Shown here: positions 1 through 64,000 of the stretch, in pieces
Layout of the letters: each line of letters begins with the position of its first letter
How positions within the stretch are numbered: the first letter of the stretch is position 1
NCBI RefSeq assembly: GCF_014651375.1
Contig: NZ_BMWT01000005.1
Coordinates: forward strand, 62,001-126,000
Origin: Tateyamaria omphalii
Lineage (GTDB): Bacteria > Pseudomonadota > Alphaproteobacteria > Rhodobacterales > Rhodobacteraceae
Direction: 5' to 3'
Length of the DNA: 64,000 bases
The notes under the pieces: model-generated
Database searches by the model: none
The model's input: the letters and a program-made list of their open reading frames with translations, nothing else
Told to the model about the DNA's origin: nothing
Program-made: the position numbers and the translations under genes

Positions 1-162
1 GATCATTTTGGATTGGAAAACGCCCGCGATCTGCCGGGGCTCAAGGAACTGCGTGCTGCAGGGTTGCTGGAAAACCGGCCTCCACCCGGCACGCTTCCGG
101 GGCCGGAAACCGACCCGGAGGATGAAAGCGAAGAGGGTCAGTCAGAGCTGTTTGAAGACTGA
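1..162 (+). CDS. scpB: Segregation and condensation protein B, C-terminal end (partial)
   Basis: Only the last 53 residues are in the window; the gene enters from the left edge in frame 1. The stretch HFGLENARDLPGLKELRAAG, followed by a Pro-rich and acidic tail ending SELFED, matches the end of the second winged-helix domain of ScpB plus the variable acidic tail. ScpB binds ScpA and SMC to form the condensin that organises the chromosome for segregation. The call rests on a short segment, and I cannot see the rest. Confidence 0.75.
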   Translation, partial: DHFGLENARDLPGLKELRAAGLLENRPPPGTLPGPETDPEDESEEGQSELFED

Positions 163-233
163 GCAAGAATTGGTCTGAAATTCGGCGTATTTGTCGCTAT
201 ATTTGACCAGAGTGAACAGGGCGGAGCAGTCCC

Positions 234-473
234 ATGAATGCAAATCAGATCATCAACATGATCATGCGCATCATCATGCGCAAAGCGATCAACAAGGGGA
301 TCGATGCGGGTATCAACCGCGCGACGCGTGGCCGACAGCAGCCTCCTCCTCCCCCTCAGCAGCCGCAACTTGAGGATCATGATGGGCCGACGCAGGCTCA
401 AATTCGGGAACAACGCCGGGCAAGGCGTGCAGCCCGTCAAGCACGGCAAGCGGCTAAAGCTGATCGAAAATAG
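234..473 (+). CDS. Small basic protein next to scpB, unknown function
   Basis: 79 residues. A GGAG ribosome site lies about ten bases before the ATG. The N-terminal third is a short amphipathic/hydrophobic helix (NQIINMIMRIIMRKAINKGIDAG). It is followed by a poly-Pro/Gln stretch (PPPPPQQPQ, about residues 37-45) and a strongly basic, Ala/Arg/Gln-rich C-terminal helix (AQIREQRRARRAARQARQAAK). No enzyme motif is visible. The shape suggests a membrane-peripheral or nucleic-acid-binding small protein. I believe similar small proteins occur beside scpB in other Rhodobacterales, but that is memory, not checked. Codon use looks normal for the window. Confidence 0.6.
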   Translation: MNANQIINMIMRIIMRKAINKGIDAGINRATRGRQQPPPPPQQPQLEDHDGPTQAQIREQRRARRAARQARQAAKADRK

Positions 474-576
474 CCTGACAGCGGTCTCAAAACGCATGAA
501 AGGTGGGGAAAACCACCGTTGATTGCATGAATTCGGTGCCGTAGCGTAACCTTCATTGTTCTGGGGGGAACGTATT

Positions 577-1809
577 ATGGCACATAGTAAGCCCAGTCTT
601 TTTGTATCTTCTGTTTCATTGGGCGTCACAGTCATCGGGCTGTACGTGATATTCGTTCTGTTCGTCACGATTGGCTTTGGCAGCTACATCTATCGCACCG
701 CCTGGCAGGCGGAGCCGGTCACACAAGTTGCGACGCAGGAAAGCCGGGCGTTGGTCTCGGATATCGACAATCTGCTGTTCATCATCAAACGCGAGCAGGA
801 TTTGGAACGCGCAAAGACGAGTGTGACGCAGAATATTCAAATCCACGCGGCCAAGATGTCCGATATAGAAGCGCGACACAGCAGATCATTTGGAGCGATC
901 GCGGTTGCCAAATCCGCCTTGCGGGCCGAGGTGGACGCAACGCTTGGCAAGCTGTCCGAGTATCAATTTGTATTGGCTGGGCCACAGCGGCTTGTCTACG
1001 ACGCGACCCTAGAAACCTTGCACATGACTGTTTCCACGGCGCAGCCAACCCTGCGGGCCAAGACGGCGGAATTGCAATTGCGGGCCTTGATGCGAACACT
1101 GGGTGATGGGCTTGAGAAAAGCGATGTCGATCTGGATACGACGGACAGATACACAATCCTTCATGATGAGACCTTTGTAACGCTGGATCTTTTGTCTGAC
1201 GCGGTTGAAACGGCAAACAGCGCATCCCTTGTTATCAAAGCCGAGAAGGAGGCGATGCAGGCCCAGATCGACGAATTGCGAGCGCGTTGGACCGGCCACA
1301 ACAATCAAATCCTCGCATTGCAGGAAACGCTAGGGCCGGGGGATCCTGCACGGGCACGTCTGTCGGCGTTGTCCCTGAATTTCCCGATCTTTCCCGATAT
1401 CCTGATGCGCTTTGTCAGCTTTCCAACCATCTTCCTGACGCTGATCGTAACCATCGCATCGGGGGGCTTGGGCACGGTCGTGGCCTTTTCCCGCCGCTAC
1501 TATTCGTCAAAACATGCCGACACGCTGACCTTGTCGCGGCTGTTTGTGAACGTGGGCGAGGGGATTGCCGCAGCCATTGCCATCTTCCTCTTTTCCGGCG
1601 CTGGTATGTTGGCGTTGACGCAGGGCAGTGGGCCGGCAAACGATGTCGAACTCACCCCTTACACGGTGGCCTTCATCGCATTTCTGTCGGGTTTCATGGC
1701 AGAAGATGCCTTTGCTTCAATCCAATCGGCGGGCAAACGTATCTTCAAACCGGACCCACCCGCATCGCAGAACAGTGAAGGCGCCACGCCGGCTGCGGAA
1801 GGCGGCTAA
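577..1809 (+). CDS. Multi-pass membrane protein with central coiled-coil region, unknown function
   Basis: 410 residues. The ATG at 577 is preferred over one seven codons upstream because GGGGGGAA lies just before it. One transmembrane helix is at about residues 12-40. It is followed by a long charged helical region (about 45-265) with many Ala/Glu/Leu heptad-like stretches, then two or three membrane segments (about 280-305, 327-348, 364-384) and a short Pro-rich tail. The arrangement (membrane anchor, long periplasmic or cytoplasmic helix, membrane return) is that of a scaffold or sensor rather than a transporter. I do not recognise the family. Its stop overlaps the stop of the convergent dcd by four bases. 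Confidence 0.65.
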   Translation: MAHSKPSLFVSSVSLGVTVIGLYVIFVLFVTIGFGSYIYRTAWQAEPVTQVATQESRALVSDIDNLLFIIKREQDLERAKTSVTQNIQIHAAKMSDIEARHSRSFGAIAVAKSALRAEVDATLGKLSEYQFVLAGPQRLVYDATLETLHMTVSTAQPTLRAKTAELQLRALMRTLGDGLEKSDVDLDTTDRYTILHDETFVTLDLLSDAVETANSASLVIKAEKEAMQAQIDELRARWTGHNNQILALQETLGPGDPARARLSALSLNFPIFPDILMRFVSFPTIFLTLIVTIASGGLGTVVAFSRRYYSSKHADTLTLSRLFVNVGEGIAAAIAIFLFSGAGMLALTQGSGPANDVELTPYTVAFIAFLSGFMAEDAFASIQSAGKRIFKPDPPASQNSEGATPAAEGG

Positions 1810-2888
1810 CCGTTTGGCGCTGCAAAGTGCTTGGACAGTTTCAGTCCCTGACCCTGGTAGTTCGATGCAATGCCCGCGCCATAAAGCTGCGTGGGCTGCG
1901 CTGCCATCCGTTCGTAAATCAGGCGACCGACAATCTGGCCATGCTCAAGTACAAATGGGGCCTCGTGACAGCGCACTTCCAGTACGCCCCGTGATCCGGT
2001 GCCACCTGCTGCATCGTGCCCGAATCCGGGATCGAAGAAACCAGCATAGTGCACGCGGAACTCGCCAACCATGGCCAGGTAAGGGGCCATCTCAGCTGCG
2101 TAGTCAGGTGGGATATGAACAGCCTCACGACTGACAAGGATATAGAACGCTCCGGGATCAAGGATGATATGCCCATCGCGCGCGTGCACTTCTTCCCAGA
2201 ACTCGGCCGGATCGTAGTGGCCGATATTGTCCAGATCGATGACGCCTGTATGAGGTTTGGCCCGGTATCCGACAAGCGTCGTCTCTGGCAGGCGCAGATC
2301 AACCGAAAAGCCCAGACCTTCGTCGACAACGGCGGTGCCGTTCACCAGGGGTGTGTCACTGTGCAGTTTGGTGAGTTCGTTGTCGCTCAGCACCGCTTGT
2401 CCCACGCGAAAACGGATCTGGTTCAAGCGCATGCCAGGGCGGACAAGAACGGAAAATGAGCGGGGACAAATCTCGGCGTATAGCGGGCCAGAGTACCCTG
2501 TCGGAATGCGGTCAAATTCCGTGCCGCCATCCGTAATCGTGCGGGTCAACAAATCCAGCCGCCCGGTTGAGCTTTTTGCATTTGCCACCGCCTGCACACC
2601 GTCTGGCAGGTCCAGTGCTTCCATCAAAGGCACGACATAGACGCACCCTTTTTCCAGCACGGCGCCGCCGGATAGATCAACTTCGTGCATCTGGAATTCG
2701 GCCAAGCGATCGCTGACGCGCGCACCGTGACCCGCAAGGAACGATGCACGCACACGGTAAGCGACCGTGCCCAAACGCAAGTCAAGACTTGCAGGTTGGA
2801 CCTGTTCCGGGATCACGGCTGGACTTGCGGCAATCTCACCGCGGTCCATCATCGCTTTCAGTTCTGTATCAGGAAGTACGCCGATCAT
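1806..2888 (-). CDS. dcd: 2'-deoxycytidine 5'-triphosphate deaminase, long two-domain form
   Basis: 360 residues, nearly twice the usual Dcd length (about 190). It deaminates dCTP to dUTP in the cytosol, feeding thymidylate synthesis. The N-terminal half has the family signature: the NAKSSTGRLDLLTRTITDGG stretch is the trimer/active-site loop, followed by FDRIPTGYSGPLYAEI. The second half repeats the fold with a FFDPGFGHDAAGG loop. This is the tandem-domain form known in Alphaproteobacteria. The gene stands alone on the minus strand with the tRNA-Pro upstream on the same strand. The assignment to the family is firm; the pairing of domains as a pseudo-trimer half is inference. Confidence 0.88.
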   Translation of the reverse strand: MIGVLPDTELKAMMDRGEIAASPAVIPEQVQPASLDLRLGTVAYRVRASFLAGHGARVSDRLAEFQMHEVDLSGGAVLEKGCVYVVPLMEALDLPDGVQAVANAKSSTGRLDLLTRTITDGGTEFDRIPTGYSGPLYAEICPRSFSVLVRPGMRLNQIRFRVGQAVLSDNELTKLHSDTPLVNGTAVVDEGLGFSVDLRLPETTLVGYRAKPHTGVIDLDNIGHYDPAEFWEEVHARDGHIILDPGAFYILVSREAVHIPPDYAAEMAPYLAMVGEFRVHYAGFFDPGFGHDAAGGTGSRGVLEVRCHEAPFVLEHGQIVGRLIYERMAAQPTQLYGAGIASNYQGQGLKLSKHFAAPNG

Positions 2889-2955
2889 GTTGCCCCCTCG
2901 TCTCGTGTTGTGGGGCCTGCGGCCAGTGCCCCTGTAGCGCCAGGGCGGTGTGTAT

Positions 2956-3032
2956 TGGTCGGGCTAGCAGGACTCGAACCTGCGACCTTCCGTCCCCCAG
3001 ACGGACGCGCTACCAGGCTGCGCCATAGCCCG
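2956..3032 (-). tRNA. tRNA-Pro (anticodon GGG)
   Basis: Read on the minus strand, a seven-base acceptor stem CGGGCTA pairs with TAGCCCG. The T-arm GGTTCGAGTCC is intact, and the five-base anticodon stem TCCGT/ACGGA encloses the loop CTGGGGG, giving anticodon GGG. The discriminator A and a genome-encoded CCA (2956-2958) follow. All arms are intact, so this reads as a functional proline tRNA. Confidence 0.95.
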
Positions 3033-3101
3033 ACGTGAGGGGTGTCATACCCGATTTCTGGCCGGGGGCAAGAGGGGATTTGCACTGGGATCGCGTTCTT
3101 C

Positions 3102-4253
3102 TCAGTGCGGCTCGCGCCGGTTGCTCGCCATCTGGTCGCGCAACGCGGTCAGCTGCGACAGTAACGGCCGGATCATGTTGCGCTGCGCGTCATTCAAATG
3201 CGTCAAACGTTCTGCCTTTGTCAGCGCGGAGGGCGCAACTGGAATGGTGTCTGGATCGGGATCGTCAGGCACATTGACAATGCTTGGTTTCGGTGCCGCC
3301 ACAGCAGGCTCTGTTTGCTCTGCTACAGCAGTAACCGGTTCGTTGCTGTCAGTGTCGGGCTCTGCATAGTCCGACAGGAATGACGGCAGTGTTGCAGCAG
3401 GCTCCGCCGCGGGTTCTTCAGGTGTCTCTTCAGCCTCTTGTGTTTCCAGGGCTTCCGGTTTCAGTTCCTCAGCCTCAGCCTCAGCCTCAGCCTCAGCCTC
3501 AGCCTCAGCCTCAGCCTCAGCCTCAGCCTCAGCCTCAGCCTCAGCCTCAGCCTCAGCCTCAGCCTCAGCCTCAGCCTCAGCCTTCGGTTCGGCTGGCGCA
3601 GGGGACAAATCCTGCTGCTCGAGCGTTGCCTCTACGATGTCGTCAGTCAGAGCAGGGGCGTCTGCATCTGCTTGCTCGGTATCTTGCGCAGGCGCGTCTT
3701 CGACAAGCGGCGGGTAGGGAAGTCCAGGTCGGTCTTCGCTCTCGGAAGCCTCTGCGGCGGGTGCAGGAGTGAGAAGGAAAGAAGGCAAGGGGGCGTCGGC
3801 GGGCGCCCTTTCCGGCTCTTCGGTATCGGTCTCATCGTCTGTGACGTCTGGCGCTGCCACGTCTTCAGATTCTTGGCCGGCATCGAAAGCTACGACCTCC
3901 GCCTCGACATGTGATGGCGCAACATCTTCGTCGATACTTGCAGCCAAATCTGCATCCAGCTGTGCATCCGTTTCCGCATCAAGAGGAGGGGACAGGTCGG
4001 CGACATGCGCCATGCCTTCTTCGCGCAGAATCTTCTGGACACCCTTGATGGTCAGGCCGTCATCATGCAGCAATTTTCGGATGCCACCCAGCAGCAACAT
4101 ATCGCTGGGACGATAGTACCGCCGACCGCCAGCCCGTTTGACTGGTTTGACTTGGGTGAACTTGCTTTCCCAAAAGCGCAGCACATGGGTCTGAACGCCC
4201 AACCACTCGGCAACTTCCGAAATCGTGCGAAAGGCGTCCGCGGACTTGGCCAT
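3102..4253 (-). CDS. MerR-family transcriptional regulator with long Ala-Glu repeat
   Basis: 383 residues. Residues 8-85 form a MerR-type winged helix ([19 protein letters not shown], then [10 protein letters not shown] and [11 protein letters not shown]). No metal- or drug-binding domain follows. The rest is a long acidic, Pro/Ala/Glu-rich region, probably disordered, containing a run of alternating Ala-Glu encoded by 19 perfect hexamers at 3469-3582. A conserved-looking C-terminal helix ([20 protein letters not shown]) closes the protein. It starts four bases after ihfA ends on the same strand, so the two are probably co-transcribed, as in many alphaproteobacteria. Its target genes cannot be told from the sequence. 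Confidence 0.85.
3469..3582. repeat. Perfect hexanucleotide tandem repeat (TCAGCC)x19
   Basis: Nineteen uninterrupted copies of TCAGCC lie inside the MerR gene, encoding Ala-Glu pairs on the minus strand. Because the unit is six bases, a gain or loss of copies keeps the reading frame and changes only linker length. The copies are perfect as DNA, so the array is young or still changing. Confidence 0.97.
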
Positions 4254-4257
4254 CTGT

Positions 4258-4560
4258 TCAGGACTTGTTGCCTACGGCCACGCGATCTTTCATCAGATGC
4301 GAGGGGCGGAAGGTCAGAACGCGGCGCGGATTGATGGGGACTTCTTCGCCTGTCTTGGGGTTGCGACCGACACGTGCAGACTTGTCGCGAACAGAGAAAG
4401 TGCCGAAAGACGAAATCTTGACCTGCTCTCCACGCACAAGCGCATCTGACATGTGGTCCAGTACACTTTCCACCAGTTGTGCACTTTCATTTCGCGACAG
4501 TCCCACTTCGCGGAACACAGCTTCACTCAAATCCATGCGTGTCAAAGTCTTATCAGTCAT
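4258..4560 (-). CDS. ihfA: Integration host factor subunit alpha
   Basis: 100 residues, the usual IhfA length. It forms a heterodimer with IhfB, binds the minor groove and bends DNA sharply, and acts in transcription, recombination and replication. Diagnostic sequence: [20 protein letters not shown] at the start, [23 protein letters not shown] as the DNA-binding beta arm, and [18 protein letters not shown]. The start at 4560 is chosen over an upstream Met because GGGAGAA precedes it. It lies just upstream of the MerR gene. The divergent AraC-like gene begins 283 bases away. Confidence 0.93.
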
Positions 4561-4843
4561 AAGTTCTCCCCTTTGGCAAAGCATAGGGCGCAGAGAAATT
4601 CCGAGTCAATATCAAGACCTTGGCCATGACACCGGATGTACGTTTTCTGGCCGGTCAGGCGGGCTTTTTCTGCCATTGCCGAGGCAGCACAACCCTGACC
4701 TCACCAAACGAGACCGTATTTGGGGCATCGGCGGAAATCCGCAGAAAACATGCAGCAACTGACAAGGGTCATCAAATCGCCAAGGACTGGATACACAATT
4801 TGATGTAGATTCAACCTGTGATTACATGCCGGGAGGAGAAACC

Positions 4844-5284
4844 GTGCCGCATCATGCTGCCGTACTCAACGATGTTCCGACCAACCTCACCATCCCTCGC
4901 GCCGCTGATCCCTGCAACAAAGGTTCGGACGGCAAGCGAATTGACCGCTCAACGCACGCACTGAGTGAAAAGTCGTATGACCTGATCGTCGCGTGGATGC
5001 GCGCTCGCATCGGCGAACGCATCACCGAAGATATGTTGCACGCGCTGAACCCGATGGGCCATCACGCGTTCCGTCGTGCGTTCGAAGCACGCGCTGGTAT
5101 GCCGCCCATGCACTATCTCACATGGATGCGTGTGGACCTTGCCGTGCGTTTGCTGATTGATACGCGGTTTAACCTGAACGAAATCGCATTTGTCACCGGT
5201 CTGGAGAACAAGCAAACATTGGCAGACACATTTCGAGGAACGCTTGGCATTGGCCCGCAAGCGTTGCGGATTTCATCGCTGTGA
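4844..5284 (+). CDS. Stand-alone AraC-type DNA-binding protein
   Basis: 146 residues from a GTG start, chosen because GGAGGAG sits seven bases before it; an upstream ATG at 4826 would place that site inside the gene. From about residue 44 onward it is a single AraC/XylS helix-turn-helix domain: YDLIVAWMRARIGERITEDML, FRRAFEARAGMPPMHYLTWMRVDLAVRLL, then the second helix pair FNLNEIAFVTGLENKQTLADTFRGTLGIGP. No effector-binding domain precedes it, only about 40 polar residues. It lies between fabH and ihfA on the opposite strand. The ligand, if any, and the targets are unknown. Confidence 0.75.
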   Translation: MPHHAAVLNDVPTNLTIPRAADPCNKGSDGKRIDRSTHALSEKSYDLIVAWMRARIGERITEDMLHALNPMGHHAFRRAFEARAGMPPMHYLTWMRVDLAVRLLIDTRFNLNEIAFVTGLENKQTLADTFRGTLGIGPQALRISSL

Positions 5285-5357
5285 CGCAGGTACGTCCAAA
5301 GCTCTCGACCAAGTACAAGGCGTTTTTTGTTGGGGACACAGGCGTCTCAAGCCGATT

Positions 5358-6329
5358 TCACCACCGCAGCACCACCGCACCCCAAGCCAGCCCACCGCCG
5401 ATCGCTTCGGTCACGATCAGGTCGCCATCCTTGATCTGGCCGCTTGCACGGCCCACGGACAAGGCGAGCGGAATGGATGCCGCGGACGTGTTGCCGTGGT
5501 CCTGAACGGTCACAACGACGCGGTCCATAGCGATCCCCATCTTCTTGGCCGTGCCCTGAATGATGCGGATATTGGCCTGATGCGGTACGATCCAGTCGAC
5601 ATCATCCGCCGTTACACCTGCACGTTCCATCGCTGTTTCCGCCGTTGCTGCCAGCTTTTCAACAGCATGACGGAACACCTGGTTTCCCTGCATTCGCAGA
5701 TAGCCGCTTGTGCCGGTGCTCACACCGCCATCGACATAAAGCAGGTCACGATGTCGACCGTCCGAGTTCAGATCGGTTGCCAGAATGCCGCGATCCGCCG
5801 CGGTTCCGTCGCCTTCTCTGGCTTCAAGAACCAAAGCGCCAGCACCATCACCAAAAAGCACGCAGGTGCTGCGATCGGTCCAGTCCATAATCTTCGAAAA
5901 CGTTTCCGCACCGATGACCATGACTCGTTTGGCCTGGCCCGAAACGATCAGCGCATTCGCATTCGACAGGGCATAGACAAAGCCGGCGCACACAGCCTGA
6001 ACGTCGAAGGCAAAGCCACCCGTCATCCCAAGCTTGTCTTGAACCATTGTTGCGGCGGACGGAAAGGTCAGGTCGGCCGTTGAGGTGGCTAAGACAATGG
6101 CGTCAATGTCATCCGGTTGCAGGCCCGCATCCGCCAGTGCCGCTTGCGCCGCTACTGTCGCCATGGAGGATGTCGTGTCATCCTCGGTTGCAAAGTGCCG
6201 CCGCTCGATCCCTGAACGGGACCGAATCCATTCGTCGGATGTATCGAGCGTTGCCTCGAATTCGGCATTCTCGACCACGCGTGCGGGCAGGTGGTGCCCC
6301 ACGCCACGGACCACCGCACGAAGCGTCAT
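5358..6329 (-). CDS. fabH: Beta-ketoacyl-ACP synthase III
   Basis: 323 residues, full length. It condenses acetyl-CoA with malonyl-ACP to start fatty-acid synthesis. The catalytic triad is visible: Cys114 in AVCAGF, His in VPHQANIRI and Asn in HGNTSAAS. The glycine-rich C-terminal GGGLAWGAVVLRW is typical. It overlaps plsX by four bases (ATGA-type junction), so the two are translationally coupled, linking chain initiation with phospholipid synthesis. Confidence 0.96.
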   Translation of the reverse strand: MTLRAVVRGVGHHLPARVVENAEFEATLDTSDEWIRSRSGIERRHFATEDDTTSSMATVAAQAALADAGLQPDDIDAIVLATSTADLTFPSAATMVQDKLGMTGGFAFDVQAVCAGFVYALSNANALIVSGQAKRVMVIGAETFSKIMDWTDRSTCVLFGDGAGALVLEAREGDGTAADRGILATDLNSDGRHRDLLYVDGGVSTGTSGYLRMQGNQVFRHAVEKLAATAETAMERAGVTADDVDWIVPHQANIRIIQGTAKKMGIAMDRVVVTVQDHGNTSAASIPLALSVGRASGQIKDGDLIVTEAIGGGLAWGAVVLRW

Positions 6330-7417
6330 CTGTTGCTCTCCTCTGCCCGCTGTGTGGCCCGGGCAACCCGGGCGGCGAGCTTGTCGTTAAAGCCTTGTTC
6401 GGACAATTGGGCCGCCAGTTTGATAGCAGCCGACACACCCGTAGCATCTGCTCCGCCATGCGATTTGACAACCGTTCCGTTCAAACCAAGGAAAACACCG
6501 CCATTCACGCGGCGCGGATCGATGCGTTTGCGCAAGCGGCGCATCGATGTAAAGGCGAGTAGATATGCGAGGCGTGAAAGGGGGGTGAACTTGAAGGCTT
6601 CACGCAGTAGATCACCGATCAGACTGGCAGTTCCTTCGCCTGTTTTGATGGCTACGTTGCCGGTGAAACCGTCCGTGACGATCACATCCGCCACCTCGCC
6701 CTGAATGTCGCCGCCTTCGACGAAACCAACGAAATCGAACTCGGCAGCGTCGGCCTGTGCACCAATCAGCTCATAAGCTTCTTTCAGCTCCGAGCGGCCC
6801 TTATGTTCTTCGGTGCCCACGTTCAGAAGGCCGATTCGAGGGCGGGGCAGGTCCATGCCATTCCGGGCATAGGATGCGCCCATCAGAGCATAGCGCAGCA
6901 AATCATCTGCGTCCGCGCGTACGTCCGCACCCACATCCAGCATCACGTTGAAGCCCTGTGGATTGCGACTAGGCCACAGGACGGCAATTGCTGGACGGTT
7001 CACACCAGGCAGCTTGCGCAGACGGATCATCGACAATGCCATCAACGCCCCGGTGTTTCCGCAACTCACAGCCACGTCCGCCTCGCCCGCGCGCACGGAT
7101 TCGATGGCGGACCACATCGAGGTGCCCTTGCCATTACGCACCACATGGCTGGGTTTGTCGTCCATCGTAACGACGCCCGCGGCGTCACGGATCACGCATC
7201 TGCCCACAAGATTCTTGCGGCGGCCAATAAGCGTCTCAAGCTCATCCCGCGGACCATGCAGGATAAAGCCCAACTTTGGATTCTTCTTCGCAGATGTCGA
7301 ACAGCCAGACACGACTGCGGCGGGGCCCATGTCCCCGCCCATCGTGTCGACAGAAAGAATTATGGGAAAGGCAAGCTTTGCTGCCGCATCGGCCGGGTCT
7401 GTGGAAGGGGCCGTCAT
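6326..7417 (-). CDS. plsX: Phosphate acyltransferase PlsX
   Basis: 363 residues. PlsX turns acyl-ACP into acyl-phosphate for PlsY, the first step of glycerolipid synthesis. Signature sequences are ILSVDTMGGDMGP near the N-terminus, GNTGALMALS, and the FVGFVEGGDIQGEVADVIVTDGFTGN region. A short extension of about 17 residues precedes the core, so a later start cannot be excluded. It stands between rpmF upstream (35-base gap) and fabH downstream in the classic rpmF-plsX-fabH order. Confidence 0.95.
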   Translation of the reverse strand: MTAPSTDPADAAAKLAFPIILSVDTMGGDMGPAAVVSGCSTSAKKNPKLGFILHGPRDELETLIGRRKNLVGRCVIRDAAGVVTMDDKPSHVVRNGKGTSMWSAIESVRAGEADVAVSCGNTGALMALSMIRLRKLPGVNRPAIAVLWPSRNPQGFNVMLDVGADVRADADDLLRYALMGASYARNGMDLPRPRIGLLNVGTEEHKGRSELKEAYELIGAQADAAEFDFVGFVEGGDIQGEVADVIVTDGFTGNVAIKTGEGTASLIGDLLREAFKFTPLSRLAYLLAFTSMRRLRKRIDPRRVNGGVFLGLNGTVVKSHGGADATGVSAAIKLAAQLSEQGFNDKLAARVARATQRAEESNR

Positions 7418-7452
7418 TGCGCGCTGTCTTGCCTTGTCGCCTGTGACGCCAC

Positions 7453-7659
7453 TCAGGCCGCGTCGTCTTCCAGATCAACCTCTTCGGTCATGGCGACGAT
7501 CTCGTTGTCGTCGTAGTGACCGCATGCCGCGCAAACGTGGTGCGGGCGCTTCAGCTCACCGCAATTGGGGCATTCATTGGGGTTGGCGGGGGTCAAGCTG
7601 TCGTGGGCGCGGCGGTTGTTGCGGCGCGATTTCGACACTTTATTCTGTTGTACAGCCAT
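7453..7659 (-). CDS. rpmF: 50S ribosomal protein L32
   Basis: 68 residues starting [20 protein letters not shown], the standard L32 N-terminus. It carries a zinc-ribbon pair of cysteines ([14 protein letters not shown] and CAACG), so this is the zinc-binding form. The acidic tail ([10 protein letters not shown]) is typical of this lineage. It lies just before plsX on the same strand, coupling ribosome assembly with lipid synthesis. Confidence 0.96.
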
Positions 7660-7851
7660 TGAAGTGGGCCTTTGGTTCGGGCAGCGCCGCGGATCGTGCG
7701 CGGATGCGATGTGTTTCGTGGTCCCGGATCGGGTGTTTCGGTCATCCAAGTACGGGTTGAGCAGCGTTTAGGCAAAGCGCCACGCCATGTCCAACCCAAA
7801 ATCTCGTGAGGGCGGCAAAATACGCATCCTTCGCAGGGACGCAAGGGCAAA

Positions 7852-8406
7852 TCAGTCGTCTTTTTTTTCAGTCAACTGCGATTTGAGATCGGCGAGGCCA
7901 GCAAATGGTCTGGCAGCTTCGTCTGTCAGGGGGGCTACACCCGGTTCGGTCAGTACCATCTCGCCCAATTCGGCCCCTTCGGCCCTCGGGAAATCCGGGA
8001 TCGCAAGGCTCAGGGATTCGATCATGACGGACTCAGGGTCGATCCACGCACCAAGGCGCTCAACTTCGTCATCTTCAGGCATTTCCGTTTCGGGCACGTC
8101 GATCTCTTCATAGTCACGCGCATAAAGGCGTCGAACAGGTACATCGATGCGGGTGGTTACGGGCACCAGCGTCACGGCACAGGGCTGTGTGACCGTTGCA
8201 CCCAGAGTGCCAGTAAGTAACCAGTCTGCAGTACCATAGGCAGTGATTTGCCCTTCAAACCGCATTTTGCGCAGGCCGCTCAGCTCTAATGTGTCTGCCA
8301 AGGCCTTCATCGCTTTGGCGTCCGGTAAAACCTCGAACGGGGTTGCATCGTTTTGCGCCAAACCACTGACGCGCAGTGCAGTGGTGGAAGGGGGCGTCTG
8401 TGACAT
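7852..8406 (-). CDS. YceD/DUF177-family protein
   Basis: 184 residues. DUF177 proteins sit upstream of rpmF across bacteria; the E. coli member YceD is thought to help 23S rRNA accumulation, but the molecular role is unsettled. Visible features are the AVTLVPVTTRIDVPVRRLYA and ESLSLAIPDFPRAEGAEL blocks, the latter being the usual acidic-loop plus conserved strand. The usual cysteines of the family's C-terminal zinc motif are not evident. It is the first gene of the rpmF-plsX-fabH block, about 190 bases before rpmF. Confidence 0.85.
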   Translation of the reverse strand: MSQTPPSTTALRVSGLAQNDATPFEVLPDAKAMKALADTLELSGLRKMRFEGQITAYGTADWLLTGTLGATVTQPCAVTLVPVTTRIDVPVRRLYARDYEEIDVPETEMPEDDEVERLGAWIDPESVMIESLSLAIPDFPRAEGAELGEMVLTEPGVAPLTDEAARPFAGLADLKSQLTEKKDD

Positions 8407-8507
8407 GGATTGCTTTCGTTTCTTGAACCAAGGCCAAAGCTTGAGTAAGTCGAGATAAAAGCACCTCGCGCCCTGAGCAAGGGGTGGCGTATGACAAGGG
8501 GGGTCAG

Positions 8508-8960
8508 ATGGCGACCTTTACACCACTTTCTGCTGCAGGGCTTGCCCTGATCGTCTCGCTTGGCGTCGCTGGATGCTCACCGACATTCCGCAATCACGGA
8601 TATGTTCCACCCGAGGAAGACTTGGCGGAACTCGTCGTCGGTATCGACACACGCGCGTCGGTCGAGGATCTTGTGGGTCCTCCAACGGCGGGTGGTGTGC
8701 TGGAGGGTGGTGACTATTTCTATATCCGCAGCAAAGTCCGCACATTCGGGCCGCGCCGCCCGCAAGTGGTAGAGCGCCAGGTGTTGGCAATTACCTTCGA
8801 CGCTGATGGCGTATTGCAGAATATTGAGCGTTTCGGCCTTCAAGACGGGCGCGTGGTTGCGCTGTCTCGCCGTGTAACCGAAAGCGGTGTCACTGACACC
8901 AGCTTCCTACGTCAGCTGCTCGGCAATATTGGGCGCATTGGACCGCAGGGTATACTCTGA
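8508..8960 (+). CDS. bamE: Outer-membrane assembly lipoprotein BamE
   Basis: 150 residues. The ATG at 8508 follows a GGGGGG ribosome site; an in-frame ATG at 8484 has none. The signal peptide ends in the lipobox LGVAGC, so Cys24 would be lipidated. The mature part has the SmpA/BamE fold: NHGYVPPEEDLAELVVGIDTR, then the SVEDLVGPP helix and QVLAITFDADGVLQNIERF strands. BamE supports BamA/BamD in inserting beta-barrel proteins. It is divergent from the yceD block, with about 100 bases between. Confidence 0.9.
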   Translation: MATFTPLSAAGLALIVSLGVAGCSPTFRNHGYVPPEEDLAELVVGIDTRASVEDLVGPPTAGGVLEGGDYFYIRSKVRTFGPRRPQVVERQVLAITFDADGVLQNIERFGLQDGRVVALSRRVTESGVTDTSFLRQLLGNIGRIGPQGIL

Positions 8961-9003
8961 TCGTTTGGCTTCATCCGCACGTCATATGCCCCATGTTATC
9001 GGG

Positions 9004-9015
9004 GCCACATGTGGC
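9004..9015. promoter_or_regulatory. Perfect 12-base palindrome in the olsB leader
   Basis: GCCACATGTGGC lies about 20 bases before the olsB start and just upstream of its AGGAGG ribosome site. It could be an operator or a small leader hairpin; its role is not shown by the sequence. Confidence 0.35.
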
Positions 9016-9034
9016 TTGGGCAGGAGGCTGAACG

Positions 9035-9757
9035 ATGATCGGATTGAAGAAGGGACGCTATGCGGCTCGACAGGCTGAAAGGCCTGCTGACATCGAAGCC
9101 GCACAGGCGTTGCGTGCGCGCTGTTTCGGACTTGCGTCTGACACAGATGCCTTTGATGATCGCTGTACACATATCCTGATCCACCGAGTCGCGGACGATG
9201 CTCTTGTTTGCTGTTTCCGAATGTTGCCTCTGACCGGGACCACGATCTTTAACAGCTATTCGGCCCAGTATTACGAACTCAGCGCGCTCGAAACCTTTGA
9301 TGGTAAGATGGTCGAGATGGGCCGCTTCTGTGTAGATCCTACTGCGGCGGACCCTGATATACTGCGCGTCGCTTGGGGTGCGATGACCGCATATGTAGAT
9401 GATGAAGAGGTCGAACTGCTGTTTGGCTGTTCTTCGTTCGCTGGCACCGAAACGGCAGACTATCTGGATGCTTTCGCGATGCTCAAGGCGCGTCATCTGG
9501 CTCCCAAACGCTGGTTGCCACAGGTCAAGGCGCCCAAGGTCTTCAAATACGCCGCACGGCTGCGTCGCAAGCCGGATGCAAGAAAGGCCATGCTGCGTAT
9601 GCCGCCGCTGCTGCGCACGTATCTGATGATGGGCGGTTGGGTCAGTGACCACGCTGTTGTCGATGACAAAATGAACACACTGCATGTCTTCACAGGGGTC
9701 GAGATCGGGGCGATTCCGCCTGCGCGGAAAAAACTTCTGCGCGCTGTTGTATGCTAG
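9035..9757 (+). CDS. olsB: L-ornithine N(alpha)-acyltransferase
   Basis: 240 residues with a GNAT-like fold. OlsB transfers a 3-hydroxyacyl chain from ACP to ornithine, giving lyso-ornithine lipid, a phosphorus-free membrane lipid. Matching blocks are ALRARCFGLASDTDAFDDRC (family D-x-D-x-D-x-x-C pattern), VEMGRFCVDP, LLFGCSSFAG and the late LLRTYLMMGGWVSDHAVVD. The AGGAGG ribosome site at 9021-9026 supports the start. Many Rhodobacterales carry olsA directly downstream. Here olsA is absent from that position and the accessory peptide locus follows instead. Confidence 0.88.
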   Translation: MIGLKKGRYAARQAERPADIEAAQALRARCFGLASDTDAFDDRCTHILIHRVADDALVCCFRMLPLTGTTIFNSYSAQYYELSALETFDGKMVEMGRFCVDPTAADPDILRVAWGAMTAYVDDEEVELLFGCSSFAGTETADYLDAFAMLKARHLAPKRWLPQVKAPKVFKYAARLRRKPDARKAMLRMPPLLRTYLMMGGWVSDHAVVDDKMNTLHVFTGVEIGAIPPARKKLLRAVVC

Positions 9758-10261
9758 GCTCAAGGCGCGTTTTCTCTGACGAAAAGCTCTTCTTTATCTT
9801 CCGTGACGCTGGTTTTTGACGAAGACTGCTTCGGTACAGCAGTCTGTCGTCATTACAGTCCTTGCGACGGGTTTTCCGGCGTTCATCCGGGGGCGGGTTT
9901 TCACCGACACATTGCACTCAAGCCATGCACAACGCCATGATATCCATGGTCCTGCCTACACACGTCCCACGAGCACTTTGCCGAGTGGACGGAACACTTA
10001 GGTTACCGCTTGGATTTTGCGCAGTGATTCATTTATCGCGACCCAGCTGAGCCGATCTATGCGTCGGGACTTGCTCTAACCATTTGATTTAGCTGCAAGG
10101 TTAGGCAGAAAATTACTCTTGTTGGATTCAACTATGTCGGGTATCTTGTATCTATAGACATTGGTTTTTAGAAAATTCATTCAGGAAAACCGGTCGTGAC
10201 TGACTGTCATCGACGAAGCTCAACTTCCAAAGTACCAACACTTCAACATAAGGAACGCACT
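9758..10261. other. Gene-free region upstream of the repeat-peptide gene
   Basis: About 500 bases with no convincing gene in either strand and no olsA remnant that I can recognise. The right half (10070-10200) is clearly AT-richer than the surrounding chromosome and would hold the promoter of the peptide gene. AAGGAA at 10250-10255 is its ribosome site. Confidence 0.6.
10119..10147 (+). promoter_or_regulatory. Possible promoter of the repeat-peptide locus
   Basis: TTGTTG (10119-10124) and TATCTT (10142-10147) are 17 bases apart in the AT-rich stretch before the peptide gene. The match to the housekeeping consensus is weak; other placements nearby are possible. Confidence 0.3.
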
Positions 10262-10570
10262 ATGTCCGCACTTTTGCACCGGATTCAAAATGACAACGAC
10301 TTTGCGCATGGCCTTCAGGCAAAAGCCCTGGATGTGTACGGTCAAGGTATCGCTGAAGCTCAATGCGGAACAAAACCGCAAGCCCTGTCACCGGCTCAAC
10401 TTGAAACACTGGCTGTAAGCCAAAACGACATCAATGCGAACGCAGATACAACTGCGTTCGACACGACTGCATTTGACACAACCGCGTTTGATACAACGGC
10501 GTTCGACACTACCGCCTTTGATACGACGGCGTTCGATACAACTGCATTTGCAGGCGCTGCGGTCGCCTAG
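10262..10570 (+). CDS. Candidate RiPP precursor peptide with seven DTTAF repeats
   Basis: 102 residues with a good ribosome site (AAGGAA, seven bases before ATG). Residues 1-61 look like a leader: polar, helical, starting MSALLHRIQNDNDFAHGLQAK, with one Cys at about 35. Residues 62-96 are seven perfect DTTAF units, then AGAAVA and stop. The core thus has 14 Thr and no Ser or Cys. The next gene on the strand resembles the dehydrating half of a LanKC lanthipeptide synthetase, which phosphorylates Ser/Thr and eliminates phosphate. Taken together this reads as a leader plus Thr-rich core. The ALLHRIQ start loosely recalls the class III leader pattern L-x-x-L-Q. An alternative is a short pentapeptide-repeat protein, but the residue order does not match the usual A-(D/N)-L-x-x. 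Confidence 0.75.
   Translation: MSALLHRIQNDNDFAHGLQAKALDVYGQGIAEAQCGTKPQALSPAQLETLAVSQNDINANADTTAFDTTAFDTTAFDTTAFDTTAFDTTAFDTTAFAGAAVA
10445..10549 (+). repeat. Seven 15-base units encoding DTTAF
   Basis: Each unit encodes exactly Asp-Thr-Thr-Ala-Phe, but all seven differ in DNA at third positions (for example gatacaactgcgttc, gacacgactgcattt, gacactaccgccttt). Protein identity with silent divergence indicates an old array held constant by selection on the peptide. Confidence 0.97.
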
Positions 10571-10587
10571 TTTGCTTACTCTCCAGA

Positions 10588-10649
10588 GGCCCGATCAGTT
10601 TCCGCAGCTCCGCAAAAGTTTCGAAACTGATTGGGCCCTTCTTATTTCT
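10588..10649 (+). terminator. Intergenic hairpin between peptide and synthetase genes
   Basis: A 15-base-pair stem (10588-10602 with 10623-10637, one G-U pair) with a 20-base loop is followed by the U-rich run CCTTCTTATTTCT. It also contains a 12-base palindrome AGTTTCGAAACT that could form an alternative hairpin. It would stop most transcripts after the peptide gene, giving much more peptide than enzyme. Confidence 0.75.
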
Positions 10650-10664
10650 AGCTTGTCGCTCGAC

Positions 10665-11852
10665 GTGAATGGGCGTTGGGCATCAAGGCCTGCACAATAC
10701 CCTATCCCCGCACAGGGGTGGAAATTTCATATATCAACTATTCCGTCGCGTGCCGAGAATACCCTCAAAGCTGCTTTGGAGGTTTTGGATGAATGCGCCG
10801 CTGCATTTAAAGTGTATGCGAGTTTGTCGCAGTATATGTCCGACTCCTATGCGTTACGAGGCAGCTATTCCCAAAAGGGCAAGTTCATTACGGTCTATCC
10901 CAAAGATTACCGCATGTTTCTGACCCTTGTTACGCGGCTTGGACTGAAGCTGGAAGGCGCGCCGCACTACAAGGTGCCATTTGAAAGGCAAATTCCGGGA
11001 ACACCTATTTTCTACAGATATGGCGCGATGTCTTCGCAAACTCGAACCATCTTGGCCCCGGATGGTACGGAACGTCCCGATAATCGTCAGAAATACCGCC
11101 CAGATTTTATTGTGGACCCCTTGGAACCCTATTTGGAGGAAGATCTTGATGCGAACGATGTTTTGCAGCAGCCGTCTTTCTTTAACCACTATTTGGTAGA
11201 GGATGTACTGAGCCAAAGAGGGCGTGGCGGAAATTATCTTGCCAAGTCACTAAACGATGACCGCAGTGTTTTCGTAAAGGAAGGCCGCAAATTTGGAGAG
11301 CATGACTTTTTTGGCCGCAGCGGACTGTCGAGAGTGGAGAATGAGTGGACCTTCCTCAGCTGTTTGAATGCGCATGGGGTGCCCACACCAGAACCGATTG
11401 AGTTCATCAAAAGCAACAATCACTGCTACTTGGTGACTGAGTTGATTAATATCAGGCGTGATGTGAACTACTCGGAAAGTGAACGAGAGCATATCGCAAA
11501 CAAAATCGCGACCATTGTGAAAAAATGTCACGCAACAGGTATCATATTGGGTGACGTGAAGCTTGAAAATTTTCTGATTGCCGAAGATGACGTTTTTATT
11601 TGTGATCTGGAAACGGCCTCACATGTCACCTGGGATGTATTGCCCTCTGGAGGTACCGAATCCCACCTGCCCAAAAAGAAACGGCTTCATGGCATTTCAA
11701 GGGACAACTATGCCTTGGCGGTTCTCTTGTGTTTCTTTTTTTCCGACCGGTCAACGTCTCATCGCTTCCGTGCGGGCGTCAACATTGCCAAAATGGCAAG
11801 ACAAATACCCGGAGAACTCGGTATCGAGGCGCGCAGGTGGCTTAGGGCCTGA
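10665..11852 (+). CDS. Cyclase-less LanKC-like lyase-kinase (lanthipeptide-type dehydratase)
   Basis: 395 residues from GTG 10665; no in-frame ATG lies early enough, so TTG 10653 or 10572 are alternatives and the start is uncertain. Residues 18-24 GWKFHIS, 72-79 GKFITVYP and 116-120 FYRYG are the blocks I know from the N-terminal lyase part of class III LanKC enzymes. A kinase domain follows: Gly-rich RGRGG (185-189), Lys205 in FVKE, Glu225 in VENE, catalytic GDVKLEN (Asp297, Asn302) and metal-binding Asp314 in CDLE. All catalytic residues are present. The protein ends about 80 residues after CDLE with no LanC-type cyclase, so it is under half of normal LanKC length. Together with the Cys-free Thr-rich peptide upstream, it is predicted to convert Thr to dehydrobutyrine without ring formation. 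Base composition is visibly lower in GC than that of its neighbours. Confidence 0.7.
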   Translation: MNGRWASRPAQYPIPAQGWKFHISTIPSRAENTLKAALEVLDECAAAFKVYASLSQYMSDSYALRGSYSQKGKFITVYPKDYRMFLTLVTRLGLKLEGAPHYKVPFERQIPGTPIFYRYGAMSSQTRTILAPDGTERPDNRQKYRPDFIVDPLEPYLEEDLDANDVLQQPSFFNHYLVEDVLSQRGRGGNYLAKSLNDDRSVFVKEGRKFGEHDFFGRSGLSRVENEWTFLSCLNAHGVPTPEPIEFIKSNNHCYLVTELINIRRDVNYSESEREHIANKIATIVKKCHATGIILGDVKLENFLIAEDDVFICDLETASHVTWDVLPSGGTESHLPKKKRLHGISRDNYALAVLLCFFFSDRSTSHRFRAGVNIAKMARQIPGELGIEARRWLRA

Positions 11853-11867
11853 AGGCGACCAGCCGTT

Positions 11868-11891
11868 CGGCACAGGAGTGCCGTTGGTTTT
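11868..11891 (+). terminator. Terminator after the lyase-kinase gene
   Basis: CGGCAC-AGGA-GTGCCG forms a perfect six-base-pair stem followed by TTGGTTTT. It closes the peptide locus before uup. Confidence 0.6.
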
Positions 11892-12007
11892 GGGTTGATG
11901 GCGCGCCAGAAGTGTCGCCTCGTATAAAGACGCATGGGGGTACAGAAACAGCGCTTGGGATGACACCCAGGTTGACGCCCACGGATTGACCCACTAGCTG
12001 CCCGACC

Positions 12008-13819
12008 ATGGCTCGTGTTCCCTTACTGCAACTTTCCGACATTTCCCTCACCTTTGGCGGTGATCCCGTCTTTGATCAGTTGTCTCTTGTTGTGCAGCCA
12101 GGCGACCGTGTCGCACTCGTGGGCCGCAACGGGTCGGGCAAATCGACCCTAATGAAGGTGATGGGAGGCCTCGTAGATGTGGACCGGGGTGAGGTTGTTC
12201 CGGGGCCCGGTGTGAATGTCGGGTACATGGAGCAAGACCCTGACATGACAGGGTTTGCGACGCTTGGTGATTTTGCCATTCACGGGCTCGAACCCTCAGA
12301 TCTCTACAAGGTCGAGCGTGCCGGTGAAGGGCTAAAATTCGATCCGGCACGCCCCGTGGAAACCGCATCCGGCGGGGAGCGTCGCCGCGCAGCACTGGCG
12401 CGTTTGATGGCGGAAGCGCCTGATCTCATGTTGCTGGATGAACCCACGAACCACCTCGACATCGAAGCCATTGCCTGGCTCGAGGCCGAGCTGAAATCCA
12501 CTCGCGCTGGGTTCGTCCTCATCTCTCACGACCGGGCATTCTTGCGTGCACTTACCCGCGCAACCCTTTGGATTGACAGAGGAATGGTCCGTCGCCAGGA
12601 GAAGGGGTTTGACGCATTCGAGGCGTGGCGAGACACCGTTTGGGAGGAAGAAGACACCGCCCGTCACAAGCTGAACCGCAAGATCAAGGCCGAGGCACGT
12701 TGGGCCGTCGAAGGCATCAGTGCGCGACGCAAGCGCAACATGGGACGGGTGCGCGCACTACAGGATCTGCGTGCCGAACGGGCCTCTCAAATCAAGCGGC
12801 AAGGGGCGGCCGCTATGGCCTTGGACGCTGGACCGAAATCAGGCCGTAAGGTTCTTGAGGCACAAGGTATTTCAAAGACTTACGATGATAAGGTGATCGT
12901 CGAGCCGTTCTCACTCAAGGTCCAGCGCGGTGATCGCATTGCTTTTGTTGGCCCGAATGGAGTTGGTAAAACCACCTTGCTCAAGATGCTGATCGGAGAA
13001 GTGACGCCCGATACCGGCAGCGTCGCGATGGGCACCAATCTGGAACTTGCGATCTTCGATCAGGCCCGCTCGAAACTCGACCCGGATGCCAGCCTTTGGG
13101 ATAGCCTGACAAGCGATCCCGACATGCGGGTCAGTGGTAAGGCCGATCAGGTCATGGTGCGGGGCAATCCGAAGCATGTCGTTGGTTACCTGAAGGAATT
13201 CCTGTTTGATGAAGCGCAGGCGAGGGCGCCCGTAAGATCGCTTTCCGGGGGCGAGAAAGCACGTCTGCTGTTGGCAAGTATCATGGCGCGTCAATCCAAC
13301 GTGTTGGTGCTGGATGAACCCACCAATGATCTGGATGTTGAAACGCTGGACCTGCTGCAAGATTTGCTGGACCAATATGACGGAACTGTCCTGTTGGTCA
13401 GTCACGACCGCGATTTCCTGGATCGTGTGGCGGTCACCACCATTGCCATGGAGGGGGATGGGAAGGCCACTGTGTATGCCGGTGGGTGGAGTGACTACCA
13501 GTCTCAACGTGGCCCCAAAGATGTTGCGCAACCTGTTGAAACAGCGAAGAAACCAGACACTAACGCATCCAAACCCAAGCAGACGCTCAAGGTTGGTCTG
13601 TCCTTCACGGAAAAGCACCGGCTTGAAGCGCTGCCGGCCGAGATTGAACGTCTGGAAGCCGAAATGGCCAAGCTGCAAGAGTTGCTGTCTGACCCCGATC
13701 TCTACACACGCGAGCCAGTCAAATTCCGCAAGGCAACAGAGGCACTTGCTGAACGTCAGGCCAAACTGGACGCTGCTGAAGAAGAGTGGCTGACGCTCGA
13801 GGAAAAAGCCGAAGCCTAG
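12008..13819 (+). CDS. uup: ABC-F ATPase, Uup type
   Basis: 603 residues with two ATP-binding cassettes and no membrane segments. Cassette 1 has GRNGSGKST, SGGERRRAAL and DEPTNHLD; cassette 2 has GPNGVGKTT, SLSGGEKARL and DEPTNDLD. The C-terminal about 90 residues (LEALPAEIERLEAEMAKLQEL onward) are the coiled-coil DNA/RNA-binding tail seen in Uup. ABC-F proteins act on the ribosome or, for Uup, in limiting transposon excision. It is not an exporter, so I do not assign it as the transporter of the upstream peptide. The stop overlaps the convergent acetyltransferase by four bases. Confidence 0.9.
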   Translation: MARVPLLQLSDISLTFGGDPVFDQLSLVVQPGDRVALVGRNGSGKSTLMKVMGGLVDVDRGEVVPGPGVNVGYMEQDPDMTGFATLGDFAIHGLEPSDLYKVERAGEGLKFDPARPVETASGGERRRAALARLMAEAPDLMLLDEPTNHLDIEAIAWLEAELKSTRAGFVLISHDRAFLRALTRATLWIDRGMVRRQEKGFDAFEAWRDTVWEEEDTARHKLNRKIKAEARWAVEGISARRKRNMGRVRALQDLRAERASQIKRQGAAAMALDAGPKSGRKVLEAQGISKTYDDKVIVEPFSLKVQRGDRIAFVGPNGVGKTTLLKMLIGEVTPDTGSVAMGTNLELAIFDQARSKLDPDASLWDSLTSDPDMRVSGKADQVMVRGNPKHVVGYLKEFLFDEAQARAPVRSLSGGEKARLLLASIMARQSNVLVLDEPTNDLDVETLDLLQDLLDQYDGTVLLVSHDRDFLDRVAVTTIAMEGDGKATVYAGGWSDYQSQRGPKDVAQPVETAKKPDTNASKPKQTLKVGLSFTEKHRLEALPAEIERLEAEMAKLQELLSDPDLYTREPVKFRKATEALAERQAKLDAAEEEWLTLEEKAEA

Positions 13820-14364
13820 GTGGGACGGGCAGGGACGCCCACGACCGTATCGCCCTCGGCAATATCCTTCGTCACGACGGCGCCGGCGCCTACGATGGCT
13901 CGATCCTTGATCGTGGTGCCGGGCATGATGATGGCACCAGCCCCGATCCACACGTCTGCACCAATGGTCACAGGCAATGCCCGTTCGATACCTGCGCGCC
14001 GTTTGACCGGATCACGATGGTGATCTGCACACAGAATCTGAACTCCTGGGCCAATCATTGTGCCGTCTTCGATCCATACGGGGGCGCTGTCGAGGATCAC
14101 GCAGCCGCTATTGATGAACACTTCGGTCCCAAGGTGGATGTTCCGACCATAGGAACAATGAAAGGGGGATTCGATCAGACAATTTGCACCGGCTTCGGCA
14201 AAAAGCGCGCGCAATGGCGCACTGAGTGTGCGCCGCTCTGACGGGGGCAGATGATTGTGCGCGTGCACCGCATTCAATGCCACCATACGCAGGTCTTCGA
14301 GCGCATCATCAAGGCAGGAATACCAATCACCGGCCTCCATTTTTTCCCGCTCGGTCCGCATCAT
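13816..14364 (-). CDS. Maltose/sugar O-acetyltransferase (left-handed beta-helix)
   Basis: 182 residues. The N-terminal block [29 protein letters not shown] is the maltose-acetyltransferase domain. It is followed by hexapeptide repeats ([68 protein letters not shown]), and the His in CADHHRDP is the likely catalytic base. It transfers acetyl from acetyl-CoA to a sugar; the actual substrate is unknown. Its start overlaps the SDR stop by four bases, indicating one operon. Confidence 0.88.
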
Positions 14365-15116
14365 CGCATCCGCAGCGCGCCGTCCAAACGGATGACCTCG
14401 CCGTTCAAGTACCCCATCTCAACAATGAATGCCGCAAGGCGGGCATACTCGTTCGGATCACCCAAACGCGGCGGGTTCGGCACATCGGCTGCCAGGGCCG
14501 CTTGCACATCCTCTGGCAACCCAGCCAGCATCGGGGTTTTGAAGATGCCCGGCGCAATCGTCATGACTCGCACGCCGGACGATGCGAGATCGCGTGCCAT
14601 CGGCAGCGTCATGCCTACAACACCGCCCTTGGACGCGGCATAGGCGGCTTGTCCCTTCTGCCCGTCAAATGCGGCAATCGAGGCGGTGTTGATGATCACA
14701 CCTCGCGCACCATCGGATTCGGGTTCGTTGTCGGCCATCGCCGCTGCTGCCAGACGCGCGACGTTGAAACTGCCTACCAGATTGATATCGATCGTTTTCT
14801 GAAAGGCGGGAAGGGGGTGCGGCCCATCACGTCCGACGGTTTTGATACCAACGGCAATTCCGGCGCAATTCACTGCGGCGTTTAGCCCGCCCATCCTGCT
14901 GCGGGCCAGATCAATGGCTGCCGCGACCGATGCTTCATCCGTCACGTCCGTTTCGGCAAAATGTCCGCCGATCTCGCTTGCAACGTCCGTTCCGCGGTCC
15001 GCATCGCGATCCAAAAGCGTGACCTTGGCACCCTGTGCAGCAAAGTGGCGTGCAGTTGCTTCGCCAAGCCCGGACGCGCCGCCCGTTACGACCGCCATGG
15101 TTGTGTCGAGTTTCAT
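14361..15116 (-). CDS. Short-chain dehydrogenase (3-hydroxyacyl-CoA dehydrogenase type-2-like)
   Basis: 251 residues from the ATG at 15116, which has an AGGGAG ribosome site; a GTG three codons upstream is too close to that site. Rossmann motif [12 protein letters not shown]-type motif VNCAGIAVG, catalytic Ser in [14 protein letters not shown] and YAASKGG (Tyr-x-x-x-Lys). The overall pattern, with [18 protein letters not shown] and [15 protein letters not shown], is that of the HSD17B10-like enzymes acting in fatty-acid or branched-chain acyl-CoA oxidation. NAD-dependent by the acidic residue at the end of beta2 (LLDRD). Translationally coupled to the acetyltransferase. Confidence 0.85.
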
Positions 15117-15190
15117 GCGAGACACTCCCTGAAAAATATGAACGTGCGTTCAGTTAACCGGAAGCAGCATCGTCTGACAAGGCGAAGGAG

Positions 15191-16330
15191 TTACCCTTTG
15201 TGGATCCACCCACCACCATAGATACGGCTGCTGTCCCGGTCGTAGAAAACGCAGGCTTGCCCGGGGGACACTCCCGCCTCGGCGGCCGCCAGTTCAACGG
15301 TGGCCTCTGTTGCGCTGATAGGTCGGATGATGGCGTCAGTCGGAGGGCGGGTCGATCGCACTTTAACGGCCACATGCCATTCGTTCTTGCTATCGAATCG
15401 GGCGTCGCCCAGCCAGTTCACTTCGCGCACCGGAATCGTACGGGTGGCCAGCATTTCCTTGGGCCCGACGACAACCTGCCGATTTTCTGCATCCAGCTTC
15501 ACCACGTAAAGCGGATCAGCCAAACCGCCGATTCCCAAGCCTCGCCGTTGTCCAATCGTGTAGTTGATCACCCCGTCATGGCTGCCCAACACCCGACCGG
15601 TGTGATCGACAATGTCACCTGGTGCCGCGGCCTCGGGGCGCAGTTTGCGGATGACGGAGGCGTAATCGCCGTTCGGGACAAAGCAGATATCCTGGCTGTC
15701 GGGCTTGTCTGCCACGCCCAGCCCGTATTTCGCTGCCAGCGCACGCGTGTCGTCCTTGGAGGGCAGGTGGCCTAATGGAAAACGCAGGTAGTCCAATTGC
15801 TCAGGCGTGGTGGAAAACAGGAAATAGCTTTGATCGCGACCGGCATCGGCTGCGGCATGCAACTCTGCGCCATGCGTGCCCATTTTGCGTTGGATATAGT
15901 GACCGGTCGCCATGCAATCAGCTTCAAGATCCTTAGCCGTTTCAAGGAGATCCTTGAATTTCACCCGCTCATTGCAGCGGATACAAGGCACCGGCGTTGC
16001 GCCGCCCAGATAGCTGTCAGCAAACTCATCAATCACCGCGTCGCGGAACACGTTTTCATAGTCGAGAACGTAGTGCGGAAAGCCCATTTCCTCGGCCACG
16101 CGGCGTGCATCGTGAATGTCGCGCCCGGCACAACACGCGCCTTTTTTGGCAAGTGCTGCGCCATGATCATAGAGTTGAAGGGTTACACCCACAACATCGT
16201 AGCCCTGACTCTTCAGCTCAGCCGCCACAACGGAACTGTCCACGCCGCCGGACATGGCGACGACGACACGTGTGTCAGCCGGGGCTTTGGCAAAGCCCAA
16301 CGAATTGAGCGGACCGTTGTGGTCAAGCAT
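15191..16330 (-). CDS. mnmA: tRNA-specific 2-thiouridylase MnmA
   Basis: 379 residues. It adds sulfur to U34 of tRNA-Lys, -Glu and -Gln. PP-loop [16 protein letters not shown] near residue 25, the catalytic cysteine pair in [11 protein letters not shown] and [13 protein letters not shown], and the C-terminal beta-barrel ([12 protein letters not shown]) are all present. A second cysteine motif [14 protein letters not shown] follows the PP-loop, as in alphaproteobacterial members. It is divergent from sciP, and the CtrA site at 16394 lies between them. Confidence 0.95.
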
Positions 16331-16393
16331 GGCAGGTCTCCGAGGGGATTGAGCGCATATATATGAAAATCCGAAATAGTCTCAAGGCCCGGT

Positions 16394-16408
16394 TTAACGG
16401 CGCATTAA
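16394..16408. promoter_or_regulatory. Perfect CtrA-binding site upstream of sciP
   Basis: TTAA-CGGCGCA-TTAA matches the full CtrA consensus TTAA-N7-TTAA. It lies 49 bases before the sciP start and 64 bases before the divergent mnmA start. CtrA activation of sciP is known in Caulobacter; its use here is inferred. Confidence 0.7.
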
Positions 16409-16456
16409 ACGCATTCACCCAAGCTCTGTTCAAAGATGAATAATGAGCGGTGTGTG

Positions 16457-16735
16457 ATGTATTTGAAGAAAGTGGATGGCCCACGGGCCGTAACCTTGCC
16501 CGACGGTTCCGTGTTGACGCAGGCGGACTTGCCTCCGGCGACGACGCGGCGCTGGGTTGCGTCACGCAAGGCGGCCGTGGTGCGTGGAGTGTTGTACGGT
16601 CTTCTCACGCAAGACGCAGCGCTTGAGCGATATGGTCTAAGCGAAGAAGAATTTCATGAGTGGGTTCGTGCGGTTTCGACGCACGGAGAGGAGGCTTTGA
16701 AGGCAACAGCGCTACAAAAATATAGACAACTTTAG
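16457..16735 (+). CDS. sciP: CtrA inhibitor SciP (DUF1153)
   Basis: 92 residues. The start at MYLKKVDGPRAV is chosen because it fits the family; an ATG seven codons upstream is possible. SciP is a small helix-turn-helix protein that binds CtrA and blocks its recruitment of RNA polymerase. Family blocks are visible: VTLPDGSVLTQADLPPATTRRWVASRKAAVV followed by the HTH part LLTQDAALERYGLSEEEFHEWV. It lies 99 bases before ctrA on the same strand, the usual pairing, and is preceded by a perfect CtrA site, which suggests a feedback loop. Confidence 0.93.
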   Translation: MYLKKVDGPRAVTLPDGSVLTQADLPPATTRRWVASRKAAVVRGVLYGLLTQDAALERYGLSEEEFHEWVRAVSTHGEEALKATALQKYRQL

Positions 16736-16761
16736 GTTGTTAAGATACGACTTCATCAAGG

Positions 16762-16776
16762 GTAACGTGTGATTAA
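16762..16776. promoter_or_regulatory. Near-perfect CtrA site upstream of ctrA
   Basis: GTAA-CGTGTGA-TTAA matches TTAA-N7-TTAA at seven of eight positions and sits about 60 bases before the ctrA start. It is a candidate for autoregulation. Confidence 0.5.
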
Positions 16777-16834
16777 CCTTTTCGGTTCACGTTTGTTTCA
16801 ACACCTGAACGCCCCTTGTGTGGAGATCCGAAGA

Positions 16835-17554
16835 ATGCGCGTATTGCTTGTAGAAGACGACCCAACCACCTCGAAAAGCATCGAACTGATGCTGACCCAT
16901 GCGAACCTGAACGTCTATGCGACGGATTTGGGTGAGGAGGGGATCGATCTGGCCAAGCTCTATGACTATGACCTGATCCTTCTTGACCTGGACCTCCCCG
17001 ATATGAACGGGCACGAGGTGCTGCGCCAACTGCGCCTGGCTCGGGTCGAAACGCCGATCCTGATCCTGTCTGGTGCGGATGACACAGAAAACAAGATTAA
17101 GGGCTTCGGTTTTGGTGCCGACGATTACCTGACAAAACCGTTCCACCGCGAAGAGTTGGTGGCACGTATCCACGCCATCATTCGCCGGTCGAAAGGTCAT
17201 TCTCAGTCCGTCATCAATACCGGTGACATTTCAGTCAATCTGGATGCTAAGACAGTGAGCGTCGACAACAAGACTGTGCACCTGACTGGCAAAGAATACC
17301 AGATGCTTGAGCTTCTGAGCCTGCGCAAGGGCACGACACTGACAAAAGAGATGTTCCTGAACCACCTTTATGGCGGCATGGACGAACCCGAGCTGAAAAT
17401 TATCGACGTCTTTATCTGCAAGCTGCGTAAAAAGCTCAGCAATGCCACGGGCGGTCAGAACTATATCGAAACCGTTTGGGGCCGTGGATATGTGCTGCGC
17501 GATCCTGAGCCGGCAGAGATGACAGAAGATACACCGATGGCCGTAGGCGCCTAG
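16835..17554 (+). CDS. ctrA: Cell-cycle response regulator CtrA
   Basis: 239 residues. The start is [10 protein letters not shown]; a longer frame from 16769 would add residues foreign to the family. The receiver domain has acidic residues in VEDDPTT, the phosphoacceptor Asp51 in [13 protein letters not shown], and Lys in DDYLTKPF. The C-terminal OmpR-type winged helix ([20 protein letters not shown] ... [12 protein letters not shown] ... [10 protein letters not shown]) is nearly identical to known CtrA. In Rhodobacterales CtrA controls motility, gene transfer agents and quorum-linked traits rather than being essential. It is followed by a strong terminator. Confidence 0.97.
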
Positions 17555-17573
17555 AGGCAGCTACATCCCTCCG

Positions 17574-17616
17574 AAAAAGGGTCGCCGCACGGATATGTGT
17601 GGTGGCCCTTTTTTTG
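17574..17616 (+). terminator. Rho-independent terminator after ctrA
   Basis: AAAGGGTCGCCGCAC pairs with GTGTGGTGGCCCTTT around a short loop, followed by seven T. Confidence 0.9.
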
Positions 17617-17698
17617 TTTCACGGGTGCAATACCCATCAATGACTGGACCACCTGCGTTTCGGCTTTTATCTCTTGGCGCGACAAGCGCAGGGGATGA

Positions 17699-21903
<4,205 letters not shown>

Positions 21904-21930
21904 GCGATTTGTTCTAAAAAGTTCGCAAAT

Positions 21931-21945
21931 GTTCTTAAAAAGTTC
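21931..21945. promoter_or_regulatory. LexA (SOS) box of the alphaproteobacterial type
   Basis: GTTC-TTAAAAA-GTTC matches GTTC-N7-GTTC exactly. Two further GTTC lie ten and twenty bases upstream (21911, 21921), so four GTTC recur at helical spacing. The box is 59 bases before the start of the 42-residue gene. Confidence 0.7.
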
Positions 21946-22003
21946 TTTACGCATCGTTAAGAATGTGAGAACAAAGAGGCAACTCGAAGATGGAGATGCC
22001 GAC

Positions 22004-22132
22004 ATGACCACGTTGCGCCAAATCAAGGATATCGCCTCCCGCGCCGAAGCCACGTTGCTTCAGGATGCTGCGGGCGCTGCGGCCCTGACGGTGATGCTGG
22101 TTGTTGCGCTGCACCTGCCGTCTTTGGTCTGA
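22004..22132 (+). CDS. Small single-pass membrane protein, probably SOS-regulated
   Basis: 42 residues. MTTLRQIKDIASRAEATLLQ is an amphipathic N-terminal helix, then DAAGAAALTVMLVVALHLPSLV is a C-terminal transmembrane helix ending at the stop. A purine-rich site (GGAGATG) precedes the ATG. A LexA box lies just upstream, and the gene ends about 140 bases before a terminator, so it seems to be its own unit. Size, topology and SOS control recall small membrane inhibitors of division such as Caulobacter SidA. There is no sequence reason to call it an orthologue, and the function is inference only. Confidence 0.6.
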   Translation: MTTLRQIKDIASRAEATLLQDAAGAAALTVMLVVALHLPSLV

Positions 22133-22272
22133 GTTTCTGCCTGCGATCTTGCTTGATCCCATACCGCGCCCGTCCCAGGTGCTGTCCCGCGTTTCACCGG
22201 CTCTGCCTGCCGTCTGAACGCACCCGTTTGCCACGGGGCTTGGATCTGTCCCACGCAAGAGACGCTTTCCCT

Positions 22273-22309
22273 GCGCCGCCATCCGCCCGGATGTGCGGCG
22301 CTTTTTTTT
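22273..22309 (+). terminator. Terminator after the 42-residue protein gene
   Basis: GCGCCGC pairs with GCGGCGC, with an inner ATCCG/CGGAT stem, followed by eight T. Confidence 0.85.
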
Positions 22310-22360
22310 ATCTGGATTGTAGTCTTGCAGTGTGTCGGAGGCCGACTGGTCAATGATTGC

Positions 22361-22813
22361 TCAGGCGCAATCGGACTGTAAAGCTTGTTCCATCGCTTCC
22401 GCCGTCGCTTCGATACTCAGCAGTATTGATGCATGTCGGTTCTTGTAGTCTCGGGCGGGTTCCAGAACTTCGAACCCATCAAAGGGGGCGTCCGGAACAG
22501 GACCGCCAGATTTCAGCATAGCGCGCAGCGCGTCGCGCGCCGTTTGAACTTCGTCGAGCGTGCGTCCAATGACGGCACCACCGGTAACAGCTGCCGCAGC
22601 CTGACCAAGCGCGCAGGCTTTCACATCTTGGCCAAAGCCGCTGATGCGTCCGTCTTCCACCTGGACATCAATTGTGACCGTCGACCCGCAAAGGGGCGAG
22701 CGTTTTTTGACCGTGGCGTGAGGGTCAGCCAGCCGGGCATGATGCGGAATATCAGCGGCGAGGCCCAGGATGCGGCTGGAATAAAGCTTGATCAGGTCGG
22801 TATCGGCGGGCAT
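22361..22813 (-). CDS. NifU/IscU-like iron-sulfur cluster scaffold
   Basis: 150 residues starting MPADTDLIKLYSSRILGLAADIPH. Scaffold proteins of this family hold a nascent Fe-S cluster; the alphaproteobacterial form works with the SUF system. Cysteine ligand positions are seen in SPLCGSTVTIDVQ and VKACALGQAAAAV, with a last Cys only two residues from the end (QSDCA) in place of the usual internal one. The gene is divergent from hisI with 75 bases between. Cluster-binding cannot be confirmed from sequence because the third ligand is displaced. Confidence 0.8.
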   Translation of the reverse strand: MPADTDLIKLYSSRILGLAADIPHHARLADPHATVKKRSPLCGSTVTIDVQVEDGRISGFGQDVKACALGQAAAAVTGGAVIGRTLDEVQTARDALRAMLKSGGPVPDAPFDGFEVLEPARDYKNRHASILLSIEATAEAMEQALQSDCA

Positions 22814-22888
22814 GGCCCCTCCGCTCTGGTGTCGTGTGGCGTTTCCACCTACATAGTCGGCTCGGACGCAGATGCAAAAGGTTTTGCC

Positions 22889-23251
22889 ATGCCGGATTTC
22901 GATCCCAACAGCCTGAAATTCAACGACCAGGGCTTGATCCCGGCCATTGCGCAGGACGCGGACAGTCATGAGGTGTTGATGATGGCCTGGATGAATGCTG
23001 AGGCGGTTTCCCGTACCTTGGAGACCGGGCGTGTCACATATTGGTCCCGTTCGCGGCAAGCGTTCTGGATCAAGGGGGAAACCTCAGGCAATGTTCAGGA
23101 GCTTGTATCGCTGCGCGTGGATTGCGACCGCGATTGCCTGATCGCGCTTGTGAAGCAAACAGGACCGGCTTGCCACACCGGGCGGCGGACCTGTTTCTAC
23201 ACAGATATGACGGACGGTTCCGAGGTCGAACTGATGGCCCCGATGGAGTAG
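22889..23251 (+). CDS. hisI: Phosphoribosyl-AMP cyclohydrolase
   Basis: 120 residues. It opens the purine ring of PR-AMP, third step of histidine synthesis. Conserved VLMMAWMNAEAVSRTLETG, YWSRSRQAFWIKGETSGN, the metal-binding DCDRDC motif and the CHTGRRTCFY zinc motif are all there. The single-domain form lacks the HisE half, as usual in Alphaproteobacteria. The ATG at 22889 begins the conserved sequence. Confidence 0.95.
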   Translation: MPDFDPNSLKFNDQGLIPAIAQDADSHEVLMMAWMNAEAVSRTLETGRVTYWSRSRQAFWIKGETSGNVQELVSLRVDCDRDCLIALVKQTGPACHTGRRTCFYTDMTDGSEVELMAPME

Positions 23252-23258
23252 CCCCGAC

Positions 23259-24116
23259 CTACGGGGCGGGCGGCAGGCCGACCATCCGCCTGATGTCGTC
23301 TGGGGTGGCGCCCTCAGCCCTGTACTTAGAGATCGCGCGTGCATCGTCACGCTTGGCCAGACGTTTGCCGGAATCATCCCGGATCAGGCGGTGATGGTGA
23401 TAGATCGGGGTGGGCAGATCCAGCAAGTGTTGCAGGACGATATGAATGCCAGTTGCCTCCGCCAGATCCGCGCCGCGTAACACATGAGTCACCCCTTGCG
23501 CTGCGTCATCGACAACAACGGACAGATGATATGACGTGCCGATATCCCGGCGTGCCAAAACGATATCACCAATGGTCTGCGTTGGATTCTTGATCTCAAT
23601 CTGCCCAGCGTGCTCACCGGTTTCAGAAAAAACGAGTTCGGCATCGATTTGAGCAATGGCCGCCACTAGATCAAGCCGCAGGGCCACGGTTTGGGGGCGC
23701 GAGCCCGTACGCGAATGCATGTGACGGCAGGTGCCAGGGTAGATTAACCCATCGGGACCGTGGGTGGGCACGCCTTCTTGCGGCGCCTGCGCGGCGTCAA
23801 GAATATCCCGTCGGTTACAATCGCATTGATACAGCAAACCCTGACGCCACAGGGTATCCAAAGCATTTGCGTAAGTATCCATGTTTTGAGATTGGCGCAG
23901 CACAGGCCTATCCCAAGCCAGACCAAGCCAACGCAAGTCGTCATAGATTTGGTCCTCCCACGTTTCCCGCGCGCGGGATTGATCGATATCTTCAATCCGC
24001 AACAGGAAAGTGCCACTCTCTGCCCGTGCCAGGTCGTGTGCCAGCATGGCGGAATAGGCGTGACCCAGATGTAGTGGACCCGTCGGTGACGGCGCAAATC
24101 GGGTAGTGAAAGTCAC
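23259..24116 (-). CDS. gluQ: Glutamyl-Q tRNA(Asp) synthetase
   Basis: 285 residues, a truncated class I glutamyl-tRNA synthetase without anticodon-binding domain. It attaches Glu to queuosine-34 of tRNA-Asp. RFAPSPTGPLHLGHAYSAM contains the HIGH motif (HLGH). The zinc site is in YQCDCNRRDI with the later GTCRHM, and the KMSKS equivalent is GKRLAKRDDA. The start overlaps the methyltransferase stop by four bases, so they are co-expressed. The convergent hisI ends eight bases away. Confidence 0.93.
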   Translation of the reverse strand: MTFTTRFAPSPTGPLHLGHAYSAMLAHDLARAESGTFLLRIEDIDQSRARETWEDQIYDDLRWLGLAWDRPVLRQSQNMDTYANALDTLWRQGLLYQCDCNRRDILDAAQAPQEGVPTHGPDGLIYPGTCRHMHSRTGSRPQTVALRLDLVAAIAQIDAELVFSETGEHAGQIEIKNPTQTIGDIVLARRDIGTSYHLSVVVDDAAQGVTHVLRGADLAEATGIHIVLQHLLDLPTPIYHHHRLIRDDSGKRLAKRDDARAISKYRAEGATPDDIRRMVGLPPAP

Positions 24117-24718
24117 GCTTTTTCAAGCACGTAAACGTTGGACTTCAAGTCTATGCCGGGCAGGTGATCCCCATGCTTCTTGAACAGCAGGCGGCCAGCG
24201 CCGCAATCGGTCCACGAGGCCACACCAGCTTCGTTTGCCGGGTCTTCCAGCGCGTGGTCGTTGAAAGAGAACACCAGCTTGCCGGATTTGGGCAGCGCCC
24301 GCATCAGGGTGTGAAGCACATCAATGGGTGCCGCGCCCGCACCGATGACACCAATGGCCGCCATGGCGGAATAGCCGTCTCGGGGCAACGCGCCACCGGC
24401 CTCAATCTGATCGAGGTGCCGATACACGCCCTTGGCGCGTGCGCCTTCGAGCATCTCGGTAGATAGGTCAATACCGTCGATGGCCTCGAACCCAGCTAGC
24501 TTGAGCGCCAAACCTGACAGACCTGTCCCACAACCGAAGTCGAGGATTGGGGTCGATAGATCAGTCACATACTTCTGCAATGCCTCGGCACACCGGCCCG
24601 GGGTGGCATATCCGTTTTCGGCCACTTCCGCTTCGTAGCTGGCGGCCCAATCATCATAAAGCGCGCGGGTCGAAGCCGCGTCACGTGCCTGATAGGCCTT
24701 GTCCAAAAATCCAGTCAT
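24113..24718 (-). CDS. SAM-dependent class I methyltransferase
   Basis: 201 residues from MTGFLDKAYQARDAASTRALYDDWAASYEAEV. The Rossmann motif I is ILDFGCGTGLSGLAL; motif II and IV regions are GIDLSTEMLEGARAKG and YSAMAAIGVIGAGAAP. The family resembles the Williams-Beuren region/TPMT-like methyltransferases in which DDWAASYE precedes motif I. The substrate is unknown. Upstream in-frame residues to 24847 look non-coding. Coupled to gluQ. Confidence 0.8.
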   Translation of the reverse strand: MTGFLDKAYQARDAASTRALYDDWAASYEAEVAENGYATPGRCAEALQKYVTDLSTPILDFGCGTGLSGLALKLAGFEAIDGIDLSTEMLEGARAKGVYRHLDQIEAGGALPRDGYSAMAAIGVIGAGAAPIDVLHTLMRALPKSGKLVFSFNDHALEDPANEAGVASWTDCGAGRLLFKKHGDHLPGIDLKSNVYVLEKA

Positions 24719-24758
24719 GCCAACAAAGTAACGGTCGGATGTGGTATCCGTCCAGTCT

Positions 24759-26111
24759 CTAGGCCGCGGCAGCCTGCGGGGCCAGCCAGGCCTGCCAATC
24801 TGCCTTGGCCCGATCAGTGTAGGCCTTGTAGCGGTCTTTGCGCCCACGCCGACCGCCGCGCAGCCCTTCGACGGGCGGGAACAGGCCGAAGTTTACGTTC
24901 ATTGGCTGAAAGGTCTTGGCCTCGGCCCCACCGGTGATGTGGGTGATCAGGGCACCCATCGCTGTCGTGGCAGGGGGCATGTCCAATGAACCGCCAAGGA
25001 TCTCCGTGGCGGCGGCGCGACCGGCCAGTAGGCCCATCGCTGCGGACTCCACGTATCCTTCGACCCCAGTGATTTGCCCGGCAAAGCGAACGTTGGGCCG
25101 TGACTTCAGACGCATGTCAGCGGTCAACAATGTGGGTGAGTTCAGGAACGTGTTGCGGTGAATGCCGCCCAGGCGTGCAAAACGCGCATTCTCGAGGCCC
25201 GGAATACGTTTGAAAACATCAGCCTGCGCGCCATACTTCATCTTGGTCTGGAAGCCGACAATATTGTAGAGCGTGCCCAGTTTGTTGTCGCGCCGCAGCT
25301 GTACCACGGCGTGCGCCTTGACGTCAGGATGGTGCGGGTTCGTGAGCCCCACGGGCTTCATCGGCCCATGGCGCAGCGTTTCGCGACCGCGTTCCGCCAT
25401 CACTTCGATGGGCAGGCAGCCATCGAAGTAACCGGCTGTCTCGCCCTCGTGGAACTCCGTTTTGTCGGCGGCCAGCAGTGCGTCGATGAAGTCTTCGTAC
25501 TGCTGCTTTGTCATGGGGCAATTGAGGTATGCGGTGCGCTCTTCCTCGGTCTCGCCCTTGTCATAGCGTGATTGCATCCACGCTTGGTCCATGTCGATCG
25601 AGTCGAAATAGACAATCGGTGCAATTGCGTCGAAAAACGCGAGTGCTTCGGCGCCGGTTTCCTTCGAAATCGCCTGACCCAGTGCCGTCGATGTCAAGGG
25701 ACCTGTGGCGATGATCCAGTGACCATCATCTGGCAGGGCCGTGATCTCCCCATATTCGACCGAGATGTTGGGGTGCGCCCTGAGCGCGTCGGTCACCGAT
25801 TGCGCAAAGGGATCACGGTCAACAGCCAGTGCGCCACCCGCGGGCAGGCGGTGCTTGTCAGCGGTTTGCATGATCAGCCCGTTTGCGGCCCGCATTTCCC
25901 AGTGCAGCAATCCAACGGCATTCTGCTCGCTATCGTCCGAGCGGAACGAGTTAGAGCAGACCATTTCGCCCAATAGGCCGGTTTGATGCGCGAACGTACC
26001 GACTTTGGGGCGCATTTCGTGGATCACGACCTGAACGCCCATGTTCGCCCCCTGCCAAGCGGCTTCGGACCCGGCCATGCCACCGCCCACGATATGAAGG
26101 ATTTTTGTCAT
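24759..26111 (-). CDS. trmFO: Folate-dependent tRNA (uracil-54) methyltransferase TrmFO
   Basis: 450 residues. It makes 5-methyluridine at position 54 of tRNA using methylene-tetrahydrofolate and FAD. N-terminal FAD motif [16 protein letters not shown], then [31 protein letters not shown], and a conserved C-terminal [16 protein letters not shown] ... [12 protein letters not shown]. The start follows the hydrophobic beta1 strand of the FAD fold and is preferred over one six codons earlier. Confidence 0.95.
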
Positions 26112-26239
26112 GGGCGGGATGTAGGGCATGCGCGTCGGTGGCGCAATCCATGCCCAGTCTGCTTCGGCAATTGATAAGGATCAATGTGGTCTTGCTAGGC
26201 GACCTCTATGCAAGGAGCACAATTGTACAGGACAAGACT

Positions 26240-26392
26240 ATGACACTACTCAGACTCGCTTTCGTGGTTTCAGCACTCTTCGCCTTGCAGGCGTGCGAGG
26301 AACCGGACCGTTACCCAATCAGCGGAGAACCATGCGGCCCCGAGGATCCGGTAATTGTTGCGCCTCCTGGTGATTGCGGACCGGCCGTATAA
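26240..26392 (+). CDS. Small lipoprotein, unknown function
   Basis: 50 residues. A signal peptide (MTLLRLAFVVSALFALQAC) with a lipobox LQAC is followed by only 31 residues rich in Pro, Glu and Cys (three Cys, CGPEDPVIVAPPGDCG), which could form a small disulfide loop. It is divergent from trmFO. I do not recognise the family. Confidence 0.55.
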   Translation: MTLLRLAFVVSALFALQACEEPDRYPISGEPCGPEDPVIVAPPGDCGPAV

Positions 26393-26442
26393 CACAATGC
26401 ACCTGTCGGCGGGTCCGGAAGCTTTTCTATTGTAGGGAGGTC

Positions 26443-26522
26443 TTTTGGGGTCGCCGCTGCGGGGATGGTCGGTCAGAGAGAGGCTGACCTGGAGGGACCT
26501 TCCGCACTCGGCGACCCAAAAA
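26443..26522. ncRNA. Candidate structured RNA or palindromic element
   Basis: A roughly 80-base segment folds into one long stem. TTTTGGGGTCGCCG pairs with CGGCGACCCAAAA at the base, then TGCGG with CCGCA, GGTC with GACC, and GGTCAG with CTGACC closing a seven-base loop. The pairing is far more extensive than chance, but no T-run follows on either strand and no known RNA family comes to mind. On the minus strand the internal bulge reads CCTCCA, an anti-Shine-Dalgarno-like sequence. Confidence 0.4.
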
Positions 26523-26655
26523 TGTCATCGGTTTGTTAACCGTGTCCAATTTGTGCCTCATTTGTGCCCAAATTGCTAGCCGTATCTTGGAAATAGTCGG
26601 TCCACGATTTGGAAACAACCAAAAGTCGTGCGGGATTTTATCTTCATTTTTGAAG

Positions 26656-27441
26656 CTATTGAGACCAGTTCGGCGGGCGCTTCTCAATAAACGCGTCAAT
26701 GCCCTCGACGGTGTCCGGATTCATCATGTTCGTAACCATGACCTCACCGGTGTAGGTGTAGGCTTGAGCAATGGGCATCTGAAGCTGTTCGTAGAATGCT
26801 TGCTTGCCGATCTTGACTGCGCTGCCCAATTTGTCAGCGATCCGGTTGGCAAGATCCCGGGCGGTCATATCCAGCTCCTCCATCGGTACAGCGTGGTTAA
26901 CAAGGCCCAGCTCAACCGCGCGCGCCGCCTCGATGAACTCGCCAGTGGTCAGCATTTCAAAGGCTTGTTTGCGTGGGATATTGCGGCTTAGCGCCACCAT
27001 CGGTGTCGAACAGAACAGGCCGATATTCACACCGTTGACCCCAAACCGTGTCCCATGGGCCGCGACTGCAAGGTCGCAGGTTGCCACCAGCTGGCATCCC
27101 GCCGCGGTCGCAATGCCGTGCACCTGCGCAATGACGGGTTGGGGCAGGGACTGGATGCGCGCCATCATTGCGGCGCATCGGTCGAACAAATCTTTGAAAT
27201 ACGCTGTGCCACCATCTGCCGCTTGCCGCCCCGCCGTCATCTGCTTTAGATCGTGGCCCGCGCAAAACGCCTTGCCCGCACCTGACAGCACCACGGCACG
27301 CACAGAACTGTCATTCGCGACATCATCTAATGCGCCATGCAGTTCGGCAATCATTTCATCAGAGAGCGCATTCAGGCGATCAGGCGCGTTCATGCGCAGA
27401 TGGGCGACGGCCCCTGTGACCTCACGTTCCAGAATTGTCAT
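26656..27441 (-). CDS. Enoyl-CoA hydratase/isomerase family protein
   Basis: 261 residues. The crotonase fold is shown by RMNAPDRLNALSDEMIAEL, the oxyanion-hole strand AFCAGHDLKQM, QVHGIATAAGCQLVATCDLAVA and the end EKRPPNWSQ (F-x-E-K-R-x-P-x-W family ending). The first Glu of the usual catalytic pair region is replaced (AAGCQL), so hydratase activity is not certain and it may act on another acyl-CoA. It is divergent from the hotdog thioesterase 57 bases away, suggesting joint work in acyl-CoA metabolism. Confidence 0.88.
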   Translation of the reverse strand: MTILEREVTGAVAHLRMNAPDRLNALSDEMIAELHGALDDVANDSSVRAVVLSGAGKAFCAGHDLKQMTAGRQAADGGTAYFKDLFDRCAAMMARIQSLPQPVIAQVHGIATAAGCQLVATCDLAVAAHGTRFGVNGVNIGLFCSTPMVALSRNIPRKQAFEMLTTGEFIEAARAVELGLVNHAVPMEELDMTARDLANRIADKLGSAVKIGKQAFYEQLQMPIAQAYTYTGEVMVTNMMNPDTVEGIDAFIEKRPPNWSQ

Positions 27442-27498
27442 CTTGCCCTCCAACATGTTTGCGGCTCACCCTAGGGCAGGGACAAGGGAAGGAAAAGC

Positions 27499-27933
27499 AT
27501 GGCTGTTGTAATGACTGCGCCCGAGATGAATGCGTTTCTACAAAAGGTGTTTCTGGAAGTTGCGGGTGAATTCCATGTCGAAGAGGTGACAGAAGACGGG
27601 GTTGTGCTGCGTTTGCTCGTGCAGGACCGGCATTTGCGGCCGGGCGGTACAGTTTCGGGGCCTGCTATGTTCGGATTGGCGGATGTAACCGCCTACATGG
27701 TGACTTTGGCCCATATTGGGCCGCGTGCCCTCGCCGTGACGACCAACTGTTCCATAGACTTCATGCGAAAACCGAAGGCCGGGGTTGATTTGATTGCACA
27801 TGGCCGCTTGTTGAAACTGGGCAAGCAATTGTCTGTGACGGACGCCTTGTTGTTTTCGGAGGGGGACGACAAACCTGTGGCACGCGCCAGTCTCACTTAT
27901 GCCATTCCGCCTCAAGGCGTTGATCTACAATAA
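27499..27933 (+). CDS. PaaI-type hotdog thioesterase
   Basis: 144 residues. The hotdog fold has the signature HLRPGGTVSGPAMFGLADVTAYMVTL; in PaaI-like enzymes the catalytic acid lies in the long helix, here the Asp of GLADV. TTNCSIDFMRKPKAGVDLIAHGRLLKLGKQL forms the central strands. It hydrolyses acyl-CoA thioesters of unknown chain. It probably works with the divergent crotonase. Confidence 0.88.
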   Translation: MAVVMTAPEMNAFLQKVFLEVAGEFHVEEVTEDGVVLRLLVQDRHLRPGGTVSGPAMFGLADVTAYMVTLAHIGPRALAVTTNCSIDFMRKPKAGVDLIAHGRLLKLGKQLSVTDALLFSEGDDKPVARASLTYAIPPQGVDLQ

Positions 27934-27963
27934 TAAAAAACGGCCGGGTCAAGCCCGGCCGTA
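27934..27963 (-). terminator. Terminator of the DUF1127 gene
   Basis: ACGGCCGGG-TCAAG-CCCGGCCGT is a perfect stem; read on the minus strand it is followed by TTTTTT. It lies just past the convergent thioesterase stop and may serve both. Confidence 0.85.
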
Positions 27964-27994
27964 AGGAAGAGGTCTGGCAGGTGCCACGGGGATG

Positions 27995-28228
27995 TCACGC
28001 CCGCCAGAACACGCGCCAAGACTCGTAATCAGCCTCGGCGGGTGTCAGTCCCACGTCGCGCAGCAGGTGCGGATCCAGCTGGCGCAAAGCCAGGCGGCTG
28101 CGACGACGTTCGGCCCATTTCGACAACACCACTGCAATGCGCAGCGCGACAACCGAGGTTGCCGGAATGCGATTCTGCGCAGTCAGGTAAGCCAGGTGCG
28201 AGGCGGGCGTTTGCATGTGATGTGCCAT
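27995..28228 (-). CDS. DUF1127 small protein
   Basis: 77 residues. The C-terminal half RSRLALRQLDPHLLRDVGLTPAEADYE is the DUF1127 motif (the L-x-x-L-d-x-h-h-L-x-D-h-G pattern). Such short Arg-rich proteins bind RNA and affect phosphate and carbon metabolism in Agrobacterium and Rhodobacter. The gene is divergent from the MocR regulator, and the shared promoter region carries matching boxes, so MocR control is likely. Terminated by a strong hairpin. Confidence 0.88.
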   Translation of the reverse strand: MAHHMQTPASHLAYLTAQNRIPATSVVALRIAVVLSKWAERRRSRLALRQLDPHLLRDVGLTPAEADYESWRVFWRA

Positions 28229-28242
28229 GGGAAACTCCTAAA

Positions 28243-28333
28243 ATTGTATTGACACAATGTGGCGATATTGCCATGATTGTGTGATACAATATGAAATCGT
28301 GTAACGCTACGGAAACATTGTAATGGGTACAAT
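28243..28333. promoter_or_regulatory. Three ATTGT-N(5-7)-ACAAT operator boxes
   Basis: Box 1 is ATTGTATTGACACAAT (28243-28258), box 2 ATTGTGTGATACAAT (28276-28290), box 3 ATTGT-AATGGGT-ACAAT (28317-28333), which covers the MocR start codon. Boxes 1 and 2 are also nearly inverted copies of each other. They are the likely binding sites of the adjacent regulator. Confidence 0.65.
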
Positions 28334-29738
28334 TTGGTCGCCGGATCTGCTGGATGGGCAAGCTCCGAAATACAAGGCGGTGATGCAGGTCATCCGCCAA
28401 CGCATTACGGACCATGATCTGACCCCGGGGGATAAGCTGCCCCCAGTGCGAGATCTGGCGTGGAGCCTTGGTATTACACCGGGCACCGTGGCGCGTGCTT
28501 ATACGCTTTTGACGGATGATGGGACGCTGAAGGCAGAAGTGGGGCGTGGCACTTTTGTCGCGCAACCTGATGAAAAGGGACCGCTTTATTCTGATGTGCC
28601 CATTGAGGTCGACAGCGTCACGCACAATTCCGGGGCGCAGACCTGGAACGTCAATCTGTTTTCACCGCACTTGCCGAGCGTTGGGCAAGCGACATTGATC
28701 CGCAAGCTGCTGGCCAAGGTTGCGCAGGACCCACCCTCGGGGGTGATGCATTACCCAACACGAGCGGGGAGTGCGCAAGCGCGCACGGCATCGGCGGCGT
28801 GGTTGGCTGGGGCGCCGATCGGATCATTTGGGCCGGATGATATTGTCCTTGCGAATGGCGGGCAGAATGCGATTCTGTTGGTACTTCAGGCGCTTCTTCG
28901 CGGGCGACGCCCTGCCATTTTGGTTGAGGACCTTGCTTACCCGGGCTTTCGACGGGCGGCGGAGTTGTTGCGCGCAGACACAATCCCGGTCGAAATGGAT
29001 GCGCATGGAGTCATCCCGGAATCATTGGATGCGGCGGCCAAGGCGCATGACGCACAGGTTTTTTGTACATCCCCCGAAGTACACAATCCTACATGCGGTT
29101 TCACACCTTCCGCCCGGCGCGAGGAACTAGCCGAAGTTGCCCGCAAGCACGATCTGCACATCCTTGAGGACGATTGTTACAGGTTGGGGCTGGCACAGGC
29201 GCCCAGCTACCGCATGATTGTACCAGAGCGAACTTGGTACATTTCATCGATCTCGAAGTCCATCACGCCAGCCTTGCGACTTGGTATTGCTGTTGCACCG
29301 AAAGGGCGGGCCAATGTCCTGCGGCGGACAGCGGAATACTCGTTCTTTGGCCTGCCGACACCGATGACGGACTTGTTTGCATCCTTGTTGGTTCACCCCG
29401 ACCTACCTGATCTCATGGCAAATGCGCGCAAGGGCATTGGCACTTATGTGCAACGGGCGGTGAATGTCTTGGGGGGATATGACATCGTTTGGCGTAAGGA
29501 CGTGCCATTCCTGTGGCTGCGCTTGCCCGAAGGGTGGCGTGCGGGGGCCTTTGTTCAGGCGGCGTCACAACAGGGCGTCGGTATCCGTGCTGCCGAAGAC
29601 TATGCTTGCCGGGATGCGCGTACGCCGCATGCTGTGCGCATTGCCATCAATGCAGGTGTCAGCCTGCAGTCTTTCGAAGCGGCTATCGAACGATTGCGTG
29701 ATCTGCTCGACAACCCACCCGATCAGATCGGGGTCTAA
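28323..29738 (+). CDS. MocR-type regulator (GntR winged helix fused to aminotransferase-like domain)
   Basis: 471 residues. Residues 10-80 are a GntR winged helix (YKAVMQVIRQRITDHDLTPGDKLPPVRDLAWSLGITPGTVARAY). The rest is a fold-type I aminotransferase domain with a PLP Lys in SSISKSITPALRLG, and DDCYRLG as the PLP-ring Asp region. These proteins use PLP to sense an amine or vitamin B6 vitamer. Operator boxes overlap its own start codon, so autoregulation is likely. The effector is unknown. It ends in a four-base convergent overlap with the zinc-ribbon protein gene. Confidence 0.9.
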   Translation: MGTIWSPDLLDGQAPKYKAVMQVIRQRITDHDLTPGDKLPPVRDLAWSLGITPGTVARAYTLLTDDGTLKAEVGRGTFVAQPDEKGPLYSDVPIEVDSVTHNSGAQTWNVNLFSPHLPSVGQATLIRKLLAKVAQDPPSGVMHYPTRAGSAQARTASAAWLAGAPIGSFGPDDIVLANGGQNAILLVLQALLRGRRPAILVEDLAYPGFRRAAELLRADTIPVEMDAHGVIPESLDAAAKAHDAQVFCTSPEVHNPTCGFTPSARREELAEVARKHDLHILEDDCYRLGLAQAPSYRMIVPERTWYISSISKSITPALRLGIAVAPKGRANVLRRTAEYSFFGLPTPMTDLFASLLVHPDLPDLMANARKGIGTYVQRAVNVLGGYDIVWRKDVPFLWLRLPEGWRAGAFVQAASQQGVGIRAAEDYACRDARTPHAVRIAINAGVSLQSFEAAIERLRDLLDNPPDQIGV

Positions 29739-30781
29739 AGCGGACCGCCAGCGCCCCAAGTGAGGCCAAAGGCAATTGTCAGAGCGGACAATGCTGCGGC
29801 GTATCCCGTAAGCTTCGCCCATGAAAACGGACGCTCGCCATAGGTACGTCCTTGCATACCGCACACAACAACCTTCATCGCGTCGCCATTGTACTGATAG
29901 TGCAGGATCCAGACGGGCAGCAGAATGCGCCTGTATCGAACACCGCTCGTGTCAGTGATATAGCGCACGTCATGCACACCTGACTTGCCGACGTGTCCCT
30001 TGATCCGGTTGCGGATCAAAAGGTCCTTGTCCTCTGCATTTGCGGTCAGCCCTTCGGTGACAGATTGGTGGTGTCGCTCGGCGCCAAACCCGGCCAGATA
30101 ACCGGGGCGGTAGGGGCGCAGTCGGCGCGGTTCAAAGTCATGCAGGATGCCGTCCCGGATCAAGGGGGTGATGTGAGGCGACGCGGGGACCAGCAGATCG
30201 TCAAAGGTGATGCGCAGCGCGCCCGAGGTCTTTCGCACAACTGTTCGCTTGTTCCTGCGTATTTTGTGCTTGGCCCAATAGTTCACGGCCTCTTCGCTAT
30301 CGAAGGTCCAGAACGGGACATAAAGACCAGCCACACGGGCCTTGGAAACAATGGCTCTCAGATGAGACGGCGCGGCCCAACGCTTGGCAACCCAATCCAG
30401 GGCCGCCACCTGGGCATCGCGTTCGGGCACGCGAAACGGGATCAGCGCTTTGGTTTGAAAGCCTGTGTCGCTGGTCGCCAGCACCACCGGCCCGTCACAA
30501 TAGGCGCAGCGCTCGGATAGGGTTTGGCCAACAAACACCACGTCCCCGCCGCAGGTTTCGCAATGGTGAACGCGGGTTTCGGCCAATACGGGCGGGTCAT
30601 CCTCTGGCGCATCCGGATCAAAATCGAACTCTTGTGCTGCGCGGTCATCGTGTTCGGATTCCAAGCCGTGGCGTGTGGCGCAACTTGTGCAAACCAGCGC
30701 CTGTTGCGCCGGGTCATAGGCGCATTGCCCGGCGCAATTGCTGCATTGCAGTTCGGACTGTGCGGCGCCGATGTCATCCAT
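29735..30781 (-). CDS. Zinc-ribbon membrane-anchored protein, unknown function
   Basis: 348 residues. Two cysteine clusters lie at the N-terminus: CSNCAGQCAYDP with CTSCATRHG, and HHCETCGGDVVF with CAYCDGP, each looking like a zinc ribbon (TFIIB-type). A middle soluble domain (KALIPFRVPERDAQVAALDWVAKRW ... YVPFWTFDSE) and one transmembrane helix near the C-terminus (YAAALSALTIAFGLTWG) follow. Proteins of this layout are often named helicase-related only because of the ribbon; I do not support that. It follows the small membrane protein with overlapping stop and start (TGATG). Confidence 0.7.
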   Translation of the reverse strand: MDDIGAAQSELQCSNCAGQCAYDPAQQALVCTSCATRHGLESEHDDRAAQEFDFDPDAPEDDPPVLAETRVHHCETCGGDVVFVGQTLSERCAYCDGPVVLATSDTGFQTKALIPFRVPERDAQVAALDWVAKRWAAPSHLRAIVSKARVAGLYVPFWTFDSEEAVNYWAKHKIRRNKRTVVRKTSGALRITFDDLLVPASPHITPLIRDGILHDFEPRRLRPYRPGYLAGFGAERHHQSVTEGLTANAEDKDLLIRNRIKGHVGKSGVHDVRYITDTSGVRYRRILLPVWILHYQYNGDAMKVVVCGMQGRTYGERPFSWAKLTGYAAALSALTIAFGLTWGAGGPL

Positions 30782-31098
30782 CAGTCGGACTCCATGATGG
30801 CCATGGCGATCTCAAGCAGGATACGCAGGCGCAGCCAGCCGCGATCAATTGCAGCTCCAAGATCTCCGTTCACAGCCCAGTCGCCAATGATTGTCGCAAT
30901 GAACCATGTGGTCATTGCCCAGAATGCAACCATTGACCATCCTCGGATCGATCGCAGCCAGCCGGCAGACCCGTGCTTTAACTCATGCTTGGCTTCGTAA
31001 ACGGTAATCAGCTTGCGCATGGCTGGCGCACCGACAGCAGTCGCACAGGCCAATAAAGCCAATGCCGCAAGGGCAGGGGCGGCCAATTCTATCAGCAT
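30781..31098 (-). CDS. Small membrane protein coupled to the zinc-ribbon protein
   Basis: 105 residues with two hydrophobic segments: LIELAAPALAALALLACATAVGAPA near the start, and MVAFWAMTTWFIATIIGDWAV at about 55-75. A charged stretch of about 25 residues lies between them. Its stop codon overlaps the next gene's start, so the two products are probably made together and may form a complex. No recognisable family. Confidence 0.6.
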   Translation of the reverse strand: MLIELAAPALAALALLACATAVGAPAMRKLITVYEAKHELKHGSAGWLRSIRGWSMVAFWAMTTWFIATIIGDWAVNGDLGAAIDRGWLRLRILLEIAMAIMESD

Positions 31099-31188
31099 GG
31101 GGCAGGGTATCCGGGTGATTGTGTGGGGTAAAATAATACCTTATTTGCAAGCTTATGATTTTGCACGATTAAAACTGCCTTCATGCCG

Positions 31189-31216
31189 TTGACGCAGGTT
31201 TGCCCTGCTGTATAAC
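31189..31216 (+). promoter_or_regulatory. Sigma-70-like promoter of rplM-rpsI
   Basis: TTGACG (31189-31194) and TATAAC (31211-31216) are 16 bases apart, about 40 bases before rplM. Confidence 0.6.
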
Positions 31217-31256
31217 CACGCAATCTGAAATTCCACCCCTCAAGGGATTCACTCAT

Positions 31257-31718
31257 ATGAAAACCTATACCGCAACACCTGCGGACATCGACAAGAAATG
31301 GATCCTGATCGACGCCGAGGGCGTTGTTCTGGGCCGTCTTGCCTCGATCGTCGCCATGCGTCTGCGTGGCAAGCACAAGCCGTCGTTCACACCCCACATG
31401 GACTGTGGCGACAACGTGATCATCATCAACGCGGACAAGATCCAGTTGACCGGCAACAAGCGCCAGGAGCATCACTACTGGCACACCGGCCATCCGGGCG
31501 GGATCAAGTCGCGCACCAAGGAGCAGATCCTTGAAGGCGCACATCCCGAGCGCGTTGTGACCCTGGCCGTCAAGAGGATGCTGCCCGGCAACCGTCTGAG
31601 CCGCCAGATCATGACCAACCTGCGTGTTTATGCCGGGGCAGAGCACCCGCATGAAGCACAAAGCCCCGAAGTTCTGGATGTGAAGTCCATGAACAAGAAA
31701 AACACCCGGAGCGCATAA
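31257..31718 (+). CDS. rplM: 50S ribosomal protein L13
   Basis: 153 residues. The sequence [29 protein letters not shown] and [21 protein letters not shown] is L13 throughout, ending with [16 protein letters not shown]13 is an early assembly protein of the large subunit. Two bases separate it from rpsI, the standard L13-S9 operon. Confidence 0.98.
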
Positions 31719-31720
31719 GC

Positions 31721-32209
31721 ATGGCTGACGAAATCAACACACTCGAAGACCTGCAAGCCGTCGCTGGCGACGCTGCCCCGGTCGAAGTCGAAATGACCCC
31801 GCGCGAGCCCGTCCGTGACGAGTTCGGTCGTTCCTATGCTACCGGCAAACGGAAGGACGCGGTTGCCCGTGTCTGGATCAAGCCGGGTTCTGGTAAGGTC
31901 ACAGTGAACGGCAAAGAGCTGAACACCTATTTTGCGCGCCCAGTGCTGCAAATGATCCTGCGTCAACCTTTCCAGGTTGCAGGCGTTGAGGATCAGTTCG
32001 ACGTCACAGCCACCGTCAAGGGCGGGGGCCTGTCCGGTCAAGCGGGCGCGGTCAAGCACGGCATCTCGAAAGCCCTGCAGCTGTACGATCCCAGCCTGCG
32101 TGGCGCTTTGAAAGCCGCAGGCTTCCTGACCCGCGACAGCCGTGTGGTTGAGCGTAAGAAATACGGTAAGGCCAAAGCGCGTAAGAGCTTCCAGTTCTCC
32201 AAGCGTTAA
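31721..32209 (+). CDS. rpsI: 30S ribosomal protein S9
   Basis: 162 residues. An acidic N-terminal extension of about 40 residues precedes the S9 core ([28 protein letters not shown]), as is usual in Alphaproteobacteria. The C-terminal tail that reaches the P-site tRNA ends KSFQFSKR. A strong terminator follows. Confidence 0.98.
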
Positions 32210-32228
32210 GCGCCGTATCATATCATCG

Positions 32229-32266
32229 AAAAAGCCGCCCTTCCGTGGGGCGGCTTTTTTTGTTTT
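32229..32266 (+). terminator. Terminator of the rplM-rpsI operon
   Basis: AAAGCCGCCC pairs with GGGGCGGCTTT around TTCCGT, followed by a T-run. Confidence 0.95.
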
Positions 32267-32571
32267 CCAATACGAGGCTTCCGCCTTGCGCGTGGCGACC
32301 AAGTCGACCACCAGTGCGCAGTTTTCCAAGGTGACGAGGGTCTGCCGCACATCCAAGCTGGCGGTTTCGAGCTAGCAAATCATGGCACACATTCCGGCAG
32401 CGGCGTAGCTAGGCTCTGATTTGTCGCCACTGGCATAGGGTGATCCCTTGCCCGTGACACAGCGCGCCCCGCTTGCGGAGTTCGGCCTACAACTCAGAAT
32501 TGGTTTTGTGATCACGGTACCCTGCCGTACGCTGCCCTTACGTCACCTAAAAATATCTGGGAGGAAACACC
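32267..32571. other. Intergenic region before the luciferase-like gene
   Basis: About 300 bases with no supported gene on either strand. The right end holds the GGGAGGAAA ribosome site of the next gene. Nothing else stands out. Confidence 0.5.
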
Positions 32572-33753
32572 ATGGACAGGATGCGCTTTGGCATCTTTCT
32601 CGCCCCGTTTCACAAGCCGGGGATCAATCCGACTCTTGCGCTGGAACAGGACCTTGAACTCGTTCAATGGCTCGACCGATGTGACTACGACGAAGTCTGG
32701 TTCGGTGAACACCACTCTGCCGGGTCCGAGATTTCAGCCAGCCCTGAGATCATGATTGCGACAGCCGCGCCACGCACGCGGCGGATCAAGCTGGGCACGG
32801 GTGTTGTTTCCGTCAGCTATCACAATCCGCTTTGGGTGGCCGAAAAGATCGTGCAACTCGACCATCTGACGCGAGGCAGGGCGATGTTAGGTCTTGGGCC
32901 CGGATCACTGCCCACTGATGCCGCGATGATCGGGTTGAGCCAAAAAGACACGCGCGGCCTGCTTGCCGATGGTCTGGACGTGATCACGCGACTGCTGCGC
33001 TCGGACGAGCCTGTCAATTTCGAGAATGATCGGTGGTTGCTCAAGGATGCACGGTTGCATCTGCGACCCTATTCCAATTTTGACCTTGCGACGGCCGCGG
33101 TAGCCTCACCAACAGGGCCCAAACTGGCTGGTAAATACGGCACCGGATTGATCTCGATTGGGGCGACAACGGCCGCCGGGTTTGATGCGCTGGCGCTGCA
33201 TTGGGACGTGATTGAGGAAGAGGCCAAGCACTACGGTCACACGCCTGACCGTTCGAAATGGCGTCTTGTCGGGCTCTGCCACATTGCCGAAACTGCGGAA
33301 CAGGCACGACGCGACGTGGAATATGGGATTGAACACTGGTTCAACTATTTCCAAGAAATTGCGGCATTCCCGCAGATGTCGATGCCCGGACAGAATGCCA
33401 AAGAGATGATCGACTTCATCAATGATAGCGGCTTTGGTGCGATCGGAACGCCAGAAATGTGCAAGGCGCAGATTGACCGGCTGTGGAAGCAGTCGAATGG
33501 TGGCTTTGGCGCATATCTGATGCTTGCGCACAACTGGGCGAATTTCGAAGCGACCAAGAAATCCTATGAACTGATTGCCCGTGAGGTGTTCCCACATTTC
33601 CAAGGTCAGCACCTGTCGACAATGAATGCGGCCATGCGCGCGCAAAAACTGCGCCCCGAACTGGCAGACATTCACATGAAGGCGGTGGAGACGGCTCAAG
33701 CCAAATACGCGGAAGAGAAAGACGCGCGACACACAAGCGAGCCTGCTGAATAG
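32572..33753 (+). CDS. Bacterial luciferase-like flavin monooxygenase
   Basis: 393 residues, TIM-barrel of the LLM class. Diagnostic segments: RFGIFLAPFHKPGINPT at strand 1, YDEVWFGEHHSAG (the E-H-H motif), LGTGVVSVSYHNPLWVAEKIVQLDHLTRGRAMLGLGPGSLPTDA, and the C-terminal LMLAHNWANFEATKKSYELIAREVFPHFQ. Such enzymes use reduced FMN from a separate reductase; limonene and alkane-like substrates are known for this sub-branch. The substrate here cannot be read. GGAGGAAA precedes the ATG. Confidence 0.88.
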   Translation: MDRMRFGIFLAPFHKPGINPTLALEQDLELVQWLDRCDYDEVWFGEHHSAGSEISASPEIMIATAAPRTRRIKLGTGVVSVSYHNPLWVAEKIVQLDHLTRGRAMLGLGPGSLPTDAAMIGLSQKDTRGLLADGLDVITRLLRSDEPVNFENDRWLLKDARLHLRPYSNFDLATAAVASPTGPKLAGKYGTGLISIGATTAAGFDALALHWDVIEEEAKHYGHTPDRSKWRLVGLCHIAETAEQARRDVEYGIEHWFNYFQEIAAFPQMSMPGQNAKEMIDFINDSGFGAIGTPEMCKAQIDRLWKQSNGGFGAYLMLAHNWANFEATKKSYELIAREVFPHFQGQHLSTMNAAMRAQKLRPELADIHMKAVETAQAKYAEEKDARHTSEPAE

Positions 33754-33796
33754 TCCCGAGAGAATTTGTTGCTTGCACAAATGTGCAGGCGACATT

Positions 33797-34414
33797 CTAG
33801 GTGTCGGGTCGGATCAATCCAAGCCCACGCAGGTAAATCCCGATCCCGGTCTCAAGTAAATCCTCGGGCGGGAAGGGCGATGTTCGGCCTGGTGAGTTGC
33901 GCGCAAACAGTTCGACAACGCCGTGGCTCAGTGCCCAGATATGTGCCGAGAACATTGAAGCGGGCGGGCGCTTGTCCTCGGGGATATGTTGGGACAGGTC
34001 GCCTGCTGCTTTCTCCAGCACGGCGTTCGCACGCGCCACAACGTCGGCGAGTTCAGGCGTTCGGTTGGTTGAAATGCCGCTTTCGAACATTGCGATATAG
34101 TGGCCGGGAAACCGGCGGGCAAAGGCAAGATAGGCACGTCCAGTGGCCTCAAAGGCCGCGAGCGCAGACGGTTGCCCGGATTGGTAAGCATGCTCCATCA
34201 GGTCGGCAAAGATGCCATAGCCCTGGCGCGCGCACTCGGCGATCAGGTCCTCACGTCCTTCATAGTGACGGTAGACTGCCGCCGGGGTGACACCCGCCTG
34301 TTTTGCTGCCTCGGACAGTGTGAACCCGGTGGGGCCCTTGTTTTCGATCAACTGCAGGGCAGCTTCGATCAGGGCCTGACGCAGGTTGCCGTGGTGGTAC
34401 CCGCGTTTAGGCAT
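33797..34414 (-). CDS. TetR-family transcriptional regulator
   Basis: 205 residues. The N-terminal TetR helix-turn-helix is [49 protein letters not shown]. The C-terminal ligand domain is of the TetR_C_33/WHG type ([16 protein letters not shown] and [17 protein letters not shown]). Its start lies eight bases inside the end of ppk2 on the same strand, so the pair is co-transcribed. The ligand is unknown. The convergent monooxygenase ends 43 bases away. Confidence 0.88.
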
Positions 34415-35276
34415 CCCAGATATCCGGTCCGCCGCAAATCTCTTTTTCTATCTTTCCAATGGCTTGCGGATCTTTATTCGTGTAGTCAAGCCCATGTAGA
34501 ACCGTGCGGATCGCATTCAGGCGCGCGCGTTTCTTGTCATCGGATCGTACGATCGTCCATGGTGCGTGGCTGGTATGAGAACGGTCTAGGGTTTCACGGA
34601 TTGCATCTGTGTAAACGTCCCATTTCTTCAGCCCCTCAACATCAATCCAGCTCAGCTTCCATTGCTTCAGTGGATCCCGCTCTCTCGCGAGAATACGGCG
34701 CAACTGTTCGGCGCGGCAGACGTTCAGCCAGAATTTGAAGACGTGAATGCCTTCATCGACCAACATCTCTTCAAACGGATTGACCTGAACAAAGAAATGC
34801 TGGCGCTGCTTGGTGGTGCAAAAGTCAAAAACCTTTTCGACCACGGCACGGTTGTACCAGCTGCGGTCAAAGAACGCGATTTCACCACCCGCTGGCAACC
34901 GCCTGATATAACGTTGAAAATACCATTCAGAGGCTTCGGTTTCGGTGGGCTTGGACAGTGCAACAACATGGGCGCCACGCGGGTTCAGATTCTCACGGAA
35001 CCGCTTGATCGTGCCGCCTTTACCGGCAGCGTCCCGACCCTCAAAGACGCAAGTAACGCGCGCGCCTGTGTCCGACACCCAGCTCTGCATTTTGACCAGT
35101 TCGATCTGCAAGGCTTCCATCTCGCGCTCGTAGGCCTTTTTCCCCATCCTTTCGTCATGTGGATAGGTCGGGGTCAGGATGTCATCCTTGTCCGCTGTGC
35201 GGATCTTGTCCCGAATATCATCAGGCGCACCGGTCTCGAAAAATTCACTGATCGCGCCATCGAATGGAAGGCTCAT
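34407..35276 (-). CDS. ppk2: Polyphosphate kinase 2
   Basis: 289 residues. It transfers phosphate between polyphosphate and a nucleoside diphosphate. Walker [15 protein letters not shown], lid [14 protein letters not shown] (Walker B FFDRSWYN), and [23 protein letters not shown] are the PPK2 class I signature. The C-terminal part [17 protein letters not shown] is short. The start MSLPFDGAI is chosen over an upstream Met 12 codons earlier. Overlaps tetR. Confidence 0.93.
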
Positions 35277-35330
35277 GGTTCGAGACCTCAAGTTACTGCT
35301 CTTAACATGCAATATGGGTGAGAGAGACGT

Positions 35331-36302
35331 CTAACGCAAACCCGCACGGTCGGCCACGCGGTCAATTGCGGAAATTACGTCGCTGGCATGTGTGTGGTGC
35401 GGCATATGTCCCACACCCGGCAGAACTGTCAGATTGGCCCCGTCAATCTGCTCGGGCAGTTTGATCGAGTGCACGTCCAGCGGCACAATGGTATCGGCAT
35501 CGCCATGCACGATTTCAACAGGTTCGGTGATCTCGCCATAGCGCTTGGACAGGTCCACGACATGCGGGCGCAGCCAGTTCACCTGGCGCGTATTGGCCCG
35601 CATGGTGTTGCGGCGCAAGGTCATTGCCGATCCAACGTGGTCCAGATACCCCTCCGGCGCTTTCTGAGGCTTGAAGATGCCAGCAACGATCATGTCAACG
35701 TAGGTTTGCGGTACAAAGGCTGACAGCAATGGGATCACCAAGGCGCCGCCCCAGGCCGTGCCCCCAACGGTGTAGGTCCAGTCGAGCGTACCCGGCCAGG
35801 GATTGGCCACACCAGCGACGGACACTATGCCAGTCAGATCATCGAACTCGACGGCCCACGCAAGGGCAACGATGCCACCAAAGGAATGGCCCAGAACAAT
35901 CGGGTTCTCGACACCCAGCTTCTGTGTTGCCGCACGCAGCAGGCGCGCCTGCGTGATCGGGTCTTCATGCGCGTTGGTCCATATCCGTTCATATTCAGGT
36001 CCTGCGCGGTCGCTCCAGCCCAGCCCTGGACGATCAAGGATGGTGATCCGGTACCGGTCCTTGATCAAGTCGGCAAAGGCAAAGGTGAAATCCCGCGTGT
36101 TCCCCGATGCACCGTGGATCAGCACAAGGTCAGGGCCTTGGCCCATTTGTTCCGCGTGCACGGTGACACCATCCACGTCGAGCAATATGCCTTGCGGCGG
36201 ATAATGCTCCATTGCACTGCGTTCGCGCTTTTTGGCAAGGACTTGAACCGTTCCAATGCCAACGACAGCCAGCACGGCCAACACAACCAACACTGCTTTC
36301 AT
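35331..36302 (-). CDS. Alpha/beta hydrolase with N-terminal signal anchor
   Basis: 323 residues. An N-terminal hydrophobic segment (VLVVLAVLAVVGIGTVQVL) would anchor or export it. The hydrolase core has HGASGNTRDF (oxyanion loop), nucleophile elbow VLGHSFGGIVAL, acid in HGDADTIVPLD, and His in LPGVGHMPHH. The substrate is unknown. It starts four bases after the metA stop on the same strand. Linkage to methionine synthesis is positional only. Confidence 0.85.
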   Translation of the reverse strand: MKAVLVVLAVLAVVGIGTVQVLAKKRERSAMEHYPPQGILLDVDGVTVHAEQMGQGPDLVLIHGASGNTRDFTFAFADLIKDRYRITILDRPGLGWSDRAGPEYERIWTNAHEDPITQARLLRAATQKLGVENPIVLGHSFGGIVALAWAVEFDDLTGIVSVAGVANPWPGTLDWTYTVGGTAWGGALVIPLLSAFVPQTYVDMIVAGIFKPQKAPEGYLDHVGSAMTLRRNTMRANTRQVNWLRPHVVDLSKRYGEITEPVEIVHGDADTIVPLDVHSIKLPEQIDGANLTVLPGVGHMPHHTHASDVISAIDRVADRAGLR

Positions 36303-36306
36303 ATTC

Positions 36307-37254
36307 TCACCCCCGCAGATCGGTGCGGTCCCGGCCGATCCGGTTCATGTCATACGGAGTGGTGAGATAAATCTCGGACAACCAATTGCCATACAGAAGG
36401 TGCGCATGACTGCGCCAGCGATTGGTGGGCTTCTGTGATGGATCATCGTTCGGAAAATAATCAACGGGCAGGGCAATCTCGGCGCCTTCGACCTGCACAT
36501 TTTCCAAATCGCGGTCATATTCCTGTTTCAGCGTGTCGCTGTCGTACTCCAGGTGGTTCATGATGTAGATCGCGCGATGACCCGGGTCCTCGATCAGGCA
36601 TGGTCCGGTGACATCAGAGCCCAGTAGGATAGGCAAACCGGCCGCCTCAACTTCCGGTGAACGCACCTCTGTCCAGCGCGACACTGGCACAATGCAATCA
36701 TCGGAGAAGCCGCGCAGATACGGAGACGCGGGCGCGAGATTGGTGTGCCGGTAGGCACCAAACAGTTTCGACCCCAGCAGGTGTTTGGGCACCTTGTGGA
36801 AGTGGTGCAGCATTGCCATGCCGCCCCAACACACACCGAATGTGGAATGGACATTGGTTTGGGTCCAATCCATGACCTCTTCCAATTCCTGCCAATAATC
36901 CACGTCTTCGTATTCCAGATGTTCGATGGGCGCGCCGGTGATGATCAACCCGTCGAATTTCTGATCCTTCACCTCCTGGAATGGCCGATAAAAGCTTTCC
37001 ATGTGCTCGGCACTTGCGTTCTTGCTCTTGTGTTCGGACATGCGGATCAGGCTCAGCTCGATCTGCAAAGGCGTGGCCCCGATCAGGCGCGCAAACTGCG
37101 TTTCTGTCTGAATTTTCTTGGGCATCAGGTTCAACAGCCCGATCTTGAGTGGGCGAATATCCTGATGGCTTGCCAACTCTTCGTCCATCACCATCACGCC
37201 CTCGTTCGTCAGAACGTCATAGGCGGGCAGGGAGGAAGGAATTTTGATTGGCAT
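36307..37254 (-). CDS. metA: Homoserine O-acyltransferase (MetA family)
   Basis: 315 residues. It acylates homoserine at the start of methionine synthesis. Conserved [27 protein letters not shown], the [17 protein letters not shown] block, the catalytic Cys in [17 protein letters not shown], and [20 protein letters not shown]. Many MetA-family proteins from Alphaproteobacteria use acetyl-CoA rather than succinyl-CoA, so the acyl donor is left open. I found no convincing SAM riboswitch in the leader. The alpha/beta hydrolase follows in the same direction. Confidence 0.93.
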
Positions 37255-37628
37255 TTTCTCTGTCTTTCACATTTGTCGCGCTCAAATAACGATTGCTGGC
37301 CCGGGTTTCCAGACGTGTAGGCATTGGTAAACAAACGTTGACAGCGGCGTGACGGGCAAAAGTGCGCCGGTGCGTGTTTTGGGGGCGGCTTTAGGGGAAG
37401 CAACACCAAGTTTTCTGCATGAGCGAATTGCAGCTGGTTGTTTGTGCATGCCTTGATATGACCCATCAAATCGGGGCTGTTGCCAAGGCAATTGTCTGGT
37501 GTCGCGCTCGATCACGCCCACCCATGGCTCCTTAAGAAGCTCGAAGCGCTTGCCTCCAAAGCGATGTGCATCACAAAGGACACTTGTCTGCCACCAACGC
37601 TCTCTCATGCCGCCAAAGCCGTCAGAGA
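37255..37628. other. Intergenic region upstream of metA
   Basis: About 370 bases between the ATPase gene and metA. No gene is supported; short open frames on the minus strand overlap each other in different frames and carry no known motif. The metA promoter should lie at its left end. Confidence 0.45.
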
Positions 37629-38492
37629 TCACTGGTTTTGCTGAGAAAGCTTTTGGGCAATGAGGTTCACGAAAGCGTCTTCTGACATCAACGCCGCAAC
37701 TTCGTCGGCGGTGACAGTCACACCCCAACGTGCCATTGCTTCGTATCGGGGCTGCCTGTGGGCGAGAGCCTTGGCATAGGTCCAGCGCACAAACACGTCA
37801 GGATCGACCTTGCCTTCCGCTACACCGGTTTCTGACAAGTAAGTTTCCCAGCACTGCAGCAGGAATTCCGGCTGATAGGCCATCGGCTTCGGTGCCCTGT
37901 CAAACCGCGCTATCAGCGCCGCCGTGTGCGCCTCGTCCCCTTTGATCCAGATCGGCAAGGCCACTGCGCTGAGTGCGGTCATCAACGGATCATGGTCATC
38001 CGATGGGTCAACCCATTCACAAATGGATCCACCCGTGTCACAGATGAAGTTGGGATAGCCATACAATTGCTGTGCCCGTTCAGCGAAATAGCCGGTGTCG
38101 TTGAGTGCGGCAATTTCCGACTGGCGGAACTGCTCTTGTCGCCGGCGGTATTCGGCGATCGGCAAGCCGCCTTTGGACGGGTCGCCCGGTTTGCCCAAAT
38201 ACGTCGATACGGGGCTCAGGTTATGGAACGTGATATTCGAGCCGATATAGATGCTGTCAGACATCAGAAGGTCCCGTAAAAATGGAACCTTCATGGCTTC
38301 GGCCTTGGCGTTGTCGGCGATGCGTTCACCCATGTAGCGAGTGCCGATGCGGTAATCGATCGAATAGTGGAACCAGTTTCTGCTGTCGCGCAATGTCGTA
38401 GACATATGTGTCTTGCCCAAGCCGGACATTCCAAACACAAGCACACGTTTTGACGGAGCGGCCCGCCAGCTGTCCGCATCGCGATAGAGCAT
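37629..38492 (-). CDS. P-loop ATPase-like protein, unknown function
   Basis: 287 residues from MLYRDADSWRAAPSKRVLVFG. The P-loop is GMSGLGKTHMST (residues about 18-29), matching GxxxxGKT/S. It then has FHYSIDYRIGTRYMGERI and a WVDPSDDHDPLM stretch with a C-terminal helical part. The start at 38492 puts the P-loop where short nucleotide kinases have it. The family is known to me only as a conserved ATPase in Rhodobacterales; no substrate can be suggested. Confidence 0.7.
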   Translation of the reverse strand: MLYRDADSWRAAPSKRVLVFGMSGLGKTHMSTTLRDSRNWFHYSIDYRIGTRYMGERIADNAKAEAMKVPFLRDLLMSDSIYIGSNITFHNLSPVSTYLGKPGDPSKGGLPIAEYRRRQEQFRQSEIAALNDTGYFAERAQQLYGYPNFICDTGGSICEWVDPSDDHDPLMTALSAVALPIWIKGDEAHTAALIARFDRAPKPMAYQPEFLLQCWETYLSETGVAEGKVDPDVFVRWTYAKALAHRQPRYEAMARWGVTVTADEVAALMSEDAFVNLIAQKLSQQNQ

Positions 38493-38535
38493 TTTCGTCA
38501 AAGTCCCCCCGTGCCGTTTTCCGGTTTGGGCTGTC

Positions 38536-39471
38536 CTAGCTGCGGGGGCTGGGCCGGTCAACGCTCCCGCGTCGCAGAACGGTGAGGATGCGACCATCTA
38601 TGATGGTCAGGCCAAGCGCCAAAAGGGCGAAGCCGACAAAAGCGTTTGGGTTGAGTGTCTCATCCCGCACTATGGAGCCTAAGACGATTGCAACCGGCGG
38701 GATAACGAGCGTGACCAGCATCAGGTTGCCTGACCCCGCCATGGCCAGAACGCGGTAGTAAAGAAGGTAGGCGCCCGCCGTCGCTAGGATCGAATAGTAG
38801 GCAATGGACAGCACTGTGTCCGTTTGCAGGTTCAGGCTGATCGGCCCATCGACCATCCATGCCAACGGAACGGTAACAACGCTTGATCCTGTCAACATAC
38901 CAGCGGCCGCAACCTGTGGACGCAGGCCGCCAAGGAAATGACGCCCCCAAACACTGGCCAAAGCATAGCTGACGGTGCCCGCAACAATGGCCACTTGGGC
39001 GAGGCTGCGCAGATCAAAGGATTTGAAATTCTCCAGCCCAATGGCCGTTGCCACACCAAAAAAACCAAGAGCAACCCCAATTCCCTTGCGCGCTGTGATC
39101 CGTTCGTCCGCAAAGAAAAGCGCAGCAGCCATGACTCCGAAAATAGCGGTGGCCGCGTTCAGGATCGATGTAAGCCCGGTTTCGATGTGCAACTGCCCCC
39201 ATGCCATGAGGCCGAAAGGGATGACGTTGTTCAGAATCCCCATGCCCAGAAATGCACCCCAAACACGCGGATCGCGTGGCACAGGCAGGCGCATTGCCCA
39301 AACCACGAGCCACAGGGCCCACATGGCCCAGAATGTGCGATGTGCGATGCTGGTGAGGGGGGCGATTTCGTCCAGAGCGATGCGGATGGACAGAAAGGAT
39401 GCGCCCCAGATCAGGCCAAGAAGGATAAGTTCGGACCAGGCGCGTCCTGAGAGTGTTTTTTGTGAGGTCAT
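38536..39471 (-). CDS. EamA/DMT-family transporter
   Basis: 311 residues with ten predicted transmembrane helices in two five-helix EamA halves (first half begins ELILLGLIWGASFLSIRIAL, second half FGVATAIGLENF ... LILLGSIVRDE). Drug/metabolite transporters of this type export amino acids, metabolites or toxins; the substrate is unknown. It starts before a terminator that belongs to the upstream porin gene, so it probably has its own promoter. Confidence 0.88.
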   Translation of the reverse strand: MTSQKTLSGRAWSELILLGLIWGASFLSIRIALDEIAPLTSIAHRTFWAMWALWLVVWAMRLPVPRDPRVWGAFLGMGILNNVIPFGLMAWGQLHIETGLTSILNAATAIFGVMAAALFFADERITARKGIGVALGFFGVATAIGLENFKSFDLRSLAQVAIVAGTVSYALASVWGRHFLGGLRPQVAAAGMLTGSSVVTVPLAWMVDGPISLNLQTDTVLSIAYYSILATAGAYLLYYRVLAMAGSGNLMLVTLVIPPVAIVLGSIVRDETLNPNAFVGFALLALGLTIIDGRILTVLRRGSVDRPSPRS

Positions 39472-39523
39472 AGGCGCACCTTTTCAGCCCAGCCCCATTT
39501 TCGCCACCCGGAACCTGCGCAAA

Positions 39524-39550
39524 GAAAAACCCCGCCCAGATGGGCGGGGT
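39524..39550 (-). terminator. Terminator of the FadL-type porin gene
   Basis: CCCCGCCC-AGAT-GGGCGGGG is a perfect stem; read on the minus strand it ends in TTTTT. Confidence 0.9.
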
Positions 39551-39577
39551 GTCTGCAGTGTCCCTATGGGGACAGGA

Positions 39578-40720
39578 TCAGAACTTATAGGCGAACTTGA
39601 TACCAAAAGAAACGGCGTTGTTACCGTCGAAATCTGCAACCGGATTGCCGCCTGGGGACGAAACAGCATCACCCAAAATCGTGTAGCGCACACCGCCAGA
39701 AATCGCGAATTGGTCGTTTACATCGTACTTCGCGCCGACGGCGACGTGGCGCGAACCGTTGTTTGGTCCGAGCGGTGACACCAAGTTGTCGTCACCCACT
39801 GTGGAGAAACCGGCGGCAATGGATGCAGACCACTTTTCATTGAAACGTCGGCCAACTCCAATCTCGAAATCATATCCATCCTCGAGGTCGGTCAAAGGAC
39901 CACCTGAAGGATTGACCGAAACGAATCCCGTTGGCGCAACCACTGTATCGCTGTAGCGGGCGTAACGAAGACTACCGAACAGCAAAGTATCTTGCGCAAT
40001 ACCGGTTTGAAAATCCAAATTTATGGACTCCGGTGTGTCTACGTCAGTCGTCGCACCAGGTGCTGAAATCTGGGCTGCGCCGACAAATTCCGTGGTCGGC
40101 AAATTGTGTGTCGTGGATGAGTTGTAAGTCAGCGCAACACGCAATGCGATTGCAGGGATTTCATACGCTGCACCAACCACATATCCAACATCACCGTCGG
40201 ACGCGAAGTTGCCAGAGTACCCATTGAGGCCTCTGAATGCCACGCCACCGAGCGTCACCCCAGCAGAAACCTCTTGATAGCGCAAGCCACCATGAACCGA
40301 CCAATTGTCATTGAACTTGTACCGCGCCAGTGCAGTCACTGCATTGCTGTCTACGGTTGCTCCTGTGCCGCCGAGAACGCTGGCAGCTGGGTTCCCAGGG
40401 TAAAAAACATCCGAACCATATGGTTCGTCGGAGATGATGGCAAATGACAGCTTGTCATTGAAGTCATACTTCAAGCCCAAGTTCCAAATAAGGAAGTTGT
40501 CGCCAACATTGTCGATAGGCTGATTTGCAAGTGGTCCGAAGAGCGGGTTGTTTTGCGACCTGCCCTCAACGCTCGGGTTTGTATACCCAAAGCTCAGCTC
40601 AACGCGGTTGCCTTCCTCGAACAGGATACCAATGCGCTGGCCTGAGCGGTCAAGGCCGACGGCGTGTGCGGATGCGGTGGACGCCAGAAGCGCCGCGACC
40701 GTCAAAAGACGGGTTTTCAT
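39578..40720 (-). CDS. Outer-membrane transport protein, OmpP1/FadL family
   Basis: 380 residues. Signal peptide MKTRLLTVAALLASTASAHA, then a beta-barrel with alternating aromatic strands and C-terminal Phe (FAYKF). Matching FadL-type elements are the N-terminal RVELSFGYTNPSVEG, GLKYDFNDKLSFAIISDEPYG, DTPESINLDFQTGIAQDTLLFGSLRY and the late AVGAKYDVNDQFAISGGVRYTILGDA. FadL proteins take up long-chain fatty acids and other hydrophobic compounds. The start follows GGAGG. Two TGACG-type dyads lie about 100 bases upstream. Confidence 0.88.
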   Translation of the reverse strand: MKTRLLTVAALLASTASAHAVGLDRSGQRIGILFEEGNRVELSFGYTNPSVEGRSQNNPLFGPLANQPIDNVGDNFLIWNLGLKYDFNDKLSFAIISDEPYGSDVFYPGNPAASVLGGTGATVDSNAVTALARYKFNDNWSVHGGLRYQEVSAGVTLGGVAFRGLNGYSGNFASDGDVGYVVGAAYEIPAIALRVALTYNSSTTHNLPTTEFVGAAQISAPGATTDVDTPESINLDFQTGIAQDTLLFGSLRYARYSDTVVAPTGFVSVNPSGGPLTDLEDGYDFEIGVGRRFNEKWSASIAAGFSTVGDDNLVSPLGPNNGSRHVAVGAKYDVNDQFAISGGVRYTILGDAVSSPGGNPVADFDGNNAVSFGIKFAYKF

Positions 40721-40801
40721 GTTATTTCCTCCCAAATGGCGCACAGAGTGGATGTCGAGTGGGTGCGCTTTGGTAAACAATAAGCCGTTTTCAAGGGGCA
40801 T

Positions 40802-40849
40802 GCGTCAATATTGACGCTAGGGCAGATCGGCTCTCGTGACGGAGCGTCA
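40802..40849. promoter_or_regulatory. Two TGACG dyads upstream of the FadL-type porin
   Basis: GCGTCAATATTGACGC (40802-40817) is a perfect 16-base palindrome. TGACG-GAG-CGTCA (40837-40849) is a second dyad with the same arm sequence. They suggest paired binding sites for one regulator. Confidence 0.5.
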
Positions 40850-40868
40850 TAAGTTTGTGACTTTCGGG

Positions 40869-41738
40869 TCACATCGCCTTCGTTTGACGCGATTCCACCA
40901 AAATGTTCACGTAGTTTCCCGCAAAAATGATTGCGGCACCGACAAATACCCAAACATCAATGACTTCGCCATATGCGAGCATTCCAATGATGGCAATGGT
41001 TGGCAAGCGGACAAAGTCAATTGGGACCACCACCGTGGCTGGCGCAATAGAGAGTGCATTCGTCAGGCAATAATGCGCCAACAACCCGGCGCATCCGATC
41101 AGGAACACCCAAGGTCCGCTTTGCAGATCGGGCAGGGCAGTGTCCCCATCGTAGCCCGCCATGGCGATTCCCATCACAAGCTGCATGGTCGTTAGCCAGA
41201 ACAGGATCGAGGTGATGCCTTCGTGCCGGGTCAGCCGTTTGGTCAGCATGATCGTGAGCGCAAAGAAGATGGCCGATGACGCCGCTGTGATCACGCCAGC
41301 ATTGATCCCTGCCATGTCAGGCCGCGCGACAATAAGAATGCCGATAAAGCCCATGATGGCTGCCAATGCCCGCACCCGTGTCAGCCGCTCGCCCAAGATC
41401 AGCGGGCTCAGCACGATCACCCAAATGGGCGAGGTGAACTCAAGCGCAAAGACCTGAGCGAGAGGGATGACCGTTACGGCATAAAACCAAAGGTTCTGGC
41501 CGGTGAAATGCGCCACGTTACGAAACAGATGGGTGCCTAGGCGGTCCGTCTTGATGCTGCGCCACGCGCCTGTGGCAAAGGCAACCGCGCAGACGACAAA
41601 AAAACCTACAACACTGCGATACATCATGATCTCGAACGTATCGAGGCTTTCTGACACCTCACGTCCGGCGACGGCCATCGTCGAAAAGGACGCGATCGAC
41701 CCTGTCATCCACAGCGCCGCCTTTAACACGGGACTCAT
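40869..41738 (-). CDS. EamA/DMT-family transporter
   Basis: 289 residues, about ten transmembrane helices in two EamA repeats. [28 protein letters not shown] begins the first; the second begins GVITAASSAIFFALTIMLTKRLTRHEG. The family of S-adenosylmethionine or riboflavin-like metabolite transporters is nearby, but the substrate cannot be fixed. Its start overlaps the stop of the upstream monooxygenase-like gene by four bases, so it belongs to the guaA operon. Confidence 0.88.
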   Translation of the reverse strand: MSPVLKAALWMTGSIASFSTMAVAGREVSESLDTFEIMMYRSVVGFFVVCAVAFATGAWRSIKTDRLGTHLFRNVAHFTGQNLWFYAVTVIPLAQVFALEFTSPIWVIVLSPLILGERLTRVRALAAIMGFIGILIVARPDMAGINAGVITAASSAIFFALTIMLTKRLTRHEGITSILFWLTTMQLVMGIAMAGYDGDTALPDLQSGPWVFLIGCAGLLAHYCLTNALSIAPATVVVPIDFVRLPTIAIIGMLAYGEVIDVWVFVGAAIIFAGNYVNILVESRQTKAM

Positions 41739-42013
41739 GGCATGCCTTTGATTGTGTATTCGCGGGCAATGCCTGCAGTTTTTTTTGCCCAGACCGAATT
41801 TGCCGTACGCATCTGATGCGCTTCAAAGGCTGCAGGATCGGTGAATTCCTCGGAAACGGTCCAAATCATCGGATCGTCCGTGGACAATACATCAAATCGA
41901 ATGCAGCCAGGTTCGGCCCGGGTCAGCCGCACGTGCTCAGGCAATGCTGCGCGTACACGCTCTGCCTCTGCCTCCGTCGCGCAGCGCAGAACCCCGTCCA
42001 GTGTCACTCCCAT
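41735..42013 (-). CDS. Antibiotic biosynthesis monooxygenase-like (ABM) protein
   Basis: 92 residues, a small dimeric alpha/beta-barrel. The strands [40 protein letters not shown] and the [17 protein letters not shown] block are the ABM/YgiN signature. Members act on quinols or reactive aldehydes, or break down haem; the role here is not clear. It overlaps the guaA end by ten bases and the EamA start by four. Confidence 0.82.
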
Positions 42014-43578
42014 TCAATGGTGCCTGGAGGTTTGGAGGTAATGTCGTAGGTGACGCGGTTGATGCCTGGTACTTCGTTGATGATCCGGGTGGCCGTCTCT
42101 CCAAGAAAGTCGTGGCTGAACGGGTAGTAGTCGGCGGTCATTCCGTCGACAGAGGTGACCGCGCGCAGCGCGCAGGCATAGTCATAGGTGCGTCCGTCGC
42201 CCATCACGCCAACCGTGCGGACTGGCAGAATGGCGCAGAACGCCTGCCAGATCTCGTCATACAGCCCGTGTTTGCGAATCTGGTCGATATAGACGGCATC
42301 CGCTTCACGCAGGATATCCAGCTTGGCGCGCGTGATCTCTCCGGGGCAGCGGATGGCAAGGCCGGGGCCGGGGAAAGGATGGCGCCCGATGAAGTGGTCG
42401 GGCAGACCCAGTTCGCGGCCCAGGGCGCGCACTTCGTCCTTGAACAGTTCACGCAGCGGTTCGACCAGTTTCAGCCCCATCTTTTCCGGCAGACCACCCA
42501 CATTGTGATGCGACTTGATCGTGACGGACGGACCGCCCGAGAAGCTGACACTTTCGATGACGTCCGGGTAAAGCGTGCCTTGGGCCAGGAACTCGGCCCC
42601 CTCGATCTGGTCCGCGTATTTCTGGAACACGTCGATGAACAGACGGCCAATGATCTTACGTTTGGTTTCTGGGTCGGACTGTCCTTCAAGTTCCCCCAGA
42701 AACAGCTCTGTTTCGTCTGCATGGATGACCTGGAGGTTCATGTGATCGCGGAACATGCCGACAACTTCTTCGGCTTCGTTCTTGCGCAGCAGGCCGTGGT
42801 CCACAAACACACAAGTGAGCTGATCGCCCACAGCCTCATGGATCAACGCCGCAGCGACAGAACTGTCGACACCACCGGACAGGGCGCAGATCACTTTCTT
42901 GTCGCCAACTTGCTCGCGAATACGCTGCACTGCTTCTTCGCGGTAGGCACCCATCGTCCAATCGCCGGTGAAGCCCGCAAGCCGCACGAAGTTTTCGTAA
43001 AGCTTCGCACCCTTGGGGGTGTGGTGCACCTCGGGGTGGAACTGCACGGCGTAGAAATTGCGAGACGTGTCCGCGGTAATCGCATAGGGCGCGTTGGGTG
43101 ACGTTCCATAGACTTCGAACCCGGGGGCAAGCTTGGACACATGGTCGCCATGGCTCATCCACACCTGTTCCTTGCCATCGCCGAACCAGCCGTCCAGCAG
43201 GTTGAGCTGCCCTTCGGGCGTGACAAATGCGCGGCCAAATTCTGCAGTGCCGCCGCCGCCAGAGATTTTGCCGCCTTCAACCAGACCACCCAGCTGCTGC
43301 ATCATCACCTGCTGGCCGTAGCAGATGCCCAGAACCGGAATGCCCATGTCGAACAAGGCATCGGGCGCCCGCGGCGAGCCCTCACGCGTGACACTGTCTG
43401 GACCGCCAGACAAGATTACCGCCTTAGGCGCCATGTCCTGAATGAGACTAGCGTCAACATTCTGGTAGGGATGAATTTCGCAATAGACATCAAGCTCGCG
43501 CAAACGCCGTGCGATGAGTTGTGTCACCTGGCTGCCGAAGTCGATGATGAGGAGGCGGTCGTGGATCTGGTCGGTCAT
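42004..43578 (-). CDS. guaA: GMP synthase (glutamine-hydrolysing)
   Basis: 524 residues. It makes GMP from XMP and glutamine. The N-terminal glutaminase has [15 protein letters not shown] (active Cys) and the [11 protein letters not shown] His/Glu pair. The PP-loop is [15 protein letters not shown], and the C-terminal dimerisation domain ends with [10 protein letters not shown], the usual family ending. All domains are complete. First gene of a three-gene operon. Confidence 0.97.
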
Positions 43579-43769
43579 GTGCGTGCAATAGGCCTGTGCG
43601 CGCGGGGTGGCAAGCGCGGGACTGGGGCTCGGCCCCAGACCCCGAGGTATTTTTCGTCAGAAGAAGGGGGGATGTCGCTTTTTTCCCTTGATGGACGCTA
43701 ACCGCGCGCCGTTGAGGGGCGGATAGGGTAATCACCGGTGCATCAATTCATCTGACAAGGGGATGCGGC

Positions 43770-45314
43770 ATGGAACAGGCACCGACACGCAGACGGGGAC
43801 GCGGCGGCGGCGGGGCTGCACGGCGTGCGGAGCGCAGTGCCGTTTCTTTCGAGACGGCGAAGTTCATCGAACGCAATATCCCGAATTTCGAGGTATTGAC
43901 CGAGGAAGCTCTCGAAATCATCGAAAACAACGCGGAGAAAGTGCTGGAAGAGATCGGTGTGAATTTTCCGGACAATCCAGCCGCGTTGCAGCGTTGGCGC
44001 GATGCGGGTGCAGATGTCGACGGTGAACGGGTGCGCATCCCTTGCGGACTTGCACGCAAGCTATGCGAAACGGCACCGCCATCCTACACCCAGCACGCTC
44101 GCAACCCGGCCCGCACAGTCGAGGTGGGGGGAAAGAACCTTGTTCTTGCGCCGGTTTATGGCCCACCGTTTGTGCGGGACGCCAGCGGCGGTCGGCGCTA
44201 TGCGACGATGGAGGATTTCCGCAATTTCGTGAAGCTGGGCTACATGTCGAAATGGCTGCACCATTCGGGCGGCACCGTTTGTGAACCCACGGACGTGGCG
44301 GTGAACAAGCGGCACCTTGATATGTTGCACGCTCACATGACGCTATCGGACAAGCCTTATATGGGATCGGTTACTGAACCCAGCCGAGCCCGCGACTCGG
44401 TCGAGATGTCGGAGATTCTGTTCGGCAAGGATTTCGTAGCCGAGAACACGGTGATGACATCGCTTATCAACATCAACTCGCCCATGACGTTTGATGACGT
44501 GATGATGGGGGCGCTTGAGGTCTATGCGCAGGCAAATCAGGCCTGCATTATCTCGCCCTTCATCGTGGGTGGGGCTATGGCACCGGTGTCGGTGGCGGGG
44601 ACGCTCACACAAGTGCTGGCCGAGGTGCTGGCTGGCATCGCATATTCCCAGCTGTGCAGGGCAGGGGCGCCCGTCATCATGGGGGCGTTTGTCACCTCGA
44701 TCGACATGAATTCAGGTGCACCCACCTTTGGCACGCCCGAGGCATCGCACATCACATATGGCGCTGGGCAATTGGCGCGGCGCCTTGGGCTTCCCTTCCG
44801 GTCGGCCGGTTCTTTCTGCGGCTCGAAACTGCCCGACGCGCAGGCCGCGTATGAAACTGCCAATTCACTCAATATGGGTCTTCTGTCGGGCGTGAACTTC
44901 ATGCTGCACTCATGTGGTTGGCTTGAGGGCGGGCTGGTCAGCTCTTACGAGAAATTCGTCATGGATGCGGACCAGCTTGGAACGCTGCACCATCTGGCTG
45001 CCGGCGTGCAGGTGGACGAGAACGCGCAGGCGATGGACGCCATTCGAGAAGTGGGGCCGGGCGGGCACTACCTTGGATGCGCCCATACGCAAGCGAACTT
45101 CAAGTCAGCGTTCTGGAAGTCAGACCTTCTGGATTACAAGCCGTTTGAGACCTGGGAAGACGAGGGCGCGCGGGATACGGCCGCGCTGGCCACGCTTCGG
45201 GTGCAAAAGCTTCTGTCGGACTACCAGCAACCCGCCATGGACCCTGCCACGCGCGAGGCGCTGGATGCCTACGTGGCCGAAAAGAAAGCGGCAGAGCCTG
45301 ACAGTTTCATGTGA
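43770..45314 (+). CDS. Trimethylamine methyltransferase (MttB)-family protein
   Basis: 514 residues with a TIM-barrel. Family segments are IPNFEVLTEEALEIIENNAEKVLEEIGVNF, GKNLVLAPVYGPPFVRD, and the late GASAGGSF-like region SAGSFCGSKLPDAQAAYETANSLNMG, with a C-terminal GPGGHYLGCAHTQANF. No in-frame amber codon interrupts it, so it is a non-pyrrolysine member. Such members transfer methyl from glycine betaine or another quaternary amine to a corrinoid protein. No corrinoid partner is visible nearby, so the substrate and partner are unknown. The gene stands alone. Confidence 0.87.
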   Translation: MEQAPTRRRGRGGGGAARRAERSAVSFETAKFIERNIPNFEVLTEEALEIIENNAEKVLEEIGVNFPDNPAALQRWRDAGADVDGERVRIPCGLARKLCETAPPSYTQHARNPARTVEVGGKNLVLAPVYGPPFVRDASGGRRYATMEDFRNFVKLGYMSKWLHHSGGTVCEPTDVAVNKRHLDMLHAHMTLSDKPYMGSVTEPSRARDSVEMSEILFGKDFVAENTVMTSLININSPMTFDDVMMGALEVYAQANQACIISPFIVGGAMAPVSVAGTLTQVLAEVLAGIAYSQLCRAGAPVIMGAFVTSIDMNSGAPTFGTPEASHITYGAGQLARRLGLPFRSAGSFCGSKLPDAQAAYETANSLNMGLLSGVNFMLHSCGWLEGGLVSSYEKFVMDADQLGTLHHLAAGVQVDENAQAMDAIREVGPGGHYLGCAHTQANFKSAFWKSDLLDYKPFETWEDEGARDTAALATLRVQKLLSDYQQPAMDPATREALDAYVAEKKAAEPDSFM

Positions 45315-45614
45315 TCAGATTGCGGGGTCGCTTTGTGCTGCCCGCAGCGTACGCGCCTCGCCTACAATCGCGATCAGGATGTCGATGTGGCGCAGCAGGC
45401 TGTAGGACGAATCGTCATTGACGCGCTGGGCATTCAGGTCGCCTTCGATTTCCATCAGGCGCATAAGTGCGGCACCGTGGCGGGGCAACTGTCCGTAGCC
45501 CAGAAGACGCGGCAGATGAGCGTTTCGGCGATAGTCTTCCGCTCCGATTCGCGCGGCGCGCATCAGCAGGCGTGGACGACGAAGTGCGCTTAGCATTGTC
45601 AGAATATCTTGCAT
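45315..45614 (-). CDS. DUF6477-family protein
   Basis: 99 residues beginning MQDILTMLSALRRPRLLMRAARIGAEDYRR. It is an all-helical, Arg/Leu-rich small protein. The next helix is LLGYGQLPRHGAALMRLMEIEGDLNAQR, and the protein ends AARTLRAAQ-like. I recall this pattern from Rhodobacterales as DUF6477; the number is from memory. It ends one base after the MttB-like gene in a convergent arrangement and is divergent from the DUF6456 regulator across 272 bases. Confidence 0.7.
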   Translation of the reverse strand: MQDILTMLSALRRPRLLMRAARIGAEDYRRNAHLPRLLGYGQLPRHGAALMRLMEIEGDLNAQRVNDDSSYSLLRHIDILIAIVGEARTLRAAQSDPAI

Positions 45615-45774
45615 TTCCGGTCTCCTAAACTTGATGTCGACCCGATCCCCATCGGGTGAGAGTAGGGCAACCATTGCACAACCTGGGCGGGTGTTGCGTG
45701 CGTCAAGCGGACCGCGCACGTTGGTTTAGCAACTGTTTATCTTTTAGAAACAATGCTGCTGATATCGACGAATA

Positions 45775-45829
45775 TTAACGATCCAGTAATCAATGCAGCT
45801 CTAGGTTGTGTGGATATTTTTGTGGATAA
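45775..45829. promoter_or_regulatory. Tandem DnaA boxes with CtrA-like site
   Basis: TGTGGATAA (45821-45829) is a perfect DnaA box on the minus strand, and TGTGGATAT (45809-45817) differs at one base. They are 12 bases apart. Upstream, TTAA-CGATCCA-GTAA (45775-45789) matches CtrA at seven of eight positions. All lie before the DUF6456 gene. Confidence 0.5.
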
Positions 45830-45886
45830 CCCGATGCAAACAAAGACATTCGGGGCCCAAAAAGGGAAGAAGGACGGAAAACAGCT

Positions 45887-47026
45887 ATGCGCCACAGCGA
45901 TGTACTCTGCTCGACGGGCCTGAACCTGCCTGCCTGGGTTCCAGACGGGGCCGTACACTACCTTGCACACACCGAAGCCGGTTTGCCCATCAGGGAACTG
46001 GCACGCAAATCGGGATGCCATGCCTCTACCGTATTGCGTCAGATACGACGGTTTGAAACCCGCCGTGACGATCCGCTTGTTGATGCGGTGCTGCGGAAAT
46101 TGGGGAATTCCCTGGGTCGGAAACGTTCGTCGGCTGCACCTCAGCCCATGAAGGATGATCCGGAAATGCAAAACACTCTTGCTCGGGACCTTGGTCCAGA
46201 CACCAACATGATGACCCAGGACTCGGTCCGTATTCTGCGGCGCCTCTGTGAAACGGGGGCGGTTCTGGCGGTTGCTGTAGATATGGAAAAAGCCGTTGTC
46301 GTCCGTGATGGGGTGACGGGCAGCAGTACGCGCACAGCCGTTGTGGATCGCAAGATCGCGGAGGCAATGGCGCTTCAGGATTGGATCAGCGCGGAAAGCA
46401 CGGGTCGCATCACGCGGTACCGCATTACTCCGGCAGGCCGGTCGGCCCTGTCCGAGATGATGGGAGAGGTGGAGGACGCCCAGCCCGGTTTTGCCGAGGC
46501 GGCCACGCCATTTGCGGATCAGCATCGTCAATGGGGTGAACGCACGGTGCGGGACACGGATACTGGCCAGCCACGCAAGGTGCGCTACAACCTTGCGGAA
46601 TCGCCGCTCACGGCTCTTGCGCGCCGTCGTGACAAGACGGGGCAGCCGTTTCTTACGGATGATCTTGTCACGGCGGGCGAACGTTTGCGCGAGGATTTTG
46701 AACTAGCCCAGATGGGGCCCAGGGTGGCCCAGAACTGGGACCGCTTTTTAACGGGTGGTGGTCGTGGTGGGTTCGCCATGGACAGCGGTGTCGGCAATGG
46801 ACCGGAAGGCGCGCGCAGCCGCGTGGCAGCGGCCCTCCGGGATCTTGGCCCGGGCCTGTCGGATGTTGTTTTGCGCTGCTGCTGCCACCTCGAGGGTCTC
46901 GAAAGCGCCGAGAAACAACTGGGCTGGTCCGCGCGATCCGGCAAGATCGTGCTGCGCATCGCCCTGATGCGTTTGAAACAACACTATGATGAAACGATGG
47001 GACCAGGTGGCGGCCTGATCGGCTGA
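45887..47026 (+). CDS. Helix-turn-helix regulator with DUF6456 domain
   Basis: 379 residues. An N-terminal helix-turn-helix is at about 25-55 (YLAHTEAGLPIRELARKSGCHASTVLRQIRRFETRRDD). A middle winged-helix-like segment covers EDSVRILRRLCETGAVLAVA and IAEAMALQDWISAESTGRITRYRITPAG. The C-terminal DUF6456 region includes ESPLTALARRRDKTGQPFLTDDLVTAGERLREDFELAQMGPRVAQNWDRFLT and ends LEGLESAEKQLGWSARSGKIVLRIALMRLKQHY. It looks like a DNA-binding protein, but its target is unknown. The leader carries DnaA and CtrA-like sites. Confidence 0.8.
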   Translation: MRHSDVLCSTGLNLPAWVPDGAVHYLAHTEAGLPIRELARKSGCHASTVLRQIRRFETRRDDPLVDAVLRKLGNSLGRKRSSAAPQPMKDDPEMQNTLARDLGPDTNMMTQDSVRILRRLCETGAVLAVAVDMEKAVVVRDGVTGSSTRTAVVDRKIAEAMALQDWISAESTGRITRYRITPAGRSALSEMMGEVEDAQPGFAEAATPFADQHRQWGERTVRDTDTGQPRKVRYNLAESPLTALARRRDKTGQPFLTDDLVTAGERLREDFELAQMGPRVAQNWDRFLTGGGRGGFAMDSGVGNGPEGARSRVAAALRDLGPGLSDVVLRCCCHLEGLESAEKQLGWSARSGKIVLRIALMRLKQHYDETMGPGGGLIG

Positions 47027-47047
47027 TCAATCACGCCTGTTCCAATG

Positions 47048-47085
47048 AAATGGCGCCGCGCTCCTCCCCGCGGTGCCATTTTTTT
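47048..47085 (+). terminator. Terminator after the DUF6456 gene
   Basis: AAATGGCGCCGCG pairs with CGCGGTGCCATTT, followed by five more T. Confidence 0.92.
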
Positions 47086-47186
47086 GTGGTGACATGTGCA
47101 CCACTCTTCAACACGGGGCGTCCGTTTCTTAAATCGAGACAACACGCACAACCGAGGGTTCCGCGTGTTTGCAGCGGAGGGTGTTG

Positions 47187-47777
47187 ATGCGATTGTCTCC
47201 GGGAAGAGTGTTTGCGCACGTTCGCACCGGGTTGGCGGTCGCGCTCATTGCCATTTTCGGATCATCTGCTGCCCGTGCAGAATGGCAACGCTACGCGTCT
47301 GGCGTCGTCGGCACACTCACCGAAGGCAGCTGGCACGAGGCCGTGCGTCCGCCCGAGGTGCAGTTCGCCGACTCGCATCTGATTGGGGGCGCAATTGGAT
47401 GGGATCGGCCCATTGGTGCCAGTCGCTTTCGCTATGGCGCTGAGGCGCAGCTGGTGCGCCACTTCGGTCGCCCAAGCCATTTCGAAGTAAGCGTGCCTGT
47501 TGTTCTACGCTATATGTCGGACGCATCGTCGCCCGTGACATCCTTCGCAGCGGGCTTGGGCCTATCCTATACCACGCGGGTTCCGCAGGTAGAGATTGAC
47601 CGCAATGGGAACTCGCAGCGTCTGTTCGTGCACTGGATGGCCGAGATCGAGTTTGCATTGCAGGATACAAAACAAACGGCGTTTGTGCGTTTGCATCACC
47701 GGTCTGATGGATACGGCCTCTTTGAAGTAGACGCCGGCTCGACGGGTTTTGTGTTTGGACTGCGTCACCGTTTCTGA
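47187..47777 (+). CDS. PagL-like lipid A 3-O-deacylase (acyloxyacyl hydrolase family)
   Basis: 196 residues. A signal peptide ends at SSAARA. It is followed by an eight-strand outer-membrane barrel with alternating strands (AIGWDRPIGASRFRYGAEAQLVRHFG, VPVVLRYMS, PQVEIDRNGNSQRLFVHWMAEIEF) and a final Phe. The catalytic His-x-Ser motif is FVRLHHRSDGYGLF near the C-terminus, with an acidic residue close by. PagL removes the 3-O acyl chain of lipid A, lowering endotoxicity. The start at 47187 has GGAGGG seven bases upstream. No operon partner is visible. Confidence 0.82.
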   Translation: MRLSPGRVFAHVRTGLAVALIAIFGSSAARAEWQRYASGVVGTLTEGSWHEAVRPPEVQFADSHLIGGAIGWDRPIGASRFRYGAEAQLVRHFGRPSHFEVSVPVVLRYMSDASSPVTSFAAGLGLSYTTRVPQVEIDRNGNSQRLFVHWMAEIEFALQDTKQTAFVRLHHRSDGYGLFEVDAGSTGFVFGLRHRF

Positions 47778-47909
47778 GGCTCGGGCACGGCGTGCTACCC
47801 TTGGTCCACGCGCGTCAGGTTTCGCATAGCGGCCATGCGCCATGTGGTATTCTTTTGCGGATTGTCTATGTTAGAACAAGTTTAACGCTGAACCATTTGG
47901 CAGAGATCC

Positions 47910-48857
47910 ATGCGCGACCTGAAAATCCCCGAACAGCGGCACCCGGAAAAGGCGCGGCGGCCTGATAATCCGCAGCCCAAGAAACCGGATTGGATCCGGG
48001 TCAAGGCGCCGGTCAGCCAGGGATATAAGGACACGCACAAGATCATGCGCGACAATGGCCTTGTGACGGTCTGCGAGGAAGCAGGCTGTCCAAACGTCGG
48101 CGAATGCTGGAGCCAGGGCCACGCGACCATGATGATCATGGGCGAGGTCTGTACCCGCGCCTGCACCTTCTGCAACATCGCGACAGGCAAGCCGCCCGAA
48201 GCGTTGGATGCGTTCGAACCCGGTCGCGTGGCACATGCGGTTGAAAAACTGGGTCTGAACCACGTGGTCATCACCTCCGTCGACCGCGATGATATCGAAG
48301 ACGGTGGAGCAGATCATTTTGCCCAGACGATCCGCGCCATCCGTCACCGCAGCCCGGACACGACCATCGAGATTCTGACGCCGGATTTCATCCGCTGCGA
48401 TCCGTCGGTGCTTGAAGTGGTGGTCGAGGCACGGCCTGACGTCTTCAACCACAATCTGGAAACGGTGCCGGGCCTGTACCCGGAGGTGCGCCCGGGTGCG
48501 CGCTATTTCCACAGTCTGCGCCTGCTGCAACGTGTCAAGGAACTGGACCCATCCATGTTCACCAAGTCGGGGATCATGGTGGGGCTGGGTGAAGACCGAC
48601 AATCGGTCATCCAGGTAATGGAAGACATGCGCGCCGCCGATATCGACTTCCTGACCATCGGCCAGTACCTACAGCCGACACCAAAGCACCACCGGGTTGA
48701 TCGCTTTGTTCATCCGGACGAATTTGCGTCCTATGAAAAAGCGGCCTACGGCAAGGGCTTCCTGATGGTGTCGGCAACGCCGCTCACACGATCATCTTAC
48801 CATGCCGGTGATGACTTTGCGCGTTTGCGTGCGGCCCGTCAGACGAAACTCGCCTGA
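47910..48857 (+). CDS. lipA: Lipoyl synthase
   Basis: 315 residues. It inserts two sulfur atoms into octanoyl groups on lipoyl-bearing proteins. The auxiliary cluster motif is C-x4-C-x5-C in [13 protein letters not shown], the radical-SAM motif is CTRACTFCN (C-x3-C-x2-C), and [10 protein letters not shown] near the end contains the Ser of the family's R-S-S-Y motif. Complete. Confidence 0.97.
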
Positions 48858-48873
48858 CGTTTCATGCAATTGG

Positions 48874-49410
48874 CTAGGTGAACCGCACCTTCCCGATATA
48901 GGGCAGGTTACGGTTGCGTTGCGCGTAGTCGATCCCGTACCCCACGACAAATTCATCTGGAATTTCGAAACCGGTCCAGTCGGCCTTTACCTCAACCTCG
49001 CGTTTGCTCGGCTTGTCGAGCAGGGCAATGGTGCGCAGCTTTGACGGGTTGCGTCCCTTCAGCAGGCGGATCACGTGCTGCATGGTATACCCGGTGTCGA
49101 CAATATCTTCGACGACCAGCACATCACGCCCTTCAATTGCGCCGCGTAAATCCTTGAGAATGCGCACTTCTCGGCTGCTTTCCATCCCATCTCCATAGGA
49201 GGACGCTTCCAGGAAATCGACCTCGATGGGTAGGTCCAGTTCGCGCACCAGATCAGCAATGAATACAAAAGAACCGCGCAAGAGCCCAACGACCACCAGC
49301 TTGTCGGTGCCCGCAAACTCGGCCTGTATCTCCCCACAGAGCGACTCAATCCGTGCGGCAATCGCCTTGGCCGAGATCATTCTGTCTATGACATATGGCC
49401 GCTCTGACAT
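48874..49410 (-). CDS. hpt: Hypoxanthine phosphoribosyltransferase
   Basis: 178 residues. It salvages hypoxanthine (and guanine) with PRPP. The PRPP loop is [14 protein letters not shown], the flexible catalytic loop is SSYGDGMES, and [19 protein letters not shown] starts the core. The start MSERPYVID at 49410 is chosen because the upstream in-frame stretch does not look coding. It is convergent with lipA and divergent from the Coq10-like gene. Confidence 0.94.
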
Positions 49411-49485
49411 GCGCTTCCCCTTGATTTTGCATGACAACCGCGACACATCCCTGCGCAACGCTCGTCCAAGGTCACCTTTACCGCA

Positions 49486-49929
49486 ATGCCCACCCATTCC
49501 GAAACCCGCTTCCTGCCTTACACCGCACAACAGATGTACGATCTCGTGGCAGATGTGGGCGAATATCCTCAGTTTCTGCCGTGGTGCGCCGCAGCGCGGG
49601 TGCGCAGTGTGACACCTCAAGGGGATAGAGAGGTGATGGAGGCGGATCTTGTCATTAGTTTCAAGGTATTCCGCGAGCGTTTCGGGTCCCGGGTCGTGTT
49701 GCATCCCGCCGACAAGAAGATTGATACGGAATATCTTGATGGTCCCTTTCGCTATATGAAGTCCAATTGGGCGTTCGTAGACGCCGAAGGCGGGTGCGAT
49801 GTGTCCTTTTTCGTGGACTTCGAATTCAAGAACGCCATCCTGCAGGGGATCATCGGCGTGGTGTTCAACGAGGCGATGCAACGCATCGTCCGGGCGTTCG
49901 AGCGGCGCGCGGCCGAGCTTTATGGATAG
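49486..49929 (+). CDS. Coq10/RatA-like START-domain protein
   Basis: 147 residues. The START/aromatase-cyclase fold is shown by [37 protein letters not shown] and the C-terminal helix [21 protein letters not shown]. In mitochondria and alphaproteobacteria Coq10 binds ubiquinone and helps its delivery to the respiratory chain. The E. coli homologue is called RatA, but the toxin role is disputed. I prefer the ubiquinone-binding role. Confidence 0.88.
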
Positions 49930-49968
49930 CGTCGGCTCAGTTGAACCCGGCCCTTCGGGGAGGATTTT

Positions 49969-51216
49969 TTGAAACAGGGAAGTACGGACATCACCGCGCT
50001 GCTTCTGGCCTATGCGCTGGCTGACCCGCCAGACGATGCGCGCGCAGTGATGCGCTTGTCGTTGCTGGATTGGGCCGCCTGTGGCATCGCCGGGCATCGC
50101 GATGGCGCGTTTGATGCTTGGGCAGCGACGCTGGACACGGATGGACCTGCCACGCGGCTGGACGGGCGTGGCGGAGCGGTGGCGGAGGCCGCGCTTGTCA
50201 ACGGCACATTGTCCCACGCGCTGGACTATGACGACACGCATTTTGCGCATATCGGCCATCCTTCTGTTGCGGTGATCCCGGCAGCGCTTGCTGTGGCGCA
50301 GATGCAGGGCGCACGGCTGAAAGACATGGTGGATGCAGCGCTTGTCGGGGCAGAGGCATCGGTTGCAACCGGGCTATGGTTGGGGCGGGGGCACTACCAG
50401 GTCGGGTTTCATCAGACAGCCACGGCAGGGGCCTTTGGCGCGGCGATCGCGGCGGCCCGGCTTCTGGGCCTTGATCCTACACAGATGCGGCACGCGCTTG
50501 GTCTGTGCTCGACAATGGCGTCCGGGTCAAAGTCTCAATTCGGGACAATGGGCAAACCGCTGAATGCAGGTCTGGCGGCACGCACAGGGGTCGAGGCGGC
50601 GTTGTGGGCGCAAGCGAGCATGACCGCGGCCCCTGACGGTCTGGCAGGCGCGCTTGGGTTTGGCGACACACATCACGGGGAAGGGGCAGAGGTGCCGTTC
50701 GCTTGGCGCATGGGGGCTGTCAGCCATAAGTTTCATGCCTGTTGCCATGGCCTCCATGCCGCTCTTGAAGCTGTTCGTGACGTTCCGCTGCGCGATGCGT
50801 TGCGGGTTGAGGTGCATAGCCACCCAAGGTGGATGACGGTCTGCAATCAAGCGGCCCCTGATACCGGTCTCGGGGCCAAATTTTCCTATGCACATGTGCT
50901 GGCCATGGCTGCCCATGGTCTGGATACTGGCGATATCGATGCCTTTACCGACGCCTGCGCGCGTGATCCGCGGCTTGTGGCGTGGCGTCATCGCGTGACC
51001 GTTTCACCTGACGATGACCTGACCGAGATGCAGGCGCGTGTGATCGTAGCTGGGGTGGAGTGTTTCCATGACCTCGACACGCCTCTTTCGTTTGAGACCC
51101 GTGCCAACCGCATCCACGCAAAAGCCCGCGCGCTGGTGGGCGCACGGGCGGATCATATTGTGCAGGCCATCCAGATGGATGACCTGCCAACTTTTGCTCA
51201 GCTGCTGACGTCGTAA
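49969..51216 (+). CDS. MmgE/PrpD-family protein
   Basis: 415 residues from a TTG at 49969 with GGGGAGGA before it. The family includes 2-methylcitrate dehydratase and cis-aconitate decarboxylase. Matching blocks are [75 protein letters not shown]-like HFHQTATAG region and the later [15 protein letters not shown]. No propionate genes are nearby, so the substrate is open. The 3' end overlaps the convergent amt by 19 bases. Confidence 0.85.
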
Positions 51217-52379
51217 GCACGTTCGCCATGCACGGCGAGGTCGAGGCCGTTGACCTCGGTTTCTTCGTCTACGCGCAGCGGCGTAATGGCGCGCACCACA
51301 AAGATCAGCACAACCGTCACCACCAGCGTGAAGACACCAACAATGATCAGCGATCCAAGTTGAGCAGCCCAGCTGCCTGCACCAAAGACAGCGATCATGA
51401 TCGTGCCAAAAATGCCGCCGACACCGTGAACGGCGAACACGTCCAGCGTATCGTCGATCTTCAGCGTATTGCGGATCAGGTTCACAGCCTCTTGGCAAAG
51501 GATGCCGGCGACTGCGCCAATGATCAGCGCCTCAACCGGGCCGACAAAACCCGACGCGGGTGTGATCGAGGCAAGACCTGCAATGGTCCCTGTGACCATC
51601 CCAACCAGAGACGCCTTGCCGAACTTGATCCGTTCCCACAGCGCCCAGGTCAGTGACGCCATCGCGGCGGAGATATGGGTCACGGTCAGTGCCATCGCGG
51701 CACCGCCATCAGCGGCCAGTTGCGACCCGCCATTGAAACCGAACCAGCCGACCCATAGCAGGGCCGCACCCATCATGACCATACCTGGATTGTGTGGCGG
51801 TGTAGTTTGGTTCTTGCGCGCGCCGAGGAAGACAGCCAGCACGAGGGCCGCAATGCCCGCGGTTTCATGCACCACGATGCCACCGGCAAAGTCCTTGACC
51901 CCAACCTCGCCAAAGATGCCGCCATCGGCCAGCATACCGCCGCCCCAGACCCAGTGTACGACCGGCGCGTAACACAACAGCATCCACAGGCCCGAGAACA
52001 GCAGGACAAAGCCAAAGCCAATGCGCTCGACATAGGCACCCACGATCAGGGCAGGTGTGATGATGGCGAATGTCATCTGAAATGCAAAGAACAGTACCTC
52101 GGGCAGGGTGCCGGACAGGCTGTCCGCATCGACACCGCTCAGCAGCAGTTTGTCTAAGCCACCCCAAAGGCCGCTTTCACCGCCTCCAAAAGCAATCGAA
52201 TATCCCGCGATAAACCAAAAAATGCTCATCAGGCAGGCAATGGCATAGCAGTGCATGAAAACGCTCAGCACGTTGCGGGCTCGCACTAAGCCCCCGTAGA
52301 ATAGCGCAAGGCCCGGCAACGTCATCAGCAGCACCAGTGCGGTTGCCACGATGATCCAGGCGGTATCGGCTCCGTTCAT
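51198..52379 (-). CDS. amt: Ammonium transporter
   Basis: 393 residues with about eleven transmembrane helices. Family motifs are LPGLALFYGGLVRARNVLSVFMHCYAIACL, DFAGGIVVHETAGIAALVLAVFLG (with the pore His), and NPGMVMMGAALLWVGWFGFNGGSQLAADG. It is shorter than E. coli AmtB and lacks a cleavable signal. No glnK stands beside it. The leader carries an inverted repeat (52491-52530). Confidence 0.92.
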   Translation of the reverse strand: MNGADTAWIIVATALVLLMTLPGLALFYGGLVRARNVLSVFMHCYAIACLMSIFWFIAGYSIAFGGGESGLWGGLDKLLLSGVDADSLSGTLPEVLFFAFQMTFAIITPALIVGAYVERIGFGFVLLFSGLWMLLCYAPVVHWVWGGGMLADGGIFGEVGVKDFAGGIVVHETAGIAALVLAVFLGARKNQTTPPHNPGMVMMGAALLWVGWFGFNGGSQLAADGGAAMALTVTHISAAMASLTWALWERIKFGKASLVGMVTGTIAGLASITPASGFVGPVEALIIGAVAGILCQEAVNLIRNTLKIDDTLDVFAVHGVGGIFGTIMIAVFGAGSWAAQLGSLIIVGVFTLVVTVVLIFVVRAITPLRVDEETEVNGLDLAVHGERAYDVSS

Positions 52380-52490
52380 TGTCCCCTCCGGAATTTTTGT
52401 ATGCGGGGTCCTCTGGCCGACGGTGCCTGCGGAAAAAAGAGGCGCGTGGGGTCACGTGTGCTTATTTTGGGAGCATTTGTTTGAATGCAT

Positions 52491-52530
52491 CTATTTTGTG
52501 CGATTTTCTGAGGCGTTTGCACAAAAATAG
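52491..52530. promoter_or_regulatory. Inverted repeat upstream of amt
   Basis: CTATTTTGTGC (52491-52501) is nearly repeated in inverted form as GCACAAAAATAG (52519-52530), 17 bases apart, 112 bases before the amt start. A smaller GCATT/AATGC hairpin lies beside it. Operator or terminator for cinA are both possible. Confidence 0.4.
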
Positions 52531-52550
52531 AGCAAAGAGAAAAATTGCGC

Positions 52551-53024
52551 TTAGGTCGGTATCAATGCGGCTCTCAAAAGCCCAAGCGCATGATCCCGGG
52601 CCGCGATACGCACCTTGTCGCGCCCTTGCGCGCCGAACTCAACCGTTTCCGTGCGGACGCCACTGGCATCGGCGACGCCGAAACACACGCGCCCTTCGGG
52701 TTTGAACTCTGATCCGCCCGGTCCGGCGATCCCAGTGATCGATACAGCCAACTGAACGGGTGCATGTTTCAAGGCACCCTCTGCCATTTCGGCCGCAACC
52801 TCTTCGCTGACAGCTCCGTAGGCTTCGAGAGTTGCTGCAGCCACACCCAACATGTCCATCTTTGCCTGGTTGGTGTAGGTGACAAACGCGCGCTCAACGA
52901 CCGCAGACGATCCCGGAATGTCGGTCAGCGCAGCTGACACCATGCCACCGGTACAACTCTCTGCTGTGGCAATCATGACGCCATGATCTTTTGCTAATTC
53001 AAGGACTTCTGCGGCAAGGTTCAT
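52551..53024 (-). CDS. pncC: CinA-family nicotinamide-nucleotide amidase
   Basis: 157 residues, the stand-alone C-terminal CinA domain. ATAESCTGGMVSAALTDIPGSSAVVERAFVTYTNQAKMDML is the conserved active region. It deamidates NMN to nicotinate mononucleotide in pyridine nucleotide recycling. It overlaps pgpA by four bases and belongs to the ispD-ispF-pgpA-pncC operon. Confidence 0.9.
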   Translation of the reverse strand: MNLAAEVLELAKDHGVMIATAESCTGGMVSAALTDIPGSSAVVERAFVTYTNQAKMDMLGVAAATLEAYGAVSEEVAAEMAEGALKHAPVQLAVSITGIAGPGGSEFKPEGRVCFGVADASGVRTETVEFGAQGRDKVRIAARDHALGLLRAALIPT

Positions 53025-53515
53025 GCCATCAGAACCCCATGTGCGAGGGCCGCCAACGCCAACACACTAATGGCCGCAAACACGCCGGCAATCACGTCAT
53101 CCAGCATGACGCCAAGCGCATCGCCACGCCGATCTGCCCAGCCGACAAGCCATGGCTTCCAGATGTCGAAAAGGCGGAACAACACGAAGGCGGCAATCCA
53201 ACCCGGCCACATGACAAGAATGTCCAAACCACGATCCCACGCCGCGTAGCTTAGCGGAAACAGGGCAATCCACTGGCCGACCACCTCATCTGCCACGATC
53301 TCGGAAGGATCATGGTCGCCACCGCCTGACGTCATCTGTGCAGTGGCCCACCAAGCGGCGATAAAATAGACGGCCGTCATGGCGGCAAGCAGCGGGAAGC
53401 CACCCAGTTGATGCCACAGCCAACCCAGCGGCAAAGCGACAAGGGACCCCCAAGTGCCGGGGGCGGGTCGCATGTACCCCACGAAACATGCCGTGCCCAA
53501 AATCCGTGCAATCAT
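53021..53515 (-). CDS. pgpA: Phosphatidylglycerophosphatase A
   Basis: 164 residues with about four membrane helices. [18 protein letters not shown] and [18 protein letters not shown] are the family's active-site segments (conserved acidic and Lys/Arg residues); [32 protein letters not shown] is the final block. It dephosphorylates phosphatidylglycerophosphate. It overlaps ispF by four bases. Confidence 0.92.
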
Positions 53516-53991
53516 GTCTTGATCAACGCTGCCGTGGCGATGCAGGCAATGCCTTCACCCCGTCCGGTGAAGCCCAAACGTTCGGACGTGGTCGCTTTGA
53601 CCGACACGCGTTCAATGTCCAGGTCCATGATCTCGGCCATCGCGGAACGCATCTTTGCCGCATGTGGCCCAATCTTCGGCTCTTCGCAGATCAAGGTGCA
53701 GTCGACATTCGATATCTCGAACCCCATCTTGCGGGCCATGCCCACCGCATGGCGCAGGAATATGTCGCTTGCAGCGCCTTTCCACTGCGGATCGCTGGGG
53801 GGAAAATGCTGCCCGATATCGCCGCGGGCCAAAGCGCCATAGATTGCATCGGTCACGGTGTGCATACCGACATCGGCATCAGAGTGACCGACAAGGCCGC
53901 GCTCATGGGGCACCTGTACGCCGCACAGCGTCACGTGGTCGCCGGGGCCAAAGGCATGCACATCGAATCCATTGCCCAGTCTAATGTCCAT
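53512..53991 (-). CDS. ispF: 2-C-methyl-D-erythritol 2,4-cyclodiphosphate synthase
   Basis: 159 residues from [20 protein letters not shown]. It makes the cyclic diphosphate of the non-mevalonate isoprenoid pathway. The zinc ligands are Asp and His in GFDVHAF and His in LVGHSDADV. It ends with the [21 protein letters not shown] motif. Its start lies 11 bases inside the end of ispD, so they are coupled; in many relatives the two are fused. Confidence 0.96.
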
Positions 53992-54646
53992 CGCGCCCTC
54001 GCAAGATCCGTTCAGCCCGTTCAAAATCCGCCGGGTGTGTGATTTTCAGATTGTCCTCGTCACCGGGCACAATGGCAACCGCCAAACCGTGTGCACGAGC
54101 CACCTCCACGTCATCTGCCGCGCCGCCGGGATGGGCTGCGTGCGCTGCACGGATGGCTTCAAGGTGAAAGCCTTGCGGGGTCTGCGCCCGGTACAAGCCT
54201 TCGCGGTTCTGCGTGCCGGTCACACGACCTTCAGCACCCGTCCACAACGCATCCGTGACGGGGAGGGCCGGGGCTGCGCCGACACTCTTATCAAGTGAAT
54301 CCAGAACGGCCGATATAGTCTGGTCCGTGACCAGAGGGCGCGCCACATCATGGATCAAAACGACGTCCGCGTCCTTTACTGCTGCCAGGCCATTGGCGAC
54401 GGAAGTGGCTCGATCCGCACCGCCATACACAACCGTTATGTCCGCACTGGCCACCTGCGTGACACGCGCATCATCATCGGGATGCGCAACCAACACGACC
54501 TGAGAAACCTCCGAATGACCAGCAAAGGCATCCAACGTGCGCGCCACAATCGGTCGCCGTCCAAGGTCCTGCCACTGTTTGGGCACATCCCCTCCGGCAC
54601 GTGTCCCGCGTCCGGCAGCGACGATCACGGCAGCGGCGCGCTTCAT
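53981..54646 (-). CDS. ispD: 2-C-methyl-D-erythritol 4-phosphate cytidylyltransferase
   Basis: 221 residues. N-terminal [19 protein letters not shown] is the CTP-binding loop. [16 protein letters not shown] and the [13 protein letters not shown] block are the rest of the active site. It joins CTP to methylerythritol phosphate. First gene of an operon (ispD-ispF-pgpA-pncC) linking isoprenoid and lipid synthesis; divergent from dusB. Confidence 0.96.
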
Positions 54647-54828
54647 TCTTGGGTTCTCCAATTCATACTTGATCTCTAGGCGGTGCGGTGCGGCCTGTCC
54701 ATGATCAGAAGTTCTGCCTAAACTTTAGGCAATGCGCCGCCCGTGAGTACGGAAACAGCGTTGCAGTGATTGAGAAAACCCTACATGTGCAATACCAGAC
54801 AGTATCGCACAAGGATTAGGCAAACCGG

Positions 54829-55809
54829 ATGGCAACAGGTCCCCTCGACATGACAGCCCCCGTGATGCTGGCCCCAATGGCCGGAATCACCGACCTTCCA
54901 TTCCGATCTCTCGTGGCTCGGTTTGGGGCAGGTATGGTGGTGTCTGAAATGGTGGCCAGCCATGATATGCTCAATGCGCGTCCCGGCAGCCGCGAAAAGG
55001 CAGAACTGGGCCTTGGCGCCGATGGCACAGCCGTGCAACTGGCCGGGCGCGAAGCTGCGCCAATGGCCGAAGCGGCGCGTATGGTCGCTGGGCAGGGTGC
55101 ACGCGTCATCGATATCAACATGGGGTGTCCGGCCAAAAAGGTGGTGAACGGGTATTCCGGCTCTGCCCTGATGCGCGACCCGGATCACGCGTTGACGCTG
55201 ATTGAGGCAGTGGTGAACGCAGTCGATATTCCGGTGACCCTCAAAACCCGCTTGGGCTGGGACGACGCCTTGATGAATGCGCCCGAGATTGCTGCGCGGG
55301 CCGAAGCTGCGGGTATCCGGCAAATCGTGATCCATGGCCGCACGCGGTGCCAGTTCTACAAGGGCAGCGCCAACTGGGCTGCGATCCACGCAGTGGTCGA
55401 TGCCGTGAGCATCCCCGTGATTGCCAATGGTAATATCGTGGATGCCGCCACGGCGACGCAGGCTTTGGATCAATCTGGTGCACACGGTGTGATGATCGGA
55501 CGCGGCGCACAGGGCAAACCGTGGCTACTGGCCGAGGTCGCCCATGCGCTTTACGGCGCACCTGCACCGGACGTGCCCAAAGAGGATGCCTTCGCCGAGA
55601 TGGTGATGGCGCACTATGATGACATGCTGTGCTTTTATGGCGATCTTCTGGGACTACGGGTGGCGCGCAAGCATCTGGGCTGGTTCATGGACACCGCTGG
55701 CACGCCGACGGATATGCGTCGCGCGGTCCTGACGGCCAAGACGCCCAAGGCGACGATGGACTTGCTGCCCCGTGCCCTGTGCCCCGAAACAGGGATGGCG
55801 GCAGCATGA
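54829..55809 (+). CDS. dusB: tRNA-dihydrouridine synthase B
   Basis: 326 residues. A flavin TIM-barrel begins with MLAPMAGITDLPFRSLVARFGAGMVVSEMV. The active Cys is in MGCPAKKVVNGYSGSALM, and QIVIHGRTRCQFYKG is the tRNA-binding block. In Rhodobacter this gene is known as nifR3 and sits before ntrB, as here. The stop overlaps the ntrB start (ATGA). Confidence 0.96.
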   Translation: MATGPLDMTAPVMLAPMAGITDLPFRSLVARFGAGMVVSEMVASHDMLNARPGSREKAELGLGADGTAVQLAGREAAPMAEAARMVAGQGARVIDINMGCPAKKVVNGYSGSALMRDPDHALTLIEAVVNAVDIPVTLKTRLGWDDALMNAPEIAARAEAAGIRQIVIHGRTRCQFYKGSANWAAIHAVVDAVSIPVIANGNIVDAATATQALDQSGAHGVMIGRGAQGKPWLLAEVAHALYGAPAPDVPKEDAFAEMVMAHYDDMLCFYGDLLGLRVARKHLGWFMDTAGTPTDMRRAVLTAKTPKATMDLLPRALCPETGMAAA

Positions 55810-56897
55810 CCGGGGCAGGGGATCTCTGGGCCTCGCTGCCCGTGCCAGTGATCATCATCGGGCCGCAGGACGACATCGTCGACATCAACTCGGCTGCCGA
55901 AGGGTTTTTCAACGCGTCCGCCAAGACCATGAAGGGCCTGCCGCTGTGGGATGAACTGGCCGTGGATGCGCCGCTGGAAGAAAGCCTCGCGCGGGCGCGC
56001 AAGAACGGCACGCCGCTTTTTGTCAACGATGTCGATGTGGGCCACGGAGGTCGCGCACCGTTGCAATGCGCACTGCAAATCGCACCGTTGATCGGTGCAG
56101 CAGATCACATGGTGCTGATGATCTCTCCGCGCGAACTCTCGGGACGGATGACGCAGAATCATTCGGTCAAGTCCGCTGCCAAGTCCGCCATCGGCATGGC
56201 CGAGATGCTGGCCCATGAAATCAAGAACCCGCTGGCCGGTATCACCGGGGCCGCCCAACTGCTTAGCATGAACCTCAAACCCGAGGATTTGGAACTGACC
56301 GACCTGATTGTCGAGGAAGGCCGGCGCATCGTGAAGCTGCTGGAACAGGTCGAGCAGTTTGGAAATCTCTCTCCTCCCGATCTCAAGCCCGTGAACATCC
56401 ACGATGTGCTGGATCGCGCGCGACGATCCGCGCTGCTCGGGTTCGGAGCCGAAATGAAGATCATTGAGGATTACGATCCCTCGCTGCCTCTGGCCTATGG
56501 CGATCCGGACAAGTTGCTTCAGGTGGTACTCAACCTTCTCAAGAATGCGTCGGAAGCCGCTGGTAAGGGCGGCGGAACCATCCGCCTGCACAGCTATTTC
56601 GAACATTCGTTCCGCCTGCGCCGGGCCGATGGTACGGGCCAATCCCTGCCGCTGCAGGTCGAGATCATAGATGATGGCCCGGGTCTGCCGGACGCCATCG
56701 CCGCCGATATCTTCGACCCCTTCGTGTCGGGCAAGGAAAACGGCACCGGGCTTGGCCTCGCGCTCGTGTCCAAGATCATCTCGGATCACGGCGGTTGGAT
56801 TTCTGTCACCTCCGTGCCCGGCAAGACAGTGTTTCGCCTGTCCCTGCCGCGCGCGCCCAAATCGGCCCAGCCGGGCCCCGATCAAACAAAGGACTAG
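55806..56897 (+). CDS. ntrB: Nitrogen regulation sensor histidine kinase NtrB
   Basis: 363 residues, cytoplasmic. A PAS domain (residues about 8-110, PVPVIIIGPQDDIVDINSAAEGFFNAS) is followed by the dimerisation helix with phospho-His (AEMLAHEIKNPLAGITGAAQLL) and the ATPase with N, G1 and G2 boxes (NLLKNASEAAG, DDGPGLP, GTGLGLALVSKII). It phosphorylates NtrC under nitrogen limitation under PII control. Coupled to dusB by an ATGA overlap and to ntrC by three bases. Confidence 0.95.
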   Translation: MTGAGDLWASLPVPVIIIGPQDDIVDINSAAEGFFNASAKTMKGLPLWDELAVDAPLEESLARARKNGTPLFVNDVDVGHGGRAPLQCALQIAPLIGAADHMVLMISPRELSGRMTQNHSVKSAAKSAIGMAEMLAHEIKNPLAGITGAAQLLSMNLKPEDLELTDLIVEEGRRIVKLLEQVEQFGNLSPPDLKPVNIHDVLDRARRSALLGFGAEMKIIEDYDPSLPLAYGDPDKLLQVVLNLLKNASEAAGKGGGTIRLHSYFEHSFRLRRADGTGQSLPLQVEIIDDGPGLPDAIAADIFDPFVSGKENGTGLGLALVSKIISDHGGWISVTSVPGKTVFRLSLPRAPKSAQPGPDQTKD

Positions 56898-56900
56898 CAT

Positions 56901-58262
56901 ATGGATGGCACCGTTCTTGTCGCTGATGACGACCGCACGATCCGCACCGTTCTGACCCAGGCGCTGACCCGCGCCGGGTGTAAGGTGCACGCGACCTCCA
57001 GCCTGACAACACTGATGCGCTGGGTGGGCGAGGGCAAAGGCGACGTGGTGATCTCGGACGTGATGATGCCGGACGGCAATGGCCTAGAAATGCTGCCCAA
57101 GATCAGCGAGGATCGCCCGGGCCTGCCCGTGATCGTGATCAGCGCGCAAAACACCATCATGACGGCAATCCAGGCGGCCGAGGCCGAAGCCTACGATTAC
57201 CTGCCCAAGCCGTTCGACCTGCCGGACCTGATGAAACGCACGGCCAAGGCGCTGGAGCAAAAGGCCCACGCACCCGCCCGCGACGAAGACAACGAGCGCC
57301 CGGACGAACTGCCACTCGTTGGCCGCACTGCGATCATGCAGGCGCTCTACCGCGTTGTGGCGCGTGTAATGAACACGGATCTGCCGGTGCTGATCTGGGG
57401 CGAAAGCGGAACGGGAAAATCGTTGATTGCACGGGCCATACATGACTTCTCCGACAGGCGAACGCTTCCGTTTGTCACGGTCACGGCAGCAGAGCTGCAA
57501 GACCTCGAAGGCCCTGCGCGTGTTCTGGCGCGCGTTAAGGGCGGCACTTTGCTGATCGACGAAATCGGCGACATCCCCGAGGAAATACAGGCCCGCATCG
57601 TGCGCATGATGGACACGCCGGGCGAATATGTTCCGCGCTTCCTTGCCACCTCGCAAACGGACCTGACGGCGGCAATGGAGGCGGGGCAGGTGCGCAAGGA
57701 TCTCTACTACCGCCTGTCTGGGGCCACTCTGAACGTTCCGGCGCTGCGCGAAAGGGTCGATGACATCCCGCTGCTGGCGGAACACTTCCTGGTCCGAGGG
57801 GAGAAAACCGGACAGCAACGCCGCGTTCTCTCAGACGCCGCGGCCGAGATTTTCCGTACCTATTCTTGGCCTGGCAATGTGCGCCAATTGGAAAACGCAG
57901 TTCGGCGGCTGGGCCTCACCAGCCGCGCGCTTGAAATCTCGGCCTCCGAAGTCGAACAGGTACTTGGCAGCCAACCCGAACTGGAGCCAATCCGCAGCGC
58001 GGGTGATACAGAGAAGCTGGGAGCGTCGGTTGGCCGTCACCTCAAACGGTACTTCGACCTGCACGGCAACATGCTGCCTCCTCCCGGCCTCTATCAACGG
58101 ATCCTGCGTGAGGTTGAGGCACCGCTGATCGAAATTGCCCTTGATGCGACAGGTGGAAACCAGGCGAAATGCGCAGATCTGCTGGGCATCAATCGCAATA
58201 CTTTGCGCAAGAAAATCACCGATCTGGATATTGAGGTGACACGCCGCCGCAAATTGATGTAA
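56901..58262 (+). CDS. ntrC: Nitrogen regulation response regulator NtrC, lacking the GAFTGA loop
   Basis: 453 residues. Receiver domain: phosphoacceptor Asp in [13 protein letters not shown] and Lys in YLPKPF. AAA+ domain: Walker A GESGTGKS, Walker [11 protein letters not shown]-terminal Fis-type [25 protein letters not shown]. The segment between VTVTAAELQ and GGTLLIDE is short and has no GAFTGA, which sigma-54 activators need. R. capsulatus NtrC likewise lacks GAFTGA and works with sigma-70, and this protein fits that type. Confidence 0.95.
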
Positions 58263-58363
58263 TACTGCCACACAACCCGTGGCCGATGGGGCGCACTTGT
58301 CCCCCGGATCACTGGATATGGCGGTACGGCACCAAAGGTGCCACATCATCGAGGTCGGGCCAC

Positions 58364-60604
58364 GTGGCATCCGGAACACGCACCAGCTGGTGGTTGACGC
58401 TGGGCCGTCTGCGGCGACGCAGACGGGTGCGCAACGCGGCGACGTTGGGTCTCGTCCTGCTTGGACCTGTCCTCGCGCTGGCCACATCTCTCGTTCTTGG
58501 GCCGCTTGATCAGGGCGCAAACGCCCTGTCTTTGCGCCTCGTTCTGCTTGCTGACCTTGTCTATGTGCTTGTGCTCGGCGCTTTGATCCTGTCGCAAATC
58601 GCGCGACTTATCGCGGCGCGCCGGGCAAAGTCGGCAGGATCGCGCCTGCACCTTCGGCTTGCAGCAGTATTTGCGGTGCTGGCCCTGATTCCGACTGTGA
58701 CGGTGGCGGTGTTTGCAGGCCTGACTGTGAATATCGGGCTTGAGGGGTGGTTCTCTGATCGCGTCAGCCGCGTGGTTGGGGCATCACTTGCCGCGGCTGA
58801 AGCCTACGAATCAGAACAGCGCACCGACCTGATCACAGACGCACGCGCACTTGCGCGTTACATCGATACCGTGCGTGGTGCACAGATTGTCGGGGACCGC
58901 GAGGTGCTCAGCGAAGGGCAGGTGCAGGTGCAACGGGGCCTGCGCGAAGCATTCCTTGTCGATGGCACAGGGGAATTGCGCGCGCGAGGCGACAGATCCT
59001 ACCTCTTTGATTTCGAACAGCCAACGACCGACCAGATCTCTCAATCCATCGACACCGGTGGGTTGGTTATTCAGGACTGGACCAACAATGAATTCCGCGC
59101 GCTTGTTCCATTGGCCAGCTACGTGGACCGCTTTCTGTATGTCAGCCGCGAGGTGGATGGCGAAATTCTGTCCTTGCTGGACGAAACAAAAGAAACAGTG
59201 CGGCTGTATCAGCAGCTTGAAAGTGAACGGGGCACCGTGCTGTTCCAGTTTGGCCTCCTCTATCTGGGGTTTGCCGTCATCCTGATTCTGGCCGCGATCT
59301 GGTTGGGTCTGTGGTTCGCTGAAAGGCTGTCCGGCCCAGTTGGACGGTTGACGGGTGCCGCGCAACGGGTCGGGGCCGGGGACCTCGACGTACAGGTGCG
59401 TGAGGAAGAGGGTGATGACGAAATCGCCATGCTCGGCCGTTACTTCAACCAGATGACCCGACAACTCAAAGGTCAGCGTCACACCTTGCTGGCCAACACC
59501 GAACAAATCGAGCGGCGGCGGCGTCTGTTTGATTCAGTGCTCAGCTCGGTCACCTCCGGGGTCGTCGGGGTGGACGCGAGCGGGCGGGTCACTTTTGTGA
59601 ACCGTTCAGGCGCACAGCTTCTGAACTGGCAAGAGGGGCGCGAAGCGGTGCCGCTCGCTGTGGCAGTGCCCGAATTTGCCGCACTCTTTGCGTTGCTCAA
59701 GGCTGGCCCGCAAGAGGTGGCAACTGGTGAGGTCAAGGTCACGCGCGGTGGACGCCTCGAAAACCTTCTGGTCCGTATGGCGACACGGCGCAGTGTCGAA
59801 GGGCAGCTCGAAGGGTATGTGGTGGCCTTTGATGACGTGACGGACCTGGTGTCGGCGCAGCGGATGGCTGCGTGGGGTGACGTGGCCCGCCGCATTGCAC
59901 ACGAGATCAAGAACCCGCTGACACCCATCCAACTCAGCGCAGAGCGTATCAAGCGCAAGTTCAGCCCCAAAGTGGGTGAAGAGAGTGACAGCCTCGAACA
60001 GATGACCGATGTGATTGTGCGACAGACCGGGGATCTGCGGCGCATCGTCGACGAATTCTCGAAATTCGCGCGTATGCCCGAGCCCGACCGTAAGAGCCAC
60101 GATCTGACGAAACTGGTGCAGGATGCCGTAGTCCTGCAACAATCAGGCCAACCGGGCGTGCAGATCGTGGCCGATTTACCCAACCATTCCGTTCATGCTG
60201 AGGTCGATGCCACGATGATCTCGCAAGCATTGACAAACCTCGTGAAGAACGGCGGGGAAGCAATTGAAAGTTTGAACAAAAAAGGCGTTCCCGATGGGCA
60301 TGTCGCACGGATTGAAGTGGCAATGAAGACGGGCCCAATCGGTGCTGAAATCACCATCTCTGACAACGGCATCGGCCTTCCCGAAGATCGGGCGCGCCTG
60401 TTTGAACCCTATGTGACGACACGCGATGAAGGCACGGGCCTCGGCCTGCCCATCGTCAAGAAGATCATCGAAGAACACGGGGGCACATTGACCCTCGAAG
60501 ACGCGGCCCCGTTCGAGGGCCAAACCCATTGTGGAGCCATGGCCGTGATCACGCTGCCTGTCATGGCATCCGCACCAGCAGTTGAGGAAGAGGAAGCAGT
60601 ATGA
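58364..60604 (+). CDS. ntrY: Membrane sensor histidine kinase NtrY
   Basis: 746 residues from GTG 58364, chosen for the GAGGTCGGG upstream; an ATG at 58286 lacks a ribosome site. Four N-terminal membrane helices surround a periplasmic domain (about 110-275). They are followed by HAMP (AERLSGPVGRLTGAAQRVGAGDLDV), PAS (LFDSVLSSVTSGVVGVDASGRV), HisKA with phospho-His (RIAHEIKNPLTPIQLSAERIKRKF) and HATPase (DNGIGLPED ... GTGLGLPIVKKII). It phosphorylates NtrX; the signal is thought to be redox or nitrogen state. Its stop overlaps the ntrX start. Confidence 0.93.
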   Translation: MASGTRTSWWLTLGRLRRRRRVRNAATLGLVLLGPVLALATSLVLGPLDQGANALSLRLVLLADLVYVLVLGALILSQIARLIAARRAKSAGSRLHLRLAAVFAVLALIPTVTVAVFAGLTVNIGLEGWFSDRVSRVVGASLAAAEAYESEQRTDLITDARALARYIDTVRGAQIVGDREVLSEGQVQVQRGLREAFLVDGTGELRARGDRSYLFDFEQPTTDQISQSIDTGGLVIQDWTNNEFRALVPLASYVDRFLYVSREVDGEILSLLDETKETVRLYQQLESERGTVLFQFGLLYLGFAVILILAAIWLGLWFAERLSGPVGRLTGAAQRVGAGDLDVQVREEEGDDEIAMLGRYFNQMTRQLKGQRHTLLANTEQIERRRRLFDSVLSSVTSGVVGVDASGRVTFVNRSGAQLLNWQEGREAVPLAVAVPEFAALFALLKAGPQEVATGEVKVTRGGRLENLLVRMATRRSVEGQLEGYVVAFDDVTDLVSAQRMAAWGDVARRIAHEIKNPLTPIQLSAERIKRKFSPKVGEESDSLEQMTDVIVRQTGDLRRIVDEFSKFARMPEPDRKSHDLTKLVQDAVVLQQSGQPGVQIVADLPNHSVHAEVDATMISQALTNLVKNGGEAIESLNKKGVPDGHVARIEVAMKTGPIGAEITISDNGIGLPEDRARLFEPYVTTRDEGTGLGLPIVKKIIEEHGGTLTLEDAAPFEGQTHCGAMAVITLPVMASAPAVEEEEAV

Positions 60605-62013
60605 GTGACATTCTGATCGTAGACGACGAACGGGACATCCGGGAGCTGATCTCGGATATCCTCAAAGACGAAGGATTTACGACCCGGCTGGCCGGGAACT
60701 CCGACGATGCCATGGCCGAGATTGAGGCGGAGGAACCAGCGCTGATGATCCTCGACATCTGGCTCAAGGACAGCCGGATGGACGGGATCGACATTCTCAA
60801 GGCGGTCAAGCGGGACAATCCGGGTGTGCCGGTGGTCATCATTTCGGGTCACGGCAACATCGAGATCGCGGTGGCCGCGATCAAGCAGGGCGCCTACGAC
60901 TTCATCGAAAAGCCTTTTAATATTGACCAGTTGCTTGTCGTCATCCGCCGCGCGATGGAAACATCTCGCCTGCGCCGCGAGAACCAGAGCCTGCGCCGCC
61001 CGGAAGTCGCCCAAGCCAAGATGATCGGCACGTCTGCAAGTTTCCGGGCACTGACGTCCCAACTCGACAAGGTGACCAAGTCGAATGGTCGCGTGATGCT
61101 GACGGGCCCCGCCGGTTCGGGCAAGGAGGTCGCCGCGCGCTACATCCACGCCAATTCGAACCGATCCGACGCGCCATTTGTCACCGTGAATTGCGCGGGC
61201 GTCGCGCCTGAGACCATGGAAGAGGTTCTGTTCGGCAAAGAGGGCGGCGAGCGTGGTGTTGAGCCCGGCCTGTTGGAGCAGGCGCATGGGGGCGTGATCT
61301 ATTTCGATGAGGTTGCGGACATGCCTATCGGTACGCAATCCAAGATCCTGCGTGTGCTTGTGGACCAGCAATTCCAACGGGTGGGTGGCAACGACAAGGT
61401 GCGTGTGGATTTGCGCGTGATCTCGTCCACCAACCGGGATCTGGAAGAGGCCATTGCAGCCGAGACGTTCCGGCAGGAACTGTATCACCGTCTGAACGTG
61501 GTGCCGATTGCGGTGCCAAGCCTTGAAGAACGGCGGGAGGATATTCCGGTTCTGGCCGAGCACTTCATCGAGGAATGCAACACCGCACAGGGTCTGCCCA
61601 AGCGCGAACTGAGCGAAGATGCCGCCGCTTTGATGCAGACGATGATTTGGCCGGGCAACGTGCGGCAGCTCAAGAACATGGTCGAGCGGGTCTTGATCCT
61701 TGGCGACGGAACCGGACCCATTGATTCCAAAGAGCTGCCCGGTTCTGAGGAGCCTGCCGGTGAAGAGGGCCGTGTAGTTCTGTCCGGTGCGCTTGCAACC
61801 TTGCCACTGCGCGAGGCGCGGGAAGCGTTTGAACGGGAGTATCTGCTGACCCAGATCAACCGCTTTGGTGGGAACATCAGCCGGACGGCGAACTTCGTTG
61901 GCATGGAACGGTCGGCCTTGCACCGCAAGCTGAAGTCTTTGGGGGTTGTGACCTCGTCCAAGGCGGGTGCGCGCGTGGCGCATCTGGATGAGGAAGAGGC
62001 GCAGGTAAGCTAA
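60601..62013 (+). CDS. ntrX: Response regulator NtrX, with degenerate GAFTGA loop
   Basis: 470 residues. Receiver: DERDIRELIS, phosphoacceptor Asp in ALMILDIWL, and Lys in DFIEKPF. AAA+: GPAGSGKEVAARYIH, GVIYFDEVADMP. C-terminal HTH: FGGNISRTANFVGMERSALHRKLKSLG. Where GAFTGA should stand the sequence is FGKEGGERGVEPG, so the sigma-54 contact loop is degenerate. NtrX controls respiration, envelope and nitrogen genes in Alphaproteobacteria. Translationally coupled to ntrY. Confidence 0.94.
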   Translation: MSDILIVDDERDIRELISDILKDEGFTTRLAGNSDDAMAEIEAEEPALMILDIWLKDSRMDGIDILKAVKRDNPGVPVVIISGHGNIEIAVAAIKQGAYDFIEKPFNIDQLLVVIRRAMETSRLRRENQSLRRPEVAQAKMIGTSASFRALTSQLDKVTKSNGRVMLTGPAGSGKEVAARYIHANSNRSDAPFVTVNCAGVAPETMEEVLFGKEGGERGVEPGLLEQAHGGVIYFDEVADMPIGTQSKILRVLVDQQFQRVGGNDKVRVDLRVISSTNRDLEEAIAAETFRQELYHRLNVVPIAVPSLEERREDIPVLAEHFIEECNTAQGLPKRELSEDAAALMQTMIWPGNVRQLKNMVERVLILGDGTGPIDSKELPGSEEPAGEEGRVVLSGALATLPLREAREAFEREYLLTQINRFGGNISRTANFVGMERSALHRKLKSLGVVTSSKAGARVAHLDEEEAQVS

Positions 62014-62030
62014 GCTGCAACCGAAGCCCA

Positions 62031-62056
62031 AAATCTGTCCCCGCGGGGACAGATTT
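62031..62056. repeat. 26-base perfect palindrome after ntrX
   Basis: AAATCTGTCCCCG is followed directly by its exact reverse complement CGGGGACAGATTT. The 17-base core TGTCCCCGCGGGGACAG also occurs in the recG coding region near 21831. It may end ntrX transcripts, though no T-run follows. Confidence 0.6.
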
Positions 62057-62088
62057 GTAAAATATAACAAAATCAACCTCTTGAGAAT

Positions 62089-62118
62089 CGCAAAGGTTAA
62101 ATCGCGTTAACCTTTGCG
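62089..62118. terminator. Convergent hairpin at the end of the NTF2-like gene
   Basis: CGCAAAGGTTAA pairs perfectly with TTAACCTTTGCG around ATCGCG (12 base pairs). It covers the last codons and stop of the minus-strand gene and could serve both directions. Confidence 0.5.
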
Positions 62119-63120
62119 CACATTCAGTTGGGCCAGAACGTCCAGCCCCTGCATGTTCAGGAAATGCAGAATATCGATAAACACCCAGTTCTCAGCCAGC
62201 CTGTCCCCGTCACGACGGTAGACATCGACAACCCGCATGTCTGCTTTTTTGCCCGAGGGCGGTAGTCCCAGATATGGGCCTGTGCATTCCATTGTCAGGT
62301 TAGGCCAGCCAAAGAAACCACCGTAGTTCCCTTCAGCCATGCGGCAGATGTGGCCGTTAAAGGTGCGATCCCCAAGCTGCGTCCGGAATGGGCGCTGATG
62401 TTGTTCGATGTAACGGTCGATGGTGTAGGTGGCTCCGATGCCCGTTGGTCCCCACCAGATCATGTCATCATGCCAGTCGCGGGCCAGTTCGTCTTGGGGG
62501 AGGGGCGGATTCTCGGTCGTGTTGGCCTGTGTGATCGCGTCCATCATTGCGTGGATACGGTCGAGCGTTGCCTGACCGACAGCCGGGTCCTGATCATCGA
62601 ACAGTAAGCCGTCATGTGTCATCGGTCCGGGCTGAACCAGTTGGGCGCCCGTCATGCCGGGCAGGGGGTACTGACCCGCCTGTGCCATTAGATGCAACAG
62701 ATCGACAAACAACGCCTGTTCGACAATCCGATCCCCCTCCACACGCGAAAACTCGGCGTAGCGCACCATGGCGATCTTGCGTGTGGGTTGGATGCCGAGG
62801 AAGGGCACATCGAACAGGCCCATGAGATGGCCCATGGAGGCAACCCATGTGCCACCACCTTCGTCGAGATGGTTGTGCCCGGCAAAGAAGATGTCCTGAC
62901 GCCGCTGCACACGGGACATAGCGGTCAAGAAGGGGGACCAGAACGTGTCTGCGACCGCTTGCGGACCACGTTGCTCATGGAAGGGGTGCATCCCGCGCCA
63001 CAGCGTGTCAGGCAGGAAATGCAGTGAAAGTGCAGTTGCGCAGCATCCGGGTTCGGCGCGCCCGAGGGCGGCGTGATGGGCCAGCACGACGGCTTTGGCC
63101 CGGGCGAGATCAGTTGTCAT
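62107..63120 (-). CDS. Tandem SnoaL/NTF2-like protein
   Basis: 337 residues holding two SnoaL-type alpha+beta barrels. The N-terminal half includes FHEQRGPQAVADTFWSPFLTAM and FLGIQPTRKIAMVRYAEFSRVEGDRIVEQALFVDLLHLM. The second half includes ELARDWHDDMIWWGPTGIGATYTIDRYIEQHQRPFR and DVYRRDGDRLAENWVFIDILHFL. NTF2-like folds act as cyclases, isomerases or binding proteins; no substrate can be told. It lies between ntrX and trkA on the opposite strand. Confidence 0.82.
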   Translation of the reverse strand: MTTDLARAKAVVLAHHAALGRAEPGCCATALSLHFLPDTLWRGMHPFHEQRGPQAVADTFWSPFLTAMSRVQRRQDIFFAGHNHLDEGGGTWVASMGHLMGLFDVPFLGIQPTRKIAMVRYAEFSRVEGDRIVEQALFVDLLHLMAQAGQYPLPGMTGAQLVQPGPMTHDGLLFDDQDPAVGQATLDRIHAMMDAITQANTTENPPLPQDELARDWHDDMIWWGPTGIGATYTIDRYIEQHQRPFRTQLGDRTFNGHICRMAEGNYGGFFGWPNLTMECTGPYLGLPPSGKKADMRVVDVYRRDGDRLAENWVFIDILHFLNMQGLDVLAQLNVRKG

Positions 63121-63122
63121 GA

Positions 63123-63584
63123 TTATCCTTGGGTAACGATGCGGAACCGGCCATCGCCGGTCCGAATGGCGCAGCTGCGGGCATTGAGCCGGGGCAGGAC
63201 GGTAGATGGACCGGGCGGGGCGGCGTTTGCAACCCCTTGGGTACATTGTGGAATTTCGACGGGCCGGTAGCCAAGATCATCCATGCACTGTGCCTTGACC
63301 CGGGCACGCAGATTGGCGTTGGCATCAACGGTATAGACATCTCCGGGGATCCAGTAGCCGCGGCTGTAGCAATGCCCGTCCTTTTTGCAGACCCGTCGCG
63401 GCACATAGATCGGCGCCCCCTGACGGACCTGAGATGCAACAGGTGCGTCGCGCACGGCACGCACGTCACAATTGGTGTTGTCGCGCTCGAACTGGGCCAA
63501 GCTGACGCCTTCCGCATAGTAGGTCGACAGCGGCAGGCAGCCGGACAGGACCAGAGGTGCGATAAGGGTGATGATGGCGCGCAT
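63123..63584 (-). CDS. Cysteine-rich lipoprotein, unknown function
   Basis: 153 residues with signal peptide MRAIITLIAPLVLSGC ending in the lipobox LSGC. The mature part has Cys in DNTNCDVRAVRD, VCKKDGHCYSRGYWI, AQCMDDLGYRP, IPQCTQGV and RSCAIRTGDG, probably forming disulfides in the periplasm. It is followed two bases later by the SnoaL-like gene. No family recognised. Confidence 0.7.
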   Translation of the reverse strand: MRAIITLIAPLVLSGCLPLSTYYAEGVSLAQFERDNTNCDVRAVRDAPVASQVRQGAPIYVPRRVCKKDGHCYSRGYWIPGDVYTVDANANLRARVKAQCMDDLGYRPVEIPQCTQGVANAAPPGPSTVLPRLNARSCAIRTGDGRFRIVTQG

Positions 63585-63731
63585 GGCCCAATCTTGCCCA
63601 AGCCAGCCAGATTTGACAATTCACGAATGACGCTTCGGCAGGTTTTGCGCAAACGTTGACCCTCTGCGCCCCGTCTGTCATGCAAAGAGGCTGAATGTGC
63701 CGCGATGCGGCGCGTCAAAACGGGGACATGG

Positions 63732-64000
63732 ATGAAGGTCATCATCTGCGGGGCTGGCCAGGTGGGGTGGCAGATTGCACGCCACCTTTCGGGTGAGCGC
63801 AACGATGTCACGGTGGTCGACAATGACCCCGATCTGGTGCGTCGGGCCACTGACACACTGGATGTGCAGGGCGTAGCGGGCTTTGCCAGCTATCCGGACG
63901 TTTTGGAACGTGCCGGCGCGCGGGACGCCGATATGGTCATTGCGGCGACGTATTCAGATGAAGTGAACATGGTCACCTGCCAAGTGGCGCATTCCGTTTT
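63732..64000 (+). CDS. trkA: Trk system potassium uptake protein TrkA, N-terminal part (partial)
   Basis: About 89 residues before the window ends. The N-terminal NAD-binding RCK motif is MKVIICGAGQVGWQIARHLS, followed by VTVVDNDPDLVRRATDTLDVQGVAGFASYPDVLERAGARDADMVIAAT, which is typical of TrkA. TrkA gates the TrkH channel. In this lineage trkA usually follows ntrX closely; here two minus-strand genes intervene. The ATG at 63732 is preferred over one at 63728 in another frame. Confidence 0.92.
   Translation, partial: MKVIICGAGQVGWQIARHLSGERNDVTVVDNDPDLVRRATDTLDVQGVAGFASYPDVLERAGARDADMVIAATYSDEVNMVTCQVAHSV

Follow-up and report, generated by a model that had tools for sequence, protein, structure and literature searches.

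In a stretch of the Tateyamaria omphalii genome – the window, 64,000 nt long (G000:C5:62001-126000) – a gene for a small peptide with a threonine-rich repeat is directly followed by a gene for a fused lyase-kinase. Judged by its sequence, this enzyme is related to, and works like, the front part of the class III (LanKC) and class IV (LanL) lanthipeptide synthetases, and it ends before the cyclase domain that these enzymes carry. We consider it probable, though by no means assured, that the two genes form a minimal RiPP cassette, in which a LanKC-type dehydratase converts up to 14 threonines of the peptide into dehydrobutyrine and leaves a linear, periodic product.

The precursor peptide

The first gene of the pair is made up of the following elements.

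10250..10255, + strand: AAGGAA, probable ribosome-binding site of the precursor gene, read from the sequence
10262..10570, + strand: precursor peptide gene (P0001), 102 aa, from the ORF and its translation; leader alignable with those of two Salipiger precursors
10262..10444, + strand: leader part, 61 aa, holding the sole Cys (C35), from translation and similarity to the Salipiger leaders
10445..10549, + strand: core, Asp-Thr-Thr-Ala-Phe seven times, i.e. (DTTAF)x7, the units differing at third codon positions only
10550..10567, + strand: C-terminal tail AGAAVA, from translation

Translation bears out the sequence-only reading of this gene as a 61-residue leader followed by (DTTAF)x7, with 14 Thr and neither Ser nor Cys in the core, which is also devoid of His and Lys. 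That reading had further called the peptide Cys-free, which holds for the core but not for the leader, where C35 is present. The joint presence of Ser/Thr and Cys in the core, by which lanthipeptide precursors are recognised, is not found in the DTTAF core.

The seven 15-nt repeats are not identical copies: the units differ from each other by a mean of 3.2 nt in pairwise comparison, and all the differences fall on third codon positions, which vary in 5/5 cases, as against 0/10 for first and second positions. As far as the codons tell, silent sites of the repeat have drifted but the encoded amino acids have stayed the same, and the confinement of the differences to third positions indicates that selection maintains the peptide. 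The same pattern rules out both a reading-frame artefact and recent tandem slippage as the source of the repeat.

A search of the plasmid collection with P0001, at E 1, gives no match, and NCBIfam gives none to the NHLP clan. The N-terminal ALLHRIQ of P0001 bears only a loose resemblance to the class III leader motif LLDLQ, which is absent from the peptide, and was left out of the argument.

The lyase-kinase enzyme

The second gene encodes both halves of the enzyme in a single frame.

10572..11852, + strand: lyase-kinase enzyme (P0002), 426 aa from TTG, from the ORF, Pfam, NCBIfam and a structure model
10668..11120, + strand: RamC_N phosphothreonine-lyase-type domain, from Pfam and the catalytic residues in the alignment
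11196..11852, + strand: Ser/Thr kinase domain, start approximate, C-terminal end short, from Pfam, the ThurKC alignment and residue counts

There are three in-frame start candidates: TTG 10572 (426 aa), one base past the precursor stop, so that the genes stand in tandem; TTG 10653; and GTG 10665 (395 aa). The last of these, adopted in the sequence-only reading, is probably too late, because the NCBIfam match already starts at residue 27 in the numbering of the 426-aa form, which is five residues ahead of it, and because the alignment with the enzyme of a related Salipiger locus (see below) reaches further upstream. On these sequence grounds TTG 10572 is preferred, with some uncertainty, TTG 10653 being possible as well; neither of the two has an obvious ribosome-binding site.

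In Pfam, P0002 has the two domains expected of the dehydrating part of a LanKC: RamC_N for the lyase (2.4e-25, 89.6 bits against a cut-off of 27) and Pkinase for the kinase (3.1e-9, 37.1 bits against a cut-off of 31.7). In NCBIfam it matches positions 35-428 of 833 in the class III (LanKC) model, with 190.9 bits and thus below the equivalog cut-off of 575, and positions 13-390 of 851 in the class IV (LanL) model, with 159 bits and below the equivalog cut-off of 650. ThurKC is its best sequence match in the PDB (3.3e-19), and the 14 best PDB matches of a ColabFold model of the enzyme are all lanthipeptide synthetases (ThurKC, CuvL, SalKC and PneKC); the model itself is modest (mean pLDDT 59.5, pTM 0.45, from a four-sequence alignment) and is counted as a caution on the main explanation. 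The kinship with LanKC proposed from the sequence is supported by all these comparisons, the profile searches placing the lyase-kinase part – and only that part – with LanKC and LanL, and the kinase also with the Ser/Thr kinase family.

The separate APH-type kinase and HopA1-type lyase that characterise class V are not what is seen here: P0002 is one fused protein, and the LxmK model gives 0.051. No linaridin family appears among the Pfam and NCBIfam matches of this one protein.

Catalytic residues and the end of the kinase

In the alignment with ThurKC, the lyase residues K65, H67, K94, K117, R163 and R191 correspond to K51, H53, K80, K104, R149 and R172 of the window enzyme, and the kinase residues K257 and E279 to K236 and E258; in ThurKC these residues have been tested by mutation (extract of PMC10604976). 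Across an alignment of 19 enzymes, K104, R149, K236, D328, N333 and D345 are found in every row (19/19), K51, H53 and K80 in all 18 rows that extend that far, Glu at E258 in 18/19 and R172 in 17/19. The kinase residues of the enzyme, in the numbering of the 426-aa form, are K236, E258, D328, N333, D345 and E347. Those named in the sequence-only reading are present, with the correction that the alpha-C Glu is E258 (227 in its numbering) and not Glu225.

Nearly all the conserved lyase and kinase residues are kept, as had been claimed, with one Asp-to-Glu change and one missing Lys as the exceptions. The equivalent of ThurKC D152 is E138 – the position is Asp in 17/19 aligned enzymes – and the enzyme has no Lys at the position of ThurKC K108, where other rows of the alignment lack it too; the K108A variant of ThurKC formed no dehydro residues (extract of PMC10604976).

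The extent of the Pkinase profile match is uninformative about the length of the kinase, as it ends at 149 of 263 in P0002 and at 151 in the full-length LanKC L053. This measure was dropped, and the residues following the alpha-F Asp were counted instead: there are 48 in the window enzyme, 115 in the Salipiger enzyme and, in each of the remaining 17 rows, 299-515.

Absence of a cyclase

Pfam and NCBIfam confirm the earlier claim that the enzyme ends at the point where a cyclase of the LanC type would be expected to start: the LANC-like domain (PF05147) that marks LanKC and LanL is not found in P0002, whose match to the LanKC model ends at 428 of 833. A PF05147 profile search of the whole window genome, listed as 100% complete, likewise gives no match (0/1); of 14 control genomes, one (Deinobacterium chartae) is positive. 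On 13 other synthetases, the profile matches 12 at E <= 0.001 and reaches the cut-off with 11; it misses a 667-aa Carnobacterium protein (L014) and gives 23.1 bits, against a cut-off of 23.2, on full-length LanKC L053. Since PF05147 thus misses or under-scores some synthetases, the genome-wide negative is strong rather than absolute, and a divergent cyclase elsewhere is conceivable.

A search of the genome for the C39 peptidase (PF03412), for which 8/14 control genomes are positive, gives no match, and no protease or exporter gene is evident within the cassette.

A related locus on a Salipiger plasmid

Among 72,556 plasmid records, P0002 matches 58 and the Salipiger enzyme 334. Fourteen hits were opened, and only one of them ends soon after the kinase: a 523-aa protein (L012) on a plasmid of Salipiger sp. 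CCB-MM3 (NZ_CP014600.1, 170609-172981), the other 13 being 667-926 aa long. This locus resembles that of the window in its related leader, its Thr-rich cores and its cyclase-less lyase-kinase; it differs in its pair of precursors, each with 3 Cys and without exact core repeats, in a longer kinase domain, in the SAM methyltransferase gene that directly follows the enzyme and in its plasmid location. The precursors are small ORFs of 94 and 91 aa, in tandem upstream of the enzyme, with 12 Thr in addition to the 3 Cys in each core.

The similarity between the window leader and the two Salipiger leaders is significant but modest: 8 and 7 of 5000 shuffles, respectively, score as high. One Salipiger precursor has a weak NHLP-clan match in NCBIfam (0.025, below the cut-off), and the second matches only its own record in the plasmid collection. 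The Salipiger enzyme fits the LanL model (1.8e-101) better than the LanKC model (1.6e-75). In a tree of 19 enzymes, the window enzyme sits on a long branch (2.58) without a firm place; a tree holding it together with the Salipiger enzyme is not rejected (p-AU 0.571), which is no proof of a clade. The two enzymes may or may not go back to one common loss of the cyclase.

By analogy, the Salipiger system supports the view that cyclase-less LanKC-type dehydratases may work with Thr-rich peptides. It also touches on the sequence-only reading, which had paired the loss of the cyclase with the absence of Cys. The window core agrees with that pairing; the Salipiger cores, with 3 Cys each on a plasmid where no LanC-like domain is found (the search covered the plasmid only), weaken it. 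Of the two features of a relative's locus that were named in advance as evidence against that reading, Cys in the precursors is thus present, whereas a separate cyclase was not found on the plasmid; and since the cores hold Cys beside an enzyme without a cyclase, the two absences are not strictly linked.

Distribution

RamC_N was surveyed at E <= 0.001 in sampled genomes, the samples overlapping and each including the window's genome. It was found in 6/385 genomes of the class sample (5 over the cut-off), 3/390 of the order sample (2 over the cut-off), 1/398 of the phylum sample and 2/394 of the family sample; with P0002 itself as the query, 3/101 relatives were positive, itself included. None of the inspected RamC_N genome hits besides the window's own shares the architecture of the window enzyme. 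The protein of G1186 (L051) runs well past the kinase, by eye, with 299 residues after alpha-F, and L003/L007, L008, L009, L010 (just under the cut-off) and L017 have RamC_N and no Pfam kinase; such stand-alone RamC_N proteins are thus known from other Alphaproteobacteria, and L017 comes from the genus of the window itself. Two hits under the cut-off were left out of the relatives, namely L011 (G118; family cut-off) and L018 (G655; also with two internal TGA), while L001, L002 and L021 are the window itself. The exact precursor-enzyme pair is found in one genome only among those examined, which counts against the main explanation.

A phage origin was considered and rejected: P0002 has no match among 50,697 phage records at E 1e-5, and the sole relative from three scans of viral contigs, L020, is a full-length LanKC-like ORF.

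Origin of the cassette

Both genes lie within a single inserted segment.

9748..11935, no strand: inserted segment with the two-gene cassette, absent from sister genomes, from flank matches, blastn boundaries, G+C and composition profile

The insertion is about 2.2 kb in size; its G+C content is 49.6%, that of the whole window 58.3%. A query reaching across the pair was compared with 20 genomes of the genus, one of them the window's own. Of the remaining 19, 17 lack the pair and have the two flanks close together, at a distance of 13-207 nt; in G007 the flanks are separated by 815 nt with, by eye, a different gene, and in G019 one flank only is matched. In the two nearest genomes, the flanks correspond to query positions 1-1264 and 3453-4415, separated by 104 nt in G004 and by 100 nt in G002. 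The cassette was acquired horizontally. Comparison of the insertion edges (9731-9900 with 11801-12008) gives no direct repeats of at least 8 nt and two 8-nt inverted matches, which are chance-like; no recombinase gene is evident in the inserted segment.

Proposed mechanism and competing explanations

In the proposed pathway, the LanKC-type enzyme would bind the 102-aa peptide by its leader. Its kinase domain would phosphorylate Thr residues in the (DTTAF)x7 core, and elimination of the phosphate by the lyase domain at its N-terminus would give dehydrobutyrine (Dhb), in up to 14 rounds, leaving repeats of Asp-Dhb-Dhb-Ala-Phe. These steps follow the LanKC mechanism (extracts of PMC10604976 and PMC9486802) and the conserved residues. 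The product would stay linear, since the enzyme lacks a cyclase domain, the genome shows no LanC-like match and the core is free of Cys, so that a linear poly-dehydrobutyrine peptide can reasonably be inferred; lanthionine, methyllanthionine or labionin crosslinks would not be expected of a core that lacks Cys. Its leader would be removed by a protease encoded elsewhere, and host proteins would take care of export before the peptide is put to use.

This main explanation is favoured by the RamC_N and Pkinase domains, the partial LanKC and LanL matches, the likeness to ThurKC and the catalytic residues, as well as by the lack of a LanC match in the genome, the third-position-only repeat differences, the tandem genes and the leader similarity to Salipiger. 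It is weakened by the 48-residue kinase end, E138, the missing Lys at K108, the imperfection of PF05147, the single genome, the lack of an evident protease or exporter and the modest structure model – and by the cyclase dependence of ThurKC, whose excised lyase-kinase neither phosphorylates nor dehydrates unless the cyclase domain is supplied (extract of PMC10604976). For CurKC (class III) and SgbL (class IV), on the other hand, the dehydration domains on their own, cut out of the enzyme, are cited as sufficient for dehydration (extract of PMC10676384).

The ThurKC result also fits the most serious rival, which we nonetheless regard as unlikely: that the enzyme is a decaying LanKC, with the cyclase gone and the kinase partly so, that the peptide is no longer modified and that the cassette is a recent passenger. 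The inactivity of the ThurKC lyase-kinase without its cyclase (PMC10604976), the long tree branch (2.58), the short kinase end, the occurrence in a single genome and the lower-GC insertion all speak for decay, but the frame is open over 426 codons with its catalytic residues nearly all intact, the peptide repeat is under protein-level selection, and another lyase-kinase that lacks a cyclase is found in Salipiger, where the leader is related and the kinase domain longer.

Less probable still is that the core is dehydrated as in the main explanation and then crosslinked, whether spontaneously, through an unrelated or undetected partner, or by a nucleophile outside the core such as the leader Cys35. 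In favour of this, the Salipiger cores contain Cys with no LanC-like domain on the plasmid, LanKC-Hbt enzymes employ His in a Michael addition (extract of PMC10206099), and class V systems form rings without class I-IV synthetases (extract of PMC9486802). Against this stand a core without Cys, His or Lys, a genome without a LanC-like match, and the finding that no reaction took place within 5 h between beta-mercaptoethanol and Dhb8 in a linear, dehydrated variant of NorA (extract of PMC10206099).

Least probable of all is that the kinase and lyase target other proteins, the phosphothreonine lyase and the kinase having an effector-like or regulatory role, with the repeat peptide as a separate product: stand-alone RamC_N proteins without a Pfam kinase in other Alphaproteobacteria, including the same genus, and the lyase fold shared by type III effectors (extract of PMC10604976) would allow it, but the precursor-enzyme gene order with the enzyme frame open one base past the stop, a core in which Thr is the only hydroxyl residue, and a leader resembling Salipiger peptides that adjoin a lyase-kinase all speak against it.

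Relation to known systems

Class III LanKC enzymes (ThurKC, PneKC, SalKC) share with the window enzyme an N-terminal RamC_N domain, a Ser/Thr kinase, most catalytic residues and DLE in place of DFG; the window system differs from them in its lack of a C-terminal LanC-like cyclase, its shorter kinase end, its Cys-free repeat core and its 190.9 bits against the 575 of the cut-off. As it fails both the cyclase feature and the family cut-off, the enzyme is not filed as a class III lanthipeptide synthetase. Class IV LanL has the same lyase-kinase halves, along with a zinc-type LanC cyclase domain that is missing from both the window and the Salipiger enzymes.

Linaridins (cypemycin and others) are linear peptides rich in dehydrobutyrine, made by enzymes different from the LanKC-type lyase-kinase. 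They are briefly mentioned as such peptides in an extract of PMC10880069. Class V systems (LanK/LanY, cacaoidin) also dehydrate by means of a kinase and a phospho-Ser/Thr lyase without a LanC-type fusion, but there each of the two activities resides in a protein of its own, from other families, and the product is still ringed (extract of PMC9486802).

In the literature, largely open-access, none of the matches listed describes a LanKC that naturally lacks its cyclase, or a DTTAF repeat. The earlier statement that no described system with this repeat is known agrees with a text search for DTTAF, in which none of the papers listed deals with such peptides as judged by title and the start of the abstract. 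One survey of class III/IV clusters, which relied on LanC-like and kinase domains for its classification, dropped any ORF whose estimated core had no Cys (extract of PMC7268733); by these criteria the window pair would escape it, which points to a blind spot. On whether the pair represents a RiPP type of its own we are evenly divided: a fused lyase-kinase that has dispensed with the cyclase for good, a multi-repeat Cys-free core with a Dhb pair every five residues, and a cassette moving among Alphaproteobacteria, missed by surveys that start from LanC and drop Cys-free cores.

If the main explanation is true, dehydration would be separated from cyclisation within the class III/IV fold. This would bear on the disagreement between ThurKC, whose lyase-kinase needs the cyclase (PMC10604976), and other enzymes reported to be independent of it (PMC10676384, both in extract), since an enzyme that occurs naturally in a genome where no cyclase can be detected is a clean test of cyclase dependence. 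The periodic core would, in addition, allow linear peptides rich in dehydrobutyrine to be genetically encoded.

Possible regulatory elements

Two further elements lie between and after the genes.

10588..10637, + strand: inverted repeat with 15-nt arms, 93% complementary, 20 nt between them, from repeat search and RNA fold
11868..11883, + strand: terminator-like hairpin after the enzyme gene, from a consensus match only

The inverted repeat sits between the precursor stop and GTG 10665. RNA folding of 10560-10660 gives -31.1 kcal/mol (z -2.60), with 1/200 shuffles as good, and the element may possibly act as an attenuator or translation brake that sets the ratio of precursor to enzyme. It falls outside the reach of the terminator scan, which was restricted to loops of 3-8; that scan gives 4 terminator-like hairpins in the region, compared with a mean of 3.0 in shuffles.

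Related proteins in other genomes

On the plasmid of Salipiger sp. CCB-MM3 (locus L012), two tandem precursors whose cores are rich in Cys and Thr (L012:4041-4712) lie beside a SAM methyltransferase and a lyase-kinase that lacks a cyclase; the first precursor is annotated in another frame (4253-4447). A 667-aa RamC_N-kinase protein encoded on a plasmid of Carnobacterium inhibens (L014:3956-5959) continues for ~300 residues C-terminal of the kinase helix alpha-F; this part, in which Pfam finds no LANC_like match, is a putative cyclase, divergent or degenerate.

RamC_N lyase sequences also occur with neither kinase nor cyclase domains matched by Pfam, as in a 302-aa protein of G013, a genome of the window's own genus (L017:1156-2064), which may be a phosphothreonine lyase with an effector-like or regulatory role. 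Four further RamC_N ORFs lie in other Alphaproteobacteria (Pfam, E 0.001):

L003 859-2064, RamC_N lyase ORF
L008 1138-2772, minus strand, RamC_N lyase ORF
L009 1348-1947, minus strand, RamC_N lyase ORF
L010 676-1890, minus strand, RamC_N lyase ORF

None matches another Pfam family at the same threshold, several carry long unrelated extensions, and in three of the four cases the genome is small (1.2-1.8 Mb).

The insertion site

The intergenic site between the conserved flanks of the cassette appears to accept insertions, because G007, another genome of the genus, carries a different gene there (L039/L049). Its 207-aa product ends in VPLPAGLPLL...RWRK, which resembles a VPxxP-type sorting signal. 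To the left of the insertion in the window lies a GNAT-type acetyltransferase gene (9035-9757), whose product has a further match (1e-6) to the autoinducer synthase family.
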